Source of the DNA: an uncultured Verrucomicrobiales bacterium
Lineage (GTDB): Bacteria; Verrucomicrobiota; Verrucomicrobiia; Verrucomicrobiales; Akkermansiaceae
Direction: 5' to 3'
DNA length: 64,000 nt
Assembly: GCA_937928425.1 (NCBI GenBank)
Contig: CALFVL010000052.1
Span: 1 to 64,000, forward strand
The position numbers and the translations under genes are program-made. Numbering within the stretch: position 1 is the first letter of the stretch; each line of letters starts with the position of its first letter. Of this stretch, positions 1 to 64,000 are shown piece by piece. The notes under the pieces were generated by a model that had not been told where the DNA came from, did no database searches, and saw nothing but the letters and a program-made list of their open reading frames with translations.

Positions 1-1075
1 CTCTCTCTTCATCTCCCTCATTCTGCAGCTCAGCCAAGCGGAGCCAGCGCTCAGCCGTCACCCCCACCTCGATGAGTGAGCTCATCTCCTCAGCCGCCTC
101 CTCAAAGCGTCCCGCAAAAGCCAGAAGCTCGATAAACTCCTCACGCAGGGTCACATCTCCCGGAGCCCTGCGTAAAATTTCACGGAAAGCGGCCACTCCT
201 CCATCCACCTCACCTAGTAGCACCTGCTGGCGCGCAAAGGACTTCTGTAAAGCTAAACGATGTGGCATTTCTTCGCGTAAACTTTTTAAGAAATCCCCTA
301 AGGCAAGCACGTCACGCTCTCTCCGGAAAACCTCATTTATTTTATGCAAAGCCTCCCGCTCTAACCACGAAGCACTCCCAGACTGAGCCAGCACTTTCCG
401 GTAACTCAGTAAAGCCTCATCCCGCAGCTCATCCTCTAACTGTAAATCCCCCAGATCAAGTTCGTCTAGAGCCCTCCGCAAGGGATCCTTCTCCATCATC
501 ACCAGCTCCGCCTGTAAAGTCCGAGCCTCTTCTCCCAAGCCTTCTTCTCGGAACAAGCTCACCAAGTCCTCACGCAGCTCGCGGTCCTGCGGCTTCTTCT
601 TTAAAAGTCCTCGCCACAATTCCAAAGCCACCTTCGTATTTCCCAGGCGCTGCTCATAAGTCCCCCGTAAAGTGACCGCCTCCACATCCTCCCGCCCCGC
701 TAAAACCTGCAAAGCCCCCTCAAAATCTAGCCCTGCTCCCCGTAACTTAGCCACCGCAAGAGCAGTCTCCCCATCCTCCGGTTCCACCATCAACACCTTC
801 TCATACTCTGCTAAAGCCCGCTCGCGCGAGCCAATCGTCTCATAGTAATGCGCCAAGACTCGGCGCTGCGCCACGCCGCCCTCTGCCACTCCTTCCTCCA
901 GCCACTTCTCCAAGTCATCACGCTCACCTTCATCGAGCCACGCATTCACAAAACGTTCCATTAAGACCGCATTAGTGGAATTTCTCAAAAGAAGTTTATG
1001 GTATTTTTCAGCCTTCTCCACCGCCTCCGCGCAAAGCAGAGAAAATCCCAAAAGTAGCCAAACATACACCTTCAT
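1..1075 (-). CDS. Tetratricopeptide-like secreted protein, runs off the left edge
   Basis: Not in the ORF track because it has no stop in the window. Minus strand from the ATG at 1075 translates MKVYVWLLLGFSLLCAEAVEKAEKYHKLLLRNSTNAVLMERFVNAWLDEGERDDLEKWLEEG...YETIGSRERALAEYEKVLMVEPEDGETALAVAKL (signal peptide plus TPR-like helices). The + ORFs at 72-675 are antisense to it. Confidence 0.85.
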   Translation of the reverse strand, partial: MKVYVWLLLGFSLLCAEAVEKAEKYHKLLLRNSTNAVLMERFVNAWLDEGERDDLEKWLEEGVAEGGVAQRRVLAHYYETIGSRERALAEYEKVLMVEPEDGETALAVAKLRGAGLDFEGALQVLAGREDVEAVTLRGTYEQRLGNTKVALELWRGLLKKKPQDRELREDLVSLFREEGLGEEARTLQAELVMMEKDPLRRALDELDLGDLQLEDELRDEALLSYRKVLAQSGSASWLEREALHKINEVFRRERDVLALGDFLKSLREEMPHRLALQKSFARQQVLLGEVDGGVAAFREILRRAPGDVTLREEFIELLAFAGRFEEAAEEMSSLIEVGVTAERWLRLAELQNEGDEER

Positions 1076-1148
1076 CGAAGGAAAATGTCATAAGCCAAAA
1101 CAAAGCGCAAGAAGGCAGTCAGCCTCCTAAAAAAGCAGCCCTCCTCGC

Positions 1149-1828
1149 TCAGAGTGGAAGCTCCTCTTTCTTCCCTAGAAATTTAGGCTTCGTCCTCAGC
1201 ACATTCACATCCAGCCACATTTTCACGCGGGCTAATTTCTCCCGCCGTGCATTCCTCTTTGCAGAAGGCCCACCGACCGACCGCGCATTTAGCCCCACCG
1301 CCTCCAGTCCCACAGACTCTGCAAGATAAGCCGCCCGCTCATTATGAAACTGCTGCGAGATCAGCACCACCTTCGTGAGCCCGAATATATCTTTCGCCCG
1401 CACCACGGAATCGAGCGTACGCAGGCCCGCATAATCACAAATCACTTTCTCCGCCGGCACCCCAGCCGCCACCAGCGCACTCTTCATATCCTCTGGCTCA
1501 TTATAGCTCTCGGCATGATTATCCCCAGAGACGATAAAGCACTTCACCTTCCCCGCTTGCCACAAAGCCACCGCCGCCTCGATGCGATGCTTAAAATAAA
1601 GATTCTCCCGCCCCTGATAATTCTTCGCACAGCCGAAGACTAAAGCCACCTCAGTCGGCGGAACCTGCTCTGCCCTCTCAAAAAGACGACCCTCGCCAGC
1701 CTCCGTAGCCACTCGATCTGCATAAAAATCACACCAAGAGCTCCCAGTAGACCCAAGAAAACCAGCGCAAACAAACACAGGGACACTTTGAAAAAAAACC
1801 TCCTCGTCAGCATCCCTTTCAGCATCAC
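1149..1828 (-). pseudogene. SanA/YdcF-like (DUF218) membrane protein, split by an apparent frameshift
   Basis: ORF 1640..1828 supplies the N-terminal TM (MLTRRFFFKVSLCLFALVFLGLLGALGVIF). ORF 1149..1778, in another frame, supplies the body (ADRVATEAGEGRLFERAEQVPPTEVALVFGCAKNYQGRENLYFKHRIEAA..VSGDNHAESYNEPEDMKSALVAAGVPAEKVICDYAGLRTLDSVVRAK), which resembles SanA. The frames join at a 5-nt T run (1724-1728). Confidence 0.75.
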
Positions 1829-1919
1829 CTCACTCTATACCCCCCGTTTTCAGTCGAGTAAATCTCAATAGCTTTACCTTGGACCCTAGATTCCCCCTAA
1901 AAAAACCTGCACCTTTCTC

Positions 1920-2351
1920 CTAGCGACATTGCCAAATACGGCTCAGAAACCACCTGCCCTCCTTCTTCACGAAATCAAGATGATGGCACCCTAACTCCTT
2001 AAAGTGACCACCCAGTTTAAAAGTTGCTGAACCCTTGGGAAATTCTCGCCCTCCAAAGACCTTCACAAGACTCCCTTCACCCAGATCCTCATCTAGTTTT
2101 CTCAGATAATGGATCTTAAGCAGCTCAGAAGCTTTTACCAACTGAGGTCTAGCAAGGGCCTCATAATCATCCTCCGCTAGAGCTTGGTCTGCCCAGACCA
2201 AGAAATGAGCAAGTTTCACAAAGCCATCTTCCGCTTTCGTCTCAGCAGAAACACTGCTCGCACAAAACACGAAATGGACGCAAAAAAAGGCCCAGAAAAC
2301 CGAGCCTTTTTTAAAATTAATTAACATAAGAGTGAGCTCCTTATCGAGCAT
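1920..2351 (-). CDS. Hypothetical secreted protein
   Basis: 143-aa ORF with signal peptide; no family recognised. Confidence 0.6.
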   Translation of the reverse strand: MLDKELTLMLINFKKGSVFWAFFCVHFVFCASSVSAETKAEDGFVKLAHFLVWADQALAEDDYEALARPQLVKASELLKIHYLRKLDEDLGEGSLVKVFGGREFPKGSATFKLGGHFKELGCHHLDFVKKEGRWFLSRIWQCR

Positions 2352-2391
2352 TTACATTCTGCGGTGATGCTGTAAACAGCTTACTCGCCCT

Positions 2392-2925
2392 TTATTCTTC
2401 ACCCTTAGCCGGAACAAATTTCAGCACCGTTCCATTAATACAGTAGCGCTTATCCGTAGGGTTATTATGCCCTTCTCCACTAAAAACATGGCCTAAATGA
2501 CCATCACAAGTTGCGCAGCGCACCTCCACGCGCCCACTCCCATCACTCTCCATCACCGACTTCACATTTTCAGATTGTGAGGGATCATAAAAAGAAGGCC
2601 ATCCAGAACCGGAATCGAATTTCTCCTTTGAAGAAAATAACTCCGTATCACAGCCCACACAGAAGTAAGTCCCCCCCCCTTGTTCTTTAAACTCCTTATA
2701 AACCTTACCGTTAGAGCGCTCCGTTCCTGATTTACGTAAAATCGTATACTGCGCAGAACTAAGGCGCTTCTTCCATTCTGTATCAGAGACCTGACTTGCT
2801 TCTTCTTTACTCATCGCTTTTGGGATTTCTTTAGAGACTGGCATCACAGGGTTCTTGTCTTCCTGTGCGTAGACCAAGACACCGAGGGCCGCTACGACCA
2901 CTGAGAGGGTGAAAACTTTTTTCAT
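2392..2925 (-). CDS. msrB: Peptide-methionine (R)-S-oxide reductase, exported
   Basis: GTYFCVGCDTELFSSKEKFDSGSGWPSF...VEVRCATCDGHLGHVF...RYCINGTVLKF; N-terminal signal peptide. Confidence 0.95.
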   Translation of the reverse strand: MKKVFTLSVVVAALGVLVYAQEDKNPVMPVSKEIPKAMSKEEASQVSDTEWKKRLSSAQYTILRKSGTERSNGKVYKEFKEQGGGTYFCVGCDTELFSSKEKFDSGSGWPSFYDPSQSENVKSVMESDGSGRVEVRCATCDGHLGHVFSGEGHNNPTDKRYCINGTVLKFVPAKGEE

Positions 2926-3036
2926 CGTGGCAAAGTGTATGCCGAAAGGACCGTTTCGTCAAATTTCATAAACAATAGAAATCACAAAGATCTTTCAGAT
3001 TGCCTTTTAAAGTCAACGTATCCACCCTCACCCGAG

Positions 3037-3750
3037 ATGAAAATCCGCCGTCAGCACCTCATCGTCACCGGCATCATCCTCCTCGGTATCACCTTTCTGA
3101 CGATTGGCGTCCTGCACCAATCAGAACCCACTAAATACTACGCCCATTCCCTCAGGCACTGGCAGGAAGCAGACTCCGTAGCGGGATACCCTATCGCCAT
3201 TCACAGCCGTGAAAAAGAGCACGATCCCGAGTTCATCACCACTCAGTTCCAGCCTAATCTCAGCACCATGTCACCCATGGAGCAATTCCGCCTCCCCACC
3301 GCAAGGAGCTTCCAGCGCTTCCCTACTACACAGGCCCGTGCCGTCGCCACTGGACTCGTCCTCTACACTGGCAACCCCAGCGGCTATCTCGGAAAAGCAG
3401 TCCTCCTAGGACACCGCCTCCCTAATGGAGACATTATCCAAAGCTTCTACTCTGGCCTCCAAAGAATTTCCGTGAAAGTCGGGCAACACATCCCCCGTGG
3501 AGGCTCCCTAGGCCTAGGGGAAGGCAGTGTGAAACTTGAACTGCGAGAAGGAGTCGCCATCGACATCGCCCTAGAACAAATAGGAGGCATCGACTTAAAC
3601 TCACAAAACACCTCCCCAGCTCCTAACCGATTAGATCTAGAGGATTTTTTCAAAACACACCCTCTCGCCTCTTCCACCCCTGATCCTCTCGCCATCATTC
3701 AGGCGAATAAACTCAGCGAGGCTCGCCGTAAATTAGGACTAGAGGAATAG
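3037..3750 (+). CDS. Membrane-anchored protein with degenerate M23/LytM-like domain
   Basis: ORF 2935..3750, likely start ATG 3037 (MKIRRQHLIVTGIILLGITFLTIGV). YLGKAVLLGHRLPNGDIIQSFYSGLQRISVKVGQHIPRGGSLGLG resembles an M23 core. Confidence 0.5.
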   Translation: MKIRRQHLIVTGIILLGITFLTIGVLHQSEPTKYYAHSLRHWQEADSVAGYPIAIHSREKEHDPEFITTQFQPNLSTMSPMEQFRLPTARSFQRFPTTQARAVATGLVLYTGNPSGYLGKAVLLGHRLPNGDIIQSFYSGLQRISVKVGQHIPRGGSLGLGEGSVKLELREGVAIDIALEQIGGIDLNSQNTSPAPNRLDLEDFFKTHPLASSTPDPLAIIQANKLSEARRKLGLEE

Positions 3751-3751
3751 C

Positions 3752-5140
3752 TTATAACTGCGACTCTAAAAAACGGGCGAAAAATCGCTGATAAGCAGGC
3801 TCTAAGACCCTTTTATAATTTGCCAAAGTAATCTCACGGGACCGCTTCAGATCATCCCGAAACATCACCTCCTGTTCGCGTGCAAATTCACGAGAACGCA
3901 CATGCAGATTCACCTCATCATTAATAAAAAAGGAACGGTCATCGAAATTACCTGACCCCACCACACTCAGCTGCCCATCTGCCACCAGAAGCTTAGAATG
4001 CATCATCGTCGCCTCATACTGGTAAAGACGGATTCCCCCTTTTAAGAGCTCCTCCCAATGGTTTTGAGACGCCCAACGGGTTGGCTTTGAATCAACATAA
4101 TGATTCGGCATCAGCACCTCTACCCTCACCCCCCGAGCTGCCGCTCGAAGGAGAGCCGCTCGAAAATTGCGATTCGGAATGAAGTAAGATTGCTGTAAAA
4201 TAAGAGACTCTCGGGCTCCATTCACCACTGCTAAGACTCCATGAGCAAGCGGTTGCGAGCGATCTTTAGGACCATCATAAACCACCTGCATTGGAATTTT
4301 GCCCTGCCTCTTAAGAGATGGGAAGTACGAAGTTCCCTCTAACTTCTCCCCCGTCAACTCACGCCAATTATCAGCGAAGGCCTCCTGAAAGCCAGCCACC
4401 ACTGGCCCCCTAATTTCATACTGAGTATCGCGCCAATTCGGCAGCTCCTCAGCATCACCGGTCCAAGCATGCGCAAAGCCCGCCCCCCCCGTGAAAGCAA
4501 CATCACCATCGACCACTAAAATCTTCCGATGAGTCCGGTTATTAGAATAACGAGGTCGTAAGATATGAAGTGGGTGGTAAAAATGAAGCTCCACTCCAGC
4601 AGACCTCATTAAAGCGATATTCCCCCTCCCTGCCTTTGCCGAGCCTACCTTATCAAGGATCACCTTAACTGGCACCCCAGCCTTGGCCCTCTCCGCGAGA
4701 GCCCGCGAGAACTCTGCCGTAATCGGAGCCTCAACAAAGGCAAAGGTCTCTAAGGTGATACTCCGGCTGGCACCCTTCACCGCTGAAAGCATCACCGGGA
4801 AAAAGGCATCCCCATTCGCCAAAGTCTTCACCCAGTTCCCAGACACCCATGGACTGCGCGAGACTCTCGCAAGCTCTTTTGGAAAATCCTGCGAAGAAAT
4901 CGAGAGCGAGCGCCCCACCGAAGAGTCTAAATGAGAGCTAAAGCACGAGGCCGCGCCCATCACTCCGCCTATCAACGAAACCCTAGTGGCCTTCCGCAAG
5001 ACGATCGGCCAAGACTGCCGGTAGACCCGCATCACGGATCTTCTGCTGAGTAGTCGCAATATCATATTCCACACGGCGGAACCACACGGTAGAAGTCGGG
5101 AGATCATAAATGACGTAACAAGCCCTCCAGTCACCGTCAC
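3752..5140 (-). CDS. Phospholipase D / cardiolipin synthase-like protein
   Basis: Two HxK motifs (NRTHRKILVVDGDVAFTGGAGFA; MMHSKLLVADGQLSVVGSGNFDDRS). True start is probably near 4960-5000, giving a lipoprotein (SLIGGVMGAASC). Confidence 0.85.
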   Translation of the reverse strand: MTVTGGLVTSFMISRLLPCGSAVWNMILRLLSRRSVMRVYRQSWPIVLRKATRVSLIGGVMGAASCFSSHLDSSVGRSLSISSQDFPKELARVSRSPWVSGNWVKTLANGDAFFPVMLSAVKGASRSITLETFAFVEAPITAEFSRALAERAKAGVPVKVILDKVGSAKAGRGNIALMRSAGVELHFYHPLHILRPRYSNNRTHRKILVVDGDVAFTGGAGFAHAWTGDAEELPNWRDTQYEIRGPVVAGFQEAFADNWRELTGEKLEGTSYFPSLKRQGKIPMQVVYDGPKDRSQPLAHGVLAVVNGARESLILQQSYFIPNRNFRAALLRAAARGVRVEVLMPNHYVDSKPTRWASQNHWEELLKGGIRLYQYEATMMHSKLLVADGQLSVVGSGNFDDRSFFINDEVNLHVRSREFAREQEVMFRDDLKRSREITLANYKRVLEPAYQRFFARFLESQL

Positions 5141-5705
5141 GCGGCTGACCTACCGAGCCTGTGTTCACGAAGTACTTCGTCCCAGGCTCGACCACCACAG
5201 ACTCTGCTTCTAGTTCCGAAACCCGAGAATCTTTCACAAAAATACGTGGCACATGAGTGTGCCCGTGGAAACAAAGATTCGTAAACTGATAAGAGAAATT
5301 CGACATCGCATCGAATTTATTCGTGACGTAGTTCCATGACTGCGGCTGATCCAGAGTGGAGTGCACCACTGTAAAATCCTCCACCTGACGCACCATCCGA
5401 ATCGTGCGCAGCCATTCACGCTGCTCTAGACTAAGCTGATCGCGGGTCCACTCCAGCGCCGCTGCCGCTACAGGATTCATCGTCTCTAAACTATGCTCGC
5501 CTGAGGCATCTTCATCGTGATTTCCCTTCACTACGGGCCAGCCCGCAGAGCGCACTCGCTCTAAACAAGCTGCGGGGTCTGCATTATAGCCTACAATATC
5601 GCCCATGCAGACGTAGTCAGTACAGCCCTGCTCATTCGCGTCTTGTAAGACAGCTTCGAGGGCCTCGAGGTTGGCGTGAATATCTCCGAAAAGGGCAATG
5701 CGCAT
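4983..5705 (-). CDS. Metallophosphoesterase (YfcE/MJ0936-like)
   Basis: MRIALFGDIHANLEALEAVLQDA...MGDIVGYNADP...VKGNHDE...FHGHTHVP; the ATG at 5705 is a better start than 5789. Confidence 0.85.
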   Translation of the reverse strand: MRIALFGDIHANLEALEAVLQDANEQGCTDYVCMGDIVGYNADPAACLERVRSAGWPVVKGNHDEDASGEHSLETMNPVAAAALEWTRDQLSLEQREWLRTIRMVRQVEDFTVVHSTLDQPQSWNYVTNKFDAMSNFSYQFTNLCFHGHTHVPRIFVKDSRVSELEAESVVVEPGTKYFVNTGSVGQPRDGDWRACYVIYDLPTSTVWFRRVEYDIATTQQKIRDAGLPAVLADRLAEGH

Positions 5706-5804
5706 AACGCTATAAATCTGGTGGCGGCGCGAGAGAATTGCTAGGCAATCGCAGAGTGTAAAGGTCAGATTATTAAGAACCTTTACCACCCCCCCAGAAA
5801 AACT

Positions 5805-6827
5805 TCACTCCTCATTCTTTTTCAGCCAGTCAGGTAGGATCGTCTTCGGTTTATCAAGGTCCCGGCGCCATTTCTCCGTATGGATTCGCTTCTGAGTGGG
5901 CGTCACAAATGGGTTTAAAGCATCTTCAACATTTAACTCCACAATCAGCTTACGGAGGATCCCATCGATCTCTCCTTTAAAAAATCCCTCCTCCAAAACC
6001 CGTTGGCGGTAATTATAAAGATCTTGATAGGCCTTTTCCTTACTAGAGAAAACATCCTCCACCCTAGGGTGGAAACGTGCTGGCGGGAGATCCGGGTTAG
6101 AGGCCAACACCACGAGAAGACAGCGGAACGTCGGCACACCCAGATGTCTCCGATCCTCAGAAATCAGCCTGATCGCCTCCTCATAAGCCTCCACTTCCCT
6201 TCCCGGAATCCGAGCTAAAGTGAACAAATAGCGACGCTGATGCACTGGATTTGGCGACTCCTTAGCCATCTTAAAAGCCTCCGCAGCACGCTCATAGTCA
6301 GGACGCTTAAACTGATTTGACCACATCGCCCCGATCTCAAACCAAAGTGTCTTAGAATCCGGAAGATACTTCAGCCCTTTACGGTAAAAATCATCTGCGG
6401 CTTCGATGAAATCCATCTCCATAATCCGCTGACGTGCTGGACTAAATTCACGATTCGACCTAGCCCAAGAGGCCGCATTATAGCCGATGTGCCATCCCCC
6501 ATGATTCCAGTAAAATTCATTATAAGGATCTAGCGTAGTGATCACCTCGTAATCCTTTTTCAAATCATACCACTCATTGTTTTCAAAATTCCCCTGCCCT
6601 TTTAAGGTCATCATAGACGCCATCACCGTGCGTAAACCGCCGAAGACTCCTGCTAAGCTCGTCTGCCCCATATCCCCCCAAGTCGAAGTGGCAATCCGAG
6701 GCTGCACAATCCTACGTTCACGTAAATCTTCCGTAAACTTTTGCTCATAAGGCATCCGCAAATACCCCGTAAGCAAGATCACTCCTGTCACCATGAGTAA
6801 GTTACGCAGTATCTTAAATCGTTTCAT
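5805..6827 (-). CDS. TPR-like membrane-anchored protein linked to the ABC transporter
   Basis: 340 aa, N-terminal TM, ERAAEAFKMAKE-type repeats; 13 bp after the ABC permease. Confidence 0.6.
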   Translation of the reverse strand: MKRFKILRNLLMVTGVILLTGYLRMPYEQKFTEDLRERRIVQPRIATSTWGDMGQTSLAGVFGGLRTVMASMMTLKGQGNFENNEWYDLKKDYEVITTLDPYNEFYWNHGGWHIGYNAASWARSNREFSPARQRIMEMDFIEAADDFYRKGLKYLPDSKTLWFEIGAMWSNQFKRPDYERAAEAFKMAKESPNPVHQRRYLFTLARIPGREVEAYEEAIRLISEDRRHLGVPTFRCLLVVLASNPDLPPARFHPRVEDVFSSKEKAYQDLYNYRQRVLEEGFFKGEIDGILRKLIVELNVEDALNPFVTPTQKRIHTEKWRRDLDKPKTILPDWLKKNEE

Positions 6828-6840
6828 TTAATCTGACATT

Positions 6841-7767
6841 CTAGAACTCCTTATCTGAAAAGACAAACCACGAAAGCACCACATAGATTCCCACATAGAC
6901 TACACTCAAGCCCAGCAACTGCCCCACATCTGAGTAAAGCACATCCTCCGCTCGTGCCGCAGCGTCAGAGATAGCCTCGAACAGCTGGAAATCCGGAAAC
7001 ACCAGCGAGATTAAGGTTCCCACAATTTTATCTGCCCAGCTAGGGGCCTCCCCAAAGCTGGCATCATTGAACAAGCCATCACGCGCGATCGACTGGAATG
7101 AGCCAATAATCCAGATCATCACACTCGTCGCGATCGTAAAAAGGGTAGACGTAGAAAAGGTCGAAATAAGCAAGGCCACCGCCGCAATCACACAGGCCTT
7201 TAAAAAATGAGATAAAACCCCGAACTGTAAAAGAATGGTAGGCCCGTGAGCCGCGATTTCCGCTCGCCCAGCAGCGATCTCACGCTCTGGATAGCCGATT
7301 TTCACCATATACTCAGTCGTCTGCAACAACTTCTCCTCTGTGCGGAAATGCAAAGTCGTCACCAAAAGAACATCCATCACCAACATTGCGATAAAAAGCA
7401 CCACAATCACCCCAAGGAGCTTCCCCGCGAGATAATCTAAGCGCGGCACCGGCTTACATAAAATCGTATACAAGGTCCGATCCTCAATATCGCCCGGAAT
7501 TAACAAAGCAGTAGAGACGATCGCAAAGAGCGATGTGAACAGCATCATCGTGCCCAAGCAGATATTCTTATGCATCCGCAGCTCCTGCTCCGGCATCAGG
7601 GCCTCAGGCCCCTCGAACCAAATCGCATCAAAGAACTGTAAACCCAGAAAAAGAAGGGCTACCGGTGCAAGAAAGTAGAAAATCTTCATCCGCACCAGCT
7701 GTGTCACCGTGCTCTGCGCGATGATCAAAACTCGGCGAGGGGAAAAAAAAGAAGATGGAGAACTCAT
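6841..7767 (-). CDS. ABC-2 type transporter permease
   Basis: Six hydrophobic segments; GDIEDRTLYTILCKPVPRLDYLAGKLLG; adjacent ATPase. Confidence 0.8.
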   Translation of the reverse strand: MSSPSSFFSPRRVLIIAQSTVTQLVRMKIFYFLAPVALLFLGLQFFDAIWFEGPEALMPEQELRMHKNICLGTMMLFTSLFAIVSTALLIPGDIEDRTLYTILCKPVPRLDYLAGKLLGVIVVLFIAMLVMDVLLVTTLHFRTEEKLLQTTEYMVKIGYPEREIAAGRAEIAAHGPTILLQFGVLSHFLKACVIAAVALLISTFSTSTLFTIATSVMIWIIGSFQSIARDGLFNDASFGEAPSWADKIVGTLISLVFPDFQLFEAISDAAARAEDVLYSDVGQLLGLSVVYVGIYVVLSWFVFSDKEF

Positions 7768-7773
7768 AACACT

Positions 7774-8682
7774 TTACCTGATAATACGCTTACGGGATTT
7801 CCCACTCCTTTGCCTTCTTCCCTCCTGAGATGAAGCCCCCTGCGTCTCCCTTAAAAAGAGACTCTCCAAGGTCGTCCGGGCCTGCCCCTCCGACACCAAA
7901 TTCACCCCGTGAGTGACCTCCACCAATTCACGGATCTGCTCCATCAACACCGAGGACGCATTCTCTAAGATCAATTCCGTCTTATCTTCCAGCGAAATCA
8001 GATCATCAAGCCGCCCCTCATTCACCAAAACTCCACCATGAATGATCCCCACCCGATCACAAATCTCCTGCACCTGCTCCAAAAGATGGGAACAAAGAAA
8101 CACCGTGATTCCTCTCTCCTTCAGCGTTAAAATCAGATCACGAATCTCGCGAGACCCCTTAGGGTCCACCCCCGCCGTAGGCTCGTCTAAAACCACCAGG
8201 CGAGGATCTTGCACCAAGGCCTGAGCTAGCCCAATCCGCTGTAACATCCCCTTAGAAAAACCCTTCAAACGGCGGTCCCGTGCCTCCTGTAAACCTACCA
8301 ATTCCAACATCTCCTCAATACGATCTCGCAGCACCCTTCCTCGCATTCCACATAGGCGACCATAAAAACGCACCGTTTCAGCCGCCGTAAGATGCTTATA
8401 AAAGTAGGGGTTTTCAGGTAAAAAGCCCACCTCTCCACGAGAATCCACCTTCGTCGAATTCTTCCCAAAAATCGCACAACTTCCTGAAGTCGGCGCCACA
8501 AGTCCCAGCACCGCCTTCATCGTCGTGGACTTTCCAGACCCATTCGGACCGATCAGTCCATACACCTCACCCGGCGCAATTTTCAGCGAAACATCCCTCA
8601 CCGCGTGCACCTTCTTCCCACGGAAAGGCCCTCGGAAATCCTTCACTAAATTTTTAACCCTCACCGCTGCCACTTCGCTCAT
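7774..8682 (-). CDS. ABC transporter ATP-binding protein
   Basis: Walker A GPNGSGKST, signature FSKGMLQRIGLAQ, Walker B LVVLDEP. Confidence 0.92.
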   Translation of the reverse strand: MSEVAAVRVKNLVKDFRGPFRGKKVHAVRDVSLKIAPGEVYGLIGPNGSGKSTTMKAVLGLVAPTSGSCAIFGKNSTKVDSRGEVGFLPENPYFYKHLTAAETVRFYGRLCGMRGRVLRDRIEEMLELVGLQEARDRRLKGFSKGMLQRIGLAQALVQDPRLVVLDEPTAGVDPKGSREIRDLILTLKERGITVFLCSHLLEQVQEICDRVGIIHGGVLVNEGRLDDLISLEDKTELILENASSVLMEQIRELVEVTHGVNLVSEGQARTTLESLFLRETQGASSQEGRRQRSGKSRKRIIR

Positions 8683-8776
8683 TTCTCTGCCAATTTAACG
8701 AAGCTTCACAAAGGTGCAAGACAGGGAAACAAAAGTTGTTTAGAGTGTCGCTCTCACAGCACAGAATTAATTCCTA

Positions 8777-9598
8777 ATGAAAAAAATCCTTACTTCCGTC
8801 CTCGCCCTCACCGCAGCGCTCTTTCTTTCAAGCTGCTTCGAATCTAAAACCGAAATCACCATCAACAAAGATGGCTCCGGGATAATCACCGAAGAAATCA
8901 CCATGGGTGAACAAATGCTCTCCATGATGGAAATGGCGGCGTCACAAGGGGGCGTAAACCAAAATTTCCTCGCTGACATCCAAGACGAGGCCAAGCTCAA
9001 AGCAAAAGCTGCTCAATACGGCGAAGGAGTCACCTTCCTGAAGGTCGAAGAAATCAAAATGGATGACGGCGGTAAAGGCGCCCGCGTTACCTATGAGTTC
9101 AGTGACATTAATAAAGTCTCTCTAGGTCTGACCAACGGCCTCAGTATACTCACTAGTATCAAACCAGGCGAAAAATCCGCTTCAGATGAAGTGGCTCCCA
9201 TGGCTAAAGCGACCTTTGCCTACACTGACGGTAAGCTCGCCATCAACGTTCCTCAAACAGACCACGATAAAACAGCAGAGGAAAGCGAAGGAAATGCCCA
9301 AGACTTCGACCCGCAAGATCCTCAAATGACCATGATGCTCGAACTCATGCAGGGAATGAACATGCACGCTAAAGTCATCCTCACAGGAGGAATTGCTGAA
9401 ACAAACGCGACTCACCATGCTGAGGACACAATCACCCTCTTCGAGCTCAACTTCGATGAAGTCATGAAAAACTCTGAAGGACTTAACTCCCTCAGTGGGC
9501 TAAACACCAAAAAGCCCGGCGATATCGCTAAAACTCTCGGAAGCATCAAAGGCACTAAAACTGAGACGCAAAAGTCTATCACGGCGACTTTTAAGTAA
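8777..9598 (+). CDS. Hypothetical lipoprotein
   Basis: MKKILTSVLALTAALFLSSCFES lipobox; 273 aa. Confidence 0.75.
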   Translation: MKKILTSVLALTAALFLSSCFESKTEITINKDGSGIITEEITMGEQMLSMMEMAASQGGVNQNFLADIQDEAKLKAKAAQYGEGVTFLKVEEIKMDDGGKGARVTYEFSDINKVSLGLTNGLSILTSIKPGEKSASDEVAPMAKATFAYTDGKLAINVPQTDHDKTAEESEGNAQDFDPQDPQMTMMLELMQGMNMHAKVILTGGIAETNATHHAEDTITLFELNFDEVMKNSEGLNSLSGLNTKKPGDIAKTLGSIKGTKTETQKSITATFK

Positions 9599-9619
9599 TC
9601 TCCCACTCTCTCAAACATC

Positions 9620-9653
9620 AAAAAGCCCGCTTGGTTCTGCCTGCGGGCTTTTT
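9620..9653. terminator. Bidirectional rho-independent terminator
   Basis: AAAAAGCCCGC-TTGGTTCTGCCT-GCGGGCTTTTT. Confidence 0.85.
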
Positions 9654-9722
9654 CTTTTTCAGTCCTTCTTGAAAAGAACTCGTAGCACATGCACTAGAAA
9701 ATCACACCGCCAACTCTCGACA

Positions 9723-9750
9723 GCTCCCTGCTCCCTGCTCCCTGCTCCCT
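9723..9750. repeat. 7-bp tandem repeat (GCTCCCT)x4
   Basis: Read directly: GCTCCCTGCTCCCTGCTCCCTGCTCCCT followed by GCTCTCA. Confidence 0.95.
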
Positions 9751-9796
9751 GCTCTCAGCAAACTTTCCCTCACTGAGCTCTAAGCACCCTGTCCTT

Positions 9797-9919
9797 TTAG
9801 CTCAAGTCACTCGGGTGAAGATACTCCACCGCAGGGGATTCCGAGTCAGAAGACAGATCAGAACAGGAGACTAAAGAGAGAGACAGAACAGCAAGGAAGG
9901 GGAGAAAAATCGCTTTCAT
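9797..9919 (-). CDS. 40-aa putative micro-lipoprotein
   Basis: MKAIFLPFLAVLSLSLVSCSDLSSDSESPAVEYLHPSDLS*; signal peptide plus lipobox LVSC; below the ORF track length cutoff. Confidence 0.5.
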   Translation of the reverse strand: MKAIFLPFLAVLSLSLVSCSDLSSDSESPAVEYLHPSDLS

Positions 9920-10053
9920 CCTACGAAGCTTAAGGGAATCCACCTCTGAGGGAAAAGAAAAAGTCAGCCCAGCAGGAAAGAAGAGGACTTAAAAATAAGC
10001 ACCTGCCATCCCTTTTACCCTAAAGTAGGCGGTAGGCAGGATCTTTTCAGTTT

Positions 10054-10671
10054 TCACATCCTCCCATTACGCAAAAGACCCACTAGGACTCCTTGAACCA
10101 CCAACTCTCGCGCGGGGATCAGATCAGGGAAATTCTCATTCTCTGCTTTTAGATAAGGACGGCCCTTCTCCATAATAAATCTTTTTAGAGTGGTCTCATC
10201 ATCGATCAAAGCCGCAACTATGTCTAAGTGTCGAGGCTCTCGGAACTCCATAATCACAGTGTCCCCATCACAAATATGAGCATCAATCATTGATTCCCCC
10301 CGCACCTTCAGCGCGAAGGTGCGAGCATTTCGTGGGATTCCTAACGAGGCAACATCGATCGAAATACAACCCTCTTTATCCTCCTCCACAGTCTCGGCCA
10401 TTCCTGCCGCGATGCTCCCATAAATGGGGATGTCTACCACCTCTTCACGCTCCAAATCTTCTGGAAAAACCACCGCTCTAGCCTTCCCTGCCAAGCGCAC
10501 GATCACGCCCTTACGCTCAAGCGCGCGGAGATGACTCATCGCCGCAGTTTGACTCGCAAAACCGAAATGAGCCTGTATCTCACGCGTCGAAGGCATTAAG
10601 CCCTCTCGACTCTGCGTCAGTTTTAGAAAATCAAGGAGCTCTTGTTGACGTTTCGTAAGTTTCTCAGGCAT
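10054..10671 (-). CDS. lexA: LexA repressor
   Basis: LTKRQQELLDFL...PSTREIQAHFGFAS HTH; VRGESMIDAHICDGD and TTLKRFIMEKG catalytic Ser/Lys. Confidence 0.95.
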   Translation of the reverse strand: MPEKLTKRQQELLDFLKLTQSREGLMPSTREIQAHFGFASQTAAMSHLRALERKGVIVRLAGKARAVVFPEDLEREEVVDIPIYGSIAAGMAETVEEDKEGCISIDVASLGIPRNARTFALKVRGESMIDAHICDGDTVIMEFREPRHLDIVAALIDDETTLKRFIMEKGRPYLKAENENFPDLIPARELVVQGVLVGLLRNGRM

Positions 10672-10914
10672 GAATTAAGAGTGGTTTCTTGAACAGTATT
10701 CATAAGATCAAGTTCAGTCGAGTAGAAAAATAACATTTTCAGCAAACCTAAGCATTGAGTCATTTTATAGAAACTCGCTCATCCTCAATCCCCCCCTTTT
10801 GTGCCAGTATGATCTTAGCGACAGCTGATATCACCACATAGGCTAAACGAAGCCCCCACCCAGAAGAGAGGGTGAAGGCGCTTAAAAGCATCTAAATTGA
10901 CGCTGACTCCTCTC

Positions 10915-13860
10915 TTAGAGTTCAGAAAATACGAAGCGGAAGAACATTCTCGGATCGCCAGCAGTTCTCTGGAAGGTCACCACACGATCCACGAACTCAC
11001 TGTCATCTGGAATGGCCTCATCGAACACTTCAAGATCATCCGTGACCCAGTCGATAAGATTCGTGCTTCTTTCCGCCGTGATGACGAAATTAGGGTCATT
11101 CACTCGAACTAGGCTAGAAAGAAACACCGGACCGGGAGTCGAAGAGGCGTTTAAAAAGGCTAAAGGGAAGAAGGAAGGATCCACCGCATCTCCACCAAAG
11201 AGATATTCTTCCAAATTACTAACTCCATCTCCGTCCGCATCTGCCGCAGGATCAGCATTTGGGATCCCAATGCTCGCAAAGTAGCTTTGAATCAGGGAAG
11301 GAACGAAAATGGAGAAATCTTGTGCTCGGTCAGCTACACTCCCGATCGGAGCGAAGAGATTCGGCGAGCCAAAGGTAGAACTAGAAGATCCATCATCAAA
11401 ACCTAGAGCCGTGTCTGAAGCAACATCACAGGCCGAGACCGAGAGGCGAGGATCATTCTCCAGCTCGAAAATCTCTTCACTACCCACTCCACTGAGCGGA
11501 GCCACGCCCTCTCCGGCTGGCCCGAATATGGGCGTCCCTGAAGAGTTTCTAATAATAAAGGCGGTGTTGCTCGAGTTAATGTCGAGCTCACTCAGTCCCG
11601 TACTAGTCACGCTGCCAGGAGTGCCTAGATGGATATTTGTCCAAGCGAAGCCATTCGTCGTGAGCTCATTAACTCGGTTGATCTGGGTATCAAGCCCACC
11701 CCCTGCGGTATTTTGGTCGATGAAGGTAAGAATCGTTCCATGGGAGACTGCGGACCAAGTCGCGGGGTCAGAGAGTGTTACGGTACTATTGGGAACGAAA
11801 ATTCCAGAACTAGCGATTTGTCCGAGCTCGATCGTCCACCCGGTGAGGTCAGTGACGCCAGACTGCCCATCTCCGAGCAGAACAAGCTCGAACCAATTAC
11901 CACCATTTCCAAGAACTCGCCCGAAGTGGCTGTCAGCAGAAGCTGGGCCAGCATCACTATCAGCAGCTAGAGTCCCACCATTAAGGAAACGATCTGGGGC
12001 CACCGCATTATACTCATTTAAAATAAGTGGAGGGCTAGGGTGAACCACTTGTAACTCGTAGACGAGGAAGTTGACCGCTCCATTATCAGCACTGAGTGAG
12101 ATTTCATGATTTCCGATGTCTGCCGGAGTAAGCGGGCGATTATTGTTAATCATAATCGTCCCAGGGGTCAGCGTGATGTCTACAAATGGTGGTGCCGTGA
12201 TTACGGTGACTGGGGCCCCACTGTGAGTAATCTCTACGGAGTACTCGCCTCGGACTGCTTTACTTGTGCTAATAGGCCCAAAACTCGGCGGAGTGTTCGC
12301 GACTAAAGATGCCGCGAAGCTCTGAGTCATCGTCCCCGCACTCCAGATGTTTGGAGATCCGAAGGTGGAAGAACCACCATCATCATAGTTTGCATTAAGG
12401 GGACTTATCGAGGAATCAGTGGAGGCCTCGAGGCGAAAAACTTCACTACTGCCAACTGAGACGAGAGTATCCCCTGTTCCATTACCGTCGCTATCACTGA
12501 GCGCGACAGATTCTCCAGAAGGCCCGTAGATAATCTGGTCAGCGCCGTTACGCCAAGTGAAACGAGTATTACTACTATTAATCGCTGGCGTATCAGGATG
12601 GGTGCTATTTTCTTGGTCGATTAGGAGAGGATCATGCATCCAGATATTAGACCAAGTGTAACCGAGAGTATTAAGCAGTGACGTCTGGTTCAGAGTGGTC
12701 GGCACGAGCTGGTTACTTTCCGTAAAAGTCAGGATGGTCCCGGCTGGGATGGCACTTAAGGCAATGTGGTCTGAGAGCCTAAGGGTGCGGGTGGAATCAT
12801 CATTAGAAATTTCAAGAGTCCAGTTGCGCAAGTCACTCGTCTGAGTGATGGCAAATTCGACCCAAGGGCCTCCGTTCCCAGCGATCCGCCCGAAGAAAGG
12901 ATCCGTGGATCCATCGATTTCATCCTGAGCACCACCACCTAGAAAACGATCCTCAGAAACTGCATTGTATTCATTAAGAATGATTGGACTGTTTGCAGAG
13001 ACAATATCGAGACGATAAGTTTGGCTAGAGGAGAGGCCCGAACTATCAGTAGCAGTGACCAGAAATTCATGGGAACCGACTGCTGAGGCAGGAGGGATTC
13101 CACTAAAGCTTGCGACCCCTCCACCAAGATTATTCACGGATAACCAAGGGGGAGTGCCCGTAGCCGAGATATTAACGAGTTCGGTAGGATTAGGATCTAT
13201 GCTTAGGACTCGGAAAGCGAAATTACCCACCTCCATATTGACAACTCCAGCGCTAGAAAAGGGCTCAGTGAAGATAGGCGGAAGGGGTCCCGGAAGGTCT
13301 TGTGAAATTCCAGGTGAGCCGACGTCCTCAGAGGGATCATTGCTTCGATAAGCTCCTAAAAAGTCTGGGAAACTGAACTGACCAGAAATCTCTTGCCCAT
13401 CAGTGAAGCGAGCAAAGCTGAGTCCCCCGTCAATCACAGGGCCGAAGGTGAAAGAGTCTACGAGCGTTCCCGCAGCATCATAAAGATTCACCGCGTCACC
13501 ATTACTACTAAGTCCGGGGAAATCAGTGATCTCAAGACTCGTGACCACGCGGACATCGTCTGGGAGGTCCCAAAGCTCGCGGAAGGGAAGTGAAACCTCT
13601 TCATTTAAGACGATCATGGAAGCGCCAGCAGCCAGTGAAAATGCGGGGAGAGGTCCAGAGGCTCCCGCAGTCTCGCTATCATCATCAAAGCTAAAACCAG
13701 CTAAATCCACGGCTGTATTGCCAGTATTGGTGATCTCGAACCAATCTCCATTCGCATTAGAGTCCGAATGATTAGAATCTGACATCACCTCAGTAAGCCG
13801 GAGCTGAGCAGCGAGGGGGAGAGCAAGGAGAAGGGTAGTGAACGGGAAGACTTTATTCAT
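10915..13860 (-). CDS. Large secreted lamin-tail-domain protein
   Basis: LRLTEVMSDSNHSDSNANGDWFEITNTGNTAVDLAGFSFDDD plus two LILNEYNAV blocks; C-terminal ADADGDGVSNLEEYLFGG Ca-binding-like motif. Confidence 0.8.
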   Translation of the reverse strand: MNKVFPFTTLLLALPLAAQLRLTEVMSDSNHSDSNANGDWFEITNTGNTAVDLAGFSFDDDSETAGASGPLPAFSLAAGASMIVLNEEVSLPFRELWDLPDDVRVVTSLEITDFPGLSSNGDAVNLYDAAGTLVDSFTFGPVIDGGLSFARFTDGQEISGQFSFPDFLGAYRSNDPSEDVGSPGISQDLPGPLPPIFTEPFSSAGVVNMEVGNFAFRVLSIDPNPTELVNISATGTPPWLSVNNLGGGVASFSGIPPASAVGSHEFLVTATDSSGLSSSQTYRLDIVSANSPIILNEYNAVSEDRFLGGGAQDEIDGSTDPFFGRIAGNGGPWVEFAITQTSDLRNWTLEISNDDSTRTLRLSDHIALSAIPAGTILTFTESNQLVPTTLNQTSLLNTLGYTWSNIWMHDPLLIDQENSTHPDTPAINSSNTRFTWRNGADQIIYGPSGESVALSDSDGNGTGDTLVSVGSSEVFRLEASTDSSISPLNANYDDGGSSTFGSPNIWSAGTMTQSFAASLVANTPPSFGPISTSKAVRGEYSVEITHSGAPVTVITAPPFVDITLTPGTIMINNNRPLTPADIGNHEISLSADNGAVNFLVYELQVVHPSPPLILNEYNAVAPDRFLNGGTLAADSDAGPASADSHFGRVLGNGGNWFELVLLGDGQSGVTDLTGWTIELGQIASSGIFVPNSTVTLSDPATWSAVSHGTILTFIDQNTAGGGLDTQINRVNELTTNGFAWTNIHLGTPGSVTSTGLSELDINSSNTAFIIRNSSGTPIFGPAGEGVAPLSGVGSEEIFELENDPRLSVSACDVASDTALGFDDGSSSSTFGSPNLFAPIGSVADRAQDFSIFVPSLIQSYFASIGIPNADPAADADGDGVSNLEEYLFGGDAVDPSFFPLAFLNASSTPGPVFLSSLVRVNDPNFVITAERSTNLIDWVTDDLEVFDEAIPDDSEFVDRVVTFQRTAGDPRMFFRFVFSEL

Positions 13861-14086
13861 CGAAAGGGACTGTCTATAAGCTTTAAAATTAGAAGGAGAA
13901 GGAAAAAGAAATGTGGTCTTGAAAAATGGAGAACTTTAAAGTGGTGGAGAAGATTAAGGAGGAAGTTCTCAAGTTTTTTTTAAGAAGATAGAGAACTACT
14001 ATCACTCGAATTCGCGTAAGTTTCAAGTCACCGATAACAATTCCTTTGATTATAAGATCAGAATTTAGGCTCCTCTCGCTCGCAAG

Positions 14087-14168
14087 CCCTCACAGAATGA
14101 ACGAACCTGCCCGAGATCACATTCTCGGGAATGTCTCTTGTGAGGGAGATTGTCCCGTGCTAATCTCC
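14087..14168 (+). other. Structured 5' leader upstream of the PEP-CTERM gene
   Basis: CCCTCACA(14087-94)/TGTGAGGG(14139-46) encloses CCCGAGA-TCACAT-TCTCGGG(14110-29); GGAGATT(14145-51)/AATCTCC(14162-68) overlaps the first stem by 2 nt. Confidence 0.5.
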
Positions 14169-14185
14169 TGAGATAGAATCAACTT

Positions 14186-14917
14186 ATGCTGAATACCTCT
14201 AGACAATCCGAAATTCGTCAAGCCTTCGCGAAAGGGACCTGCGCCCTTTCTCTTCTCTCAGGAACAAGTTTTGCCGCCACGAGCTTGACCTTTGGATTTA
14301 ATAATAACGGTAGTAATCTGAATCTCACTGATAGCTACATCGAAGAAACCATCGTGGTCCCAAATGGCCCTGAGGCTGGGACCTATGTTCTCCGCGCAAC
14401 CCACTCAGAGGCGACTGCGGCCAACCCAGTCGCCATCTTCAACCTAGCCACTAACAGCAGCCTTACTAGCGTAAGCACACTGCCGGTAGGAGATGACTTT
14501 CTTATTTTTTGGCAAGGAGGATCAGCACCTGCCCCCGCCACAGAGCAGTGGGACATTACTCTTACGAGAGACGGAAACCCCTTCCAATTTGATTTTACGA
14601 GTGTCGAACTGCATTTATTCTCTGCTGCCTCTGCCACTTTTCTTTTTGAAAACGAGCTGGGGGACTCCATTAGCACCCACATCACTGACCCCAGCCCCGG
14701 AGCAGGAACGATCGAGGTCGTAACGGCTGCTGATATTGCTAACGCTACTGATATCAGCACCCTAACAATCGCAAGTGATAACCCAGGTAACTTGGCCACA
14801 CTTTTCAATGACCTTGATGACCTCGTCATTGATGTCAGTGCTATCCCTGAGCCTTCCAGCTCTCTGATGCTACTTGGCTCCTTAGCGCTCTTCTCCTTCC
14901 GCTCGCGTCGAGCATAG
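14186..14917 (+). CDS. PEP-CTERM sorting-domain protein
   Basis: C-terminal IPEPSSSLMLLGSLALFSFRSRRA; N-terminal signal sequence. Confidence 0.85.
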   Translation: MLNTSRQSEIRQAFAKGTCALSLLSGTSFAATSLTFGFNNNGSNLNLTDSYIEETIVVPNGPEAGTYVLRATHSEATAANPVAIFNLATNSSLTSVSTLPVGDDFLIFWQGGSAPAPATEQWDITLTRDGNPFQFDFTSVELHLFSAASATFLFENELGDSISTHITDPSPGAGTIEVVTAADIANATDISTLTIASDNPGNLATLFNDLDDLVIDVSAIPEPSSSLMLLGSLALFSFRSRRA

Positions 14918-14951
14918 GGAAGGAAACGCCCCCTCTTTTAAAATTTGCGAC

Positions 14952-15000
14952 TGAACCTATGAAAACGAAAAAACCGTTTTCTTAGGTTCAGCATTTTTTT
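14952..15000 (+). terminator. Rho-independent terminator
   Basis: TGAACCTATGAAAACG-AAAAAAC-CGTTTTCTTAGGTTCA then GCATTTTTTT. Confidence 0.75.
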
Positions 15001-15021
15001 CTGAACAGGATTTAAGTTCTA

Positions 15022-16164
15022 CTAAAGTCTCACCTCTAGGACTCGCTGCTTCACTGCAGGCATCTCAGTCACTCCGATCACCTGCGACTTCCTCAAGATA
15101 CTGAGCAAGACTCCGACCATCGCGAGGCTAAAGACTAAACTAGAGCCCCCGTAACTTACAAAGGGAAGTGGGAGTCCCGTATTCGGAAGTGAGGCTGTGG
15201 TAACCCCAATGTTCATCATAGCAGGAATGACTAGGGCACAAGTCACCCCTATCCCTAGAATGCTCCCAAAGCGATCAGAGGACTGCAGCGCTATCCCTAG
15301 ACCAAGAAGGAAGATAACCACGAAGCAAAAGATCACTCCAAGACTCACGAAGACGCCGAGTTCCTCACCAATCACTGGGAAAATAAAATCGGTGTGATGC
15401 TCTGGTAGATTCATTTGCTTTACGACTCCATTCCCAAGACCCATCCCATGCACTCCACCATTGCCGAAGGCGCGAAGTCCCAACCACTGCTGCATCCCCG
15501 CCCCTAGACGAGTCGCTTCGAGGTCCTGAAACGCCACGATCCGCTTCATTCGTACGGGGTCTTTTTGGACCATCACGATCAGGAGAGGCACCGCGACCGC
15601 TAGTGCAGCCAAGAAGTAGCGTAATCGCGTTCCCGCAACAAACAGGACAATCAGGCCTGCTGCTCCTAAGCCTGCCGCAGTTCCCATATCAGTCTCGAAG
15701 AGAATTAACATCAGCGGGATTCCTAAGATCACTGAGGGCACGACGAAGCCTCGCAGAAAACTCTTAGTCTCTGCCTGATACTTGGAAAACCAAGCCGCAA
15801 GCATCACCATCACTATAAGTTTAGCCGGTTCAGAAGGCTGGAATCTACCGATGACAGGGAGGACGATCCAACGGCGCTCCCCCTTCGCCGCGTCGCCAAT
15901 TCCAGGCACGTAGCATAAAACGAGAGCTAAACAAACCAGACCGAAAAGAGGCCAAGCAAGTTTCTCTAAATTCTGATAATTAAAAATCGCGGTCACTGCC
16001 ATGACCACGATTCCGATCGCCAACCAGAGAGCTTGGCGAACGAGATGAGAATACTGGTCCCCCGTGAAGTCCCACTTCGCGCTTGCGCTCGCGAGCATGA
16101 CCAAGCTCAGTGTAATGAGCGCGGCCACCGCGAGACATAAAAAAATGGAGGCTCCTTTTCCCAT
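15022..16164 (-). CDS. ftsW: Peptidoglycan glycosyltransferase FtsW (SEDS)
   Basis: LPEHHTDFIFPVIGEELG...GLPLPFVSYGGSSLV. Confidence 0.93.
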   Translation of the reverse strand: MGKGASIFLCLAVAALITLSLVMLASASAKWDFTGDQYSHLVRQALWLAIGIVVMAVTAIFNYQNLEKLAWPLFGLVCLALVLCYVPGIGDAAKGERRWIVLPVIGRFQPSEPAKLIVMVMLAAWFSKYQAETKSFLRGFVVPSVILGIPLMLILFETDMGTAAGLGAAGLIVLFVAGTRLRYFLAALAVAVPLLIVMVQKDPVRMKRIVAFQDLEATRLGAGMQQWLGLRAFGNGGVHGMGLGNGVVKQMNLPEHHTDFIFPVIGEELGVFVSLGVIFCFVVIFLLGLGIALQSSDRFGSILGIGVTCALVIPAMMNIGVTTASLPNTGLPLPFVSYGGSSLVFSLAMVGVLLSILRKSQVIGVTEMPAVKQRVLEVRL

Positions 16165-16191
16165 AAATGCCCTCTTTTATAGGCCCTCTAC

Positions 16192-17103
16192 TTATCGCTG
16201 ATTAGGAATCGTCAAGGAAGCACCAATTTTCAAAGCATTCACATTAACGTGGGGATTCGCCCGTTTCAGAGCATCCACACTCACTCCATGATTGGTCGCG
16301 ATTCTCCAGAGAGTCTCGCCCGAGCGGACGATATGACTCCGCCCCGTGGCCACGACTTGTGGACGTGGCTGAGGTGCGGGACGGCGAATGATCTCACGAC
16401 GTGGAGGAGGACTCTGCACACTGGGTCTACGCGGCTTTATCAAAATCGCACTCCGAGTTGGCTCCGGCTCAAGGCCCTCCACTGGAGCTAACTCCCCGGG
16501 GCGTTTGCCAGGATAAGTCTCACTCTCAGACTGAATGAGAGGGCGAGCTTGGTGACCATAGCTCTGTTGGCGATATGCTGGCTGCTGAGGATAAGCAGTC
16601 TGTGGACGAGGCTGCTGCTCCACGTAAGCGAGGCCACGCTCAACTGGCTGCACTTCTTCTGTGCGGCGGTTCGGCACGTTAATGATCCAGCCGGGTTCCA
16701 GAACTTTCCCCTCATTCACCTTCATCAGCATTTCACAATCGACTCCGTATCTACGGGCGATTTTTTCGTAATCATCGCCTGAGGTCACGGTGTGAGGCTT
16801 AAGCTCGGCGAGGCGAGTGGGCGGGGTGTTTTTTACCAAAGCAGGCACCTTGGCCTCGATATCAGCACCCTCGCTCCAGCGATTGTGAAGGTAAATTCCC
16901 GCAATTGCAGCGACATGGAGAAGAAGAATCACAAGGAGTGCACGGGCGATTCCCACGCCGGGAACCTCGTTAAACTCATCATGAGCCGCAGCAGTGGAAG
17001 CACGTTGTTTACGCTTTTTGCCAAAGCGGGTGGCAGCATGCAGGATACGGTAGCTCGCTTTCGGGCGAACTCTTTTCGTCTGGATGGTTTTTGGTGTTTT
17101 CAT
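16192..17103 (-). CDS. LysM-repeat membrane protein in the dcw cluster
   Basis: HTVTSGDDYEKIARRYGVDCEMLMKVN and HIVRSGETLWRIATNHGVSVDALKRANPHVNVNALKIGASLTIP. Confidence 0.88.
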   Translation of the reverse strand: MKTPKTIQTKRVRPKASYRILHAATRFGKKRKQRASTAAAHDEFNEVPGVGIARALLVILLLHVAAIAGIYLHNRWSEGADIEAKVPALVKNTPPTRLAELKPHTVTSGDDYEKIARRYGVDCEMLMKVNEGKVLEPGWIINVPNRRTEEVQPVERGLAYVEQQPRPQTAYPQQPAYRQQSYGHQARPLIQSESETYPGKRPGELAPVEGLEPEPTRSAILIKPRRPSVQSPPPRREIIRRPAPQPRPQVVATGRSHIVRSGETLWRIATNHGVSVDALKRANPHVNVNALKIGASLTIPNQR

Positions 17104-17128
17104 GTTTTAGGGTTTGGGTGATTTTTAC

Positions 17129-18406
17129 TTAGCCTGTCTGCGCGTAATGTAAGACAGCTGCTTTGAAGGCGGCTCCGCGCTCTTCATAGCTTTTAAATTG
17201 GTCAAATGAAGAGGTCCCAGGCGAGAAGAGGACCGTGTCTCCTTTTTCAGATGTTCGGCTGGCCAAAGCGACCGCTGCATCAAGTGTCGTGACTGTTTCA
17301 CAAGCGAGAACCTCAGAGAAAATACGCTTTAAGGCCTCTCCGATTTCGCCAAAGGAGATGAGGAGTTTTACCTTCTTATCGAGTAAGGGCGCAAGCGGAC
17401 CATAGTCTAAGCCCTTTTCCTTTCCCCCTGCGATAAGAATGGTAGGGCCAGTTTGCGAGCGAAGCGCAGACTCTAGAGCGTGTAAATTAGTCGCCTTAGA
17501 ATCGTTCAAGTATTCCACTCCATTAAGAGTGGCCACCAGTTCGCAGCGGTGCTCTGGCGGAGAGTACTTCATGAGTGTCTCACGAGCGATCTCTGGGGTG
17601 AGCTCTGGGATGACTGCACAAGCAGCCATGACATTCTCCGCATTATGGAGTCCACGTAAGCGCGTCTCACCCATCGAGAGGAATTTTTCTTCGTCACAAT
17701 AAATATCGCCATTGCGCAGGGACCAATCAGCTGGGCATTCAGAAGAGAAGCTTATCTTACTGCCTCTCTCGGGAAGCTCCTCCCCTACTCTTTCCACCAC
17801 GAGCGCTTTTTCTGAGAGGTTTTCAAAAATGCGTAACTTAGCCTCGCGATACTCTTGTAAGGACCGGTAACGATCCATGTGATCTGCCGAAAAATTCAGC
17901 CAAATCACCGAATCTGGCTTAAATTCGACAATCGTCTCGAGCTGGAAAGAACTAAGCTCTAGAGCGATGACCTCAGGAACTTCCTCATAAAGGACGACTT
18001 CTGAGAGTGGCACGCCATAGTTCCCACAAGCCACGCAGGACTTACCCGTGGCCTCTACAAGATCACGGACCAGTTCAGTCGTCGTAGTCTTCCCATTCGT
18101 TCCGGTGATTCCGATGGTGTGGCCAGAGTAGCAGCGCCAAGCGAGCTCCACTTCTCCCCAAAGCGCCCCACTACCCTGCGCAAATGACTGGACGAACTCT
18201 CCTCGAGTTTCAATGCCCGGACTGGTAATGACGAGGTCTACCTTAACCTCATGCCCCATCTCTGTGGTGGCCAAAATCGCACCAGAGCTTTCCCGAGAAT
18301 CATAAATCGTCACCTCAGCACCACAGTGCGCAGCAAGAGCGGCAGCGGCTCGGCCACTGCGCCCTGCTCCGAGAACGGCAACTGTTTTTCCGGTGAGATT
18401 TAACAT
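17129..18406 (-). CDS. murD: UDP-N-acetylmuramoylalanine--D-glutamate ligase
   Basis: VAVLGAGRSGRAAA, GITGTNGKTTTTELV, HRCELVATLNGVEYLNDSKATN. Confidence 0.95.
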   Translation of the reverse strand: MLNLTGKTVAVLGAGRSGRAAAALAAHCGAEVTIYDSRESSGAILATTEMGHEVKVDLVITSPGIETRGEFVQSFAQGSGALWGEVELAWRCYSGHTIGITGTNGKTTTTELVRDLVEATGKSCVACGNYGVPLSEVVLYEEVPEVIALELSSFQLETIVEFKPDSVIWLNFSADHMDRYRSLQEYREAKLRIFENLSEKALVVERVGEELPERGSKISFSSECPADWSLRNGDIYCDEEKFLSMGETRLRGLHNAENVMAACAVIPELTPEIARETLMKYSPPEHRCELVATLNGVEYLNDSKATNLHALESALRSQTGPTILIAGGKEKGLDYGPLAPLLDKKVKLLISFGEIGEALKRIFSEVLACETVTTLDAAVALASRTSEKGDTVLFSPGTSSFDQFKSYEERGAAFKAAVLHYAQTG

Positions 18407-18408
18407 AG

Positions 18409-19575
18409 TTAGATGACTTTTAAGAGGGCGAGCCCGCCGAGGCTACAGAGGATGGAGATGATCCAGAAGCGGATGATGACCTGATTCTCATTCCACCCAC
18501 GTAACTCAAAGTGGTGATGGATAGGAGCCATCGCAAAGATACGCTTCCCCCGTAACTTAAAGCTCCCCACTTGGAGAATGACAGACACGGCTTCCATGAC
18601 GTAAACGAAGCCAATAATGACGAGAAGAAATTCCTGCTTAGCACAGATCGCAGTCATGCCGATCGCCCCCCCAATCGCCAGAGAACCGGTATCCCCCATA
18701 AAGACTTTAGCTGGGTGGCAGTTAAACCAGAGGAAACCAAAACAAGCTCCCACGAGGGCCATCATCACGACCGAGAGCTCGGCGAGATTCCGGTTATGAA
18801 AAATATGGAGATACTCGGCGCTGTGCTGGGTGCCCGCAAGATAGGTGATGGCAGCATAGGCAAGAGCCACAGTGATCGTCACTCCAGTGGCCAGCCCATC
18901 TAGTCCATCAGTGAGATTTACAGCATTTGAAGTGCCCATCAAAATCGCCATGAAGAGAGGAATCGCGAGAATCCCGAGGGGAATCACGAAGGTGATCAGT
19001 GGGAAACTGAAACTGGTGACTAAGGCTTCCTGAGCCCCATCCTCAGTCGCATAGAAAATGTAGTTCTTAGTCTCTGGATTTAAGTAAAGAAATAGACCCG
19101 CTCCTAGGCCCACCGCAGCCTGCCAGACCAACTTTACTTTACCACTCACCCCAGCAGAGTTCTTCTTAGCGACTTTTTGATAATCATCAAGAAAGCCGAG
19201 GACCCCGAGGGCAAAGGTGACGAGGGAAACCACAAGGACGAAGGGGTTAAAGACACGTCCACAGATGAGGACCGCGACCATGACAGTCCCTAAAATCATG
19301 ATTCCGCCCATGGTCGGCGTACCCGCCTTCCCACCGTGAAGTTCCGCAAGCTTATGAACCTCCTCGGCAGTTCGTAAAGGCTGCCCCACTTTTAAAGAGA
19401 TGAGTTTACGGATGACGCGCTCACCGATCGCAAGGGTCAGGAGAAAGGAGATGACGGTGGCCAGCCCAGCCCGAACGGTAATATAACCTAAGAGACGTAA
19501 GAACGAGAAGTGATCAGCCCACGCTGAGCCAGCTTGGTCTGCGTCCTGCCAAATTTGATAGATCCAGTGTAGCAT
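18409..19575 (-). CDS. mraY: Phospho-N-acetylmuramoyl-pentapeptide-transferase
   Basis: GTPTMGGIMI, NLTDGLDGLATG, APIHHHFELRGW. Confidence 0.96.
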   Translation of the reverse strand: MLHWIYQIWQDADQAGSAWADHFSFLRLLGYITVRAGLATVISFLLTLAIGERVIRKLISLKVGQPLRTAEEVHKLAELHGGKAGTPTMGGIMILGTVMVAVLICGRVFNPFVLVVSLVTFALGVLGFLDDYQKVAKKNSAGVSGKVKLVWQAAVGLGAGLFLYLNPETKNYIFYATEDGAQEALVTSFSFPLITFVIPLGILAIPLFMAILMGTSNAVNLTDGLDGLATGVTITVALAYAAITYLAGTQHSAEYLHIFHNRNLAELSVVMMALVGACFGFLWFNCHPAKVFMGDTGSLAIGGAIGMTAICAKQEFLLVIIGFVYVMEAVSVILQVGSFKLRGKRIFAMAPIHHHFELRGWNENQVIIRFWIISILCSLGGLALLKVI

Positions 19576-19579
19576 TTTT

Positions 19580-20923
19580 TTAGAGGGGGAAGGCTTGGTT
19601 CATCACTCTCTCCATGGCAGCCATGCGGCTCCCTTTAAAGAGAACGCAGTCTCCAGAATTAGAATTTTCAAGTAGCCAGTGAGCGGCCTCTGCCGAACTC
19701 TGAAAATGTTGTGCAGCGCCATAAGCCTGAGCCTCTTCCCCCACCGTAATGAGGCGAAGTCCCAGCTCGCTGGCCTTTTTACCAATCCGAGAGTAGGCTT
19801 CTGAAGCATGGTCGCCAAGTTCGGCCATTACGCCGAGAGCGGCCGTGCGCTGCCCGGCGCAGGGAAGATTCGCTAAAGTCTCTAGCGCGGCGATGACTGA
19901 TTCAGGGTTGGCGTTGTAAGTGTCATCTAGCACCGTCACTCCGTGGCTTTGGAATTGCCGTAAACGCCCACCTGTCAGTTCGGCATGTTTTAATCCGAGC
20001 GAAATTTGCTCCAGCGTAAGGCCGAAATGATGCCCAGCCGCAGCGGCTAAAAGAGCATTCGTAATCATGTGTTCTCCCGCAACAGCAATGGAGGTGGGAA
20101 TACTCCCCAGGCCATCGACCACGAGATCAAAGCAAGACCCTGCGATCCCTGGGACGATGTTCTCAGCCCGCACGCTTCCTTCCCCGACAGTCACGATGCG
20201 AGCAGCCGTGGAGGCCCGGAAGTCACTCAAGTAATCACAGTCAGAGGGCACGAGAAGGGTGCCCTCTTTATCCAGAGCACGGGCGAGCGTCCCTTTCTCT
20301 AAAGCGATGGCATCACGACTTCCCATGTGCTCGATGTGAGCGGTGCCCACATTCGTGATGATGCTGACATTCGGACGGCCAATTTCACAAAGAGGAGCCA
20401 GTTCCCCAGAGTGGTTCATGCCCATTTCAAAAATGCCGATCTCATCATCCTCTTCAGTGGCTAAGACCGTGAGAGGAAGCCCGATGTGATTATTTAAATT
20501 CCCCAAGGTGGCATTAACGCGGAATTTTTGACCTAGGACGCTTTTGGTAAAATCCTTCGTGGAAGTTTTCCCATTTGAGCCGGTGATGGCGATGACGGGG
20601 AGGGCCAATTCAGCACGATACCAGCGTGCGAGAGCTTGTAAGGCAGTGAGGGTGTCTTCCACTAGAACCGCAGGAACTTCCGCCGGCAGATGGGCCGTAT
20701 CTTGGATGACGAGCGCCGCTGCGCCAGCTCCCACCGCTTTATCTAGAAAATGATGAGCATCGAAGTTCTCTCCCTTCAGGGCGAAGAAAAGGGCGGCAGG
20801 AGGAATGCTACGAGTGTCCGTAGAGACCCCACCTGAGATGACACACTCTCCCCCACCCTTCTCGGATTGGAGGAGTTTACCGTTCATCGCCGTGGCGAGT
20901 TCATGGAGGGCATACGTTTTCAT
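19580..20923 (-). CDS. murF: UDP-N-acetylmuramoyl-tripeptide--D-alanyl-D-alanine ligase
   Basis: GVSTDTRSIPPAALFFALKGENFDAHHF, ITGSNGKTSTKDF, DDTYNANPESVIAAL. Confidence 0.95.
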   Translation of the reverse strand: MKTYALHELATAMNGKLLQSEKGGGECVISGGVSTDTRSIPPAALFFALKGENFDAHHFLDKAVGAGAAALVIQDTAHLPAEVPAVLVEDTLTALQALARWYRAELALPVIAITGSNGKTSTKDFTKSVLGQKFRVNATLGNLNNHIGLPLTVLATEEDDEIGIFEMGMNHSGELAPLCEIGRPNVSIITNVGTAHIEHMGSRDAIALEKGTLARALDKEGTLLVPSDCDYLSDFRASTAARIVTVGEGSVRAENIVPGIAGSCFDLVVDGLGSIPTSIAVAGEHMITNALLAAAAGHHFGLTLEQISLGLKHAELTGGRLRQFQSHGVTVLDDTYNANPESVIAALETLANLPCAGQRTAALGVMAELGDHASEAYSRIGKKASELGLRLITVGEEAQAYGAAQHFQSSAEAAHWLLENSNSGDCVLFKGSRMAAMERVMNQAFPL

Positions 20924-22488
20924 TCTCTTTTAAAGTGGGGGTCCCCGTTAGAGTCTCGGGCTTTTTTTTGATCACGCTCTTCACGCTCAGCTTGGCGTTT
21001 TAAGAACTCAGCTTCATCCGCCTTCCGCTTTTTCTCCAGCGCGTTCCGGGCGACCTCACGGTCATCAAAATGCATCCGGTGGCCCTGAACCTCTTGATAA
21101 GTCTCATGCCCCTTTCCTGCGATGAGAATGAGGTCCCCGGGGAATGAATTTTCTATGGCAGCCTCGATCGCTTCGCGTCGATTCTCGATCACCTCATGCG
21201 GGACAGACCCCAGACCAGGAATGATTTCAGCAATGATCTCCGCGGGGTTCTCACTGCGCGGATTATCTGAAGTCACGATACAGACGTGGCTATGCTTTGC
21301 GGCAGCCTCCCCCATCAGAGGGCGCTTACTACGGTCCCGATCACCACCGCAGCCGAAGACGGTGACGAGGCGATTCGGATTCAGCTCACGGAGAGTCTCA
21401 CAAGCCTTAGCTACCGCATCTGGAGTGTGGGCATAATCTACAAACACACTAATGCGGTCTCCGCCAATCGACTCCATTCGCCCTGGTGTCTGCCGAGTCT
21501 CAGCGATGAATTTAATGAGATCTCGGAGCGCGATCCCAGTGGCTGAGACAGCAGCGAGCGCCGCGAGGGCATTTAAAATATTAAAACGACCTACGACAGG
21601 AAGGCGGACGAAATGACTCTTCCCTTTAGCCTCAAGCGCGAAGGCCTGTCCGCGAGTAGAGGGCCGTAAATCACTGGCCCGGAAGTCAGCCCCAGGGCTA
21701 AACCCGAAGGTGATGATCTTAAGGCGCCCCTTAAATTCTTCCGCGAGTTTCTCCCCCGCAGGATCATCAATATGAATCACCGCCACACCCTCACGTCCCT
21801 CATCAGCCATTTGCTCGAAGAGAATTCTCTTAGAGGCAAAGTAAGCCGCCATCGTCTTATGATAGTCGAGGTGGTCCTGGGTGAGATTGAGAAACACGCC
21901 AACCTTAAAAGGAATCCCCTGGCAGCGTCCCTGCTCTAGGCCATGCGAGGAGGCTTCCATGGCCACCGCCTTACAGCGGTTCTCTTTCATCGTGCGTAAA
22001 ATGCTCTGCATCTCCACCGCACCAGGAGTGGTGTGCGTGGCATCACGGAGGCCACTCCCATCTTGGATTTTAATGGTGCCAATCATACCGGCCTTCACCA
22101 TCGCTTTTTCAAAAAGAGCATGGATGAAGTGAGTCACCGTGGTCTTACCATTCGTCCCAGTCACCCCGATAACAGCCATAGAGGCCGCAGGATCACCCGC
22201 GAGGCGGGCCGCGAGGCGCCCGAGAATCAGGCGAGTGTCTGGAACCTGAATCCAGAGTCCCGAGTAGTCAGCAGGAGCCTTAGACTGGGCTATAATAGCT
22301 GCCGGATTTTTTTGCAGCACTTCTGGGAGGTAGTCATGCCCGTCACTCTCACTCCCACGGATCGCGACGAAGACGGAACCTTCCTGCACGCGGCCACTGT
22401 GATCAGTGACGCTCTTGACAGGCACGTCCTCGATCCTGAGCCCATGGGCTTCAGGAAGAATTTCTAAAAGAGAGCTTAAGGAGATCAT
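20920..22488 (-). CDS. murE: UDP-N-acetylmuramoyl-L-alanyl-D-glutamate--diaminopimelate-type ligase
   Basis: GVTGTNGKTTVTHFI, TTPGAVEMQSILR, SDNPRSENPAEI (DNPR motif). Confidence 0.94.
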   Translation of the reverse strand: MISLSSLLEILPEAHGLRIEDVPVKSVTDHSGRVQEGSVFVAIRGSESDGHDYLPEVLQKNPAAIIAQSKAPADYSGLWIQVPDTRLILGRLAARLAGDPAASMAVIGVTGTNGKTTVTHFIHALFEKAMVKAGMIGTIKIQDGSGLRDATHTTPGAVEMQSILRTMKENRCKAVAMEASSHGLEQGRCQGIPFKVGVFLNLTQDHLDYHKTMAAYFASKRILFEQMADEGREGVAVIHIDDPAGEKLAEEFKGRLKIITFGFSPGADFRASDLRPSTRGQAFALEAKGKSHFVRLPVVGRFNILNALAALAAVSATGIALRDLIKFIAETRQTPGRMESIGGDRISVFVDYAHTPDAVAKACETLRELNPNRLVTVFGCGGDRDRSKRPLMGEAAAKHSHVCIVTSDNPRSENPAEIIAEIIPGLGSVPHEVIENRREAIEAAIENSFPGDLILIAGKGHETYQEVQGHRMHFDDREVARNALEKKRKADEAEFLKRQAEREERDQKKARDSNGDPHFKRE

Positions 22489-24368
22489 TGCTTAGGTGTG
22501 GAGGCGATGGGGGCATCACTCTCAGGAGTCAAGTTCATGAAGCGAGCGATGCGCCCGGCAACTTGCGAAAAAACAGGCGCAGCGATGCTCCCGCCTCCCA
22601 CTTGAACATCTTCGGTAAGGCCTGATGGCTCATCAATCGTGACGATGCAGACGAAGCGCGGAGCATGCACGGGAAGAAGTCCTGCAAAGGTGAGATACTT
22701 CTTAGTTTCATCGTACTTCCCTAATTCACTATTCCACTTTTCCGCAGTGCCGGTCTTCCCACCTGCACGGTACCCGGGGACTTGAGCTCGGCGACCAGTC
22801 CCCCGATTGACGACTTGTTCTAAAGTCAGGCACATTTCATGCGCTGCTTGCTCGCTAATCACGCGCCCTAACTTCCTCACCGGAATCTCTTCTAAGATCG
22901 TGCCATTATTAGCGACGATGGACTGGACAAGGCGGGGCTGGAGGAGCGTCCCTCCATTTGCCAGAACAGAGTATGCCATCGCCAACTGAAGGGGCGTCAC
23001 TGAGACCCCGTATCCATAAGTGGCACTGGCAAAATTACGGGTATTTCGGCGATCTTGGATGCGCCCCTTCGCCTCACCAGGGACTGGGAAACCCGTGCGC
23101 CGGCCAAAGCCAAATCGGTCCAAGTATTGATAAAATTCATGCTGGCCGACTCGCTCCGCAAACTGGAAAACTCCCGTATTACTGGATTTCACCAAGACAT
23201 CATCAAAGCTGAGTTCATTATAGCGATGATGGTCTCGCACCGTAAAGCCACGGCGCTTTAAAATCCCCCATCCACAGTCTACGATATGGTCTCGCTGGGC
23301 GGTCCCACTATCAAGAGCGGCTGCCATAGCCACGATTTTCATGACGGAGCCTGCTTCATACTGTGCGGAAACCGCGAAGCTCGAGCCTGCTTCGGCGTAG
23401 TTCTCACGGGTGTTGAGGTGAAAGTGTGGGCGGCTCGCAATCGCTAAAACATCCCCATTATGTGGATCCACCACGATGATGCTGCCCTTCTTAGCCTGAT
23501 AGGCTTCACAGGCCATGCCGAGCTCGTCCTCCACGATCGCTTGGATACCCATATCGAGGGTGACTTTGACATGCTTCCCCATTTTAGGGGGGATGACTTG
23601 AGCAGCCTCCACGAGGTTCACGAGGCCGTTCTTATCTCGCTTCATTTCCCGCTCTCCATCACGACCCGCGAGGATCTCTTGCATTGATTTCTCCAGCCCA
23701 GATTCACCGACTCCTTGGTAGTTGGTATTCCCTAGAAGATGAGGTGCTAGGGTGGGCATAGGGTAGTGGCGGCGTTGCGAGCGCTCGAAGCTAAATCCCT
23801 GAATCCGGCGTTTCTGAAGTTCATTCTCGATCCGCCGAGCGAGATCTTCACGGATTTTCTTTTTTACAACCACTCTTGCAGAGCCGCTTTTCACTTTCTT
23901 AAGGAGCTCACTCGAGGGGATACGCAGTTCACGCCCTATGACCTCCGTGGCATACGCAAGGTGCTCTTTGATCACCTCTTCCTTCGTCAACTGATTGACG
24001 ACTGCTTTGCGCGTGCGAGAAAGGTGAACACTCCGCTCATCTTCATTTAGATTCTTCCACCCCGCGACCTGACTAGCATAGCGATGAGCTACCGCACGAG
24101 TCAGAATACTGTGTGTCTTGAGGTGATGTAGGTCCGCGATCAGCGCTGCTTGTGGACGGTTCTGAGCAATGATGCCATGGTTCCGATCAACAATGAGGCC
24201 ACGACTTGCCACGATCTTTTGGTGGCTCTTAAAGCGAGGAATCGCAGAAGAGGCCGAGAGCTTCCGATCAAGCACCTGTAAGGTGACAAGCCGATACGAT
24301 AAAGCAGTCAAGCCGGTCACAAGGACCAAGCAGACGATAAACGCACGACGTTTGAGGGAAGTATCCAT
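22485..24368 (-). CDS. ftsI: Peptidoglycan D,D-transpeptidase (PBP2/3 class)
   Basis: AGSVMKIVA (SxxK), KSSNTGVFQF, GGKTGTAEKW. Confidence 0.93.
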   Translation of the reverse strand: MDTSLKRRAFIVCLVLVTGLTALSYRLVTLQVLDRKLSASSAIPRFKSHQKIVASRGLIVDRNHGIIAQNRPQAALIADLHHLKTHSILTRAVAHRYASQVAGWKNLNEDERSVHLSRTRKAVVNQLTKEEVIKEHLAYATEVIGRELRIPSSELLKKVKSGSARVVVKKKIREDLARRIENELQKRRIQGFSFERSQRRHYPMPTLAPHLLGNTNYQGVGESGLEKSMQEILAGRDGEREMKRDKNGLVNLVEAAQVIPPKMGKHVKVTLDMGIQAIVEDELGMACEAYQAKKGSIIVVDPHNGDVLAIASRPHFHLNTRENYAEAGSSFAVSAQYEAGSVMKIVAMAAALDSGTAQRDHIVDCGWGILKRRGFTVRDHHRYNELSFDDVLVKSSNTGVFQFAERVGQHEFYQYLDRFGFGRRTGFPVPGEAKGRIQDRRNTRNFASATYGYGVSVTPLQLAMAYSVLANGGTLLQPRLVQSIVANNGTILEEIPVRKLGRVISEQAAHEMCLTLEQVVNRGTGRRAQVPGYRAGGKTGTAEKWNSELGKYDETKKYLTFAGLLPVHAPRFVCIVTIDEPSGLTEDVQVGGGSIAAPVFSQVAGRIARFMNLTPESDAPIASTPKQ

Positions 24369-24374
24369 AAAACC

Positions 24375-24713
24375 TTAACGAGCAACGAAGGAGTCTTTAG
24401 AAGACGAATTAGGGCTAGGGTTCTGGCAGACCTCGACATATTTAATTTCCACCAAAGGAGATTTCATATCTGCCAAGTGGCGGCGGAGGCGGTAGTAACC
24501 GAGGGTCTCCTCGATATCAGACTGATAGAGGGTGACTGAAACTTTGTGCTCATCCATTTGACGCTGGATTTTAGCAATCTTACTGCGAGTGGTGAGCTGC
24601 TTATTCTTCATCACGACATAGCCGATCCCCCCACTCGAGACGATGACGACTGCGATAATGAGCAGAATAAGCGAGGGAAAACCGAGGCTGATGGAACTTT
24701 TACGATGATTCAT
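24375..24713 (-). CDS. FtsL-like small membrane protein
   Basis: Single TM plus coiled-coil; sits between rsmH and ftsI. Confidence 0.6.
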   Translation of the reverse strand: MNHRKSSISLGFPSLILLIIAVVIVSSGGIGYVVMKNKQLTTRSKIAKIQRQMDEHKVSVTLYQSDIEETLGYYRLRRHLADMKSPLVEIKYVEVCQNPSPNSSSKDSFVAR

Positions 24714-24719
24714 AGGATA

Positions 24720-25778
24720 CTAGCTTAGCGGGGTATTAATCCGCTCCACCACTCTCAGACGAGAACTACGGGAGCGAGCATTTTGAGAAATCTCCTCAGT
24801 CCCGGGGGCGATCCCCTTACGGGTGATGAGGCGATAGGAGAGCTGCGGATTAGGACGGGGAGCAGGCCACTCAGGGCGGTCAATTTCATGCCTAGAGGCA
24901 TCACGGAACGCTTGTTTTACGATGCGATCTTCTAAGCTATGGAAGGTGATGATCGCGAGTCGCCCACCCACTTTTAAGAGGTCCGGCGCCGCTTCTAGAA
25001 ATCGACGCAGCTCCCCGAGTTCATCATTCACTTCCATGCGAAGGGCCTGAAAAACTTTAGTGGCAGGATGAGTCCGGCCACGACGACCGAGCAACTTTGC
25101 GATCCCATCTGCAAGCTGTAGGGTGCTTTGAAAAGGAAGACTTTGACGCTCTTTTACGATCCACGCAGCGATCTTGCGGGCTGATTTCTCTTCCCCAAGA
25201 TCCCAGAAAAGTTGGCGAAGTTCAGCCTCTCCCCAGGTGTTAACAAGTTCGGCGGCACTCTGCCCCTCTTCTCCCATTCTCATGTCAAGGGGGCCATCAA
25301 AGCGGAAGGAGAAGCCACGCTCAGCACAATCGAGCTGATGCGAAGACACTCCCAGATCGAGGAGAATACCATCAAGCAGCCCCCACCCACCTGCTGAGGC
25401 TAGCTGAGAAATTTCACTAAAGCGCCCCGCGACGGCCTCGAAGCGTGACCCAAAGCGCGATAGCCTCTGACTCGCATATTGGCGGGCTTGGGGATCACGG
25501 TCGATGCCCTTAACTCGGGCACCAGCCTTAAGAAGGGCCTCGGTATGACCTCCCCCACCGAGGGTGCCATCCACAAGGTCGCGGCCTTCTTGCGGGGCGA
25601 GGTAAGCTAGCACTTCATCCAGCAGAATGGACTCATGGTAAAACTCTTGCTCTGGAACTCCTGAGTCCTGCGACTCCATGGAGATTCTAGGTTCATAACC
25701 GACCGATGAAAAAATCCTACCAAAACTCGACAAGCACCGGAAGTGGGGCGAGGCCGAGATGGAATGGACAGATGACAT
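24720..25778 (-). CDS. rsmH: 16S rRNA (cytosine(1402)-N4)-methyltransferase
   Basis: HESILLDEVLAYL...DGTLGGGGHTEALL, LLDLGVSSHQLD, ERGFSFRFDGPLDMRM. Confidence 0.95.
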   Translation of the reverse strand: MSSVHSISASPHFRCLSSFGRIFSSVGYEPRISMESQDSGVPEQEFYHESILLDEVLAYLAPQEGRDLVDGTLGGGGHTEALLKAGARVKGIDRDPQARQYASQRLSRFGSRFEAVAGRFSEISQLASAGGWGLLDGILLDLGVSSHQLDCAERGFSFRFDGPLDMRMGEEGQSAAELVNTWGEAELRQLFWDLGEEKSARKIAAWIVKERQSLPFQSTLQLADGIAKLLGRRGRTHPATKVFQALRMEVNDELGELRRFLEAAPDLLKVGGRLAIITFHSLEDRIVKQAFRDASRHEIDRPEWPAPRPNPQLSYRLITRKGIAPGTEEISQNARSRSSRLRVVERINTPLS

Positions 25779-25805
25779 GATGATAGAGGATATTTCAGCA
25801 AAGTT

Positions 25806-26273
25806 TTAGAAGCCTAACATGGCCGCGATGGCGGGATCACTCTGACGGGTTTCTTCTTCTAGGGCTAGGATGGCATCACCATTCTCTGGGGTGAAAATTT
25901 CAAATAGTTCTCCACGGCCTACGAGGCGGAGGGCTCCCGGAAGGGTGAGACCGTGACTCTCTGCAAGGGCTTTAGGAATGGTCAGCTTCCCCTGATCATT
26001 CACTTTAGACTCGAGGGCCGCTCCGAACAGGATGCCACGAGCTCGGTCTCGCTGAGCAGGAGTGGCCTCATCTGCTGAGTCAATATCAACCAGCTTCCGG
26101 TCAAAGGCCCTTTGGGTAAAAACTCGAAGGGCAGGAATCCCCTCCACTTTTACTTTAACGAAATAGATACTCTCCCCACTGGGTGGACGCCAATCCACTA
26201 AGAGGGAGAAACGCCCCTTAGAATCAAGCTGCCGATCATGATGACCGGAGCGATTATGACTAGAAGTACCCAT
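25806..26273 (-). CDS. mraZ: Transcriptional regulator MraZ
   Basis: HHDRQLDSKGRFSLLVDWR; first gene of the dcw cluster; ATG 26273 is the likely start. Confidence 0.85.
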   Translation of the reverse strand: MGTSSHNRSGHHDRQLDSKGRFSLLVDWRPPSGESIYFVKVKVEGIPALRVFTQRAFDRKLVDIDSADEATPAQRDRARGILFGAALESKVNDQGKLTIPKALAESHGLTLPGALRLVGRGELFEIFTPENGDAILALEEETRQSDPAIAAMLGF

Positions 26274-26454
26274 GAGTAAATCGCCCCAAGTGGAGCAACA
26301 GTCACGAAAGTACACCAAAAGTCACTAAAGATCAACTTGAAAGCCCGAATATTCTGGATTTGCGTATGAGTTACTGCAATTTAAGGTCTAATGAGGCCTC
26401 TCGAGCCGCATTTCACCAATAAAACCACGCATTAGTAAAGACTTCCTAAGGAAT

Positions 26455-27114
26455 TTACTGGTGCCTTATGTCCTCCGCAGAGGTCATAAAGACGATGTCT
26501 TCGGCAATATTGACGGCGAGATCACCGATGCGCTCGATGCTCCGCGAGATGAAGATGACATTAAGGAGAGACTCGGTGTCACTAGTCCCTTCCGCGATCT
26601 TATTGCTAAGCGATTTACCAAGAGTCTTATGCAGACCATCGATTTCACGATCCATCTCGATGACAGAGAGGGCCAATTTCTCATCCAGATCCGAGTAAGC
26701 TCTTAGGGCGGTGGAGACAATTTTACGAGCTTCGACGTAGAGAGGATCAATAAGACGCACTTCTTCTAAGTCGCCGACTTTGATAATTTTACGGGCGCGC
26801 TTGCCGATATTTACGGCATGGTCGCCGATGCGCTCCAGACTGCGACAAATGTTAATAGACGAAAGAACATTTCGTAAGTCGGAGGCTACGGGATTAAAGC
26901 GGAGCAGGATGGACATGCCCTGCTCATCGACCGCTTTTTCACACTGGTCGATTTTCTCGTCTTCATCGATGACATCATAACAGAGATCACGATCCCCCTG
27001 AGTGAGACCTCTGACCGCTTTCTCGATCGCAGTCAGAGAAAGGGTACCCATTTCGACCACACTGTCTTTAAGGGAGCTGAGTTCTTCGTCGTAGTTTTTT
27101 AAAATGTGAGCCAT
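26455..27114 (-). CDS. phoU: Phosphate transport system regulator PhoU
   Basis: RNVLSSINICRSLERIGDHAVNIGKRA and SRSIERIGDLAVNIAEDIVFM. Confidence 0.95.
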   Translation of the reverse strand: MAHILKNYDEELSSLKDSVVEMGTLSLTAIEKAVRGLTQGDRDLCYDVIDEDEKIDQCEKAVDEQGMSILLRFNPVASDLRNVLSSINICRSLERIGDHAVNIGKRARKIIKVGDLEEVRLIDPLYVEARKIVSTALRAYSDLDEKLALSVIEMDREIDGLHKTLGKSLSNKIAEGTSDTESLLNVIFISRSIERIGDLAVNIAEDIVFMTSAEDIRHQ

Positions 27115-27161
27115 GGAATGATATAATTAGGAGGCAGTGAGGTGAGGAGTTAAAGGGCCGA

Positions 27162-27980
27162 TTAACCGAAGCGGCCACTCACATAGTCCTCGGTTTGTTT
27201 GACTTTAGGATTCCCAAAGATCGTAGAGGTCTCGTCATACTCGATGAGTTCACCTAGATAGAAGAAAGCGGTGCGGTCAGACACACGAGTGGCCTGCTGC
27301 ATGTTATGAGTGACGATCACGATGGTGAAGTCCTGCTGCAGTTCGGCGATAAGTTCCTCAATGCGAGCCGTGGCAATAGGGTCGAGCGCGGAACACGGCT
27401 CATCCATGAGAACGATCTGAGGCTTTACGGCGATGGTGCGGGCGATGCAGAGGCGCTGCTGCTGTCCTCCAGAGAGGCCCAAGGCACTGGTGTTAAGGCG
27501 GTCTTTCACTTCACTCCAAAGTGCTGATTTTTGGAGAGATTCCTCGACTGCCTGATCGAGAACACTCTTGCTATTAATCCCTTGGACGCGCAAACCATAG
27601 GCCACATTTTCATAGATGGACTTAGGGAAGGGATTGTATTTTTGGAAGACCATCCCGATGTGCTTGCGTAGCTCGATCGCCTCGACATCAGGCGCATTAA
27701 TGTCCTGCCCGAGGATGCTAATCTTACCCGTAGTGACCTTAGCGGTATCTACGAGGTCATTCATACGGTTCAGACAGCGCAGGAGCGTGGACTTGCCGCA
27801 ACCTGAGGGCCCGATGAAGGCAGTGACCTTCCCCGCCGGAATTTCTAGGGAGATGTTACGCAAGGTATTGGTCTTACCTAGATCGTAGCTAAAGCTGAGG
27901 TCATCAATAGAAATGATGGGCTCATTCACCGCGATGGCTGGTGCATCGGCTGAATCGAGAGTGACGGAGGAGTCGTTCAT
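27162..27980 (-). CDS. pstB: Phosphate ABC transporter ATPase
   Basis: [33 protein letters not shown]. Confidence 0.96.
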
Positions 27981-27996
27981 AGAAGAGAAAAGTGAT

Positions 27997-29160
27997 TTAC
28001 CATTTGAGGTTTTTACGGAAACGAGCGCGAAGGATCACCGAGATCATCGCGATGCTGATGACGAGGAGGAGAAAGACGAAGACAGAGCCAAACTGCATCT
28101 CCTTCAGGGCAGGATCATCCGGAAGCTTTCCGGTGACGACGTAGATATGATAAGGCAGGGCCTGCACTGACTGAGTCATCATATCAGAAAACCAATAAAG
28201 TCCCGTCCCTTGGGCATCTTCCCAAGGAAGCTTATCTTTCCCGGCAACCGCAGCAGTGAACATGATAGGCGCGGTTTCTCCCGCCACTCGCGTAATGCCT
28301 AAGACAGAGGCCGTGAGTATCCCCGGAGCCGCATAGGGTAACACAGCGGTGCGAATACACTGCCACTTGGTCGCCCCGAGCGCTAAGGAGGCTTCTCGGA
28401 AGCCCTTAGGCACCGCTTTTAACGACTCTTCACATGCTGCAATGATGACTGGTAAGGCCATGACTGCGAGGGTCAGGCCGCCAGCTAGGAGAGATTCCCC
28501 CCAGCCTTGGAAGCTGAGGTAGCCATCAGTAGGCCAGAGCGGAAGGGCGAAGAGAGCCTTCTCCCAATCTGGAGTGTTGGTAAAAATGGGGAAAAAAGGA
28601 GAGTGCACGAAGAAGGCCGCACCGAAGAGGCCATAAACGATGGATGGCACCCCTGCGAGGTTCATGATGGAGAGGCGGACCGCATTGAGCATCTTCCCTT
28701 TACGGGCGTATTCATTCAGGTAGATCGCGGCAGAAATCCCGATAAATAAAGCGGTGATCATACAGACGATGACCAGCATGAAGGTTCCCACGAGTGGCCC
28801 GATAATTCCTCCTCCAGCGTAGGAGAAGGTCTTATGATCCTTGATGACTGCCTCAGGGTTACTGTTTTTAAAGTCGATGAAGTCATCATGGTCCATGCGG
28901 ATCATCTCCCCTTCTTCAGTGTAGAACTGGTTCAGGGTCATCGTCTTCTTGGTGAAGAACTCAGTATTAATAAAAGGGGCTTCGCTCTTTAAAATGACGG
29001 GGAGTCCATCAAGTGTGATTTTTCCAATGATGACCACGGCGCAAGTCAGGATCACATAAGTGAAGATAGCGAAGATTGAGATTCCTACGCCGTCTTTGAC
29101 CTTCTGCCGCTGGGAGGAAGCTCGGAAGGGATTTTTCGAAATCGTTTTAGAGTCAGACAT
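27997..29160 (-). CDS. pstA: Phosphate ABC transporter permease PstA
   Basis: [10 protein letters not shown]-type segment, [40 protein letters not shown]. Confidence 0.93.
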
Positions 29161-31093
29161 TTCCGAGACGTTTGATGATTCTTTGAGCAGTGATATTGAT
29201 GCTCAGCGAGATGGAGAAAAGGACGAGACCCACCAAGAAAAGCGCACGATAGTGTAAGGTGCCCTCTCCCACTTCTGGCATCTCTTGAGCGATGATCCCC
29301 GTCATGGTGTGGGTGGGCTGCATCATGAGTCCTAAGCCCTGCCCCCAGTCTGGCATGGAGATGCGATTCCCGGCGACGAGGAGGACCACCATCGTCTCTC
29401 CGATCACTCGCCCTAGACCTAAGAGAACAGCTGCGAGGATACCTGAAATCGCAGTCGGCACGATGACTCGGGTGACCGTCTGGAGCTTTGATGCACCTAG
29501 GGCCAGCGAGGCCTCGGTGTAGGCACGGGGGACGTTATTTAGAGCATCTTCACAGAGAGTAAAGATCGTAGGGACGGCCATGAGGGCGAGGAGCAGCCCT
29601 GCATTAAAGGCATTAAGGCGGTCTTTAATTTGGAGAAATTCTGGCACCCAGGCGGCTTGACTCCAGTCTTGGAGGTGCTGACCCAGAACCATGATACCGA
29701 AGAAACCGAGGACGATAGAAGGAATGGCCTGAATCATCTCGATCGAGGGCTTAATCAAGTTCTGCTCCCTTAAAGTGGCGAGACGATTCACGTAAATGGC
29801 AGCACCAATCGAGAGGGGCACGGCAAAGAAAAGGGCAATGCAAGAAATCACGACGGACCCGGTGAGTAAGGGAAGGAGGCCGTAGACGTTAGTCCATGAG
29901 CTATTGGTAATCCAGTCTCGGCCAAAAAAGAACTTAGCCACCGACTCGAAAAATCCCACATCTTTATCAAATTCCCAGTCCTGTGCTTTCTCGAGGCTAC
30001 GATCGACATTATCTAAGAAGCGCTCTTGGCCGTTTTTAATTTGAGCGATGAGCTGCGCGGCCTTATCGGACTCTAGTTGTGCTGGGAGCTTCGCTATTCC
30101 GACCGCGAGTTTCGTGCGCATCTTAGCAACTGCTTGTCGGTGGGCCTCCTTCGCCTCCTCTAGAGGCTGGACTCTCTCTCCAAAGGGAAACTCGTCCTGA
30201 ATGACAATTTTTTCAGCCTCTTCCAGAGCTGCCGCCTTATCCTCTCCTTCCATTTTGGTGGCTCCTGCAAGGAGGGCTTCTTTACGAGCACGGGCTGACT
30301 GCCCCGCCTCCGCATCTTCCGCGATTTTTGCAGTAATTGCCACGAGTTTAGAGCGGAGGTCTTTAAGCTCCGTTCCAGCAGCGGCGATTTCACCCTTCGC
30401 CTCTGTAAAGGAGTGCATCCCCTCTTTCTGGACCTGGATAGCCTCCGCCACGAAGTCAGGCGTTTCTTCCTCTACGGGATCATAAGTCTGGGCCGCGAGG
30501 AGGAGTTTTTCCCAAGTGTCATCATGCCCTTCTAGACGGCCAAAGGAGTCGATACTCTGCCGAGAAACACTCGCAGTGAGGTCTTTTAAAAATGTCCGGT
30601 AAGCTCCCTCAGCCTCCGCAATGGCTGCTTCATCTTCTTCATCACGAGCGTCTTCGAGCACCTCGGCCAAGTCTTCTCCCTCGTCCTCGATCTCGCCTAA
30701 AAGAGCATCCCATGAGTCCTTAATCCCCCGCTCTTTCGTATAGCGAGCATCGTATTCCGCGAAGTATGCTTGATTAGTAAAACTGACGAATTCTTGGTAG
30801 CCATCTGCCTGCTCCATCAGGTGGCCTACGTATTCTTGACCAGATTTGCGATAGACTTGGAGCCCTTCATGATGACTCGGGAAAAATCTGAACGCCTCCA
30901 ACATGAGAAAGAAGCAAATGAGAAAGAGGACGACGATGGAAATGCCGGCGTTTCCACCAAAAAAACCTTTGATCCAGCTCTGCTTATCCAGCCCGAGAAT
31001 ACGTCTCCCTTGTCTTTGAAAGTGTTTTGCCATCGAAGTGGAGTGATTTGCCTGAACGGAGTTCTGGACAGGAGTAGAATTAAAAAGGCGCAT
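29153..31093 (-). CDS. pstC: Phosphate ABC transporter permease PstC with a large coiled-coil insertion
   Basis: C-terminal half typical (IEMIQAIPSIVLGFFGI, ASLALGASKLQTVTRVIVPTAISG, GETMVVLLVAGN). About 300 charged, helical residues lie between TM1 and the permease core. Confidence 0.92.
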   Translation of the reverse strand: MRLFNSTPVQNSVQANHSTSMAKHFQRQGRRILGLDKQSWIKGFFGGNAGISIVVLFLICFFLMLEAFRFFPSHHEGLQVYRKSGQEYVGHLMEQADGYQEFVSFTNQAYFAEYDARYTKERGIKDSWDALLGEIEDEGEDLAEVLEDARDEEDEAAIAEAEGAYRTFLKDLTASVSRQSIDSFGRLEGHDDTWEKLLLAAQTYDPVEEETPDFVAEAIQVQKEGMHSFTEAKGEIAAAGTELKDLRSKLVAITAKIAEDAEAGQSARARKEALLAGATKMEGEDKAAALEEAEKIVIQDEFPFGERVQPLEEAKEAHRQAVAKMRTKLAVGIAKLPAQLESDKAAQLIAQIKNGQERFLDNVDRSLEKAQDWEFDKDVGFFESVAKFFFGRDWITNSSWTNVYGLLPLLTGSVVISCIALFFAVPLSIGAAIYVNRLATLREQNLIKPSIEMIQAIPSIVLGFFGIMVLGQHLQDWSQAAWVPEFLQIKDRLNAFNAGLLLALMAVPTIFTLCEDALNNVPRAYTEASLALGASKLQTVTRVIVPTAISGILAAVLLGLGRVIGETMVVLLVAGNRISMPDWGQGLGLMMQPTHTMTGIIAQEMPEVGEGTLHYRALFLVGLVLFSISLSINITAQRIIKRLGNV

Positions 31094-31113
31094 CTGCGTT
31101 TTGCAGATACGCC
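31087..31113 (-). terminator. Intrinsic terminator-like hairpin between pstS and pstC
   Basis: Minus strand GGCG-t-ATCTGC-AAAAC-GCAGAT-g-CGCC then TTTTTAATT; overlaps the annotated pstC ATG. Confidence 0.65.
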
Positions 31114-31116
31114 CTG

Positions 31117-31134
31117 TGTGACGTTTTTGTCACA
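31117..31134. promoter_or_regulatory. Pho-box-like palindrome, copy 2
   Basis: TGTGAC-GTTTTT-GTCACA in the pstS-pstC intergenic region. Confidence 0.5.
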
Positions 31135-31177
31135 AACTCTCTAACCCCCTTATTATAAGGGGATTTGAACAAGGGAC

Positions 31178-31978
31178 TTAGTCCACTGGGATGAAGCCAA
31201 CGGCCTCGACCACTTTCTTTGCTTCATCAGACTGAATCGCCCAGTCGAGGAATTTTTTGGCCTCCCCACTCGGCTCTCCCACGGTGTAGTAGTAAAGTTT
31301 ACGGGAGAGGGGGTATTCTGCTTTCTTCTTCGGCTTCGGGGAAACTCCCTCTACCTTCACGGCGCGTAGACCCTCTTTCCCAGCGTAGGCTAGGCCAACA
31401 TAGCCGATGCCGTTGACATTTCCCGCTACTTCAGTCGCGATTTGCTCATTTCCCGCGAGCTTCTGGGTCTTTTGTCCGTAGTCGCGCTTGGCCATCCCAA
31501 GTTTCTGGAAGGTCTTATATGTGCCAGATGCGGTGTTACGGGTGTAGACGGAAATCTCCCCGTCTTTCCCACCCACTTCACTCCAGTTCTTTATGTCTCC
31601 AGTGAAAATCCCCTCGACCTGCTTTAAAGTCAGATTACGCACTCCATTCTCTTTATTAGTCACCACTGCGATCATGTCCCAGCCTGCCACGTGCTCTACG
31701 AGCTTTTGCCCCTTAGCTACGAATTTGTTTTTCTCAGTGTCTTTGACATCACGACTAGACATTCCGATCTGAGCAGTCCCGGACTCCAGAGCAGTGAAGG
31801 CTTGAGAAGATCCCTCAGCCGCGATTTCAAAGTCCGTCTTATTCCCTGCAGCGAGGTAGGCATCCTTAAGTTGTGGCACCATCTTGGCACCCAGAGTATC
31901 AGACCCCTTAATCACTAATTTCTCAGCAAAAGCGGCTCCAGTCATCAGCGCCCCGAGGGCAAGTGCAGTGTATTTCAT
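31178..31978 (-). CDS. pstS: Phosphate-binding protein PstS
   Basis: LVIKGSDTLGAKMVPQL, EGSSQAFTALESGTAQIGMSSRDVK, NTASGTYKTF. Confidence 0.93.
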   Translation of the reverse strand: MKYTALALGALMTGAAFAEKLVIKGSDTLGAKMVPQLKDAYLAAGNKTDFEIAAEGSSQAFTALESGTAQIGMSSRDVKDTEKNKFVAKGQKLVEHVAGWDMIAVVTNKENGVRNLTLKQVEGIFTGDIKNWSEVGGKDGEISVYTRNTASGTYKTFQKLGMAKRDYGQKTQKLAGNEQIATEVAGNVNGIGYVGLAYAGKEGLRAVKVEGVSPKPKKKAEYPLSRKLYYYTVGEPSGEAKKFLDWAIQSDEAKKVVEAVGFIPVD

Positions 31979-32073
31979 TATTCTGTTTTAGTTTTGATCA
32001 CGTCCCAGAAGATGCTTCTTCCAGAACGATGGGGCCAAATTAGGCACCTTCTTCCCCACCACGAACCCATCTT

Positions 32074-32093
32074 CTGTGACCCTTTTGTCACAG
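32074..32093. promoter_or_regulatory. Pho-box-like palindrome, copy 1, upstream of pstS
   Basis: CTGTGAC-CCTTTT-GTCACAG, about 96-115 nt upstream of the pstS start. Confidence 0.55.
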
Positions 32094-32178
32094 TGAAAAG
32101 TGGCACGGTCTAAGAACCTGCCCCTTCTGGAAAGATCTTACGGGTCGCCTTGGAAAAAAACCACGTTAGGATCCGTCC

Positions 32179-32976
32179 ATGTTCATTTTCCAAACGACTG
32201 GAAGTCTCCTCCTCAGCTTCATTAGCTACCTCGGGCAGCTGGGCCTACTAGTCGGCGAGATTCTCACCTCAGTCACGAGAGGGCAAAAACGCTGGCGACA
32301 AATGTGGGCGCAAGTCGCAGAAATCGGGGCGCGTTCTCAAGTCGTCGTCTGCGTCACGGGAGCATTCACTGGGGCGGTTCTGGCGGCACAAACTCTCTTC
32401 CAGTTTAAGCTCTTCGGGCTAGAGACAGCCACTGGAGGGCTAGTATCGGTGGCCATGCTTCGTGAACTAGGCCCCTCCATCACCGGACTCATGCTTGCAG
32501 GGCGCGTCGGCTCTGCGATGGCCGCAGAAATTGGCACGATGAAAGTGACGGAGCAGATTGATGCCCTGCGCTCCATGGCCGTGCATCCCGTAGACTACCT
32601 AGTCACCCCGCGTGTCCTTGCGATGATTATTTCAATCCCACTTCTCATCGCGGAATCAGCCGCCTTAGGGATGATCGCATCCTATGTGGTGGGAGTAGGG
32701 GTTTTTAAAGTCGAATCCGCCTACTGGATCGCGAATACCCAGACCTACGTGGATCTTTCAGATGTCACGATCGCTCTTATCAAGGGGCTCTCCTTTGGCG
32801 TTCTCATCGTCATCATCTCCTGTGACCGTGGCCTCAAAGCCAGCAACGGAGCCGTCGGGGTAGGGAGAGGCACCACTGAAGCGATGGTCTATTCCTCCCT
32901 CGCCATTCTTGTGGTAAATTTCTTCCTCACTCTCGTAATGCAAATCATCTTCCCGGCGACCCTCTTCTCAAGCTAA
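32179..32976 (+). CDS. mlaE: MlaE-family lipid ABC transporter permease
   Basis: VAMLRELGPSITGLMLAGRVGSAMAAEIGTMKVTEQIDALRSMAVHPVDYLVTPR. Confidence 0.93.
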   Translation: MFIFQTTGSLLLSFISYLGQLGLLVGEILTSVTRGQKRWRQMWAQVAEIGARSQVVVCVTGAFTGAVLAAQTLFQFKLFGLETATGGLVSVAMLRELGPSITGLMLAGRVGSAMAAEIGTMKVTEQIDALRSMAVHPVDYLVTPRVLAMIISIPLLIAESAALGMIASYVVGVGVFKVESAYWIANTQTYVDLSDVTIALIKGLSFGVLIVIISCDRGLKASNGAVGVGRGTTEAMVYSSLAILVVNFFLTLVMQIIFPATLFSS

Positions 32977-32997
32977 GAAATGGTTAGGTCAGGCGAT

Positions 32998-34182
32998 CTA
33001 CTTCTGGAGATAGACCCACACCGAGCCAGTCCGCTTCTCATTCATGAACTCACGGCGCTTATCACCCATTTGAACCAGCTTTTCTTGGATCGCCTTCACC
33101 TCGTCAAGAGAAGGTTGTGTGAGGAGAGTTTTTCGCAGCTCATTAAACTCAGCTTCAACCTTACGGACTCCTTCTTTCGCCTCCTGACGTGACATTCCCT
33201 CAGGAGCAGAAAGAACCACACTCCGGTCTCCCATAACGACATCAAGCTTACCATCCTCATTCAAGTCCTCTACCCAAACTCGGGTGGAGTCACCAGGACT
33301 AGGCGCTTCATCACTCCAGCGTTCTGCCTTCCCAAAAGGAAAATTAACCAGTGGCTGAGACCCGCCGAACACGATTTCCTTCCCCTCACCTGATAGATTC
33401 TCCACCATCACCACACCCCCCTGCACAGAGCCACTCACCAAGTCTAAATCACCATCCTGATCCCAATCTACAAAGAAAGGGTCACTATGCTGCCCCGTAA
33501 TGAGAGGCTTATCCCCACGCATGATTTTCTCGCTCTCTGGAGAAAACTTCCCTTCGCCCTCACCACGGAAAAGATAATAACTTCCTTCAAAATTACCCAC
33601 CACGAGATCGAGATCCCCATCCGCATCGAAATCCACCGCCGTGGGCCGTGTGCAGATTCTCTCCCGCTGTGGGGTAGTTCCACTCACAACGGGTTTAATG
33701 ATCAAATTTTCATTATCAGTTCCTTTCAGGACTTGTGGTTTTTTGAAAATCCCCCCTCCCTCTCCCCAGAGAACTTGGAACAGCCCCGCCATCTCATCTA
33801 GGCCCTCGCCCGAATAAGACCCTGAAAGGAGATCGACATGCCCGTCGCCATTAAGATCCACGACCTGTGGAGTCGAGCTCGTGCATCACCAAACACCCGG
33901 GATTTTCACCACCTCGCCACCCGCTTCCAGAGGCTTCCCCTCCGCAAATTTACCTTCTCCCTTTCCTTTATAAACCATCACCTTTCCCTCCATAAATTGC
34001 CCAACTAACAAATCCTTTACCCCATCCCCATCTAGATCATAAAGAGCAGGAGCCGCATAACCTGGAGACTCCAGCTCGATCACGGCCTCTCCTCCCTTCA
34101 ACTGATAAGGTTTTTCAAAGTCCACCGCTCCAGAACTGAGCGGAACTAAGGCTGCCACAACATAAGGAAATTTTTTCATCAC
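32998..34182 (-). CDS. Candidate selenoprotein: secreted FG-GAP/VCBS repeat protein with one in-frame UGA (33888-33886)
   Basis: ORFs 33886..34182 and 32998..33861 are the same frame, separated by a single TGA. Continuous reading: ...EGKPLEAGGEVVKIPGVW-U-CTSSTPQVVDLNGDGHVDLLSGSYSGEG.... FG-GAP repeats lie on both sides of the UGA, and a SECIS-like hairpin lies directly downstream. Confidence 0.85.
33855..33874 (-). promoter_or_regulatory. Candidate bacterial SECIS element (FG-GAP gene)
   Basis: mRNA UGA-UGCACGAGCUC-GA(C)UCCAC-AGGUC-GUGGAUC: 7 bp with one bulged C, loop AGGUC with G at position 2, loop begins 19 nt after UGA. Confidence 0.75.
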
Positions 34183-34299
34183 TTCAATAAGCGCACAGCG
34201 ATTCCCATTTTGTCAAATTTTCTCTCTGATGACTCAAATTGCATTAGTCTTGCGGCAGCCCGCTCAGGCCGTTATGTCGCTCCTTGAAATAACTTCGCC

Positions 34300-35388
34300 A
34301 TGGAAAACGCCAGCAGCCCAAATCTTTCCTCGCTCGACTTTGCGAGCTCCCCAATTAACCAAGCACTCTCCTCAGAGAAAAAGATCGAGCACTACCGCCA
34401 GATGTGCCAAATCCGCCGCTTCGAACAGGCTGCCCTGAAAAACTACTCAAAGAAAGGCACCATGGGAGGCTTCCTCCACCTCTACATCGGTCAAGAATCC
34501 CTCGCCGTAGGCGCCTCCTCACTCATGGGAGAACATGACCACATGATCACCGCCTACCGCTGCCACGCTCACGCCCTCGCGGTGGGTATGGGCATGAATG
34601 AATGCATGGCAGAACTCTACGGTAAAGCCACTGGCTGCTCGAAGGGTAAAGGAGGCTCCATGCACTTCTTCGCCCCTGACAAAAACTTCTGGGGTGGTCA
34701 TGGCATCGTCGCAGGTCAGACCCCCCTTGGCCTTGGCCTCGGCTACGGCTTAAAGTATAACAACCTTCACGGATCAGCCCTCTGCTTCCTCGGAGATGGT
34801 GCTGTGAACCAAGGAGCCTTCCATGAGTCCCTTAACATCGCGGCCCTCTTCGGCATCCCCGTCGTCTACGTCATCGAGAATAACGGCTACTCCATGGGAA
34901 CCTCACAAAAACGCTCTAGCGCCTATAAAGACTGCCTCGCCCAACGCGCTGACGCCTATGACATGGACTGGGACGTCGTAAACGGAGAAGACTTCTACGA
35001 AGTCCGCGCCAAGATGAACATCGCCATGGAACGCGCCCGTAAGGAATATAAACCTACCGTTCTTGAGATTAACACCTACCGCTACTACGGACACTCCGTC
35101 GCTGATGCCAACCACAAAAAATACCGCTCTCCAGAAGAGATCGAGAAATACAAGCGCGACCACGACCCCATTAACCTCTGGAAACAACGCCTCTTGAGTG
35201 AAGGAGTCCTCACTGAGGAAAGTGCAAAAGAAATAGACAGCGCCGCGAAAAAAGAAGCCGCAGCTTCCGTCACCTTTGCCGAAGACTCCCCTGCTCCCAC
35301 CATCGACGACATCACGAAAGACGTCTATTGGGAAACTGATAATGATACCGAGGCCTCCAAAATCGGCCGCCACTTTTTCAACGATTAA
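34300..35388 (+). CDS. pdhA: Pyruvate dehydrogenase E1 alpha subunit
   Basis: MCQIRRFEQAA, GKGGSMH, FLGDGAVNQGAFHESLN, ENNGYSMGTS. Confidence 0.95.
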   Translation: MENASSPNLSSLDFASSPINQALSSEKKIEHYRQMCQIRRFEQAALKNYSKKGTMGGFLHLYIGQESLAVGASSLMGEHDHMITAYRCHAHALAVGMGMNECMAELYGKATGCSKGKGGSMHFFAPDKNFWGGHGIVAGQTPLGLGLGYGLKYNNLHGSALCFLGDGAVNQGAFHESLNIAALFGIPVVYVIENNGYSMGTSQKRSSAYKDCLAQRADAYDMDWDVVNGEDFYEVRAKMNIAMERARKEYKPTVLEINTYRYYGHSVADANHKKYRSPEEIEKYKRDHDPINLWKQRLLSEGVLTEESAKEIDSAAKKEAAASVTFAEDSPAPTIDDITKDVYWETDNDTEASKIGRHFFND

Positions 35389-35409
35389 TTTTTAACTCTT
35401 TCTACCACC

Positions 35410-36393
35410 ATGCGCGAAATCGAATACCGAGACGCCCTCAACGAAGCCTTCGATGAGGAACTTGCCCGCGATCAAAACGTCGTCCTCATGGGCGAAGAGG
35501 TCGCCCAATACAACGGAGCTTATAAAGTCACTAAAGGCCTCTGGGAAAAATGGGGAGATAAACGAGTTGTTGATACCCCCATCTCAGAAGCTGGCTTCAT
35601 CGGCATGGGCATCGGAGCCTCCATGCTCGGCGTCCGTCCCGTCATGGAACTCATGTTCTGGTCCTTCCACAGCGTCGCCTTTGACCAGCTCGTTAATAAC
35701 GCCGCCTGCTGTCGCTACATGTCCGGCGGTCTCATCAATGTCCCCATCGTCATGCGGGGACCTGCCAATGGAGGCACCAACGTCGGAGCCACCCACTCTC
35801 ACACCCCAGAAGGTCTCTTTGCTGCCTTCCCCGGACTGAAAGTCTGCTCCCCAGCTACCCCTGCAGATGCTAAAGGCCTCATGAAAACCGCCATCCGTGA
35901 TAATGACCCCGTCTACGTCATGGAAAACACCACCCTCTACGGAAATCTCGGCCACGTCCCTGACCCCGCCGATGGTGACTTCACCATTCCCCTCGGTAAG
36001 GCTGATATCAAACGTGAAGGCAGTGACATCTCACTCATCGCCCACGGTGCCAGCGTCCTACGCTGCCTAGAAGCCGCAGAAATCCTCCAAAACGAGCACA
36101 ACATCAGTGCCGAAGTCCTAGACCTCCGCTCCATCCGTCCGCTCGACCAAGACGCCATCATCGAATCAGTCAAAAAAACCAACAAAGCCTGCCTCGTCGA
36201 TGAATCGAAACCCTTCTGCGGTGTCTCTGCTCAAATCACCACCCTTATTCAAGAATACGCCTTCGACTACCTAGACGCCCCAATCAAGCGCGTCTGCACC
36301 ATCGATGCGCCCGCCATCTACTCGCCACACGTCGAGCCTGAGCAACTTCCCAATGCCGCACGCATCGTCAAACAAGTCCTTACCATCGCCTAA
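35410..36393 (+). CDS. pdhB: Pyruvate dehydrogenase E1 beta subunit
   Basis: REIEYRDALNEAFDEELARD, GEEVAQYNGAYKVTKGL, TPISEAGFIGMGIG. Confidence 0.95.
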   Translation: MREIEYRDALNEAFDEELARDQNVVLMGEEVAQYNGAYKVTKGLWEKWGDKRVVDTPISEAGFIGMGIGASMLGVRPVMELMFWSFHSVAFDQLVNNAACCRYMSGGLINVPIVMRGPANGGTNVGATHSHTPEGLFAAFPGLKVCSPATPADAKGLMKTAIRDNDPVYVMENTTLYGNLGHVPDPADGDFTIPLGKADIKREGSDISLIAHGASVLRCLEAAEILQNEHNISAEVLDLRSIRPLDQDAIIESVKKTNKACLVDESKPFCGVSAQITTLIQEYAFDYLDAPIKRVCTIDAPAIYSPHVEPEQLPNAARIVKQVLTIA

Positions 36394-36477
36394 AAAGCTC
36401 ATTTTCAAGAAATCCACTCTCGACAAGCCAGCTCAACATCTGATTTCCTAAGCGAAGGTAAAAACAATCACACATTC

Positions 36478-36876
36478 ATGAAAAAACTGATCCCACTTCT
36501 TTTCCTCGGCCTCATTGCAACTCTACTTCCCTCATGCTGTGGCCTTGGTAAGTGTTGTAAAAAAGGTAAGTTCGTCCGTATTGGATGTGAAAATAAGGGA
36601 TACACCACAAAAGAAGTTACCAAATATAAAATCGTAAAACGTACCGTTGACCCCGGAACCAAAGGTGGAGTCCCTTACGAAGTAGAAGATAAAATCGCCT
36701 ACACCGAGACCATCAAGGTGAAGCAAAAATGCGGTGCCTGCGGATCAAAATACTGCCCTAAGCCTGACTGCTGCGGAATCATAAACCCCGGAGTTCTCAA
36801 GCGTGCCACCGGTCAAGGAGGTACAGGAGAACCACACATCGGCACCATCCCCACCATGAAGGTGCTCGCTGAATAA
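36478..36876 (+). CDS. Cys-rich small lipoprotein
   Basis: MKKLIPLLFLGLIATLLPSCCGLGKCCKKGKFVRIGCE...KCGACGSKYCPKPDCCGI; lipobox LPSC. Confidence 0.75.
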   Translation: MKKLIPLLFLGLIATLLPSCCGLGKCCKKGKFVRIGCENKGYTTKEVTKYKIVKRTVDPGTKGGVPYEVEDKIAYTETIKVKQKCGACGSKYCPKPDCCGIINPGVLKRATGQGGTGEPHIGTIPTMKVLAE

Positions 36877-36900
36877 GCCTCCATGAAAACCCTTTCTCAG

Positions 36901-36934
36901 CCCACACGCCTTCTTTCAAGGCTGTGGGTTTTTT
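36901..36934 (+). terminator. Rho-independent terminator
   Basis: CCCACA-c-GCCTT-CTTTC-AAGGC-TGTGGG-TTTTTT. Confidence 0.9.
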
Positions 36935-36960
36935 CATCTCTGAACGTCACCATAGCCAGC

Positions 36961-37248
36961 GTGACCCTCACTACGGGCTTCTTCACCTCATCCTGCCAAT
37001 CATCTCCCCCAGTGACTCGGCCCAGCCTCTCATCTCGCCCCATTAACGTGACTTCTTCATCATCTCATCCCCGTGATTACCAAGGAATGTCTCTTGAAGC
37101 CGCCAAAGCGAAAGCCGAGAACGCACAGCTCCCATGGCGCCTCGTCCGGATCGATGGACAAAGCCGCCCCGTCACCAAAGACTACCGCCCAAACCGCCTC
37201 AACTTCGAAATTACCAAAGGAAAAGTCACCCGCGTGACAAGAGGCTAA
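36961..37248 (+). CDS. Small lipoprotein with I78-like (peptidase inhibitor) C-terminus
   Basis: In frame with ORF 36883..37248. The terminator at 36901-36934 argues for the GTG start at 36961: MTLTTGFFTSSCQSS...SLEAAKAKAENAQLPWRLVRIDGQSRPVTKDYRPNRLNFEITKGKVTRVTRG. Confidence 0.6.
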   Translation: MTLTTGFFTSSCQSSPPVTRPSLSSRPINVTSSSSHPRDYQGMSLEAAKAKAENAQLPWRLVRIDGQSRPVTKDYRPNRLNFEITKGKVTRVTRG

Positions 37249-37254
37249 AGCGGC

Positions 37255-38376
37255 TCAAAGCTCCCCACGCTGCTCCTTCTCCAGCTCGATCCGGTCATCC
37301 CGATTCCGCGCCTTCACTCTGCTATTACGCTTCCCCCAGCGCTCCACAATCATCTGCCGCTTCTTCCGGCGGAAGTTCAGCTCCTCGATCTCCTCATCCA
37401 GCCTCAAATAACCCTCATAACGGGCTAAATCCAGCTCCCCCGCCTCCACCGCTGCCGCAATCGCACAGCCTCGATCCCCCTGATGCTTACAATCACGAAA
37501 TTTACACCGCAACGTCAGCTCCTCCACATCCGCGAAGCTATCCCGCAGCGTCTCCTCATCAGTCCACATCTGCACCTCACGAATCCCCGGATTATCCACT
37601 AACATTCCCCCCTCTTCTAACACCACCAACTCGCGTGCCACCGTGGTATGCCGCCCCTTCCCCGTCACCTCATTCACCTCACCAGTCCACAGCCACTCCT
37701 CTCCTAAAAGCTGATTTACCAGCGTAGACTTCCCCACCCCACTGGACCCCACCATGGTTAAAGTCACCCCCGCTCTTAAATGAGACTTTAAAACCTCCAG
37801 CCCCTCATGGCGCGTCGCACTCGTCACATGCACCTCCGCCTCAGGTGAAAGCTCCTGTATCTCCACTCGTGCCTTCTCATTCACCTCATCCTCCTCCAGA
37901 TCTGATTTATTGACCAGAACCACACAGCGCGCCCCACTCTTCTGGATAATCGTAAAATAACGCTCCATCCGCCGGAGATTAAAATCAGCTCCCGCATCTG
38001 TCACCACCACCACCACATCCACATTCGCCGCCATCACCTGCTCCTCACTACTCTTCCCCGGCGCCTTCCGGGAAAAACAAGTGCGCCTAGGTAAGCGGGC
38101 CCGGATAATGTGCTCATCATTCTCACCCGCTCCCAGCTCGATCGCCACCCAGTCTCCCACCGCCGGCAGCTCCGCGTCACAGCTCGCCTCATGCCACACC
38201 TTTCCCCCCACCACACAGTCCACCTCCTCAGCTCCCTCTAATAGGGCAGAAAAATTAATCTTAGTCTCTCGGATCAGACGCCCCGCCACCCATCCCTCCT
38301 TTGCCACCTCAGTAAAGTACCTCGAGAAAAAATCATTCCATCCTAAATCTTGGAGAGTCATCTGCTCAAAGTTCAA
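37255..38376 (-). CDS. rsgA: Ribosome small subunit-dependent GTPase A
   Basis: Circularly permuted GTPase: VLVNKSDL, VGSSGVGKSTLVNQLLG, VDNPGIREVQMW, CKFRDCKHQGDRGCAI. Confidence 0.95.
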   Translation of the reverse strand: MNFEQMTLQDLGWNDFFSRYFTEVAKEGWVAGRLIRETKINFSALLEGAEEVDCVVGGKVWHEASCDAELPAVGDWVAIELGAGENDEHIIRARLPRRTCFSRKAPGKSSEEQVMAANVDVVVVVTDAGADFNLRRMERYFTIIQKSGARCVVLVNKSDLEEDEVNEKARVEIQELSPEAEVHVTSATRHEGLEVLKSHLRAGVTLTMVGSSGVGKSTLVNQLLGEEWLWTGEVNEVTGKGRHTTVARELVVLEEGGMLVDNPGIREVQMWTDEETLRDSFADVEELTLRCKFRDCKHQGDRGCAIAAAVEAGELDLARYEGYLRLDEEIEELNFRRKKRQMIVERWGKRNSRVKARNRDDRIELEKEQRGEL

Positions 38377-38440
38377 ACCGGAATCGCCTTAAGAAAAAGT
38401 TTCATTTTCATGACTCAGCATTCACTGCTACCTCTTCCCC

Positions 38441-39337
38441 GTGGGATATAACGATCGAGACTACATGCAAGCAGAGCGCAGCCGCTACGGACAGCGCCCT
38501 CCCGCCATGCCCAGCCCTTTCCAAGGGGCCCCCGTCACCAAGTGGCTCATCATCAGTAATATCGTCATTCTCCTCCTCCAAGCCCTCATGACCCAGCCCG
38601 GTCAGCCCGTCTTCCTCCAAAACATCGGCCACTTCAGCATCCAAGAAGGCATCTATCACCTTCAACTTTGGCGCCTCCTAAGCTTCCAATTTCTCCACGC
38701 CAACTTCAGCCACCTCATCATGAACCTCATCGGCCTCTTCTTCTTCGGGCCTCACATCGAACGCTGGATGAGCAGTAGAGTTTATCTCAGCTTCTACCTC
38801 CTCAGTGGAGTCGCCGGAGCCCTCTTCTACACCCTTCTCTACTTCATTCCCGGACTCTTTGAAGGATATCACCCCAGCGTCCCCATGGTCGGAGCCTCCG
38901 CTGGACTCTTCGGCATCCTCGCCGCCTTCTACTTCGTCGCGCCGAATGCTCGCGTCCTGCTCTTCTTCGTCATCCCCCTTCAGATGAGGACCCTCGGCCT
39001 CGTCTACTTTCTCTATGAAGCCTGCGCCGTCCTCTTTAACTGGCATAATGCCGGCGGCAGCGCGGGCCACCTTGGCGGCGCCATCTTCGGTCTCGCTGTC
39101 CTAAAATGGCCTCCCCTAAAAGACCTCGTCGTTAAAGTCTCACAGCTAGGGCAAGCCTCCAGCTCTCCCAAAACCAGAAAATCTCAAGAAGCTAAAATCA
39201 TCCGCGAAGTCCCCCACTCCCCACTCCAGCTTTCAAAAGAAGTCGACCGCATCCTTGATAAAATCAGCGAGCAGGGAATCCAGTCCCTCAGCACTAAAGA
39301 AAAAGAAACCCTTAACAAAGCCCGCCGAGACAAATGA
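38441..39337 (+). CDS. Rhomboid family intramembrane serine protease
   Basis: FLHANFSHLIMNLIGLFFFG, VGASAGLFGILAAF, GSAGHLGGAIFG. Confidence 0.92.
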   Translation: MGYNDRDYMQAERSRYGQRPPAMPSPFQGAPVTKWLIISNIVILLLQALMTQPGQPVFLQNIGHFSIQEGIYHLQLWRLLSFQFLHANFSHLIMNLIGLFFFGPHIERWMSSRVYLSFYLLSGVAGALFYTLLYFIPGLFEGYHPSVPMVGASAGLFGILAAFYFVAPNARVLLFFVIPLQMRTLGLVYFLYEACAVLFNWHNAGGSAGHLGGAIFGLAVLKWPPLKDLVVKVSQLGQASSSPKTRKSQEAKIIREVPHSPLQLSKEVDRILDKISEQGIQSLSTKEKETLNKARRDK

Positions 39338-40146
39338 CTGACGACGAAATGATCCACTGCTCGGAGCCCCACCTCCAAATCACCCGCCTCCGTGCCATCA
39401 TGCACCGCCTCCGCGCCCCCGGCGGCTGCTCCTGGGATGCTGAACAATCCCACCACTCTCTTGTTTCTAACCTCATCGAGGAAACTTACGAAACCGTAGC
39501 GGCTATCCGTGCGAATGACCCTCTGAACCTCCAAGAAGAACTCGGAGACCTTCTCCTCCAAGTCGTCTTCCATGCGGAAATCGCACAAGAGGATGAAAAG
39601 TTTAACCTCGATGACATCGCACGCGGGATCTCAGAGAAACTCATCCGCCGTCACCCCCACATCTACGGCGACTCAGAAATCAAAGACACCGCAGGAGTCC
39701 TCACCCAGTGGGAGGACATCAAACGCGCCGAAAAAGGCCACGTGGAGAAACCCTACCTCCACGGAATCGGCAAAGGACTCCCCGCCCTCCTTAAAGCTGC
39801 TAAACTTCAAAAGAAAGCCAGCAAGATCGGCTTCGACTGGCCAGACACCAAAGGCATCGTCGAAAAAATAGATGAAGAACTCGCCGAAGTACGAGAAGAA
39901 CTCGACAAACACGAAAAGGGGAAAAACGCCACCCCAGAACTAGAAGCAGAAATCGGTGATCTCCTCTTCATCGTCACCAATCTCGCTCGGAAACTAAACA
40001 TCGACCCTGAAGTCGCCCTCGAAGGGACGAACCAAAAATTCCTCCACCGCTTCGCCAAGATCGAGGAAGGCCTCAAAGCGCAAAACACCACCTTAGAAGA
40101 AGCCTCCCTCGCCGAGATGGACCGCCTCTGGAACGCCGCAAAGTGA
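39334..40146 (+). CDS. mazG: Nucleoside triphosphate pyrophosphohydrolase MazG
   Basis: MHRLRAPGGCSWDAEQSHHSLVSNLIEETYETVAAI, EELGDLLLQVVFHAEIA; ATGA overlap with the rhomboid gene. Confidence 0.95.
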   Translation: MTDDEMIHCSEPHLQITRLRAIMHRLRAPGGCSWDAEQSHHSLVSNLIEETYETVAAIRANDPLNLQEELGDLLLQVVFHAEIAQEDEKFNLDDIARGISEKLIRRHPHIYGDSEIKDTAGVLTQWEDIKRAEKGHVEKPYLHGIGKGLPALLKAAKLQKKASKIGFDWPDTKGIVEKIDEELAEVREELDKHEKGKNATPELEAEIGDLLFIVTNLARKLNIDPEVALEGTNQKFLHRFAKIEEGLKAQNTTLEEASLAEMDRLWNAAK

Positions 40147-40278
40147 GAATTCCCACCAGTGACTCCACCTCGAGTCCTTCTCATTCTACCTACTCTAGAA
40201 CTGCGATAAGTTCCTAACTCTGCGATACCGTAGCGAGGTAAGATTGACCTGAGGCTAAGATTGGCCTTAGCTGCGCGC

Positions 40279-42222
40279 GTGCGTGTCATCTGGCTAAGCT
40301 TCCCCCTCTTTTTTCTCTGGGCGTGCAAAGAAACCCCCTCCGCTAGCTCAACCGAGCAGGATAAGACTCCCCCTAAGGTGTCTTTCTCTAAGGAGGTGCG
40401 CCCCCTCTTGCTCGAAAACTGCCTTTCTTGTCATCAGGATTTCCCACTACATTCCCCTACTGACTGGGACCTCCTGCACACCCATAAGGAAGGCCTCGAA
40501 ACGCCTGAACTCCTTAAAAGGTGGCTCAGTGAAGGGGGCGAAATTGACCCACACTGGGCCCTGCTCCCGCTTCGCGAAGTGGCAGGAACTTCAGTCGATG
40601 ACTTCATCGAGCCCACTGCGAACCTCCGAAAAAAGCGCAAAGTCCCAGAAGCGATGTTTAGTGCTCCGGTGGTGGATCTACTAGCAGGGGACTTAATGGC
40701 TGATTCATCGCGAACTGTCTCTACTGGCTATCTGCGAAGAGAGGACGATAGCCCGCAGTGGAGGGCTGAGCTGGTAGCCCGAGAGTTTCTTGGAGTAAAC
40801 ATCGCTTGCGCCCGTTGTCACGATCACCCCGGCGAGGACTGGACGACTGAGCGCTACCAGAAACTCACCGATCTTTTCACCACTCCTTACGACCATCTTC
40901 CTAAGTCCCTCCCCCCTCTCTTTATCAAAAAGAGCGCTGAGGCGAGCCAAGCACTCGAGAGCCTAAAGCAGGAGCTCAAGGCTGCCTCAGCCGTAACTCC
41001 ACCCCTAGAGCAAGATTACCTTGACTGGCTCGAGAGTGATGAGGGGCTGCCCTCGCTCTCTGGACTAGTCGCGGCCTACTCATTTGAGGGGAATCGACTT
41101 CATAACCTCGCCCTAGCAAGCCCCATAAAAGCAGAGGGACATAGCCTCATTATGGAAGGAAGCGCACATGGCGAGGGCCTTCTATTCACCGGAGAAAATA
41201 AACTCAGTTTATCAGGCCTCCCCATCACGAGTGAGCTCGATCCCTTCACCTTTTCCGCCTGGATTAAGCTCGGGGAGGACTCTTTACAGGACACTCCAAT
41301 AGCCAGAATCGGAAGTCGCGAGCGCGGCTTTGAATTCCTAGTCCACCGGGGGAGACTCCAAGCACGCTGGTCTAGATTCTGGCCTCAGTTCGCCATCTCG
41401 GTAAGTTCTAAATCTCCTCTCATTGTGCAGGATCGCTGGTCCCATGTGGCGGTAAGCTATGATGGCACTCGCTTGGCATCCGGACTCCAAATTTACCTGA
41501 ATGGACTTCCGGTCGAGCTAGAAGTAGCACCCAGCAAGCTTATGAAATCCGTCCTAGCGGGGCCTAAGCCGCTAACCATCTCAGGGAAAGGACTCTCACT
41601 CGATGAACTCCAAATCTACCGACGCGCCCTGAGCCCCTTAGGAATTAAACAGATCTTCGATGGCCGCTCACTCGCCCTCGCCTACCAGAATGGGGACGAT
41701 CTCAGAGAATTTTACCAGCGTCACCACGCGAAAAACCGAGACTCTAGGCAGCAGAGAATCCGCAAAATTAACGAATCTCTCCTACAAATAGAAAATGACT
41801 TAGCAGCCTACCTCGTCATGGCAAGCCAGCCACCACGTGAAGAAAATTCAGTCTCGCACAAAGATCCAGCCACAGGGGCGGAGTTTAAGCCAAAAACGCC
41901 AGCAACCGAGACACAATCAGAGACAAAGGAAGCCCAAAATCGCCTCGAATTCGCGCAGGGGTTAAATAAGGACCTCCTCGCCCGCTCCCTCGCAAATGAA
42001 GTCTGGCGCAGACACTTCGGTCATGGCTTGACCACCTCTCTCGGGCTAAGTGCCCCTCTCCCTGCTCACGGGCACTTACTAGAATGGCTGGCCGGAGAGC
42101 TTAAAAAGAACGACTTTAAGATCAATCAGCTCGGTGAGCTAATTCGCCGCTCAAGTGCTTGGAAGCAGGAATGGACGGCACCAGAAATGACCGAAATGAC
42201 CTGTCCACGCCCTGCAGAGTAA
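40279..42222 (+). CDS. Compact PSD1/DUF1549-LamG-DUF1553-like lipoprotein
   Basis: LENCLSCHQDFPLHSP (planctomycete cytochrome C-like), WRAELVAREFLGVNIACARCHDHPGEDWTTERYQKLTDLFT (DUF1549), LamG region 41060-41660, NEVWRRHFGHGLTTSLG (DUF1553); lipobox LWAC; likely GTG start. Confidence 0.85.
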   Translation: MRVIWLSFPLFFLWACKETPSASSTEQDKTPPKVSFSKEVRPLLLENCLSCHQDFPLHSPTDWDLLHTHKEGLETPELLKRWLSEGGEIDPHWALLPLREVAGTSVDDFIEPTANLRKKRKVPEAMFSAPVVDLLAGDLMADSSRTVSTGYLRREDDSPQWRAELVAREFLGVNIACARCHDHPGEDWTTERYQKLTDLFTTPYDHLPKSLPPLFIKKSAEASQALESLKQELKAASAVTPPLEQDYLDWLESDEGLPSLSGLVAAYSFEGNRLHNLALASPIKAEGHSLIMEGSAHGEGLLFTGENKLSLSGLPITSELDPFTFSAWIKLGEDSLQDTPIARIGSRERGFEFLVHRGRLQARWSRFWPQFAISVSSKSPLIVQDRWSHVAVSYDGTRLASGLQIYLNGLPVELEVAPSKLMKSVLAGPKPLTISGKGLSLDELQIYRRALSPLGIKQIFDGRSLALAYQNGDDLREFYQRHHAKNRDSRQQRIRKINESLLQIENDLAAYLVMASQPPREENSVSHKDPATGAEFKPKTPATETQSETKEAQNRLEFAQGLNKDLLARSLANEVWRRHFGHGLTTSLGLSAPLPAHGHLLEWLAGELKKNDFKINQLGELIRRSSAWKQEWTAPEMTEMTCPRPAE

Positions 42223-42227
42223 GCCCC

Positions 42228-44477
42228 TCACTCATCTTTCTCGATCGTCGCAAGATTCGCCGCAGTGGTGGCCCTCACCAGATCTCCTAAGATTAGCAAA
42301 GTTTCACGCTTTATCGCATCGATACCGCTGGGCCATTTTAAGGCCTTTTCCAGCTCGGCTAACTCATCCACGGCCTCCCGAATGTAGTCCTCTGAATGGT
42401 CATCTTGGTCGAAGGGACGGAGCTCCTCCCGACTTAAATCATCCAAGCTTAAGCGAAATACCTGCAAGGTCCTTTCATCCTCCTCTTCCATCTGCGCAAA
42501 GCGCCTCCTCCGCTCCTCGTTCCGTGACTCTCGCAGACGCTCCTCTCTCTCCACTTGCTCCAGCCGTGCTTTAAGATTTAAAGAAATTTCATTCTTAGCG
42601 ACCTCCGCCCTCGCCCGGGCGACGTCACTGCGGAGATACTGGAAGTAATGCACCTGCTCTAAGCGCTGCTCGCTCCTCTCTTTTAAAAAATCTAGATACA
42701 ATTCATCACGATCCCACGGCTTAAGGCGCGAGCTCCCCCGGATGACATCATGAGGGAGAGCATACTTCTGGAAGCCCTCACCCACCTCGTAAGCGTCATT
42801 GATATCTGGAAAAATTAAATCCGGAGTCACCCCCTTACTCTGAACGGAGCTCCCAGAAACTCGGTAATACTTCTGGAATGTGAGCTTGAGCGACCCCACT
42901 CGGACTCGATCAGAAAAAACCGGCATCACATCGGCAAGATCTACCACTTTCTGCACCGTCCCTTTCCCATAAGTCGCCGCTGACCCTACGATGACGGCAC
43001 GATTGTAATCCTGTAACGCCCCCGCTAGGATCTCGGTCGCTGAAGCGCTTCCTCGATTCGTCAAAACGACCAAGGGGCCATTATAAAGAGGCTTGCGATG
43101 AAAGGAATTTAGCGAACGGACCTGCCCGTTAATCGACTTCACCTGCACCACCGGGCCACGAGAAATGAAGAATCCAGTGAGGCGCTGCACCTCTGGAAGA
43201 GAGCCCCCTGCATTATCACGTAGATCAAGAGCTAAACCATCTACCTCCTCATCCTTCAGACGCGCCAACAATCGCTCCACATCGACTGAAACTCGACTCC
43301 CCACCCCGTCATAATCGAAGTAAAAGGAAGGGATCGTAATCACCCCGAGCCGGATCATCTCATCCTCACTCCCATACTCATAGATCTTCGCCGAGGCTAA
43401 ATCATCCTTAATCGTAACCACTCCACGGGGGACGGTAATTTCCAAAACCACATCCTCTCCTTCTCCCTCCTCATCATCCAGCTTAACCGAGCGCTTCACT
43501 CGCAGACCCACTGGAAGCTCATCTTCCCCTAAAATATGCTCAATCACCTTATCAATCGGCTTAAACATAATATCGACCCAGCGCCCATCTCCCTGAGGAG
43601 AAATCGCCACCAATCGGTCACCTAATTTCAACTCACCCTGCTGATCTGCCGGACCGCCGTTTACGATCCCATAAATCTCGGCCTCGCCGAAATCATTCAT
43701 CGAAAGTCGCGCCCCGATCCCCACCAACTCGTTACTCACATCAATCTTAAATTGCTCCAGCTCTGTCTCACTATAATACTCACTATGAGGGTCATAGGCA
43801 TTAGCCACAGCGCTCAGGAAATAATTTGCAATGTCCTCCTCGCTCGTTTTTGCCACCGTTTTAAAAAGACGGTCGAATTGTAAGGCAACCTTCTTCTTGA
43901 TCGAGGGCTCACTCCGAAACGGATCTGGCCTACCCACCCTCTTAGCTCGTGCGCGGAGGCGCTTCCGCTTTATCCTCTCGCTGAGAATCATCTCTTCTAA
44001 CAAGTCCCTCCACACCTGCTGGAGGGCTGAGCCGTCAACCGGCCACTCCAGCTCTCCGCGATCTCGTGTGATCTTCCGCTCCTTCGTAAAGTCAAACTGA
44101 CCTCGCTCCAATAACTCAGCCACATAGGACACCCTCCCAGACACTCGGCTGCGGTAAACCTCATAAAGGCCCCGAGCAATCGGCATAAAAGTCCTCGTGC
44201 TCAAGCGGTCATGCAAGCTGCGCTCATAGCGCCGCTTAAATTCATCCACCTCAGAGGCTAGAAAATAAACTCGATCTCCATCCAAGGTTTCCAAGTAGCG
44301 CTCAAAAAAACGGGCACTCAACTCCTCATTAAAGGGCAATCTCGCATAATGACCGTTTTGAAGAATGCGGATCATCTCCCGCCCCACCAGATCAAACTCT
44401 GCCGCCCGAGAAGGAAGCACTGTTAAAAAAAACAGCACGAGCGAAACCGAATGAAAAAATCGAGACAAACTGATCAT
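42228..44477 (-). CDS. prc: Carboxy-terminal (tail-specific) processing protease, S41
   Basis: YDPHSEYYSETE, PDZ GIGARLSMNDFGEAEIYGIVNGGPADQQGELKLGDRLVAI, TNRGSASATEILAGALQDYNRAVIVG, KGTVQ. Confidence 0.94.
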   Translation of the reverse strand: MISLSRFFHSVSLVLFFLTVLPSRAAEFDLVGREMIRILQNGHYARLPFNEELSARFFERYLETLDGDRVYFLASEVDEFKRRYERSLHDRLSTRTFMPIARGLYEVYRSRVSGRVSYVAELLERGQFDFTKERKITRDRGELEWPVDGSALQQVWRDLLEEMILSERIKRKRLRARAKRVGRPDPFRSEPSIKKKVALQFDRLFKTVAKTSEEDIANYFLSAVANAYDPHSEYYSETELEQFKIDVSNELVGIGARLSMNDFGEAEIYGIVNGGPADQQGELKLGDRLVAISPQGDGRWVDIMFKPIDKVIEHILGEDELPVGLRVKRSVKLDDEEGEGEDVVLEITVPRGVVTIKDDLASAKIYEYGSEDEMIRLGVITIPSFYFDYDGVGSRVSVDVERLLARLKDEEVDGLALDLRDNAGGSLPEVQRLTGFFISRGPVVQVKSINGQVRSLNSFHRKPLYNGPLVVLTNRGSASATEILAGALQDYNRAVIVGSAATYGKGTVQKVVDLADVMPVFSDRVRVGSLKLTFQKYYRVSGSSVQSKGVTPDLIFPDINDAYEVGEGFQKYALPHDVIRGSSRLKPWDRDELYLDFLKERSEQRLEQVHYFQYLRSDVARARAEVAKNEISLNLKARLEQVEREERLRESRNEERRRRFAQMEEEDERTLQVFRLSLDDLSREELRPFDQDDHSEDYIREAVDELAELEKALKWPSGIDAIKRETLLILGDLVRATTAANLATIEKDE

Positions 44478-44704
44478 AAAAAGTGATCCTAATTTAAAAG
44501 ATCCCCTTCGCCCACCTTCACCCATCGAGCCCCTGATGTCGATGCCATTCGTGGCTTCGCAGCTTCATGATTCTCAGCTCCCTGCTCCAGATCGCTCGGA
44601 TCGGCTCAGCCTGATTCGTAGCAAATTCCCTAAAATGCACGCTTGACGCACCCTTCCCACCCTCCTAGTTTCCCGCTCCCCTCCGGACTCAGGGGATCTA
44701 AGTT

Positions 44705-44962
44705 ATGGAAAAACACACTCGTGGAGTAGAACTCAAAAACGGAGAAAACGTAGACCGCGCCCTCAAGCGCTTAAAAACGAAGCTCGATACCGAGGGCATC
44801 CTCGAAGAAATGCGCCGCCGACGTGCACATGAGAGCACTATCACCCGCGCCATTCGCAAGGCCCGTACTGCGCCTAAGCGTAATAAGGTCCGTTGGAGAT
44901 TCCAGAGCGAAGGTCAAATCGCCACCGCTGAAGCCGCTGCTGCTGCTCGCAACTCCGAATAA
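44705..44962 (+). CDS. rpsU: 30S ribosomal protein bS21
   Basis: GVELKNGENVDRALKRLKTKLDTEGILEEMRRRRAHE. Confidence 0.85.
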   Translation: MEKHTRGVELKNGENVDRALKRLKTKLDTEGILEEMRRRRAHESTITRAIRKARTAPKRNKVRWRFQSEGQIATAEAAAAARNSE

Positions 44963-45002
44963 AGAATTCTCCTACATTTAAAACAGAGTCCAACCTAATC
45001 TG

Positions 45003-45039
45003 TCGCCTCGCGGGATCTCCTCCTCCGAGGCGCTTTTTT
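45003..45039 (+). terminator. Rho-independent terminator after rpsU
   Basis: CGCCTCG-CGGGATCTCCTCCTC-CGAGGCG then CTTTTTT. Confidence 0.8.
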
Positions 45040-45113
45040 GCCCTCATCCTCCACACAAATTAAATAAAATATCATCTTGCGACCCCCCTTCCATGCGCTA
45101 GGGTTATTCCGTT

Positions 45114-45677
45114 ATGAATGCAAAAATTACCTTTGGCATCTTGTGTGCCTTCGGATCATTGACCCCGGTCGCCTTCTCGGCACCAACCGCTACGGAAAAG
45201 GTCGCTGCATCAACCATCCATGGATATAGCATATCCTTTAGCGGTGGTGGGTGAGGCGCAGCCAACAAAGCCAGTTCGGCTTTGAAGAAAATGGAAGGTA
45301 TCGATAAAGTGATGCTTTCTGGAACAACCGCCTTCGTCACAACTAAAGATGACAAGACCAAGGTCAGTCGCGGAACGGTCCGTAAGGCCTTTTCAGGATC
45401 TGGCCTCGAGGTCGAGGGAGTCTCTAAAAAGGACATCCCTGCCCCTGAAGAAGCTTACAACATCGACATCAGCGGTGGCACATGAGCACAGACTAATGAG
45501 AGATTGCGTGCCGATCTCGAGAAATTAGACGAAGTGAGTGCTGCTTTCGTAAATAAAGGGAAAATTGTTCTCCTCATGGCGACTCCTGACTCATTCGATC
45601 AGGAAAAAATTGCTGCCATGACTGCTAAGCGTAAATCCCAGCTGAAATCTGCTTCTAAGATTAGCAGCCCACTCTAG
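45114..45677 (+). CDS. Candidate selenoprotein: exported tandem HMA-like protein with two in-frame UGA codons (45252-45254, 45483-45485)
   Basis: Read through: MNAKITFGILCAFGSLTPVAFSAPTATEKVAASTIHGYSISFSGGG-U-GAANKASSALKKMEGIDKVMLSGTTAFVTTKDDKTKVSRGTVRKAFSGSGLEVEGVSKKDIPAPEEAYNIDISGGT-U-AQTNERLRADLEKLDEVSAAFVNKGKIVLLMATPDSFDQEKIAAMTAKRKSQLKSASKISSPL*. One frame, 187 codons, TAG stop, with its own terminator. Two HMA-like repeats, each with U at the first Cys of GMxCxxC. Confidence 0.87.
45266..45284 (+). promoter_or_regulatory. Candidate SECIS element 1 (HMA-like gene)
   Basis: UGA + 11 nt, then CAAAGCC-AGUUC-GGCUUUG: perfect 7-bp stem, 5-nt loop with G at position 2, loop begins 18 nt after UGA. 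Confidence 0.8.
45500..45518 (+). promoter_or_regulatory. Candidate SECIS element 2 (HMA-like gene)
   Basis: UGA + 14 nt, then GAGAUUG-CGUGC-CGAUCUC: 7-bp stem with one U-G wobble, 5-nt loop with G at position 2, loop begins 21 nt after UGA. Confidence 0.75.
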
Positions 45678-45709
45678 GGTCTCAGCACATCAATTAATCT
45701 AACCTGAAA

Positions 45710-45746
45710 AGCCCAGCCCGTAGTAAACGGTGCTGGGTTTTTTTTA
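45710..45746 (+). terminator. Rho-independent terminator after the HMA-like gene
   Basis: CCCAGC-CCGTAGTAAACGGT-GCTGGG-TTTTTTTT. Confidence 0.85.
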
Positions 45747-45826
45747 CCTCTAGCCTTTTCCCGCTCTTTCCAAAAATCCTAAGAAAATTCCCGAGTTTAA
45801 ACTCCAGAAGCCCTCTCCTCCCCTCA

Positions 45827-46510
45827 CTAGCGCTCAGCCAAGAATAAGGTATGAGTGAATTTCTTCGCCTTCGGATAGGCCTTTGCCGGAATCACCTCCA
45901 CTCGGGAAAAAACCTTTCGTAACAACTTTACAAAACTCCCATCCTCATGCGCTGACCAATACACCACCCTACCTCTAGGCCGTAGCGCCGCCCGCGCCAC
46001 CTCGAGGCCCCGCCGCCGGTATAGGCGCCCATTTCCCCTCTGCACCAAGGGATCAGGACTATTATCCACATCTAATAAAATCGCATCATAGCGGAGCCCG
46101 CTCTCCATCACCTTAAACACATCCTTCTTCAGCACCGTCACCCTCGGGTCATCTAAAAGATGTCCATTCACCTCCTTTAAATACTCCCCATTCCAGTCGA
46201 TGATCTCCTGTAACAACTCCGCCACCTCCACCTCTGAATCATCTGACACTAGCTCCAGCACCTTCCGTAGCGTAAACCCAAAGCCCAAGCCACCGATCAG
46301 CACCCTCCGCGACCTCTCCTCAGACCTCTCGCACGCTAGCTCTGCCATCAACTGCTCTGATGAGGCCGCCGTCGTGCTCATCAGAGGCACCCCTCCTACC
46401 TTTAAAAAGTACTCCCCATCATGCTCCTGTAGTAGAAGAATCTCCCCGTCAGGCGAAATACTCTTGGCAAGATTCATCGTCGGCTTCACTTCGCCAGCAT
46501 AGGAATTCAT
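45827..46510 (-). CDS. Spermidine synthase-like SAM-dependent methyltransferase fold protein
   Basis: RVLIGGLGFGFTLRKVLE, VEVAELLQEIIDWN, YDAILLDVDNSPDPLV; internal start likely. Confidence 0.8.
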   Translation of the reverse strand: MNSYAGEVKPTMNLAKSISPDGEILLLQEHDGEYFLKVGGVPLMSTTAASSEQLMAELACERSEERSRRVLIGGLGFGFTLRKVLELVSDDSEVEVAELLQEIIDWNGEYLKEVNGHLLDDPRVTVLKKDVFKVMESGLRYDAILLDVDNSPDPLVQRGNGRLYRRRGLEVARAALRPRGRVVYWSAHEDGSFVKLLRKVFSRVEVIPAKAYPKAKKFTHTLFLAER

Positions 46511-46574
46511 CGACACATTGAAAGGCTTTCGCGACACTCTCGGTAAAACTTCCCCACATCTCCTCCGCTCCACT

Positions 46575-46817
46575 ATGACTCGTAAAAGGATCCTTCTTCT
46601 TATCTTCCTGCTCCTCATCATCCTCCATCAGGACTTCTGGAACTGGGATAACCCACAGCTCGTATTCGGCTTCATGCCCATCGGCCTCTTCTACCACGCC
46701 TGCTACTCACTCGTCGCCGCAGGCTTCTGGACCCTCGTCATGAAAATTGCTTGGCCCACCCAGCTCGAAGAATGGGCAGAAGGAAAAACCAACTCAGCAG
46801 AAGGAGGCACCCAGTGA
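46575..46817 (+). CDS. DUF3311-like small membrane protein
   Basis: LLLIFLLLIILHQDFWNWDNPQLVFGFMPIGLFYHACYSLVAAGFWTLVMKIAWP; directly before an SSS symporter. Confidence 0.75.
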   Translation: MTRKRILLLIFLLLIILHQDFWNWDNPQLVFGFMPIGLFYHACYSLVAAGFWTLVMKIAWPTQLEEWAEGKTNSAEGGTQ

Positions 46818-48322
46818 TCACCGTCACCGTCATCGCAATCTATCTCAGTCTTCTCTTAGGACTCGCGCTTTTTTCCAAAACCCTCTTCCGTGGCACCTCG
46901 AAGGATTACTTCGTTGCCAGTCACTCTATTGGCCCCTTTATGCTCCTCATGTCGGTCTTTGGGACCACCATGACTGCCTTCGCCCTCGTCGGCTCCACTG
47001 GGAAAGCCTTCGGCACGGGTATCGGAACCTATGGCTTAATGGCCTCATCTTCTGGCCTCATTCACGCCGCCTGCTTCCTCATGATTGGCATCAAGCTCTG
47101 GGCTATCGGGAAACGCTATGGCTACGTCACGCAGATCCAGTACTTCCGTGCCCGCTTCGACTCTAAGGCCTTCGGCTACCTCCTCTTTCCCATCCTCGTC
47201 CTCCTCGTTATCCCCTACCTTCTCATCGGCATCATCGGGGCCGCTAAAACGATCGAGGGAGTGACTATGGCTAAAGGACCTCATCCTGGAGTCTTCCCAG
47301 AATGGACTACGAATGGAGCCATCCCCCCTTGGTTCACCGGGCTCGTCATCTCCATCGTCGTCCTCACCTACATCTTTGCCGGAGGTTCACGGGCCGCCGC
47401 TTGGGCCAATACTTTCCAAACCATCGTCTTCATGATCATGGGGATTCTCGCCTTCTACCTCATCTCAGATAAACTCGGAGGAGTTGGAGCTGCCATGGAA
47501 CAGGCCAAAGACACTCATAAGGTCCGCAGCGTCGAGGGGAAAGCCGGAGTCTCACAGCTCACCTTCCTCACCTACATGTTCATTCCTCTGAGCGTAGGCA
47601 TGTTTCCACATCTTTTTCAGCACTGGCTCACCGCCAAAAGTGCGAAGAGCTTCAAACTCACCGTCATCGCTCACCCCATTTGCATCGCCATCGTCTGGGT
47701 CCCCTGCGTCCTCATCGGCATCTGGGCCACAGGGCAACTCCCTACTGGGACGAACCCCTCAGCCATTCTTTCCATCATGGTGGCTAAACTCGTCGCAGAT
47801 CCCCTCATCGTAGGTCTCGTTACGGCTGGGATCCTCGCTGCGATCATGTCCTCACTCGACTCCCAATTCCTCTGTCTAGGCACCATGTTCACCAACGACA
47901 TCATCCTCCACGGCAGCAAAAAACAATATGGGGATAAGCAAATCCTCCTCATGGCTCGCGGATTCATCGTCGCCATCGTCATCATCATCTACCTCATCTC
48001 ACTCATCCTCCTTCAGCAGCCCAAGCAGCACATCTTCTCCCTCGCCGTATGGAGTTTCTCCGGATTTGCCGCGCTTACCCCACTCGTAATCGCCGCCCTC
48101 TACTGGAAACGTGCCACTAAAATCGGTGCCTATGCCTGTGTAATCACCGTCTTTATCAGCTGGGTCACCTTCTTTACCTTATCCGGATTCGGTGGCGAAT
48201 TCCACGTCTTAGGGGGCATCACCCCTGCTGCGATCATGTGGTTTCTAGGCGCCGGAGCCATGATCACCGGCTCACTCGCCTCCCCAGTACCCAGTGAGAA
48301 AACCATCGCTAAATTCTTTTAG
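46814..48322 (+). CDS. Sodium:solute symporter (SSS family)
   Basis: GTG start overlaps the upstream TGA (GTGA). GGSRAAAWANTFQTIVFMIMG, ILAAIMSSLDSQFLCLGTMFTNDI. Confidence 0.9.
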   Translation: MITVTVIAIYLSLLLGLALFSKTLFRGTSKDYFVASHSIGPFMLLMSVFGTTMTAFALVGSTGKAFGTGIGTYGLMASSSGLIHAACFLMIGIKLWAIGKRYGYVTQIQYFRARFDSKAFGYLLFPILVLLVIPYLLIGIIGAAKTIEGVTMAKGPHPGVFPEWTTNGAIPPWFTGLVISIVVLTYIFAGGSRAAAWANTFQTIVFMIMGILAFYLISDKLGGVGAAMEQAKDTHKVRSVEGKAGVSQLTFLTYMFIPLSVGMFPHLFQHWLTAKSAKSFKLTVIAHPICIAIVWVPCVLIGIWATGQLPTGTNPSAILSIMVAKLVADPLIVGLVTAGILAAIMSSLDSQFLCLGTMFTNDIILHGSKKQYGDKQILLMARGFIVAIVIIIYLISLILLQQPKQHIFSLAVWSFSGFAALTPLVIAALYWKRATKIGAYACVITVFISWVTFFTLSGFGGEFHVLGGITPAAIMWFLGAGAMITGSLASPVPSEKTIAKFF

Positions 48323-48370
48323 AAAAAAATCATAAAACTTCGAACGAATCATCAACTCGGGAGTCTATTA

Positions 48371-48511
48371 ATGCGAAACCAGCGATTAAACGCCAGTTTT
48401 CATATAGGGTGAACAGCTTAATTGCCTCGTTTCCACGAGTGTGGAGCTTCGAGAAGCAATGTTCTTTTAACCGCCGGAATTTTCTCAGGAAAGTTCCGGC
48501 GGTTTTCTTTT
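48371..48511 (+). ncRNA. Structured RNA candidate ending in an intrinsic terminator, upstream of pheT
   Basis: Extended hairpin 48411-48464: GAAC..ATTGC-CTCG-tt-TCCAC-GAGT-GTGGA-gctt-CGAG-aa-GCAAT-GTTC; then CCGCCGGAA-N14-TTCCGGCGG-TTTTCTTTT (48471-48511). Confidence 0.55.
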
Positions 48512-48640
48512 ATGCGGAACCGCGCTCGTCCTACTTGCCAATCTTCCACAGCACGCGGTCAGCATCACAATCACTACTCACTCTTCATTTCCTCGATTTA
48601 CGATTGAAAATTCCCTCATCCCACCTTCTCCTCCCCCTTC

Positions 48641-51025
48641 ATGAACGTTTCGCTCAACTGGCTCAAAGAACGCCTCGACTTCGGCACCCGGACCCTAGAT
48701 GAAGTCTGCGACCTACTCACTTTCGCTGGCATCGAGATCGAAGGGCTGCAAGAAATAGGAGTCAAAAGCCCACACATCATCGTGGCTGAAATTAAAGAGG
48801 CCACCCAGCACCCTGACGCGGACCGGCTGAAAGTCACTCAAGTTGAAACTGGAGAAGGAGAGTTACGCCAAATCGTCTGTGGAGCTAGCAACTATAAGCT
48901 TGGAGATAAGGTCCCCTGTTGCCTCCCTGGTGCCGAACTCCCCGGCGGGTTTAAAATAGGCGAGACGAAAATGCGCGGAGTCGAATCTAAAGGGATGCTC
49001 GCCGCTGGATCTGAAATTGGCCTCAGTGATAAAGAAGACGGCCTTCTCATCCTAGATCCGGAATTCACGCCCGGCACTCCCATCCGAGACCTCTTCGACT
49101 CAGACACCTTAATCGAAGTTGAGGTCACTCCGAACCGCCCTGACCTCCTCTCCCACTCCGGACTTGCTCGCGAGCTAGCCGCCCTCCTCCATACCGAGAT
49201 CCAGCCCGTCACCAAATCTTACCAAAGCAGCACCAGCACAGACCCCACCACGATCACCTTAGACAGCCCCACCTGCCCCTTCTACTCCGTCCTCTCTATC
49301 AAGGGCGTGACCGTGGCTCCCAGCCCAGAATGGCTTAGCAAAAAGCTCAAAGCGATCGGCCTACGTCCGATCAATAACATCGTAGACATCACCAGCTACG
49401 TCCTCCACGAACTCGGCCAGCCCCTTCATGCCTTCGACGCCGCCAAAGTCTCCACCCCACTTCACATCCGCTCTGCTCATGCAGGAGAGAAGTTCAAAGC
49501 GCTCGATGAAGAGACTTACCAGCTTAACGAAGAAGACTGCCTCATCTCCGACCAATCCGGACAGCCCCTCGCCCTCGCCGGCATCATGGGTGGACTAGAT
49601 AGTAGCGTCACTCACTCCACCACAGACATCCTCTTAGAATCTGCCTACTTCACCACCTCTGAGATACGTCGTACCTCTAGGCGCCTCTTCCTCACCTCAG
49701 ACTCCTCCTACCGCTTCGAGCGCGGAGTTGACCCCGGCCAAGTCCTCCCCGCTGCCGCGCTTGCGGCAGCTCTCATCCTAGAAATCGCGGGAGGGAAAGC
49801 CAGCGCCCAGACTAGTACTGCTGGCCAGCTCCCTGCCCCACTCCCTGAGGTTACCTTAGACAGTGAGCGCATGCTCCAACTCATGGATCACAGCATCTCC
49901 CTTGCTGACGCCAGTAGCATCCTCAAACGGCTCGGCCTTCAGTCCGAGAATCAGAAAACTTGGTCCATTCCTAGCTGGCGAGCTGACCTAGGACGCTCCG
50001 CCGACCTCGTCGAAGAAATCGCACGCACTCACGGCCTCCAGAACCTCCCCTCCCGCACTGGTGGCACCGCGGTGGACGAGAGCAGCCATGATCGTGACTA
50101 TGACCGCCTCCTCGACCTTAAAAGGCAACTTGTCGCCCTCGGGTTCTACGAAACCCAGACCATTAAACTCATTTCTGAGAAACAGATCCGCGACTGCCTC
50201 CCCCTCCGCCCCCTTCAAGATGGCGACCTCGTCAAAGTTGCTCGCCCCCTCAGCGAAGACCACGCCATTCTCCGGCCTGCCCTCACTCCAGGCCTACTCG
50301 CGGTGGCCGAAAATAACATCCGCCAAGGGGTCAAGACCCTCCGCTTCTTCGAGAGTGGTCGCCAATTTCGTAACGTAGGTGGAGGGAAAGCCACTGACCT
50401 CGAAGCTGACTCACTCGCTCTCCTCCTAGGTGGGGAAGCCGATCCGGCATCTTGGACCCGGAGTGACAGCCGCACTCTCGATCTCTTCGACCTTAAGGCT
50501 GCTATCCAAGCCGCTCTCGGCAACCGCCACATCCAGTTTACCTCCCGCGCTCGCCCAGGCTTCCTCCTTGCCGGAGACATCCAGCTCCTAGGTAAGCCGA
50601 TCGGCACCTTTGCCCAAGTCCTCCCCTCCCGTGCCCGTGAGCTAGGCTTCAAGTCAGCCATCTACCTCGCTGAAATCGACCAAAAGAAAGTTCTCCACCT
50701 ACGCCCAGAGATGTTCCAAATAGAACCTCTCCCCCAGTTCCCCGGCTCCAGTCGAGATATCGCCATGGAACTTCCGCTCCAGACTAGTAATGCCGACATT
50801 GAAAAAGCCCTAGCCAAACACAAGGACCCCCTTCTCGTCTCAGCGGTATGCTTTGACCAATTCCACGACCCTAGCGGCCAGAAAATGCCAGCTGATAAGC
50901 GCTCCATCGCATACTCCTTCACCTACCGATCTGACAAAGGGAGCTTAAAGCAAAAAGACTTCGATGCCGCGCATGAAAAGCTCCGTAGCCACCTTCAAAG
51001 TTCTCTTCCCGTAACCTTCCGCTAA
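48641..51025 (+). CDS. pheT: Phenylalanyl-tRNA synthetase beta subunit
   Basis: MNVSLNWLKERLDF, HPDADRLKVTQVETG, VEVTPNRPDLLSH, LGQPLHAFDAAK, FPGSSRDIAMELP. Confidence 0.96.
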   Translation: MNVSLNWLKERLDFGTRTLDEVCDLLTFAGIEIEGLQEIGVKSPHIIVAEIKEATQHPDADRLKVTQVETGEGELRQIVCGASNYKLGDKVPCCLPGAELPGGFKIGETKMRGVESKGMLAAGSEIGLSDKEDGLLILDPEFTPGTPIRDLFDSDTLIEVEVTPNRPDLLSHSGLARELAALLHTEIQPVTKSYQSSTSTDPTTITLDSPTCPFYSVLSIKGVTVAPSPEWLSKKLKAIGLRPINNIVDITSYVLHELGQPLHAFDAAKVSTPLHIRSAHAGEKFKALDEETYQLNEEDCLISDQSGQPLALAGIMGGLDSSVTHSTTDILLESAYFTTSEIRRTSRRLFLTSDSSYRFERGVDPGQVLPAAALAAALILEIAGGKASAQTSTAGQLPAPLPEVTLDSERMLQLMDHSISLADASSILKRLGLQSENQKTWSIPSWRADLGRSADLVEEIARTHGLQNLPSRTGGTAVDESSHDRDYDRLLDLKRQLVALGFYETQTIKLISEKQIRDCLPLRPLQDGDLVKVARPLSEDHAILRPALTPGLLAVAENNIRQGVKTLRFFESGRQFRNVGGGKATDLEADSLALLLGGEADPASWTRSDSRTLDLFDLKAAIQAALGNRHIQFTSRARPGFLLAGDIQLLGKPIGTFAQVLPSRARELGFKSAIYLAEIDQKKVLHLRPEMFQIEPLPQFPGSSRDIAMELPLQTSNADIEKALAKHKDPLLVSAVCFDQFHDPSGQKMPADKRSIAYSFTYRSDKGSLKQKDFDAAHEKLRSHLQSSLPVTFR

Positions 51026-51073
51026 GAGAAAGAGTAGTTTAACAAAGCCACCGAGTGAACAATCACTCCTTTC

Positions 51074-51796
51074 CTACTCTGAACCGTAGCGATAGTGCCC
51101 ATCGATCGGGTAATCAAACAGCTTATCTTCCCAGACTGGGCCATTGCCGATATTATGGACGACCCAAGGCCTCGTCTTCTTAGCTCCCGGCCCCGGCACC
51201 ACAATTCCGATATGCTTGCCACCATCTAAGAGATTCCAAATCACAATATCCCCCACCGCGTAATCCTCACCATCTAAGGTCTTCGCCAGAGCTTGCCCCT
51301 TCCGATAAAAAAATCGCTGCAAGTTTTTCACACGACGGTGATCAATATTCGTATCCGGTCCCTTGGCATGATAGAGTTGGGGATAGGAGTAAAAATTCGC
51401 TTTAATATCTTCGTGAAGATCCACCTGTAAATCTATCCCCACGGTCCGATAAGCTCTCACGATTAAATCTTCTGCCTTCCCACGGTCCTCACCAATATCT
51501 CCATTCGGAAAATCGATCTCGAAGTATGATCCATCATACTTCACCTCTCTCTGGGACCGCTCTAGGGCTGCCGCACCGAGAAGAGAAAAGAAGTCACCAT
51601 CGGCATGAAGATCACGAATCGCCTCACGCACATTTGCATCTGAAGTAAGGTTCTGCTGTGCCTGAAGATAGGGAACAAGTGGACGGATAAAAATCCCGCC
51701 GATCACTAAAGCAAAAGCCACCAAAAACCATCCTCCGAGAGGACTTCTACGCTTTTTTTTCATCGGAGCGGCTCCGATGTATTCGATAGGCTTCAT
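51074..51796 (-). CDS. DUF1287 family protein
   Basis: YDGSYFEIDFPNGDIGEDRGKAEDLIVRAYRTVGIDLQVDLHEDIKANFYSYP...DTNIDHRRVKNLQRFF. Confidence 0.85.
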   Translation of the reverse strand: MKPIEYIGAAPMKKKRRSPLGGWFLVAFALVIGGIFIRPLVPYLQAQQNLTSDANVREAIRDLHADGDFFSLLGAAALERSQREVKYDGSYFEIDFPNGDIGEDRGKAEDLIVRAYRTVGIDLQVDLHEDIKANFYSYPQLYHAKGPDTNIDHRRVKNLQRFFYRKGQALAKTLDGEDYAVGDIVIWNLLDGGKHIGIVVPGPGAKKTRPWVVHNIGNGPVWEDKLFDYPIDGHYRYGSE

Positions 51797-51901
51797 GGAG
51801 GTAATTTAGTGGTGAGAGAATTTCACATTTCGCCCAATTAAGCGAGAGAATTTCAGTCACTCTCCTTGCCCAAAGGCATTTTTTTTCATTTTTTTGACTT
51901 T

Positions 51902-52504
51902 ATGAACAGCATTTCTGTCATTTTCGCGGCTCATGCTCCCGATTTTTCCACACTCCAAGCTCACGGGACTCCCATTTCCAGAAACTGGTCAGGTGAAATA
52001 AGGCCCAGAACAGCCCGCGTGTTATTTTGGGTAGACCTGACGCACTTCCACTTCTTAGCGAGCGATGAAAATAGCAGCGGCCTCTGCCATCCCATGAGCC
52101 TCCCTTCCAAGTACCAAGCTGAGCTTTGGAAATACGATGTCGCCGAATTTTTCCTAAAATCTGTAAACCAGCCTAACTACCTAGAATTTAACCTAGCTCC
52201 GAACGGCTCATGGTGGTCCTGTGCCTTCTCAGAGATCCGTAAGCCTAGTCCCGGACAGCCTGCTGCCATTCCAGACATACAGACCTCAGCTCAGCAAAAT
52301 GAAAATTCATGGCAGGCTAGTGCTAAAATCCCCCTCCCTTGGCTTCAAACTCACTACGGTTTCGGCAAAAAAAGCCTTCTCAATGCCACCTTCATCGCCA
52401 ACTCACCCGCACAGGAGTTCCTTAGTCTCGCAGATTTAGGCGGTGGCGATCCTGACTTCCACCGCCCTGACCGCTTCCCCCCAGTCCGCCCCGTCTCGCT
52501 CTGA
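51902..52504 (+). CDS. Carbohydrate-binding family 9-like hypothetical protein
   Basis: AELWKYDVAEFFL..NYLEFNLAPNGSWWSCAFSEIRKP; ATG 51902. Confidence 0.5.
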   Translation: MNSISVIFAAHAPDFSTLQAHGTPISRNWSGEIRPRTARVLFWVDLTHFHFLASDENSSGLCHPMSLPSKYQAELWKYDVAEFFLKSVNQPNYLEFNLAPNGSWWSCAFSEIRKPSPGQPAAIPDIQTSAQQNENSWQASAKIPLPWLQTHYGFGKKSLLNATFIANSPAQEFLSLADLGGGDPDFHRPDRFPPVRPVSL

Positions 52505-52540
52505 CGTGACTTTCATTAAAAACATGGCTAGCCTCGCCTC

Positions 52541-53551
52541 ATGCCCGAGATGTCCCAGGACGCCCCCCTTGCCGACCGTCCACTCCTCCAACTAGAAAAA
52601 GGAAAACTCATCATCGCATCGCCCTCAGAAATTTCCGAGGCCAGCTTCAGCATTCCCGCCATCCGTGCGCTTCGTCACTCCAACCCCCACGGAACTCTCA
52701 TCATCCTCGCTAATCAGGACACCGCTCCCATGTGGCGTAAAGTCGCCGAGGTCGACCAAATCATCACTCAGCATAGCGCGGACTCCCCTCGTAAAATCAC
52801 TCGCCTACTTAAAGAAAGTCACATCTCATTTGATGCCGCAATTTGCTGGGAAGACGGCCCAAGCGCACAAGCTTTCGCCAAGTACGAGATCCCTAAGATA
52901 CTTGGCTACCCCAGTGAAAAACTAGCGAAACACCTCACAACTCCGGTGGAAGTAGAGCGTAAAATTGGCCCGATCGAACACCAAGTGAACCGCTATCTCC
53001 TCTTCGTTGCTCAACTCGGGGCAGATCCCTACCAGCCCTCTAATTTCTCCATTCCCCCACGTCCCCCAGCACCTAGCACCATTCAGATTGCCATCGCCCC
53101 TGGTTCTGACTTCGGCCCAGCAGCAGAATGGCCCCTAGAGCGTTTCAGCGAGCTCGCCAAGAATATTTCAGAGCATTGCTCTCTCAGCATTATCCCTTCA
53201 CCCGGCAGACCCACTCCTGCCGCAGCTCTTGCTAAAGCACTCGGTCAATCGGTCATCTCAGCCGAGAAAGATGCTCTTTTAGATCACCTCGCTGCATGTC
53301 ACGGACTTATCGCTAATGACGGCTCTATTGCTCATTACGCATCCTTTGTCGGCACTCCATCTCTCGTCCTCTTTGGCCCGAATGAACCCGAGTGGAAACG
53401 CCCCCTCGGCCGCATACACCAAATCATCCGTCGGCACGTTCCTTGCTCCGCCTGCCTTCTAAATAAATGTCCTCTCGATCACCGCTGTATGACCGAGATT
53501 ACCGTGGCAGAGGTGATGGAACGACTCCAAGCACTCCTCAATCCCGCCTAG
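52541..53551 (+). CDS. Glycosyltransferase family 9 / heptosyltransferase-like
   Basis: SIPAIRALRHSNPHGTLIIL, IAIAPGSDFGPAAEWPLERF, NDGSIAHYASFVGTPSLVLFGPNEPEWKRPLG. Confidence 0.9.
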   Translation: MPEMSQDAPLADRPLLQLEKGKLIIASPSEISEASFSIPAIRALRHSNPHGTLIILANQDTAPMWRKVAEVDQIITQHSADSPRKITRLLKESHISFDAAICWEDGPSAQAFAKYEIPKILGYPSEKLAKHLTTPVEVERKIGPIEHQVNRYLLFVAQLGADPYQPSNFSIPPRPPAPSTIQIAIAPGSDFGPAAEWPLERFSELAKNISEHCSLSIIPSPGRPTPAAALAKALGQSVISAEKDALLDHLAACHGLIANDGSIAHYASFVGTPSLVLFGPNEPEWKRPLGRIHQIIRRHVPCSACLLNKCPLDHRCMTEITVAEVMERLQALLNPA

Positions 53552-53557
53552 CGGAAG

Positions 53558-54013
53558 CTAGCCATCTCCCATCACGTATTCCAAAAGTAAGGACTGCACC
53601 TGACTGTAAAATTCATTACGGAAGTACGCCGAGCGCATCACAGCATCCTTAATTTTTTCCACCTCAACAAACTCGCTAGGGCCAAAGCGAAATCTCTCCT
53701 CCAAGAGCAGACGCGCTTGATTTAACGCGCCGTACCAAAGGTCTGCCTGCTCCCGCTCGATCGTCACCCCTTCACGCCCTTGCTCACGAGCCTCTAACAC
53801 CGCCTTCCGCACCTCTTTCCGCTGGGCAGAGAAATCCACCTTCAACTCCGGCACCACGATTTCCTCCCACATCGAGTCCTCATCCATCAGATTTCCAAAG
53901 CGGGCCTCTAAGTTGCCCTCACCATCATCAGCAATTTCTAATAAAACGCTCCAGTCTTGTTCCTCTTCTGGGATCAATCTAAGACCACCAGAAAGTGTGG
54001 GTGCGATTGTCAT
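53558..54013 (-). CDS. DUF2017-like protein
   Basis: Overlaps clpS by 4 nt; size and position fit the DUF2017 family that accompanies clpS. Confidence 0.55.
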   Translation of the reverse strand: MTIAPTLSGGLRLIPEEEQDWSVLLEIADDGEGNLEARFGNLMDEDSMWEEIVVPELKVDFSAQRKEVRKAVLEAREQGREGVTIEREQADLWYGALNQARLLLEERFRFGPSEFVEVEKIKDAVMRSAYFRNEFYSQVQSLLLEYVMGDG

Positions 54014-54339
54014 TCTACCTTTTCGAGAGTTGCGTTGAGCTGTGCCGTATGGAGCTGACTCACATACATCTCCCCTTTTTCACGGCTCCCACTCCAGACC
54101 GTGGCCCGCCCCTTCTCATGAACCGCCAACATCAACTCATTCGCCCTTCCTTTTGAAATACCAAAAATTTGAACTAGCACGCGACTCACGTATTCCATCA
54201 AGTTCACCGGATCATCTAACACCACCACTTGCCACGGCTTATCTGTCTTAGAACTAGACTTAAATTGACCTTTTTTAACAGGAGCACCGACTGCATTCAT
54301 CGTCTTATTCTTAGACCTGAGCCACTGCTTTAGGAGCAT
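54010..54339 (-). CDS. clpS: ATP-dependent Clp protease adaptor ClpS
   Basis: WQVVVLDDPVNLMEYVSRVLVQIFGISKGRANELMLAVHEKGRATVWSG. Confidence 0.92.
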   Translation of the reverse strand: MLLKQWLRSKNKTMNAVGAPVKKGQFKSSSKTDKPWQVVVLDDPVNLMEYVSRVLVQIFGISKGRANELMLAVHEKGRATVWSGSREKGEMYVSQLHTAQLNATLEKVE

Positions 54340-56134
54340 CGATCCAGCGACCGTGCTCTTGGATTAAATCTTTAAGCCGTCCCACGGCCTCGCCTTCCGG
54401 AATGTTAAACTTCACTGCCTCTTTTCCTACATACAGATTAATCTTCCCCGGAGCCCCTCCGACATAACCGAAGTCCGCATCTGCCATCTCACCAGGGCCA
54501 TTCACAATACAGCCCATCACCGCGATACGCACCCCTTTCAGGTGCCCCGTAGCTTCTCGGATCTTTTGAGTGGTCTCCTGTAGATTAAATAAGGTCCGCC
54601 CGCAGCTCGGGCATGCTACGTAGTCAGTCTTAAAAATTCGCGCCCCTGCTGCTTGGAGGACATTGTAAGAAAGGCGTAAGGACTGGCCCGGAGCCTCCTC
54701 GCCTTGGACCAAAATCGCATCACCAATCCCATCACAGATGAGCGAGCCTAAATTCATCGAGGCTCTCAAAAGAGTCGGCAAAAAGTCTGCTCCCACCCCA
54801 TCAGGAGGACATAGCGTATCCTTTAAGAGAACAGCATGGCGCACATCCAGCTTAGCCGCTAGTAAGCGGAACGCCGCAATCACCGGAAGATCCACTCCAT
54901 CAAGAACGGTGACTAACTGAGAACTCCGAGTCTGGTTCACCTCAGCAAGCGCCTCATCATCCCTGGGATCTAGAGCGATCACTCCAGAATCTTCACTCAC
55001 AATTTCAGGCTTAAAATCACCCATCTGCTCGATCTTATGGGCCAGCGCATCCCACTTCCTTCGGGAAGTAAAGACCCGCACCAACTCCGTCCCTCCTAGG
55101 CGAATCCCACACCTCTCCTGAGGGTCTGACTTACGCCGCTCATACTCAAATGGATTCCAGCTCTCTCGCACCTTCGCCTCGCACCCACCAGTCGGGATCG
55201 CCGCCACCAGCGCCTGTGCCACTGGCACCTCGTGAACCGCATCTTCTGTCAAGCTCACACGGATCGTATCGCCAATACCATCTGCTAGAAGGCTCCCTAT
55301 TCCGATCGCACTTTTGATCCGTCCATCCTCGCCATCCCCCGCTTCAGTCACCCCTAGATGCAGAGGGTAATTCCAGTCAGCACCCTCTGCCGCTAAGCGC
55401 GCGACGAGTAGACGATAGGCCTCTATCATCACCTTCGGATTTGAAGCCTTCATCGAGAACACAAAATTGTGGAAATTCTCCTCCCGCGCAATACGGGCGA
55501 ATTCCAAAGCACTCTCCACCATCCCCAGAGGAGTATCCCCATAGCGATTCATGATCCGGTCAGAAAGTGAACCATGGTTCGTCCCTATTCTAATTGCGCG
55601 CTTTAACTCCTTACAAAGTCTCACCAATGGAGCAAATTCCTCACGGATCCTCCCCAGCTCTTCCTCATACTGCTCATCAGTATACTCGCGGATCTCAAAC
55701 TTCTTCTTATCCGCATAATTGCCCGGGTTCACCCGCACCTTCTCCACCCACTTCGCCGCCTCAAACGCCGCATCTGGTTTAAAATGAATGTCCGCCACTA
55801 AAGGCACCTCGCAGCCTGCTGCCCTCACTCCATCTCGGATATGCTCCAGATTCTGAGCATACCTCTTAGTCTGTGCCGTAATCCTCACAATCTCGCAGCC
55901 TGCCTCCGCCAACTGTAACACCTCTGCCACACAGGCCTCCGTATCACGCGTGTCCGCAGTAATCATCGACTGCACCACCACAGGGTGGCCCCCACCCATC
56001 TTCACCTTCCCTACCGTAACCACCCGCGACTCACGGCGGGAGTAATTGAAAAGATCTTCGCAGTAACGTAATTCGATCGCCATTTGATTAAACCCCTTCC
56101 TACGGTAAAAAATCCCATCCCGCAACGCCCACAT
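54311..56134 (-). CDS. ispG: 4-hydroxy-3-methylbut-2-enyl diphosphate synthase, long form
   Basis: VVVQSMITADTRDTEACVAEVLQLAEAGCEIVRITAQ, KVRVNPGNYADKKKF, YVACPSCGRTLFNLQ, VAVMGCIVNGPGE-type motif; 607 aa with insertion domain. Confidence 0.95.
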   Translation of the reverse strand: MWALRDGIFYRRKGFNQMAIELRYCEDLFNYSRRESRVVTVGKVKMGGGHPVVVQSMITADTRDTEACVAEVLQLAEAGCEIVRITAQTKRYAQNLEHIRDGVRAAGCEVPLVADIHFKPDAAFEAAKWVEKVRVNPGNYADKKKFEIREYTDEQYEEELGRIREEFAPLVRLCKELKRAIRIGTNHGSLSDRIMNRYGDTPLGMVESALEFARIAREENFHNFVFSMKASNPKVMIEAYRLLVARLAAEGADWNYPLHLGVTEAGDGEDGRIKSAIGIGSLLADGIGDTIRVSLTEDAVHEVPVAQALVAAIPTGGCEAKVRESWNPFEYERRKSDPQERCGIRLGGTELVRVFTSRRKWDALAHKIEQMGDFKPEIVSEDSGVIALDPRDDEALAEVNQTRSSQLVTVLDGVDLPVIAAFRLLAAKLDVRHAVLLKDTLCPPDGVGADFLPTLLRASMNLGSLICDGIGDAILVQGEEAPGQSLRLSYNVLQAAGARIFKTDYVACPSCGRTLFNLQETTQKIREATGHLKGVRIAVMGCIVNGPGEMADADFGYVGGAPGKINLYVGKEAVKFNIPEGEAVGRLKDLIQEHGRWIDAPKAVAQV

Positions 56135-56176
56135 TCTCCGATTGCCCCATCTTATAATCTAAGGAACCCTCCATTC

Positions 56177-57007
56177 ATGAAAATTCCCCTCCTCATCCTC
56201 ACCCTCATAAGCCTCCCCGCCCCCGCCCAGACTGCTCCTTCTAGCGAAAAAAAAACCAGTGACTTCGTCCGCGTCCACTATCGCGAGAACCAAGTCTTCC
56301 TCCAAACTGCCATCGTAACTTTCAAAAAAAGCGACATCCAGGTCACCCTCTTCGGAGCCATCCACCTCGCAGATAAATCCTACTTCAACACCCTAAACAC
56401 CCGTTTTAAAGCCTATGATCGCCTACTCTTCGAGATGATTGGTGGTGATGAAATCACTAAAACCCGCAAAATAAAAGTACCCAAAACACCCCCTGCCTCC
56501 TCACCCCTCGCCGAGGCCTACCAACTCATCTCCTCTTTTCTCAAACTCGCTGACCAGAAAGAACAAATCAACTACCTTGCAGAAAATTTCATCCACGCCG
56601 ATCTCAGCCTGAGCGAATACCAAAAACTTCAAGCGAAACGCGGGGAATCCCTCCACAGCTTCGCTCTCACCGCCTCTCAAAACACAGAGCCTCGAGATGA
56701 ACCCTCCCCCCTCCCACTCATCACCGCCCTCGCTAATGGAGATTCAAACCAAGCGAAACTCCTTCTCGTCGAGACCCTCGCCCACGGCGACGAAGCAATC
56801 GCCAAAATTGTCACCCCTACGGTCATCATCACAGACCGGAATGCTAAAGCCCTCCAAGTCCTGAAGTCTGAAATTCAAAATGGACATAAAAAACTCGGGA
56901 TCTTTTACGGAGCCGCCCATCTCCCCAACTTAGAAAAAGAGCTCCTAGAACAGGGCTATAAAAAAACCAAGCAGGAATGGCTCACTGCTTGGTCTCTTGA
57001 AAAATAG
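56177..57007 (+). CDS. TraB/GumN-like family protein, secreted
   Basis: VTLFGAIHLADKSYFNTLNTRFKAYDRLLFEMIGGDE...LGIFYGAAHLPNLEKELLEQGYK; ATG 56177. Confidence 0.75.
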   Translation: MKIPLLILTLISLPAPAQTAPSSEKKTSDFVRVHYRENQVFLQTAIVTFKKSDIQVTLFGAIHLADKSYFNTLNTRFKAYDRLLFEMIGGDEITKTRKIKVPKTPPASSPLAEAYQLISSFLKLADQKEQINYLAENFIHADLSLSEYQKLQAKRGESLHSFALTASQNTEPRDEPSPLPLITALANGDSNQAKLLLVETLAHGDEAIAKIVTPTVIITDRNAKALQVLKSEIQNGHKKLGIFYGAAHLPNLEKELLEQGYKKTKQEWLTAWSLEK

Positions 57008-57023
57008 CGTCGTAAAATTTCTT

Positions 57024-57932
57024 CTAAAAGAGATCCCCCAGATCACTTAAATCTGACTCACTAAGAAGACAGTAAGTGTGCTCTAAATCCGCCCACTGAG
57101 TAAAACTCCATTTGCGGCTCACATCACTCACCTGACCAGCTGCGGCCGCCTCATCGATCGAACAGAACTTCTCAGGAAGGAAGAGATCGCGCTTCATCAT
57201 CACAAGATGGACCACCCTATCCTCTAAACGGTAACATATTAGAGAACCCTTACTTTCTTGATCCCCGATTTTAAGAAGCTTACAGCCGATCCCCTTAACA
57301 CCTTTTAAACCAGCAGGCAACTGCTCGGGAGTTGGGAGATCCTTCCCTTCCAGCCACTCATAGAGAGCAGCCTGTCGGTCATTACGAAGATCGAGAGAAA
57401 AGAAAGGAGAATCTAGCATATCCACAGCAGAATCCACCACCTCACCAGAAGTCGTCCCAGCTAGTGTATTTCCGCCAGCTCCTGCAAAAAACACCGTAAC
57501 TACGACCATAACCGCTAACACAGCCGCCACTGAAGTGGCCCGTATAAAGGTTCTTAATAGACTCTTCTTAGGTTTCACAGGCATTTCACTCACCTTCTGT
57601 TCTACCTCCATTGCTCCTAAAATCTCAGCACGTAAGCCCTCGGGAGGACGGAGAGCGAAAAGTGCACCCACAAACTCCGCGTCAAACTCAGCTGGATCCC
57701 CGCTCGAACCCTCAAGCGCCAAAAGGATCGCCTCCCGAAGATCAGCTGGAATCTCTACACGAGAGAGCATCTCGGCAAAGGCGGCATCCTGAGCTCGCTC
57801 AGCGACTAACCACTCACCCAGTTCGCGATCTTCCGCCGCGAGACTCAGGGCCTCGGCAAAAGCAGGTTCATTTGCATCCTCGCCATCTGGGCGAAAGCCT
57901 TGAAGAATAAACTTTGCACGTTCCTTATCCAT
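57024..57932 (-). CDS. Putative anti-sigma factor / single-TM regulatory protein
   Basis: Overlaps the ECF sigma gene; one TM (ATSVAAVLAVMVVVTVFFAG); ATG 57932 likely. Confidence 0.65.
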   Translation of the reverse strand: MDKERAKFILQGFRPDGEDANEPAFAEALSLAAEDRELGEWLVAERAQDAAFAEMLSRVEIPADLREAILLALEGSSGDPAEFDAEFVGALFALRPPEGLRAEILGAMEVEQKVSEMPVKPKKSLLRTFIRATSVAAVLAVMVVVTVFFAGAGGNTLAGTTSGEVVDSAVDMLDSPFFSLDLRNDRQAALYEWLEGKDLPTPEQLPAGLKGVKGIGCKLLKIGDQESKGSLICYRLEDRVVHLVMMKRDLFLPEKFCSIDEAAAAGQVSDVSRKWSFTQWADLEHTYCLLSESDLSDLGDLF

Positions 57933-58470
57933 TAGTCCTTTGAATGTTAGTCGTTTGAAAATCCACGATTCTTGTGGGGGCACTTGCCGGCTCAGTATTC
58001 ATCTTTTTGCGTAACTGCTCTTTACCTCGGGAGATACGCGACATGACCGTCCCCATCGGGACATCTAGAACTTCCGCAATCTCCTTATAAGAATGCTGTT
58101 GAAGGTAAAAAAGTGTTAACGGTGCCCTAAAAGTCTCATCCAGCTCACCCAGTAAATTCACCGCGCGCTGTGCATCTAACTGACGGCCTGATTCGTCCTC
58201 ATTGGTCGGTAACTCATGTTCTACCTCACTAATTTCCGTCTCCGGATGCCTCTGCGACTTCCGCGCATTCCCCAAGTGCTCTCGGTAAAGAGTCGTGAAG
58301 AGCCATGTCTTAGCCTTCGACCGATCTTTCAATTGATGCCCTTTCTGAGCCCAGATCACAAAGGTCTGCTGTACCAGATCAGCCGCTCGGTCTGGATTCT
58401 TCGCAAGCGAGAACCCAAAGCGATAAAGCGCTTGGTAAAACTGATCCACGAGCTGTTCGAATTCTTCCAT
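57925..58470 (-). CDS. ECF-type RNA polymerase sigma factor
   Basis: LYRFGFSLAKNPDRAADLVQQTFVIWAQ (region 2), YLQQHSYKEIAEVLDVPMGTVMSRISRGKEQLRK (region 4). Confidence 0.93.
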   Translation of the reverse strand: MEEFEQLVDQFYQALYRFGFSLAKNPDRAADLVQQTFVIWAQKGHQLKDRSKAKTWLFTTLYREHLGNARKSQRHPETEISEVEHELPTNEDESGRQLDAQRAVNLLGELDETFRAPLTLFYLQQHSYKEIAEVLDVPMGTVMSRISRGKEQLRKKMNTEPASAPTRIVDFQTTNIQRTNG

Positions 58471-58700
58471 CTTTCTGAGATTCTCACAATGAGAGGGCCT
58501 CGGCACCTTCTTATTCCTTCAATTTAACTTCTTTCTTTCAAAAACAAGCCCAAGAAACCCCTCATCCACAAAAAAAGCATCTTTCCCTCCTCCTTTTCTC
58601 TCCACAAAAAACAACACACCTCCTATTTATTTCAAATCATTAAATACAAATCACAATGAAAGTTGCAGTCTCTCCGTCTTAAAAGGACAATTTCCCCACA

Positions 58701-61700
58701 ATGTCAGCGCAAGAAGACTCCCCACCTCCCAAGTCCCGGACTCGTCGCCGATGGAAACGTTGGGTCTTCCCCCCTCTCATTCTTTTCACTGCCCTTCTTA
58801 TCTGGTTCAACGGACCAGGCATCCGCTGGACCCTCCAAAAAATCATCCTTAAACAGCTCGAAAATCATAAGCTCAAGGGCAGCTTCGAAATTACCGGCAC
58901 TGCCTTAAACGGACTCGCTCTCCACAAACTCTCCCTCCACGGAGAAACTCGTATCAAATCCATCCACGCTGACCTCCTAAAACTCACTTGGACTCCATCC
59001 TCCCTCTTCCATAAACGCATCGACACCATTTCCTTAGAAAAACTCCACCTCTCCATCGACCCTTCCTACACCCCACCTCCCGCGCCTGAAGAGCCCCCTC
59101 CCTCACCTCATGATACCTCCCCCGCTCCGAAACTTTCAGAAACCCTCCAGCTCATCCGCCAACTCCTCCGCCCCACAGAACTCTCTCTTCATGATCTACG
59201 GCTGGACATCATCACCGCAGACACCCTTAGCCTAGGCTCCCTCACCCACCTCCCTGACAGCGACCACTACACCTTCACCCATCTTCGTGGGAAAGACCAC
59301 CTCGGGCGTAACATACATAACCCATCCACCACTCTCACATGGACCGAACTCGGTCTTCATCTCGACCAAATCACCCTCCTCCCAAAACTCAGCCTCCAAA
59401 ACATCACCTTCCATCCTGAGAAAAAAACCTCAGGAGAAATTCTCATTGATGGAAAAAAAATCTCCCTCAGCTCCGACCTCCAATCCAGCCACCTCGTCAC
59501 CCTAAATTCTCCCCCCCTCCACATCCCCACCATCCTCGAAATCATCCAACCAGACCTTCTAGAAAAAAAACAAATCAACGGCCTAATCACCGCCCTAGAA
59601 ATCGATACCTCCACCGGCCACGTCGATATCCGAGCAAGTGACCTCCGCTGGGATAAACACCATATCCCCCACGCCACCGTCCAAGCTAGCAGCCCCCACC
59701 TCCTTTCCCCCTTTGGCCAAGACATCAAAATTGAAGCAGAGCTCGAAGACCGTCTTACCCTAGCCGGTACCATCACCCCCTCCCCGAAATTCCTAGACTC
59801 CTCCGCCCAACTCACCTTCACCTTAAACGACCCCGCCATTCCAAGCATCAACGGAGAACTTCACTACCACTCCCGCCAAGCTCAGCTCAGCGCCACCGCC
59901 CTAGATACCCTCCTTCTCGATGCCACCTACTTCCTCGACTCCTCCACCTACCAACTCCAACTCCACTCCACCCTCCCAGACGCTCATCAGCTCCACCCCA
60001 AGCTCTCCGGCCCGCTCACCTTCATCCTCCAAGGAAACGGCAGCCTAAAAGACCAGCAACACCACGGTTCCCTAGACCTAAAAGCTCTCCAACTCCAGCA
60101 TCCCACCTTTCCGGAGACCACCACCGCAGGAATCATCCACTACCACTGGCCAGAGAAAATCACCGTCGAAAACCTCACCACCACCTCTCCTCAAGGCCAA
60201 CTCCAAGCTCAACTCGACTGGCAAGACGATACCCTTAACATCTCCCAACTCAGCCTCATCGAGAGCGGGCAAGCCCTCCTCCACGCCACCGCACAACTTC
60301 CTGCCCCCTTCCCCATCCCCTCACTCCAAGAACTCAGCAACTCCACCAAGCCCATTTCCTTAAACTTAAAAAGCGAACCACTCTCGCTCAAAAAACTCGC
60401 CACCTATCTCCCCCTTCCCCCTCACCTCTCTGGCATCCTCCTCGCAGACCTCAAGCTCAGCGGAACCATCGCCCAACCCACCCTAAACGGCTTCGCTAAT
60501 CTCGATCGCTTTCACACCACCACCCAGCCTCAACTCCCACCCCTCGACCTACAACTCCAGCTAAAAACCAAAGAGCAAAAACTCTTATTCACCTCCACAA
60601 GCAGCCAAGCCAGCGGACCCCTTCTCCACCTTGACGGGACCCTCCCCTTCCTCCCCCGACTCTGGATCGAGACTAAGACTAAACCCGACCAAAACACCCC
60701 CATCCAGCTCCACCTCCACACCCCTAAAATCCAGCTTCAAACTCTCCAACAGAACCACAACACCCCCCAGACACTTCGCGGCACCCTAGAAACAGACCTC
60801 ACCCTCACTGGCACCCTCGCTCAACCCACCTTAAATGGCTTCCTCACCCTCGATCGCCTCCTCTTTCCAAACCAACCCCATCTTCCGCCCCTCGATCTTA
60901 ACCTTAAGCTCAAGACCCAACAGCAACGCCTCCTCCTCAGCGCCCAGGCAAATGAACCCACCGACCCCCTACTCCAGCTGGACGCCGACCTCCCCTTCCT
61001 CCCTCAGCTCTGGACCACAGCCACCCCCATCCACTTCGATGCACCCATCAGCCTGAATCTCACCACCCCCACCCTAAACCTTAAAAAACTCAAAAAACTT
61101 CTAGGACTTCCCGAACAGACCCAAGGACAGCTCGAAAGCGTACTCTCCCTCTCAGGCACCATTTCTAAACCCAAGCTCCAAGGCTCCATAAACCTCTCCT
61201 CCTTCCGCCTCCAAAACCAACCCGACCTCTCCCCCGTAGATCTCGACCTAAACATAGACACCCTAGACCAAAAACTCTTTCTTAGCGCAACCACCTCCGA
61301 CCGCAACGGCCCCCTCTTTAATGTCAAAGCCAACCTCCCCCTCCTCACCGAGGCATGGATTGAAAAACAAGCATCCCCCCTTCACACCCCCATCCAACTT
61401 CACGCCACCTCCCCTAAATTAAACCTCCGTCGTATCCTCCCCTTCGTTCCCATCATCACTCACATTGACGGCTCCGCCCAGCTCGATCTCCTCCTAGATG
61501 GCTCCTTCTCCGCACCCAGTCTAAACGGCTCCGCCAACGCCCGCATTAAGAACATGCGCCTCGCCAAATCCCCCATCTCCACCTTCCGCGACAGTCAGCT
61601 CAATGCCACCTTCCGTGACCAAACCATCACCATCCAGCCCTCTACCATTAATGCCTCAGGCGGTAAAGCCACCCTCTCAGGCACCGTAGCCCTCATCTCA

Positions 61701-62639
61701 GCACAACCCTCCTTTGACCTCACCCTCACCGGAAAACACATCCTCCTTCAGCGCACCCCAGACTACACCTTCCGTGGCCACCCCCAGCTCAAACTCACCG
61801 GCCCCTACTCAAACGCCAAAATCTCTGGCACCCTCCAAGTCACCGAGAGCCTCTTCTACAAAGACCTTGAAATTCTCCCCTTCGGCATCCCCCGCACGAC
61901 CGAAATTCCCCAGCCCAACCTCCCCAATTTTTCCCAAAAGATCACAAAAACTAAAAACAGCACGCCCCCCAGCGGCCCCCTCACCTGGGGCCTCGACATA
62001 GACGTCACCACTGCTGACCCTATCCTCATTCGTGGAAACCTCGCGCGCGGAGAAATCACCGGAAACGTCAAAGTCACCGGCACCATCGACCAGCCTAAAA
62101 CCTCCGGCACCCTCACCTCGAAAGAACTCGTCGCAGACCTCCCCTTCAGCGACCTTGAGGTCCGCTCCAGCCTCGTCACCCTCCGGCCAGAATCTCTCAC
62201 TAATCCACTCATTGACCTCCGAGGCAGCTCCTCCATCGGTCAATACACCGTAGAAGTCTTTCTCACTGGACCCGTCCAAGACCCCACCCTCATCCTCACC
62301 TCAGACCCTCCCCTACCCGAGTCAGAAATCATGCTGCTCCTCGCCACCGGGTCCGCCTCCGAAGAACTCGAAAATCAGCAAGTCGCCTCACAAAAAGCAC
62401 TTCAATACCTGCTCGAAGGCCTCCGCCGCCGTAACCGAGGAAAAGACAAATCCGTCGCCCAGCGACTTCTTAAAAACTCAGACCAGATCCAGCTCTCACT
62501 CGGAGACACCAACCAATTTTCAGGCCGGAGATTCTCCTCCGCCACCCTTGAAATTAGTGACCAGTGGGACTTCACCACCCAAATCGACGAATTCGGCCAA
62601 ACTCGTGCCCTCGTCGTCTTCTCCGTTCGCCTTAAGTAA
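58701..62639 (+). CDS. tamB: TamB-like translocation/assembly module protein (DUF490)
   Basis: N-terminal TM; AsmA/TamB beta-repeats; C-terminus GSSSIGQYTVEVFLTGPVQDPTLILTSDPPLPESEIMLLLATG is the TamB signature. Confidence 0.9.
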   Translation: MSAQEDSPPPKSRTRRRWKRWVFPPLILFTALLIWFNGPGIRWTLQKIILKQLENHKLKGSFEITGTALNGLALHKLSLHGETRIKSIHADLLKLTWTPSSLFHKRIDTISLEKLHLSIDPSYTPPPAPEEPPPSPHDTSPAPKLSETLQLIRQLLRPTELSLHDLRLDIITADTLSLGSLTHLPDSDHYTFTHLRGKDHLGRNIHNPSTTLTWTELGLHLDQITLLPKLSLQNITFHPEKKTSGEILIDGKKISLSSDLQSSHLVTLNSPPLHIPTILEIIQPDLLEKKQINGLITALEIDTSTGHVDIRASDLRWDKHHIPHATVQASSPHLLSPFGQDIKIEAELEDRLTLAGTITPSPKFLDSSAQLTFTLNDPAIPSINGELHYHSRQAQLSATALDTLLLDATYFLDSSTYQLQLHSTLPDAHQLHPKLSGPLTFILQGNGSLKDQQHHGSLDLKALQLQHPTFPETTTAGIIHYHWPEKITVENLTTTSPQGQLQAQLDWQDDTLNISQLSLIESGQALLHATAQLPAPFPIPSLQELSNSTKPISLNLKSEPLSLKKLATYLPLPPHLSGILLADLKLSGTIAQPTLNGFANLDRFHTTTQPQLPPLDLQLQLKTKEQKLLFTSTSSQASGPLLHLDGTLPFLPRLWIETKTKPDQNTPIQLHLHTPKIQLQTLQQNHNTPQTLRGTLETDLTLTGTLAQPTLNGFLTLDRLLFPNQPHLPPLDLNLKLKTQQQRLLLSAQANEPTDPLLQLDADLPFLPQLWTTATPIHFDAPISLNLTTPTLNLKKLKKLLGLPEQTQGQLESVLSLSGTISKPKLQGSINLSSFRLQNQPDLSPVDLDLNIDTLDQKLFLSATTSDRNGPLFNVKANLPLLTEAWIEKQASPLHTPIQLHATSPKLNLRRILPFVPIITHIDGSAQLDLLLDGSFSAPSLNGSANARIKNMRLAKSPISTFRDSQLNATFRDQTITIQPSTINASGGKATLSGTVALISAQPSFDLTLTGKHILLQRTPDYTFRGHPQLKLTGPYSNAKISGTLQVTESLFYKDLEILPFGIPRTTEIPQPNLPNFSQKITKTKNSTPPSGPLTWGLDIDVTTADPILIRGNLARGEITGNVKVTGTIDQPKTSGTLTSKELVADLPFSDLEVRSSLVTLRPESLTNPLIDLRGSSSIGQYTVEVFLTGPVQDPTLILTSDPPLPESEIMLLLATGSASEELENQQVASQKALQYLLEGLRRRNRGKDKSVAQRLLKNSDQIQLSLGDTNQFSGRRFSSATLEISDQWDFTTQIDEFGQTRALVVFSVRLK
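60462..61500 (+). repeat. About 345-348-bp (115-116-aa) tandem repeats inside tamB
   Basis: GTIAQPTLNGFANLDRF / GTLAQPTLNGFLTLDRL / GTISKPKLQGSINLSSF / GSFSAPSLNGSANARI at 60462, 60810, 61155 and 61500. Confidence 0.85.
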
Positions 62640-62640
62640 A

Positions 62641-64000
62641 ATGCGCACCCTCCTCCTATTTCTGATTCTCCTAGCCGCCCCTCTTCAGGCTGCCAAGATC
62701 AGATACATAGACCTCCACTCCTACACTAAAAAAGAGCTCAGAGAAGCCATCGCCGGCCGCCTTGACTACATTCGTAAACGCTCAGCCTCCCCATCCCGTG
62801 CAGATGACGCTGCCTTCCTTGTCGAAACATACCTCCGTAATCACGGCCTCCCAGACGCCACCGTCTCCTGGAATCTAGGACCAGAAAAAGACATCATCCT
62901 AACCATCAACGAAGGAATCGCTAAATTCCTAGGCCCCATCACCGTGCAAGGTTACAGCTCTGCTCAGGAGAACCAGGAGGACATCATCGCCATCCAAAAC
63001 CAGTTTAAAGCACCCTTCCCCGAATCTGGAGACAAACGCGCCTTTAGCGCCGAAGCCATCGCCACTGCCAACTCACGCGTCACGGCCCTCCTCCATTCCT
63101 ACGGATACTGGAATGCCACCCTCACCTCCCAAAAAGGAACCCGTGATCCACAAGGTCACATTCCCTTCACCCTCCAGATCGATAAAGGCCCCCTCTTCAC
63201 CCTCCTCACCCCAGAACTAAAAAGCCCCGTCCCCCCCACCACCTCCCTTCGACAAAAACTCCAAAACACCCTTAACCAGAGAGCCACCTCCAAAACCATC
63301 ATCGGTATCCGCAATAGCATCTCAGAAAGCTACCGACGCCTTGGCTATAACGACATCCGCCTAGAAATAGAAAAAGAGGCCAAGGGCTCTCAACTTCTCC
63401 TCACCTTCACCCTCACCCCCGGTGAAAAATACACCATTCACTCCTTCGCCACCTCCGGCCTCAAGCGAGACATCCCACCACGAGTTCTCAGCCGCTTCAC
63501 CAAAAAAATCGGAGAAAGCTACGACTTAAAAATTCTTAACCAAGAGATTAAAAAACTCCTCTCCACCGGAGCCTTCAACAGCGTCCGCCTCGAAAATAAA
63601 GAACACAGCCCCACCGAGCTCGATCTCACCCTTCACCTCAGCGAGGCCAAAGCCCGTGGCTACTCCCTCGCCCTCGGCTTCGGCTCCATAGAAGGCTACA
63701 TCCTTGGCACCCGCTACCACGACCGCAACTTCATGGGACACCTTTGGAACCTCACCGCTGGAATTGAAGCCACCTCCCTCGGCGTCCTCGGAGAAATTGC
63801 CCTCACCGACCCCTTCTTCCTAGGAAAAGACCTCAGTCTAAACAATCGTGGCTTTCTCATCACTCGCGACTTCGACAGCCACCGGAAACTTGAAGGAGGA
63901 ATCACAAATGAACTCTCATGGAAAATCGGACCACACTACTCCGCCACCCTCGGACTAGAAAACTCCCTGAGCGACATCTCCAGCGACCTTCCAGATGAAC
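62641..64000 (+). CDS. Omp85/TamA (BamA-family) outer-membrane protein, runs off the right edge
   Basis: MRTLLLFLILLAAPLQAAKIRYIDLHSYTKKELREAIAGRLDYI..., POTRA-like segments, then FNSVRLENKE..ELDLTLHLSEAKARGYSLALGFGSIEG; 2 nt after the tamB stop. Confidence 0.85.
   Translation, partial: MRTLLLFLILLAAPLQAAKIRYIDLHSYTKKELREAIAGRLDYIRKRSASPSRADDAAFLVETYLRNHGLPDATVSWNLGPEKDIILTINEGIAKFLGPITVQGYSSAQENQEDIIAIQNQFKAPFPESGDKRAFSAEAIATANSRVTALLHSYGYWNATLTSQKGTRDPQGHIPFTLQIDKGPLFTLLTPELKSPVPPTTSLRQKLQNTLNQRATSKTIIGIRNSISESYRRLGYNDIRLEIEKEAKGSQLLLTFTLTPGEKYTIHSFATSGLKRDIPPRVLSRFTKKIGESYDLKILNQEIKKLLSTGAFNSVRLENKEHSPTELDLTLHLSEAKARGYSLALGFGSIEGYILGTRYHDRNFMGHLWNLTAGIEATSLGVLGEIALTDPFFLGKDLSLNNRGFLITRDFDSHRKLEGGITNELSWKIGPHYSATLGLENSLSDISSDLPDE

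What the first reader, a model, noticed from the sequence alone, without database searches (positions are those of the whole stretch)
48371..48511. Unidentified structured RNA ending in a terminator, upstream of pheT
A long, interrupted hairpin (GAAC / ATTGC / CTCG / TCCAC-GAGT-GTGGA / CGAG / GCAAT / GTTC) is followed 6 nt later by a 9-bp CCGCCGGAA/TTCCGGCGG terminator. A GAAACC-GCG-ATTAAA-CGC-AGTTTTC stem precedes it. It starts about 50 nt after the symporter stop and ends 130 nt before pheT. It could be a free sRNA, or a leader that controls pheT, which here lacks an adjacent pheS.
Basis: partly seen in the sequence, partly recalled or inferred. Interest (0 to 1): 0.6.

Follow-up and report, generated by a model that had tools for sequence, protein, structure and literature searches.

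The report
Multicopy small RNA with dedicated promoter
The structure is a real, free-standing small-RNA gene of about 137 nucleotides, one of five copies of a family not in the RNA database searched, present in about 80 genomes of one bacterial family (Roseibacillus, Luteolibacter and Haloferula relatives), apparently read from a stress-type promoter and probably acting by pairing with other RNAs rather than by controlling its neighbour pheT.

Summary
The hairpin, the terminator and the preceding stem are all present, and they belong to a stand-alone sRNA gene, not a pheT leader. The assembly has five copies: this one, three in tandem on contig C129, and a divergent one on C21. Relatives occur in about 80 genomes and 8 genera of one family (Roseibacillus/Luteolibacter/Haloferula), often 2-6 per genome. 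Copies share one plan: an A-tract, a promoter TTYGAAC-N17-GTC (55 of 59 copies found by core sequence alone; 0.035 expected by chance), a first hairpin, a near-invariant unpaired core (CAURUA(A)GGGUGAACAGC), a second hairpin and a strong terminator (95 of 99). The helices covary. The downstream gene is co-directional in only 48 of 84 copies, and the pheT-linked copy exists in only three species. The promoter resembles ECF sigma (sigma-E type) promoters; the cognate sigma was not identified. Hfq was not found in 58 relatives. Rfam has no match. A candidate partner is a conserved terminator hairpin, usually upstream of an HtrA-like protease gene: 15-17 nt complementary to the core in most sRNA-bearing genomes, not complementary in five sRNA-less genomes that keep the hairpin. 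Transcription, sigma factor and target are not shown experimentally.

The parts
48322..48329 (+). A-tract upstream of the -35 element
   Evidence: A-rich at about the same distance in nearly all family copies
48339..48345 (+). -35-like element TTCGAAC
   Evidence: TTYGAAC conserved; GAAC-N17-GTC at 60-70 nt upstream of the core in 55 of 59 copies found by core sequence alone, 0.035 expected
48363..48366 (+). -10-like element GTCT (GTC invariant)
48371..48511 (+). predicted sRNA transcript, about 137 nt (start inferred from the promoter, end from the terminator)
   Evidence: covariance-model matches in relatives; no RNA-seq available
48375..48401 (+). hairpin 1 (GAAAC/GTTTT outer, GCG/CGC inner)
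   Evidence: 97% of cells paired in the 12-sequence alignment; compensatory changes in the 57-sequence type A alignment
48402..48417 (+). near-invariant, mostly unpaired core ATATAGGGTGAACAGC, proposed pairing segment
   Evidence: 15-17 nt complementarity to a partner hairpin
48421..48460 (+). hairpin 2 (ATTGC/GCAAT, CTCG/CGAG, TCCAC-GAGT-GTGGA)
   Evidence: both-side changes in three sub-helices
48469..48512 (+). intrinsic terminator, 16-bp stem and T-rich tail

Best explanation
It is the gene of a free-standing regulatory small RNA of about 137 nt, one of five copies in this genome. Shown by sequence: a shared dedicated promoter motif, two hairpins flanking a near-invariant single-stranded core, and an intrinsic terminator. 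Inferred: the promoter is read by an ECF (sigma-E-like) sigma factor, so all copies are induced together by one, probably envelope-related, stress, and the number of copies raises the dose. Inferred: the RNA acts in trans by base pairing through the core, without Hfq. Candidate partner (weaker): the core nucleates on the internal loop UCCUAUA of a conserved terminator hairpin at the 3' end of a membrane-protein gene, usually just upstream of an HtrA-like protease gene, and opens its 5' arm.
For: Five copies in the own genome at unrelated loci, three of them in tandem. Distribution over 8 genera. Compensatory base changes. Promoter motif in 55 of 59 copies found by core only, 0.035 expected, and almost nowhere else in the own genome: 5 of 7 hits are the five sRNA copies. 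It has the GAAC...GTC skeleton of sigma-E promoters, given as GGAACTTTT and GTCAAA for micA and rybB (PMC1804206). Terminator in 95 of 99 copies. Downstream gene same strand 48, opposite 36, none called 11. Hfq not found in 58 relatives. Partner hairpin: -22 to -27 kcal/mol with the type B core in eight sRNA-bearing genomes, -11 to -14 in five sRNA-less genomes, background mean -11.2 +/- 2.3; genome-by-genome test with each genome's own core.
Against: No transcript data. The cognate sigma gene was not found: the one ECF gene beside a copy (L147) has no close counterpart in most sRNA-bearing genomes. The partner evidence follows a few lineages of the genus, so shared ancestry alone could explain it. 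The partner hairpin is conserved beyond the complementarity and persists without the sRNA. In G003 and G021 the pairing is interrupted, and in G006 the fit is lost with its own type B core. No equivalent partner was found for type A copies (one search gave only sRNA copies and a few unrelated single-mismatch sites).
Confidence: 0.75

Rival explanations
1. It is a cis-acting transcription attenuator or leader of the downstream gene (pheT here, MATE at the other locus).
For: At the MGMT/MATE locus and here the next gene is on the same strand and close.
Against: Downstream orientation is 48 same to 36 opposite; tandem copies cannot all be leaders; downstream genes are unrelated; pheT-linked only in three species.
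Confidence: 0.07
2. It acts by binding a protein, as 6S RNA or CsrB-type RNAs do, with the invariant core and the RRGU-loop hairpin as binding sites, and the copies act by titration.
For: The core is conserved across eight genera more strictly than most antisense seeds; a second conserved hairpin loop (RRGU) recurs.
Against: No Rfam match to 6S or CsrB families; the core has no GGA repeats; 15-17 nt complementarity to a conserved hairpin is present only in sRNA-bearing genomes.
Confidence: 0.2
3. The shared upstream motif is the site of a transcription factor or of the housekeeping sigma, not of an ECF sigma.
For: The cognate ECF was not found; TTGAAC resembles a -35 box.
Against: The second box is GTC followed by variable bases, without a TANNNT pattern; the GAAC...GTC skeleton at fixed spacing matches the sigma-E pattern.
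Confidence: 0.2
4. It is a repetitive or mobile element, such as a REP or MITE, without a regulatory function.
For: Several copies per genome, some in tandem with pieces of neighbouring genes.
Against: Low copy number, one fixed order of promoter, RNA and terminator, covarying helices, and one locus held over a dozen genomes.
Confidence: 0.04

Closest known systems
sigma-E-dependent sRNAs MicA and RybB of enterobacteria (PMC1804206)
   Same: stand-alone short RNA with a GAAC...GTC type promoter conserved over relatives
   Different: no sequence similarity in Rfam searches; about 137 nt against 70-80 nt; multicopy; phylum without detectable Hfq; targets unknown
FoxI and FoxJ of Fusobacterium nucleatum (PMC11005410)
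   Same: sigma-E control of sRNAs in a bacterium lacking Hfq and ProQ
   Different: no sequence relation shown; cytosine-stretch seeds, not the purine-rich core seen here
LhrC family of Listeria (PMC4132741) and FopS family of Bacteroides (PMC11697453)
   Same: multicopy paralogous sRNAs; LhrC is induced by cell-envelope stress
   Different: LhrC is controlled by the LisRK two-component system; Rfam LhrC scored 16 bits against a 110-bit cut-off; FopS is bound by RbpB; no sequence relation found

Membership tests
sigma-E/ECF-dependent sRNA | promoter with ECF-type -35 (GAAC) and -10 (GTC) at fixed spacing directly upstream | tested here: met
   55 of 59 copies, 0.035 expected; window copy at 48339-48366
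sigma-E/ECF-dependent sRNA | expression lost without the ECF sigma factor | not testable with these tools
   needs a deletion strain; cognate sigma not identified
trans-acting base-pairing sRNA | free-standing gene with its own terminator, not tied to one neighbour | tested here: met
trans-acting base-pairing sRNA | conserved unpaired seed complementary to a conserved target | tested here: inconclusive
   partner hairpin complementary in sRNA-bearing genomes only, but confounded by ancestry and not found for type A
Hfq-dependent sRNA | Hfq encoded in the genome | tested here: not met
   0 of 58 genomes of the order, controls positive
any Rfam family, including 6S and LhrC | score at or above the gathering threshold | tested here: not met
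   no hit in the window, chance-level hits only, none in six relatives
pheT leader (T-box or peptide attenuator) | always upstream of a phenylalanine-related gene | tested here: not met
   only three species have it at pheT; no T-box match

The most novel reading that the evidence does not exclude
The sRNA is a trans-acting antiterminator: its core nucleates on the internal loop of a conserved terminator hairpin between a membrane-protein gene and an HtrA-like protease gene, opens the 5' arm and lets transcription read into the protease, so that an ECF sigma factor raises an envelope protease through an RNA in a bacterium without Hfq. The reverse direction, with the hairpin as a 3'-end-derived sponge for the sRNA, fits the sequences equally well.
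Probability: 0.15. Interest if true: 0.75.

Novelty: new member of a known kind. Interest (0 to 1): 0.58.

Why it matters
Small-RNA regulation in the Verrucomicrobiota is almost undescribed; full-text searches found no sRNA paper centred on the phylum. This family is conserved over eight genera, is present in cultured strains (Haloferula rosea, H. luteola, Luteolibacter marinus, L. pohnpeiensis), has a sharply defined promoter that can be used to find its sigma factor, and offers a testable partner. It would be a handle on RNA-based stress control without Hfq in a large environmental group.

Tried and rejected
pheT leader or attenuator: rejected. Known Rfam class: rejected. Small protein: an open frame starts in the core (48409), but insertions and deletions right after GGGTG in relatives (GGGTGTAACA, GGGTGAAACA, GGGTAACA) break it. 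GAAC/GTTC closing pair: not conserved. The ECF sigma gene beside one copy (L147) as the general regulator: no close counterpart in most sRNA-bearing genomes. Exact antisense of the core elsewhere in G000 or G010: none besides the sRNA copies; of the single-mismatch sites only the hairpin extends. HtrA leader as the general partner context: in G020, G021 and G003 the hairpin lies before a RodA/FtsW-like gene instead, so it is tied to the upstream gene. The G011 and G012 protease loci have no hairpin. The second model R2 is sequence-only because MAFFT misaligned hairpin 1; it was used for searching only.

Full report
Observation. The described structure is present at the stated place. It folds better than all 200 dinucleotide shuffles, and the terminator is a 16-bp stem with a T-rich tail. 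The window has no Rfam match at the gathering threshold and no tRNA. A permissive Rfam scan of the region gave only chance-level hits.

A family. A DNA search of 97 related genomes found the element again: in the own genome as three further, tandem copies on contig C129, and in six other genomes of the genus, sometimes as pairs. A covariance model from 12 sequences matched 14 of 27 genomes of the genus, some of them weakly or partially (G008, G009, G012), and 45 of 195 genomes of the family. These matches included a divergent type A copy on contig C21 of the own genome (sequence). A scan of about 85,000 species genomes for the core found 60 stretches, all in Verrucomicrobiota, including the isolates Haloferula luteola, H. 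rosea, Haloferula sp. BvORR071, Luteolibacter marinus and L. pohnpeiensis. An order-wide search with a second, sequence-only model matched 78 of 387 genomes; 77 lie in the window's own family and one weak hit lies outside it. The window is therefore most likely from a Roseibacillus-like member of the Akkermansiaceae (GTDB naming); the species is not known.

Anatomy. Upstream of the core, copies share an A-tract and TTYGAAC-N17-GTC. Among 59 copies found by the core pattern alone, 55 have GAAC-N17-GTC 60-70 nt upstream, against 0.035 expected in shuffled sequence. In the whole own genome the motif TTYGAAC-N17-GTCT occurs seven times, five of them at the five sRNA copies. The GAAC/GTC skeleton is that of the sigma-E promoters of micA and rybB, whose motifs are given as GGAACTTTT and GTCAAA (PMC1804206); that ECF promoters in general share it is my own knowledge. 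The RNA then has hairpin 1 (GAAnnC/GnnTTC), the near-invariant core CATRTA(A)GGGTGAACAGC, hairpin 2, and a terminator found in 95 of 99 copies. Two subtypes exist: type B, as in the window, with an apical CCRY-RRGU-GYGG hairpin, and type A, in which many copies lack that tip.

Covariation. In the 12 type B sequences 97.2% of cells pair, against 34-47% when partners are slid, with 24 both-side changes against 6.3 in shuffles. In 57 non-redundant type A sequences both-side changes number 57 against 9.3 +/- 3.4. Relatedness inflates such counts, but the slid controls do not show the excess in paired cells.

Not a leader. Over 95 copies the next called gene downstream is on the same strand in 48, on the opposite strand in 36, and not called in 11 (a crude gene caller). 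In nine genomes of the genus a copy is flanked by both an MGMT gene and a MATE transporter gene, and in three more by one of the two; the symporter-pheT copy exists only in G000, G010 and G018.

Regulator and chaperone. Hfq is not detectable in 58 genomes of the order, while five of the control genomes give a match. One copy (L147, genome G108) lies just 5' of an ECF sigma gene of the TIGR02989 family, but close relatives of that gene are missing from most sRNA-bearing genomes, so the cognate sigma is open.

A candidate partner. Antisense matches to the core in G000 and G010 pointed to one place in both: a hairpin with a T-tail between a membrane-protein gene and an HtrA-like protease (trypsin and PDZ domains). 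Its inner sequence CTGTTCATCCTATACAGGTTCGGGGGTTCCTGTGAGCGTT is identical in six genomes, complete in a seventh but for its last base, and diverged in others. Paired with the sRNA core of the same genome it gives 15-17 bp and about -25 kcal/mol in G000, G010, G015, G018 and G026, better than any of about 4,000 random windows, and weaker values elsewhere; in G006 the fit is lost with its own type B core. In five genomes that keep the hairpin but have no detected sRNA, the loop differs and the duplex energy is near background. This pattern suggests an RNA-RNA interaction, but the two states follow lineages, so it is a lead and not proof. The effect on the hairpin (antitermination or sponging) is not decided.

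Verdict. A new sRNA family of a known kind. Shown by sequence: family, structure, promoter motif, terminator. Inferred: transcription, ECF control, base pairing. Hypothetical: the partner and its effect. Papers used for comparison: PMC11005410, PMC1804206, PMC11697453, PMC4132741 (abstract); searches for earlier reports of this family found none, with the limit that most subscription papers are not held.

Noticed in passing
L203:1490-1560 (G000:C40, about 16537-16607): A conserved terminator-like hairpin with a near-invariant inner sequence lies 3' of an unknown membrane-protein gene, usually before an HtrA-like protease gene; it has no Rfam match and persists in genomes without the sRNA, so it looks like a conserved RNA element of its own.
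   Followed up: partly
L017:8810-9844: Three sRNA copies in tandem with a period of 424 bp; the repeat unit carries short frames that resemble the end of the neighbouring PQQ-type protein gene and the start of an MGMT gene, and no MATE gene was found on the contig.
   Followed up: partly
L155 and L162 (G138:C1:1690992, G179:C1:4349245): The same promoter motif lies directly before a conserved 158-aa frame (MNLSNFYFPPPAP...) with no sRNA: a possible protein-coding member of the same regulon.
   Followed up: no
L147 (G108:C1:3570789-3571589): An sRNA copy lies just upstream of an ECF sigma gene (TIGR02989); its closest counterparts are in G138 and G179, away from their sRNA copies.
   Followed up: partly
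   Followed up: no
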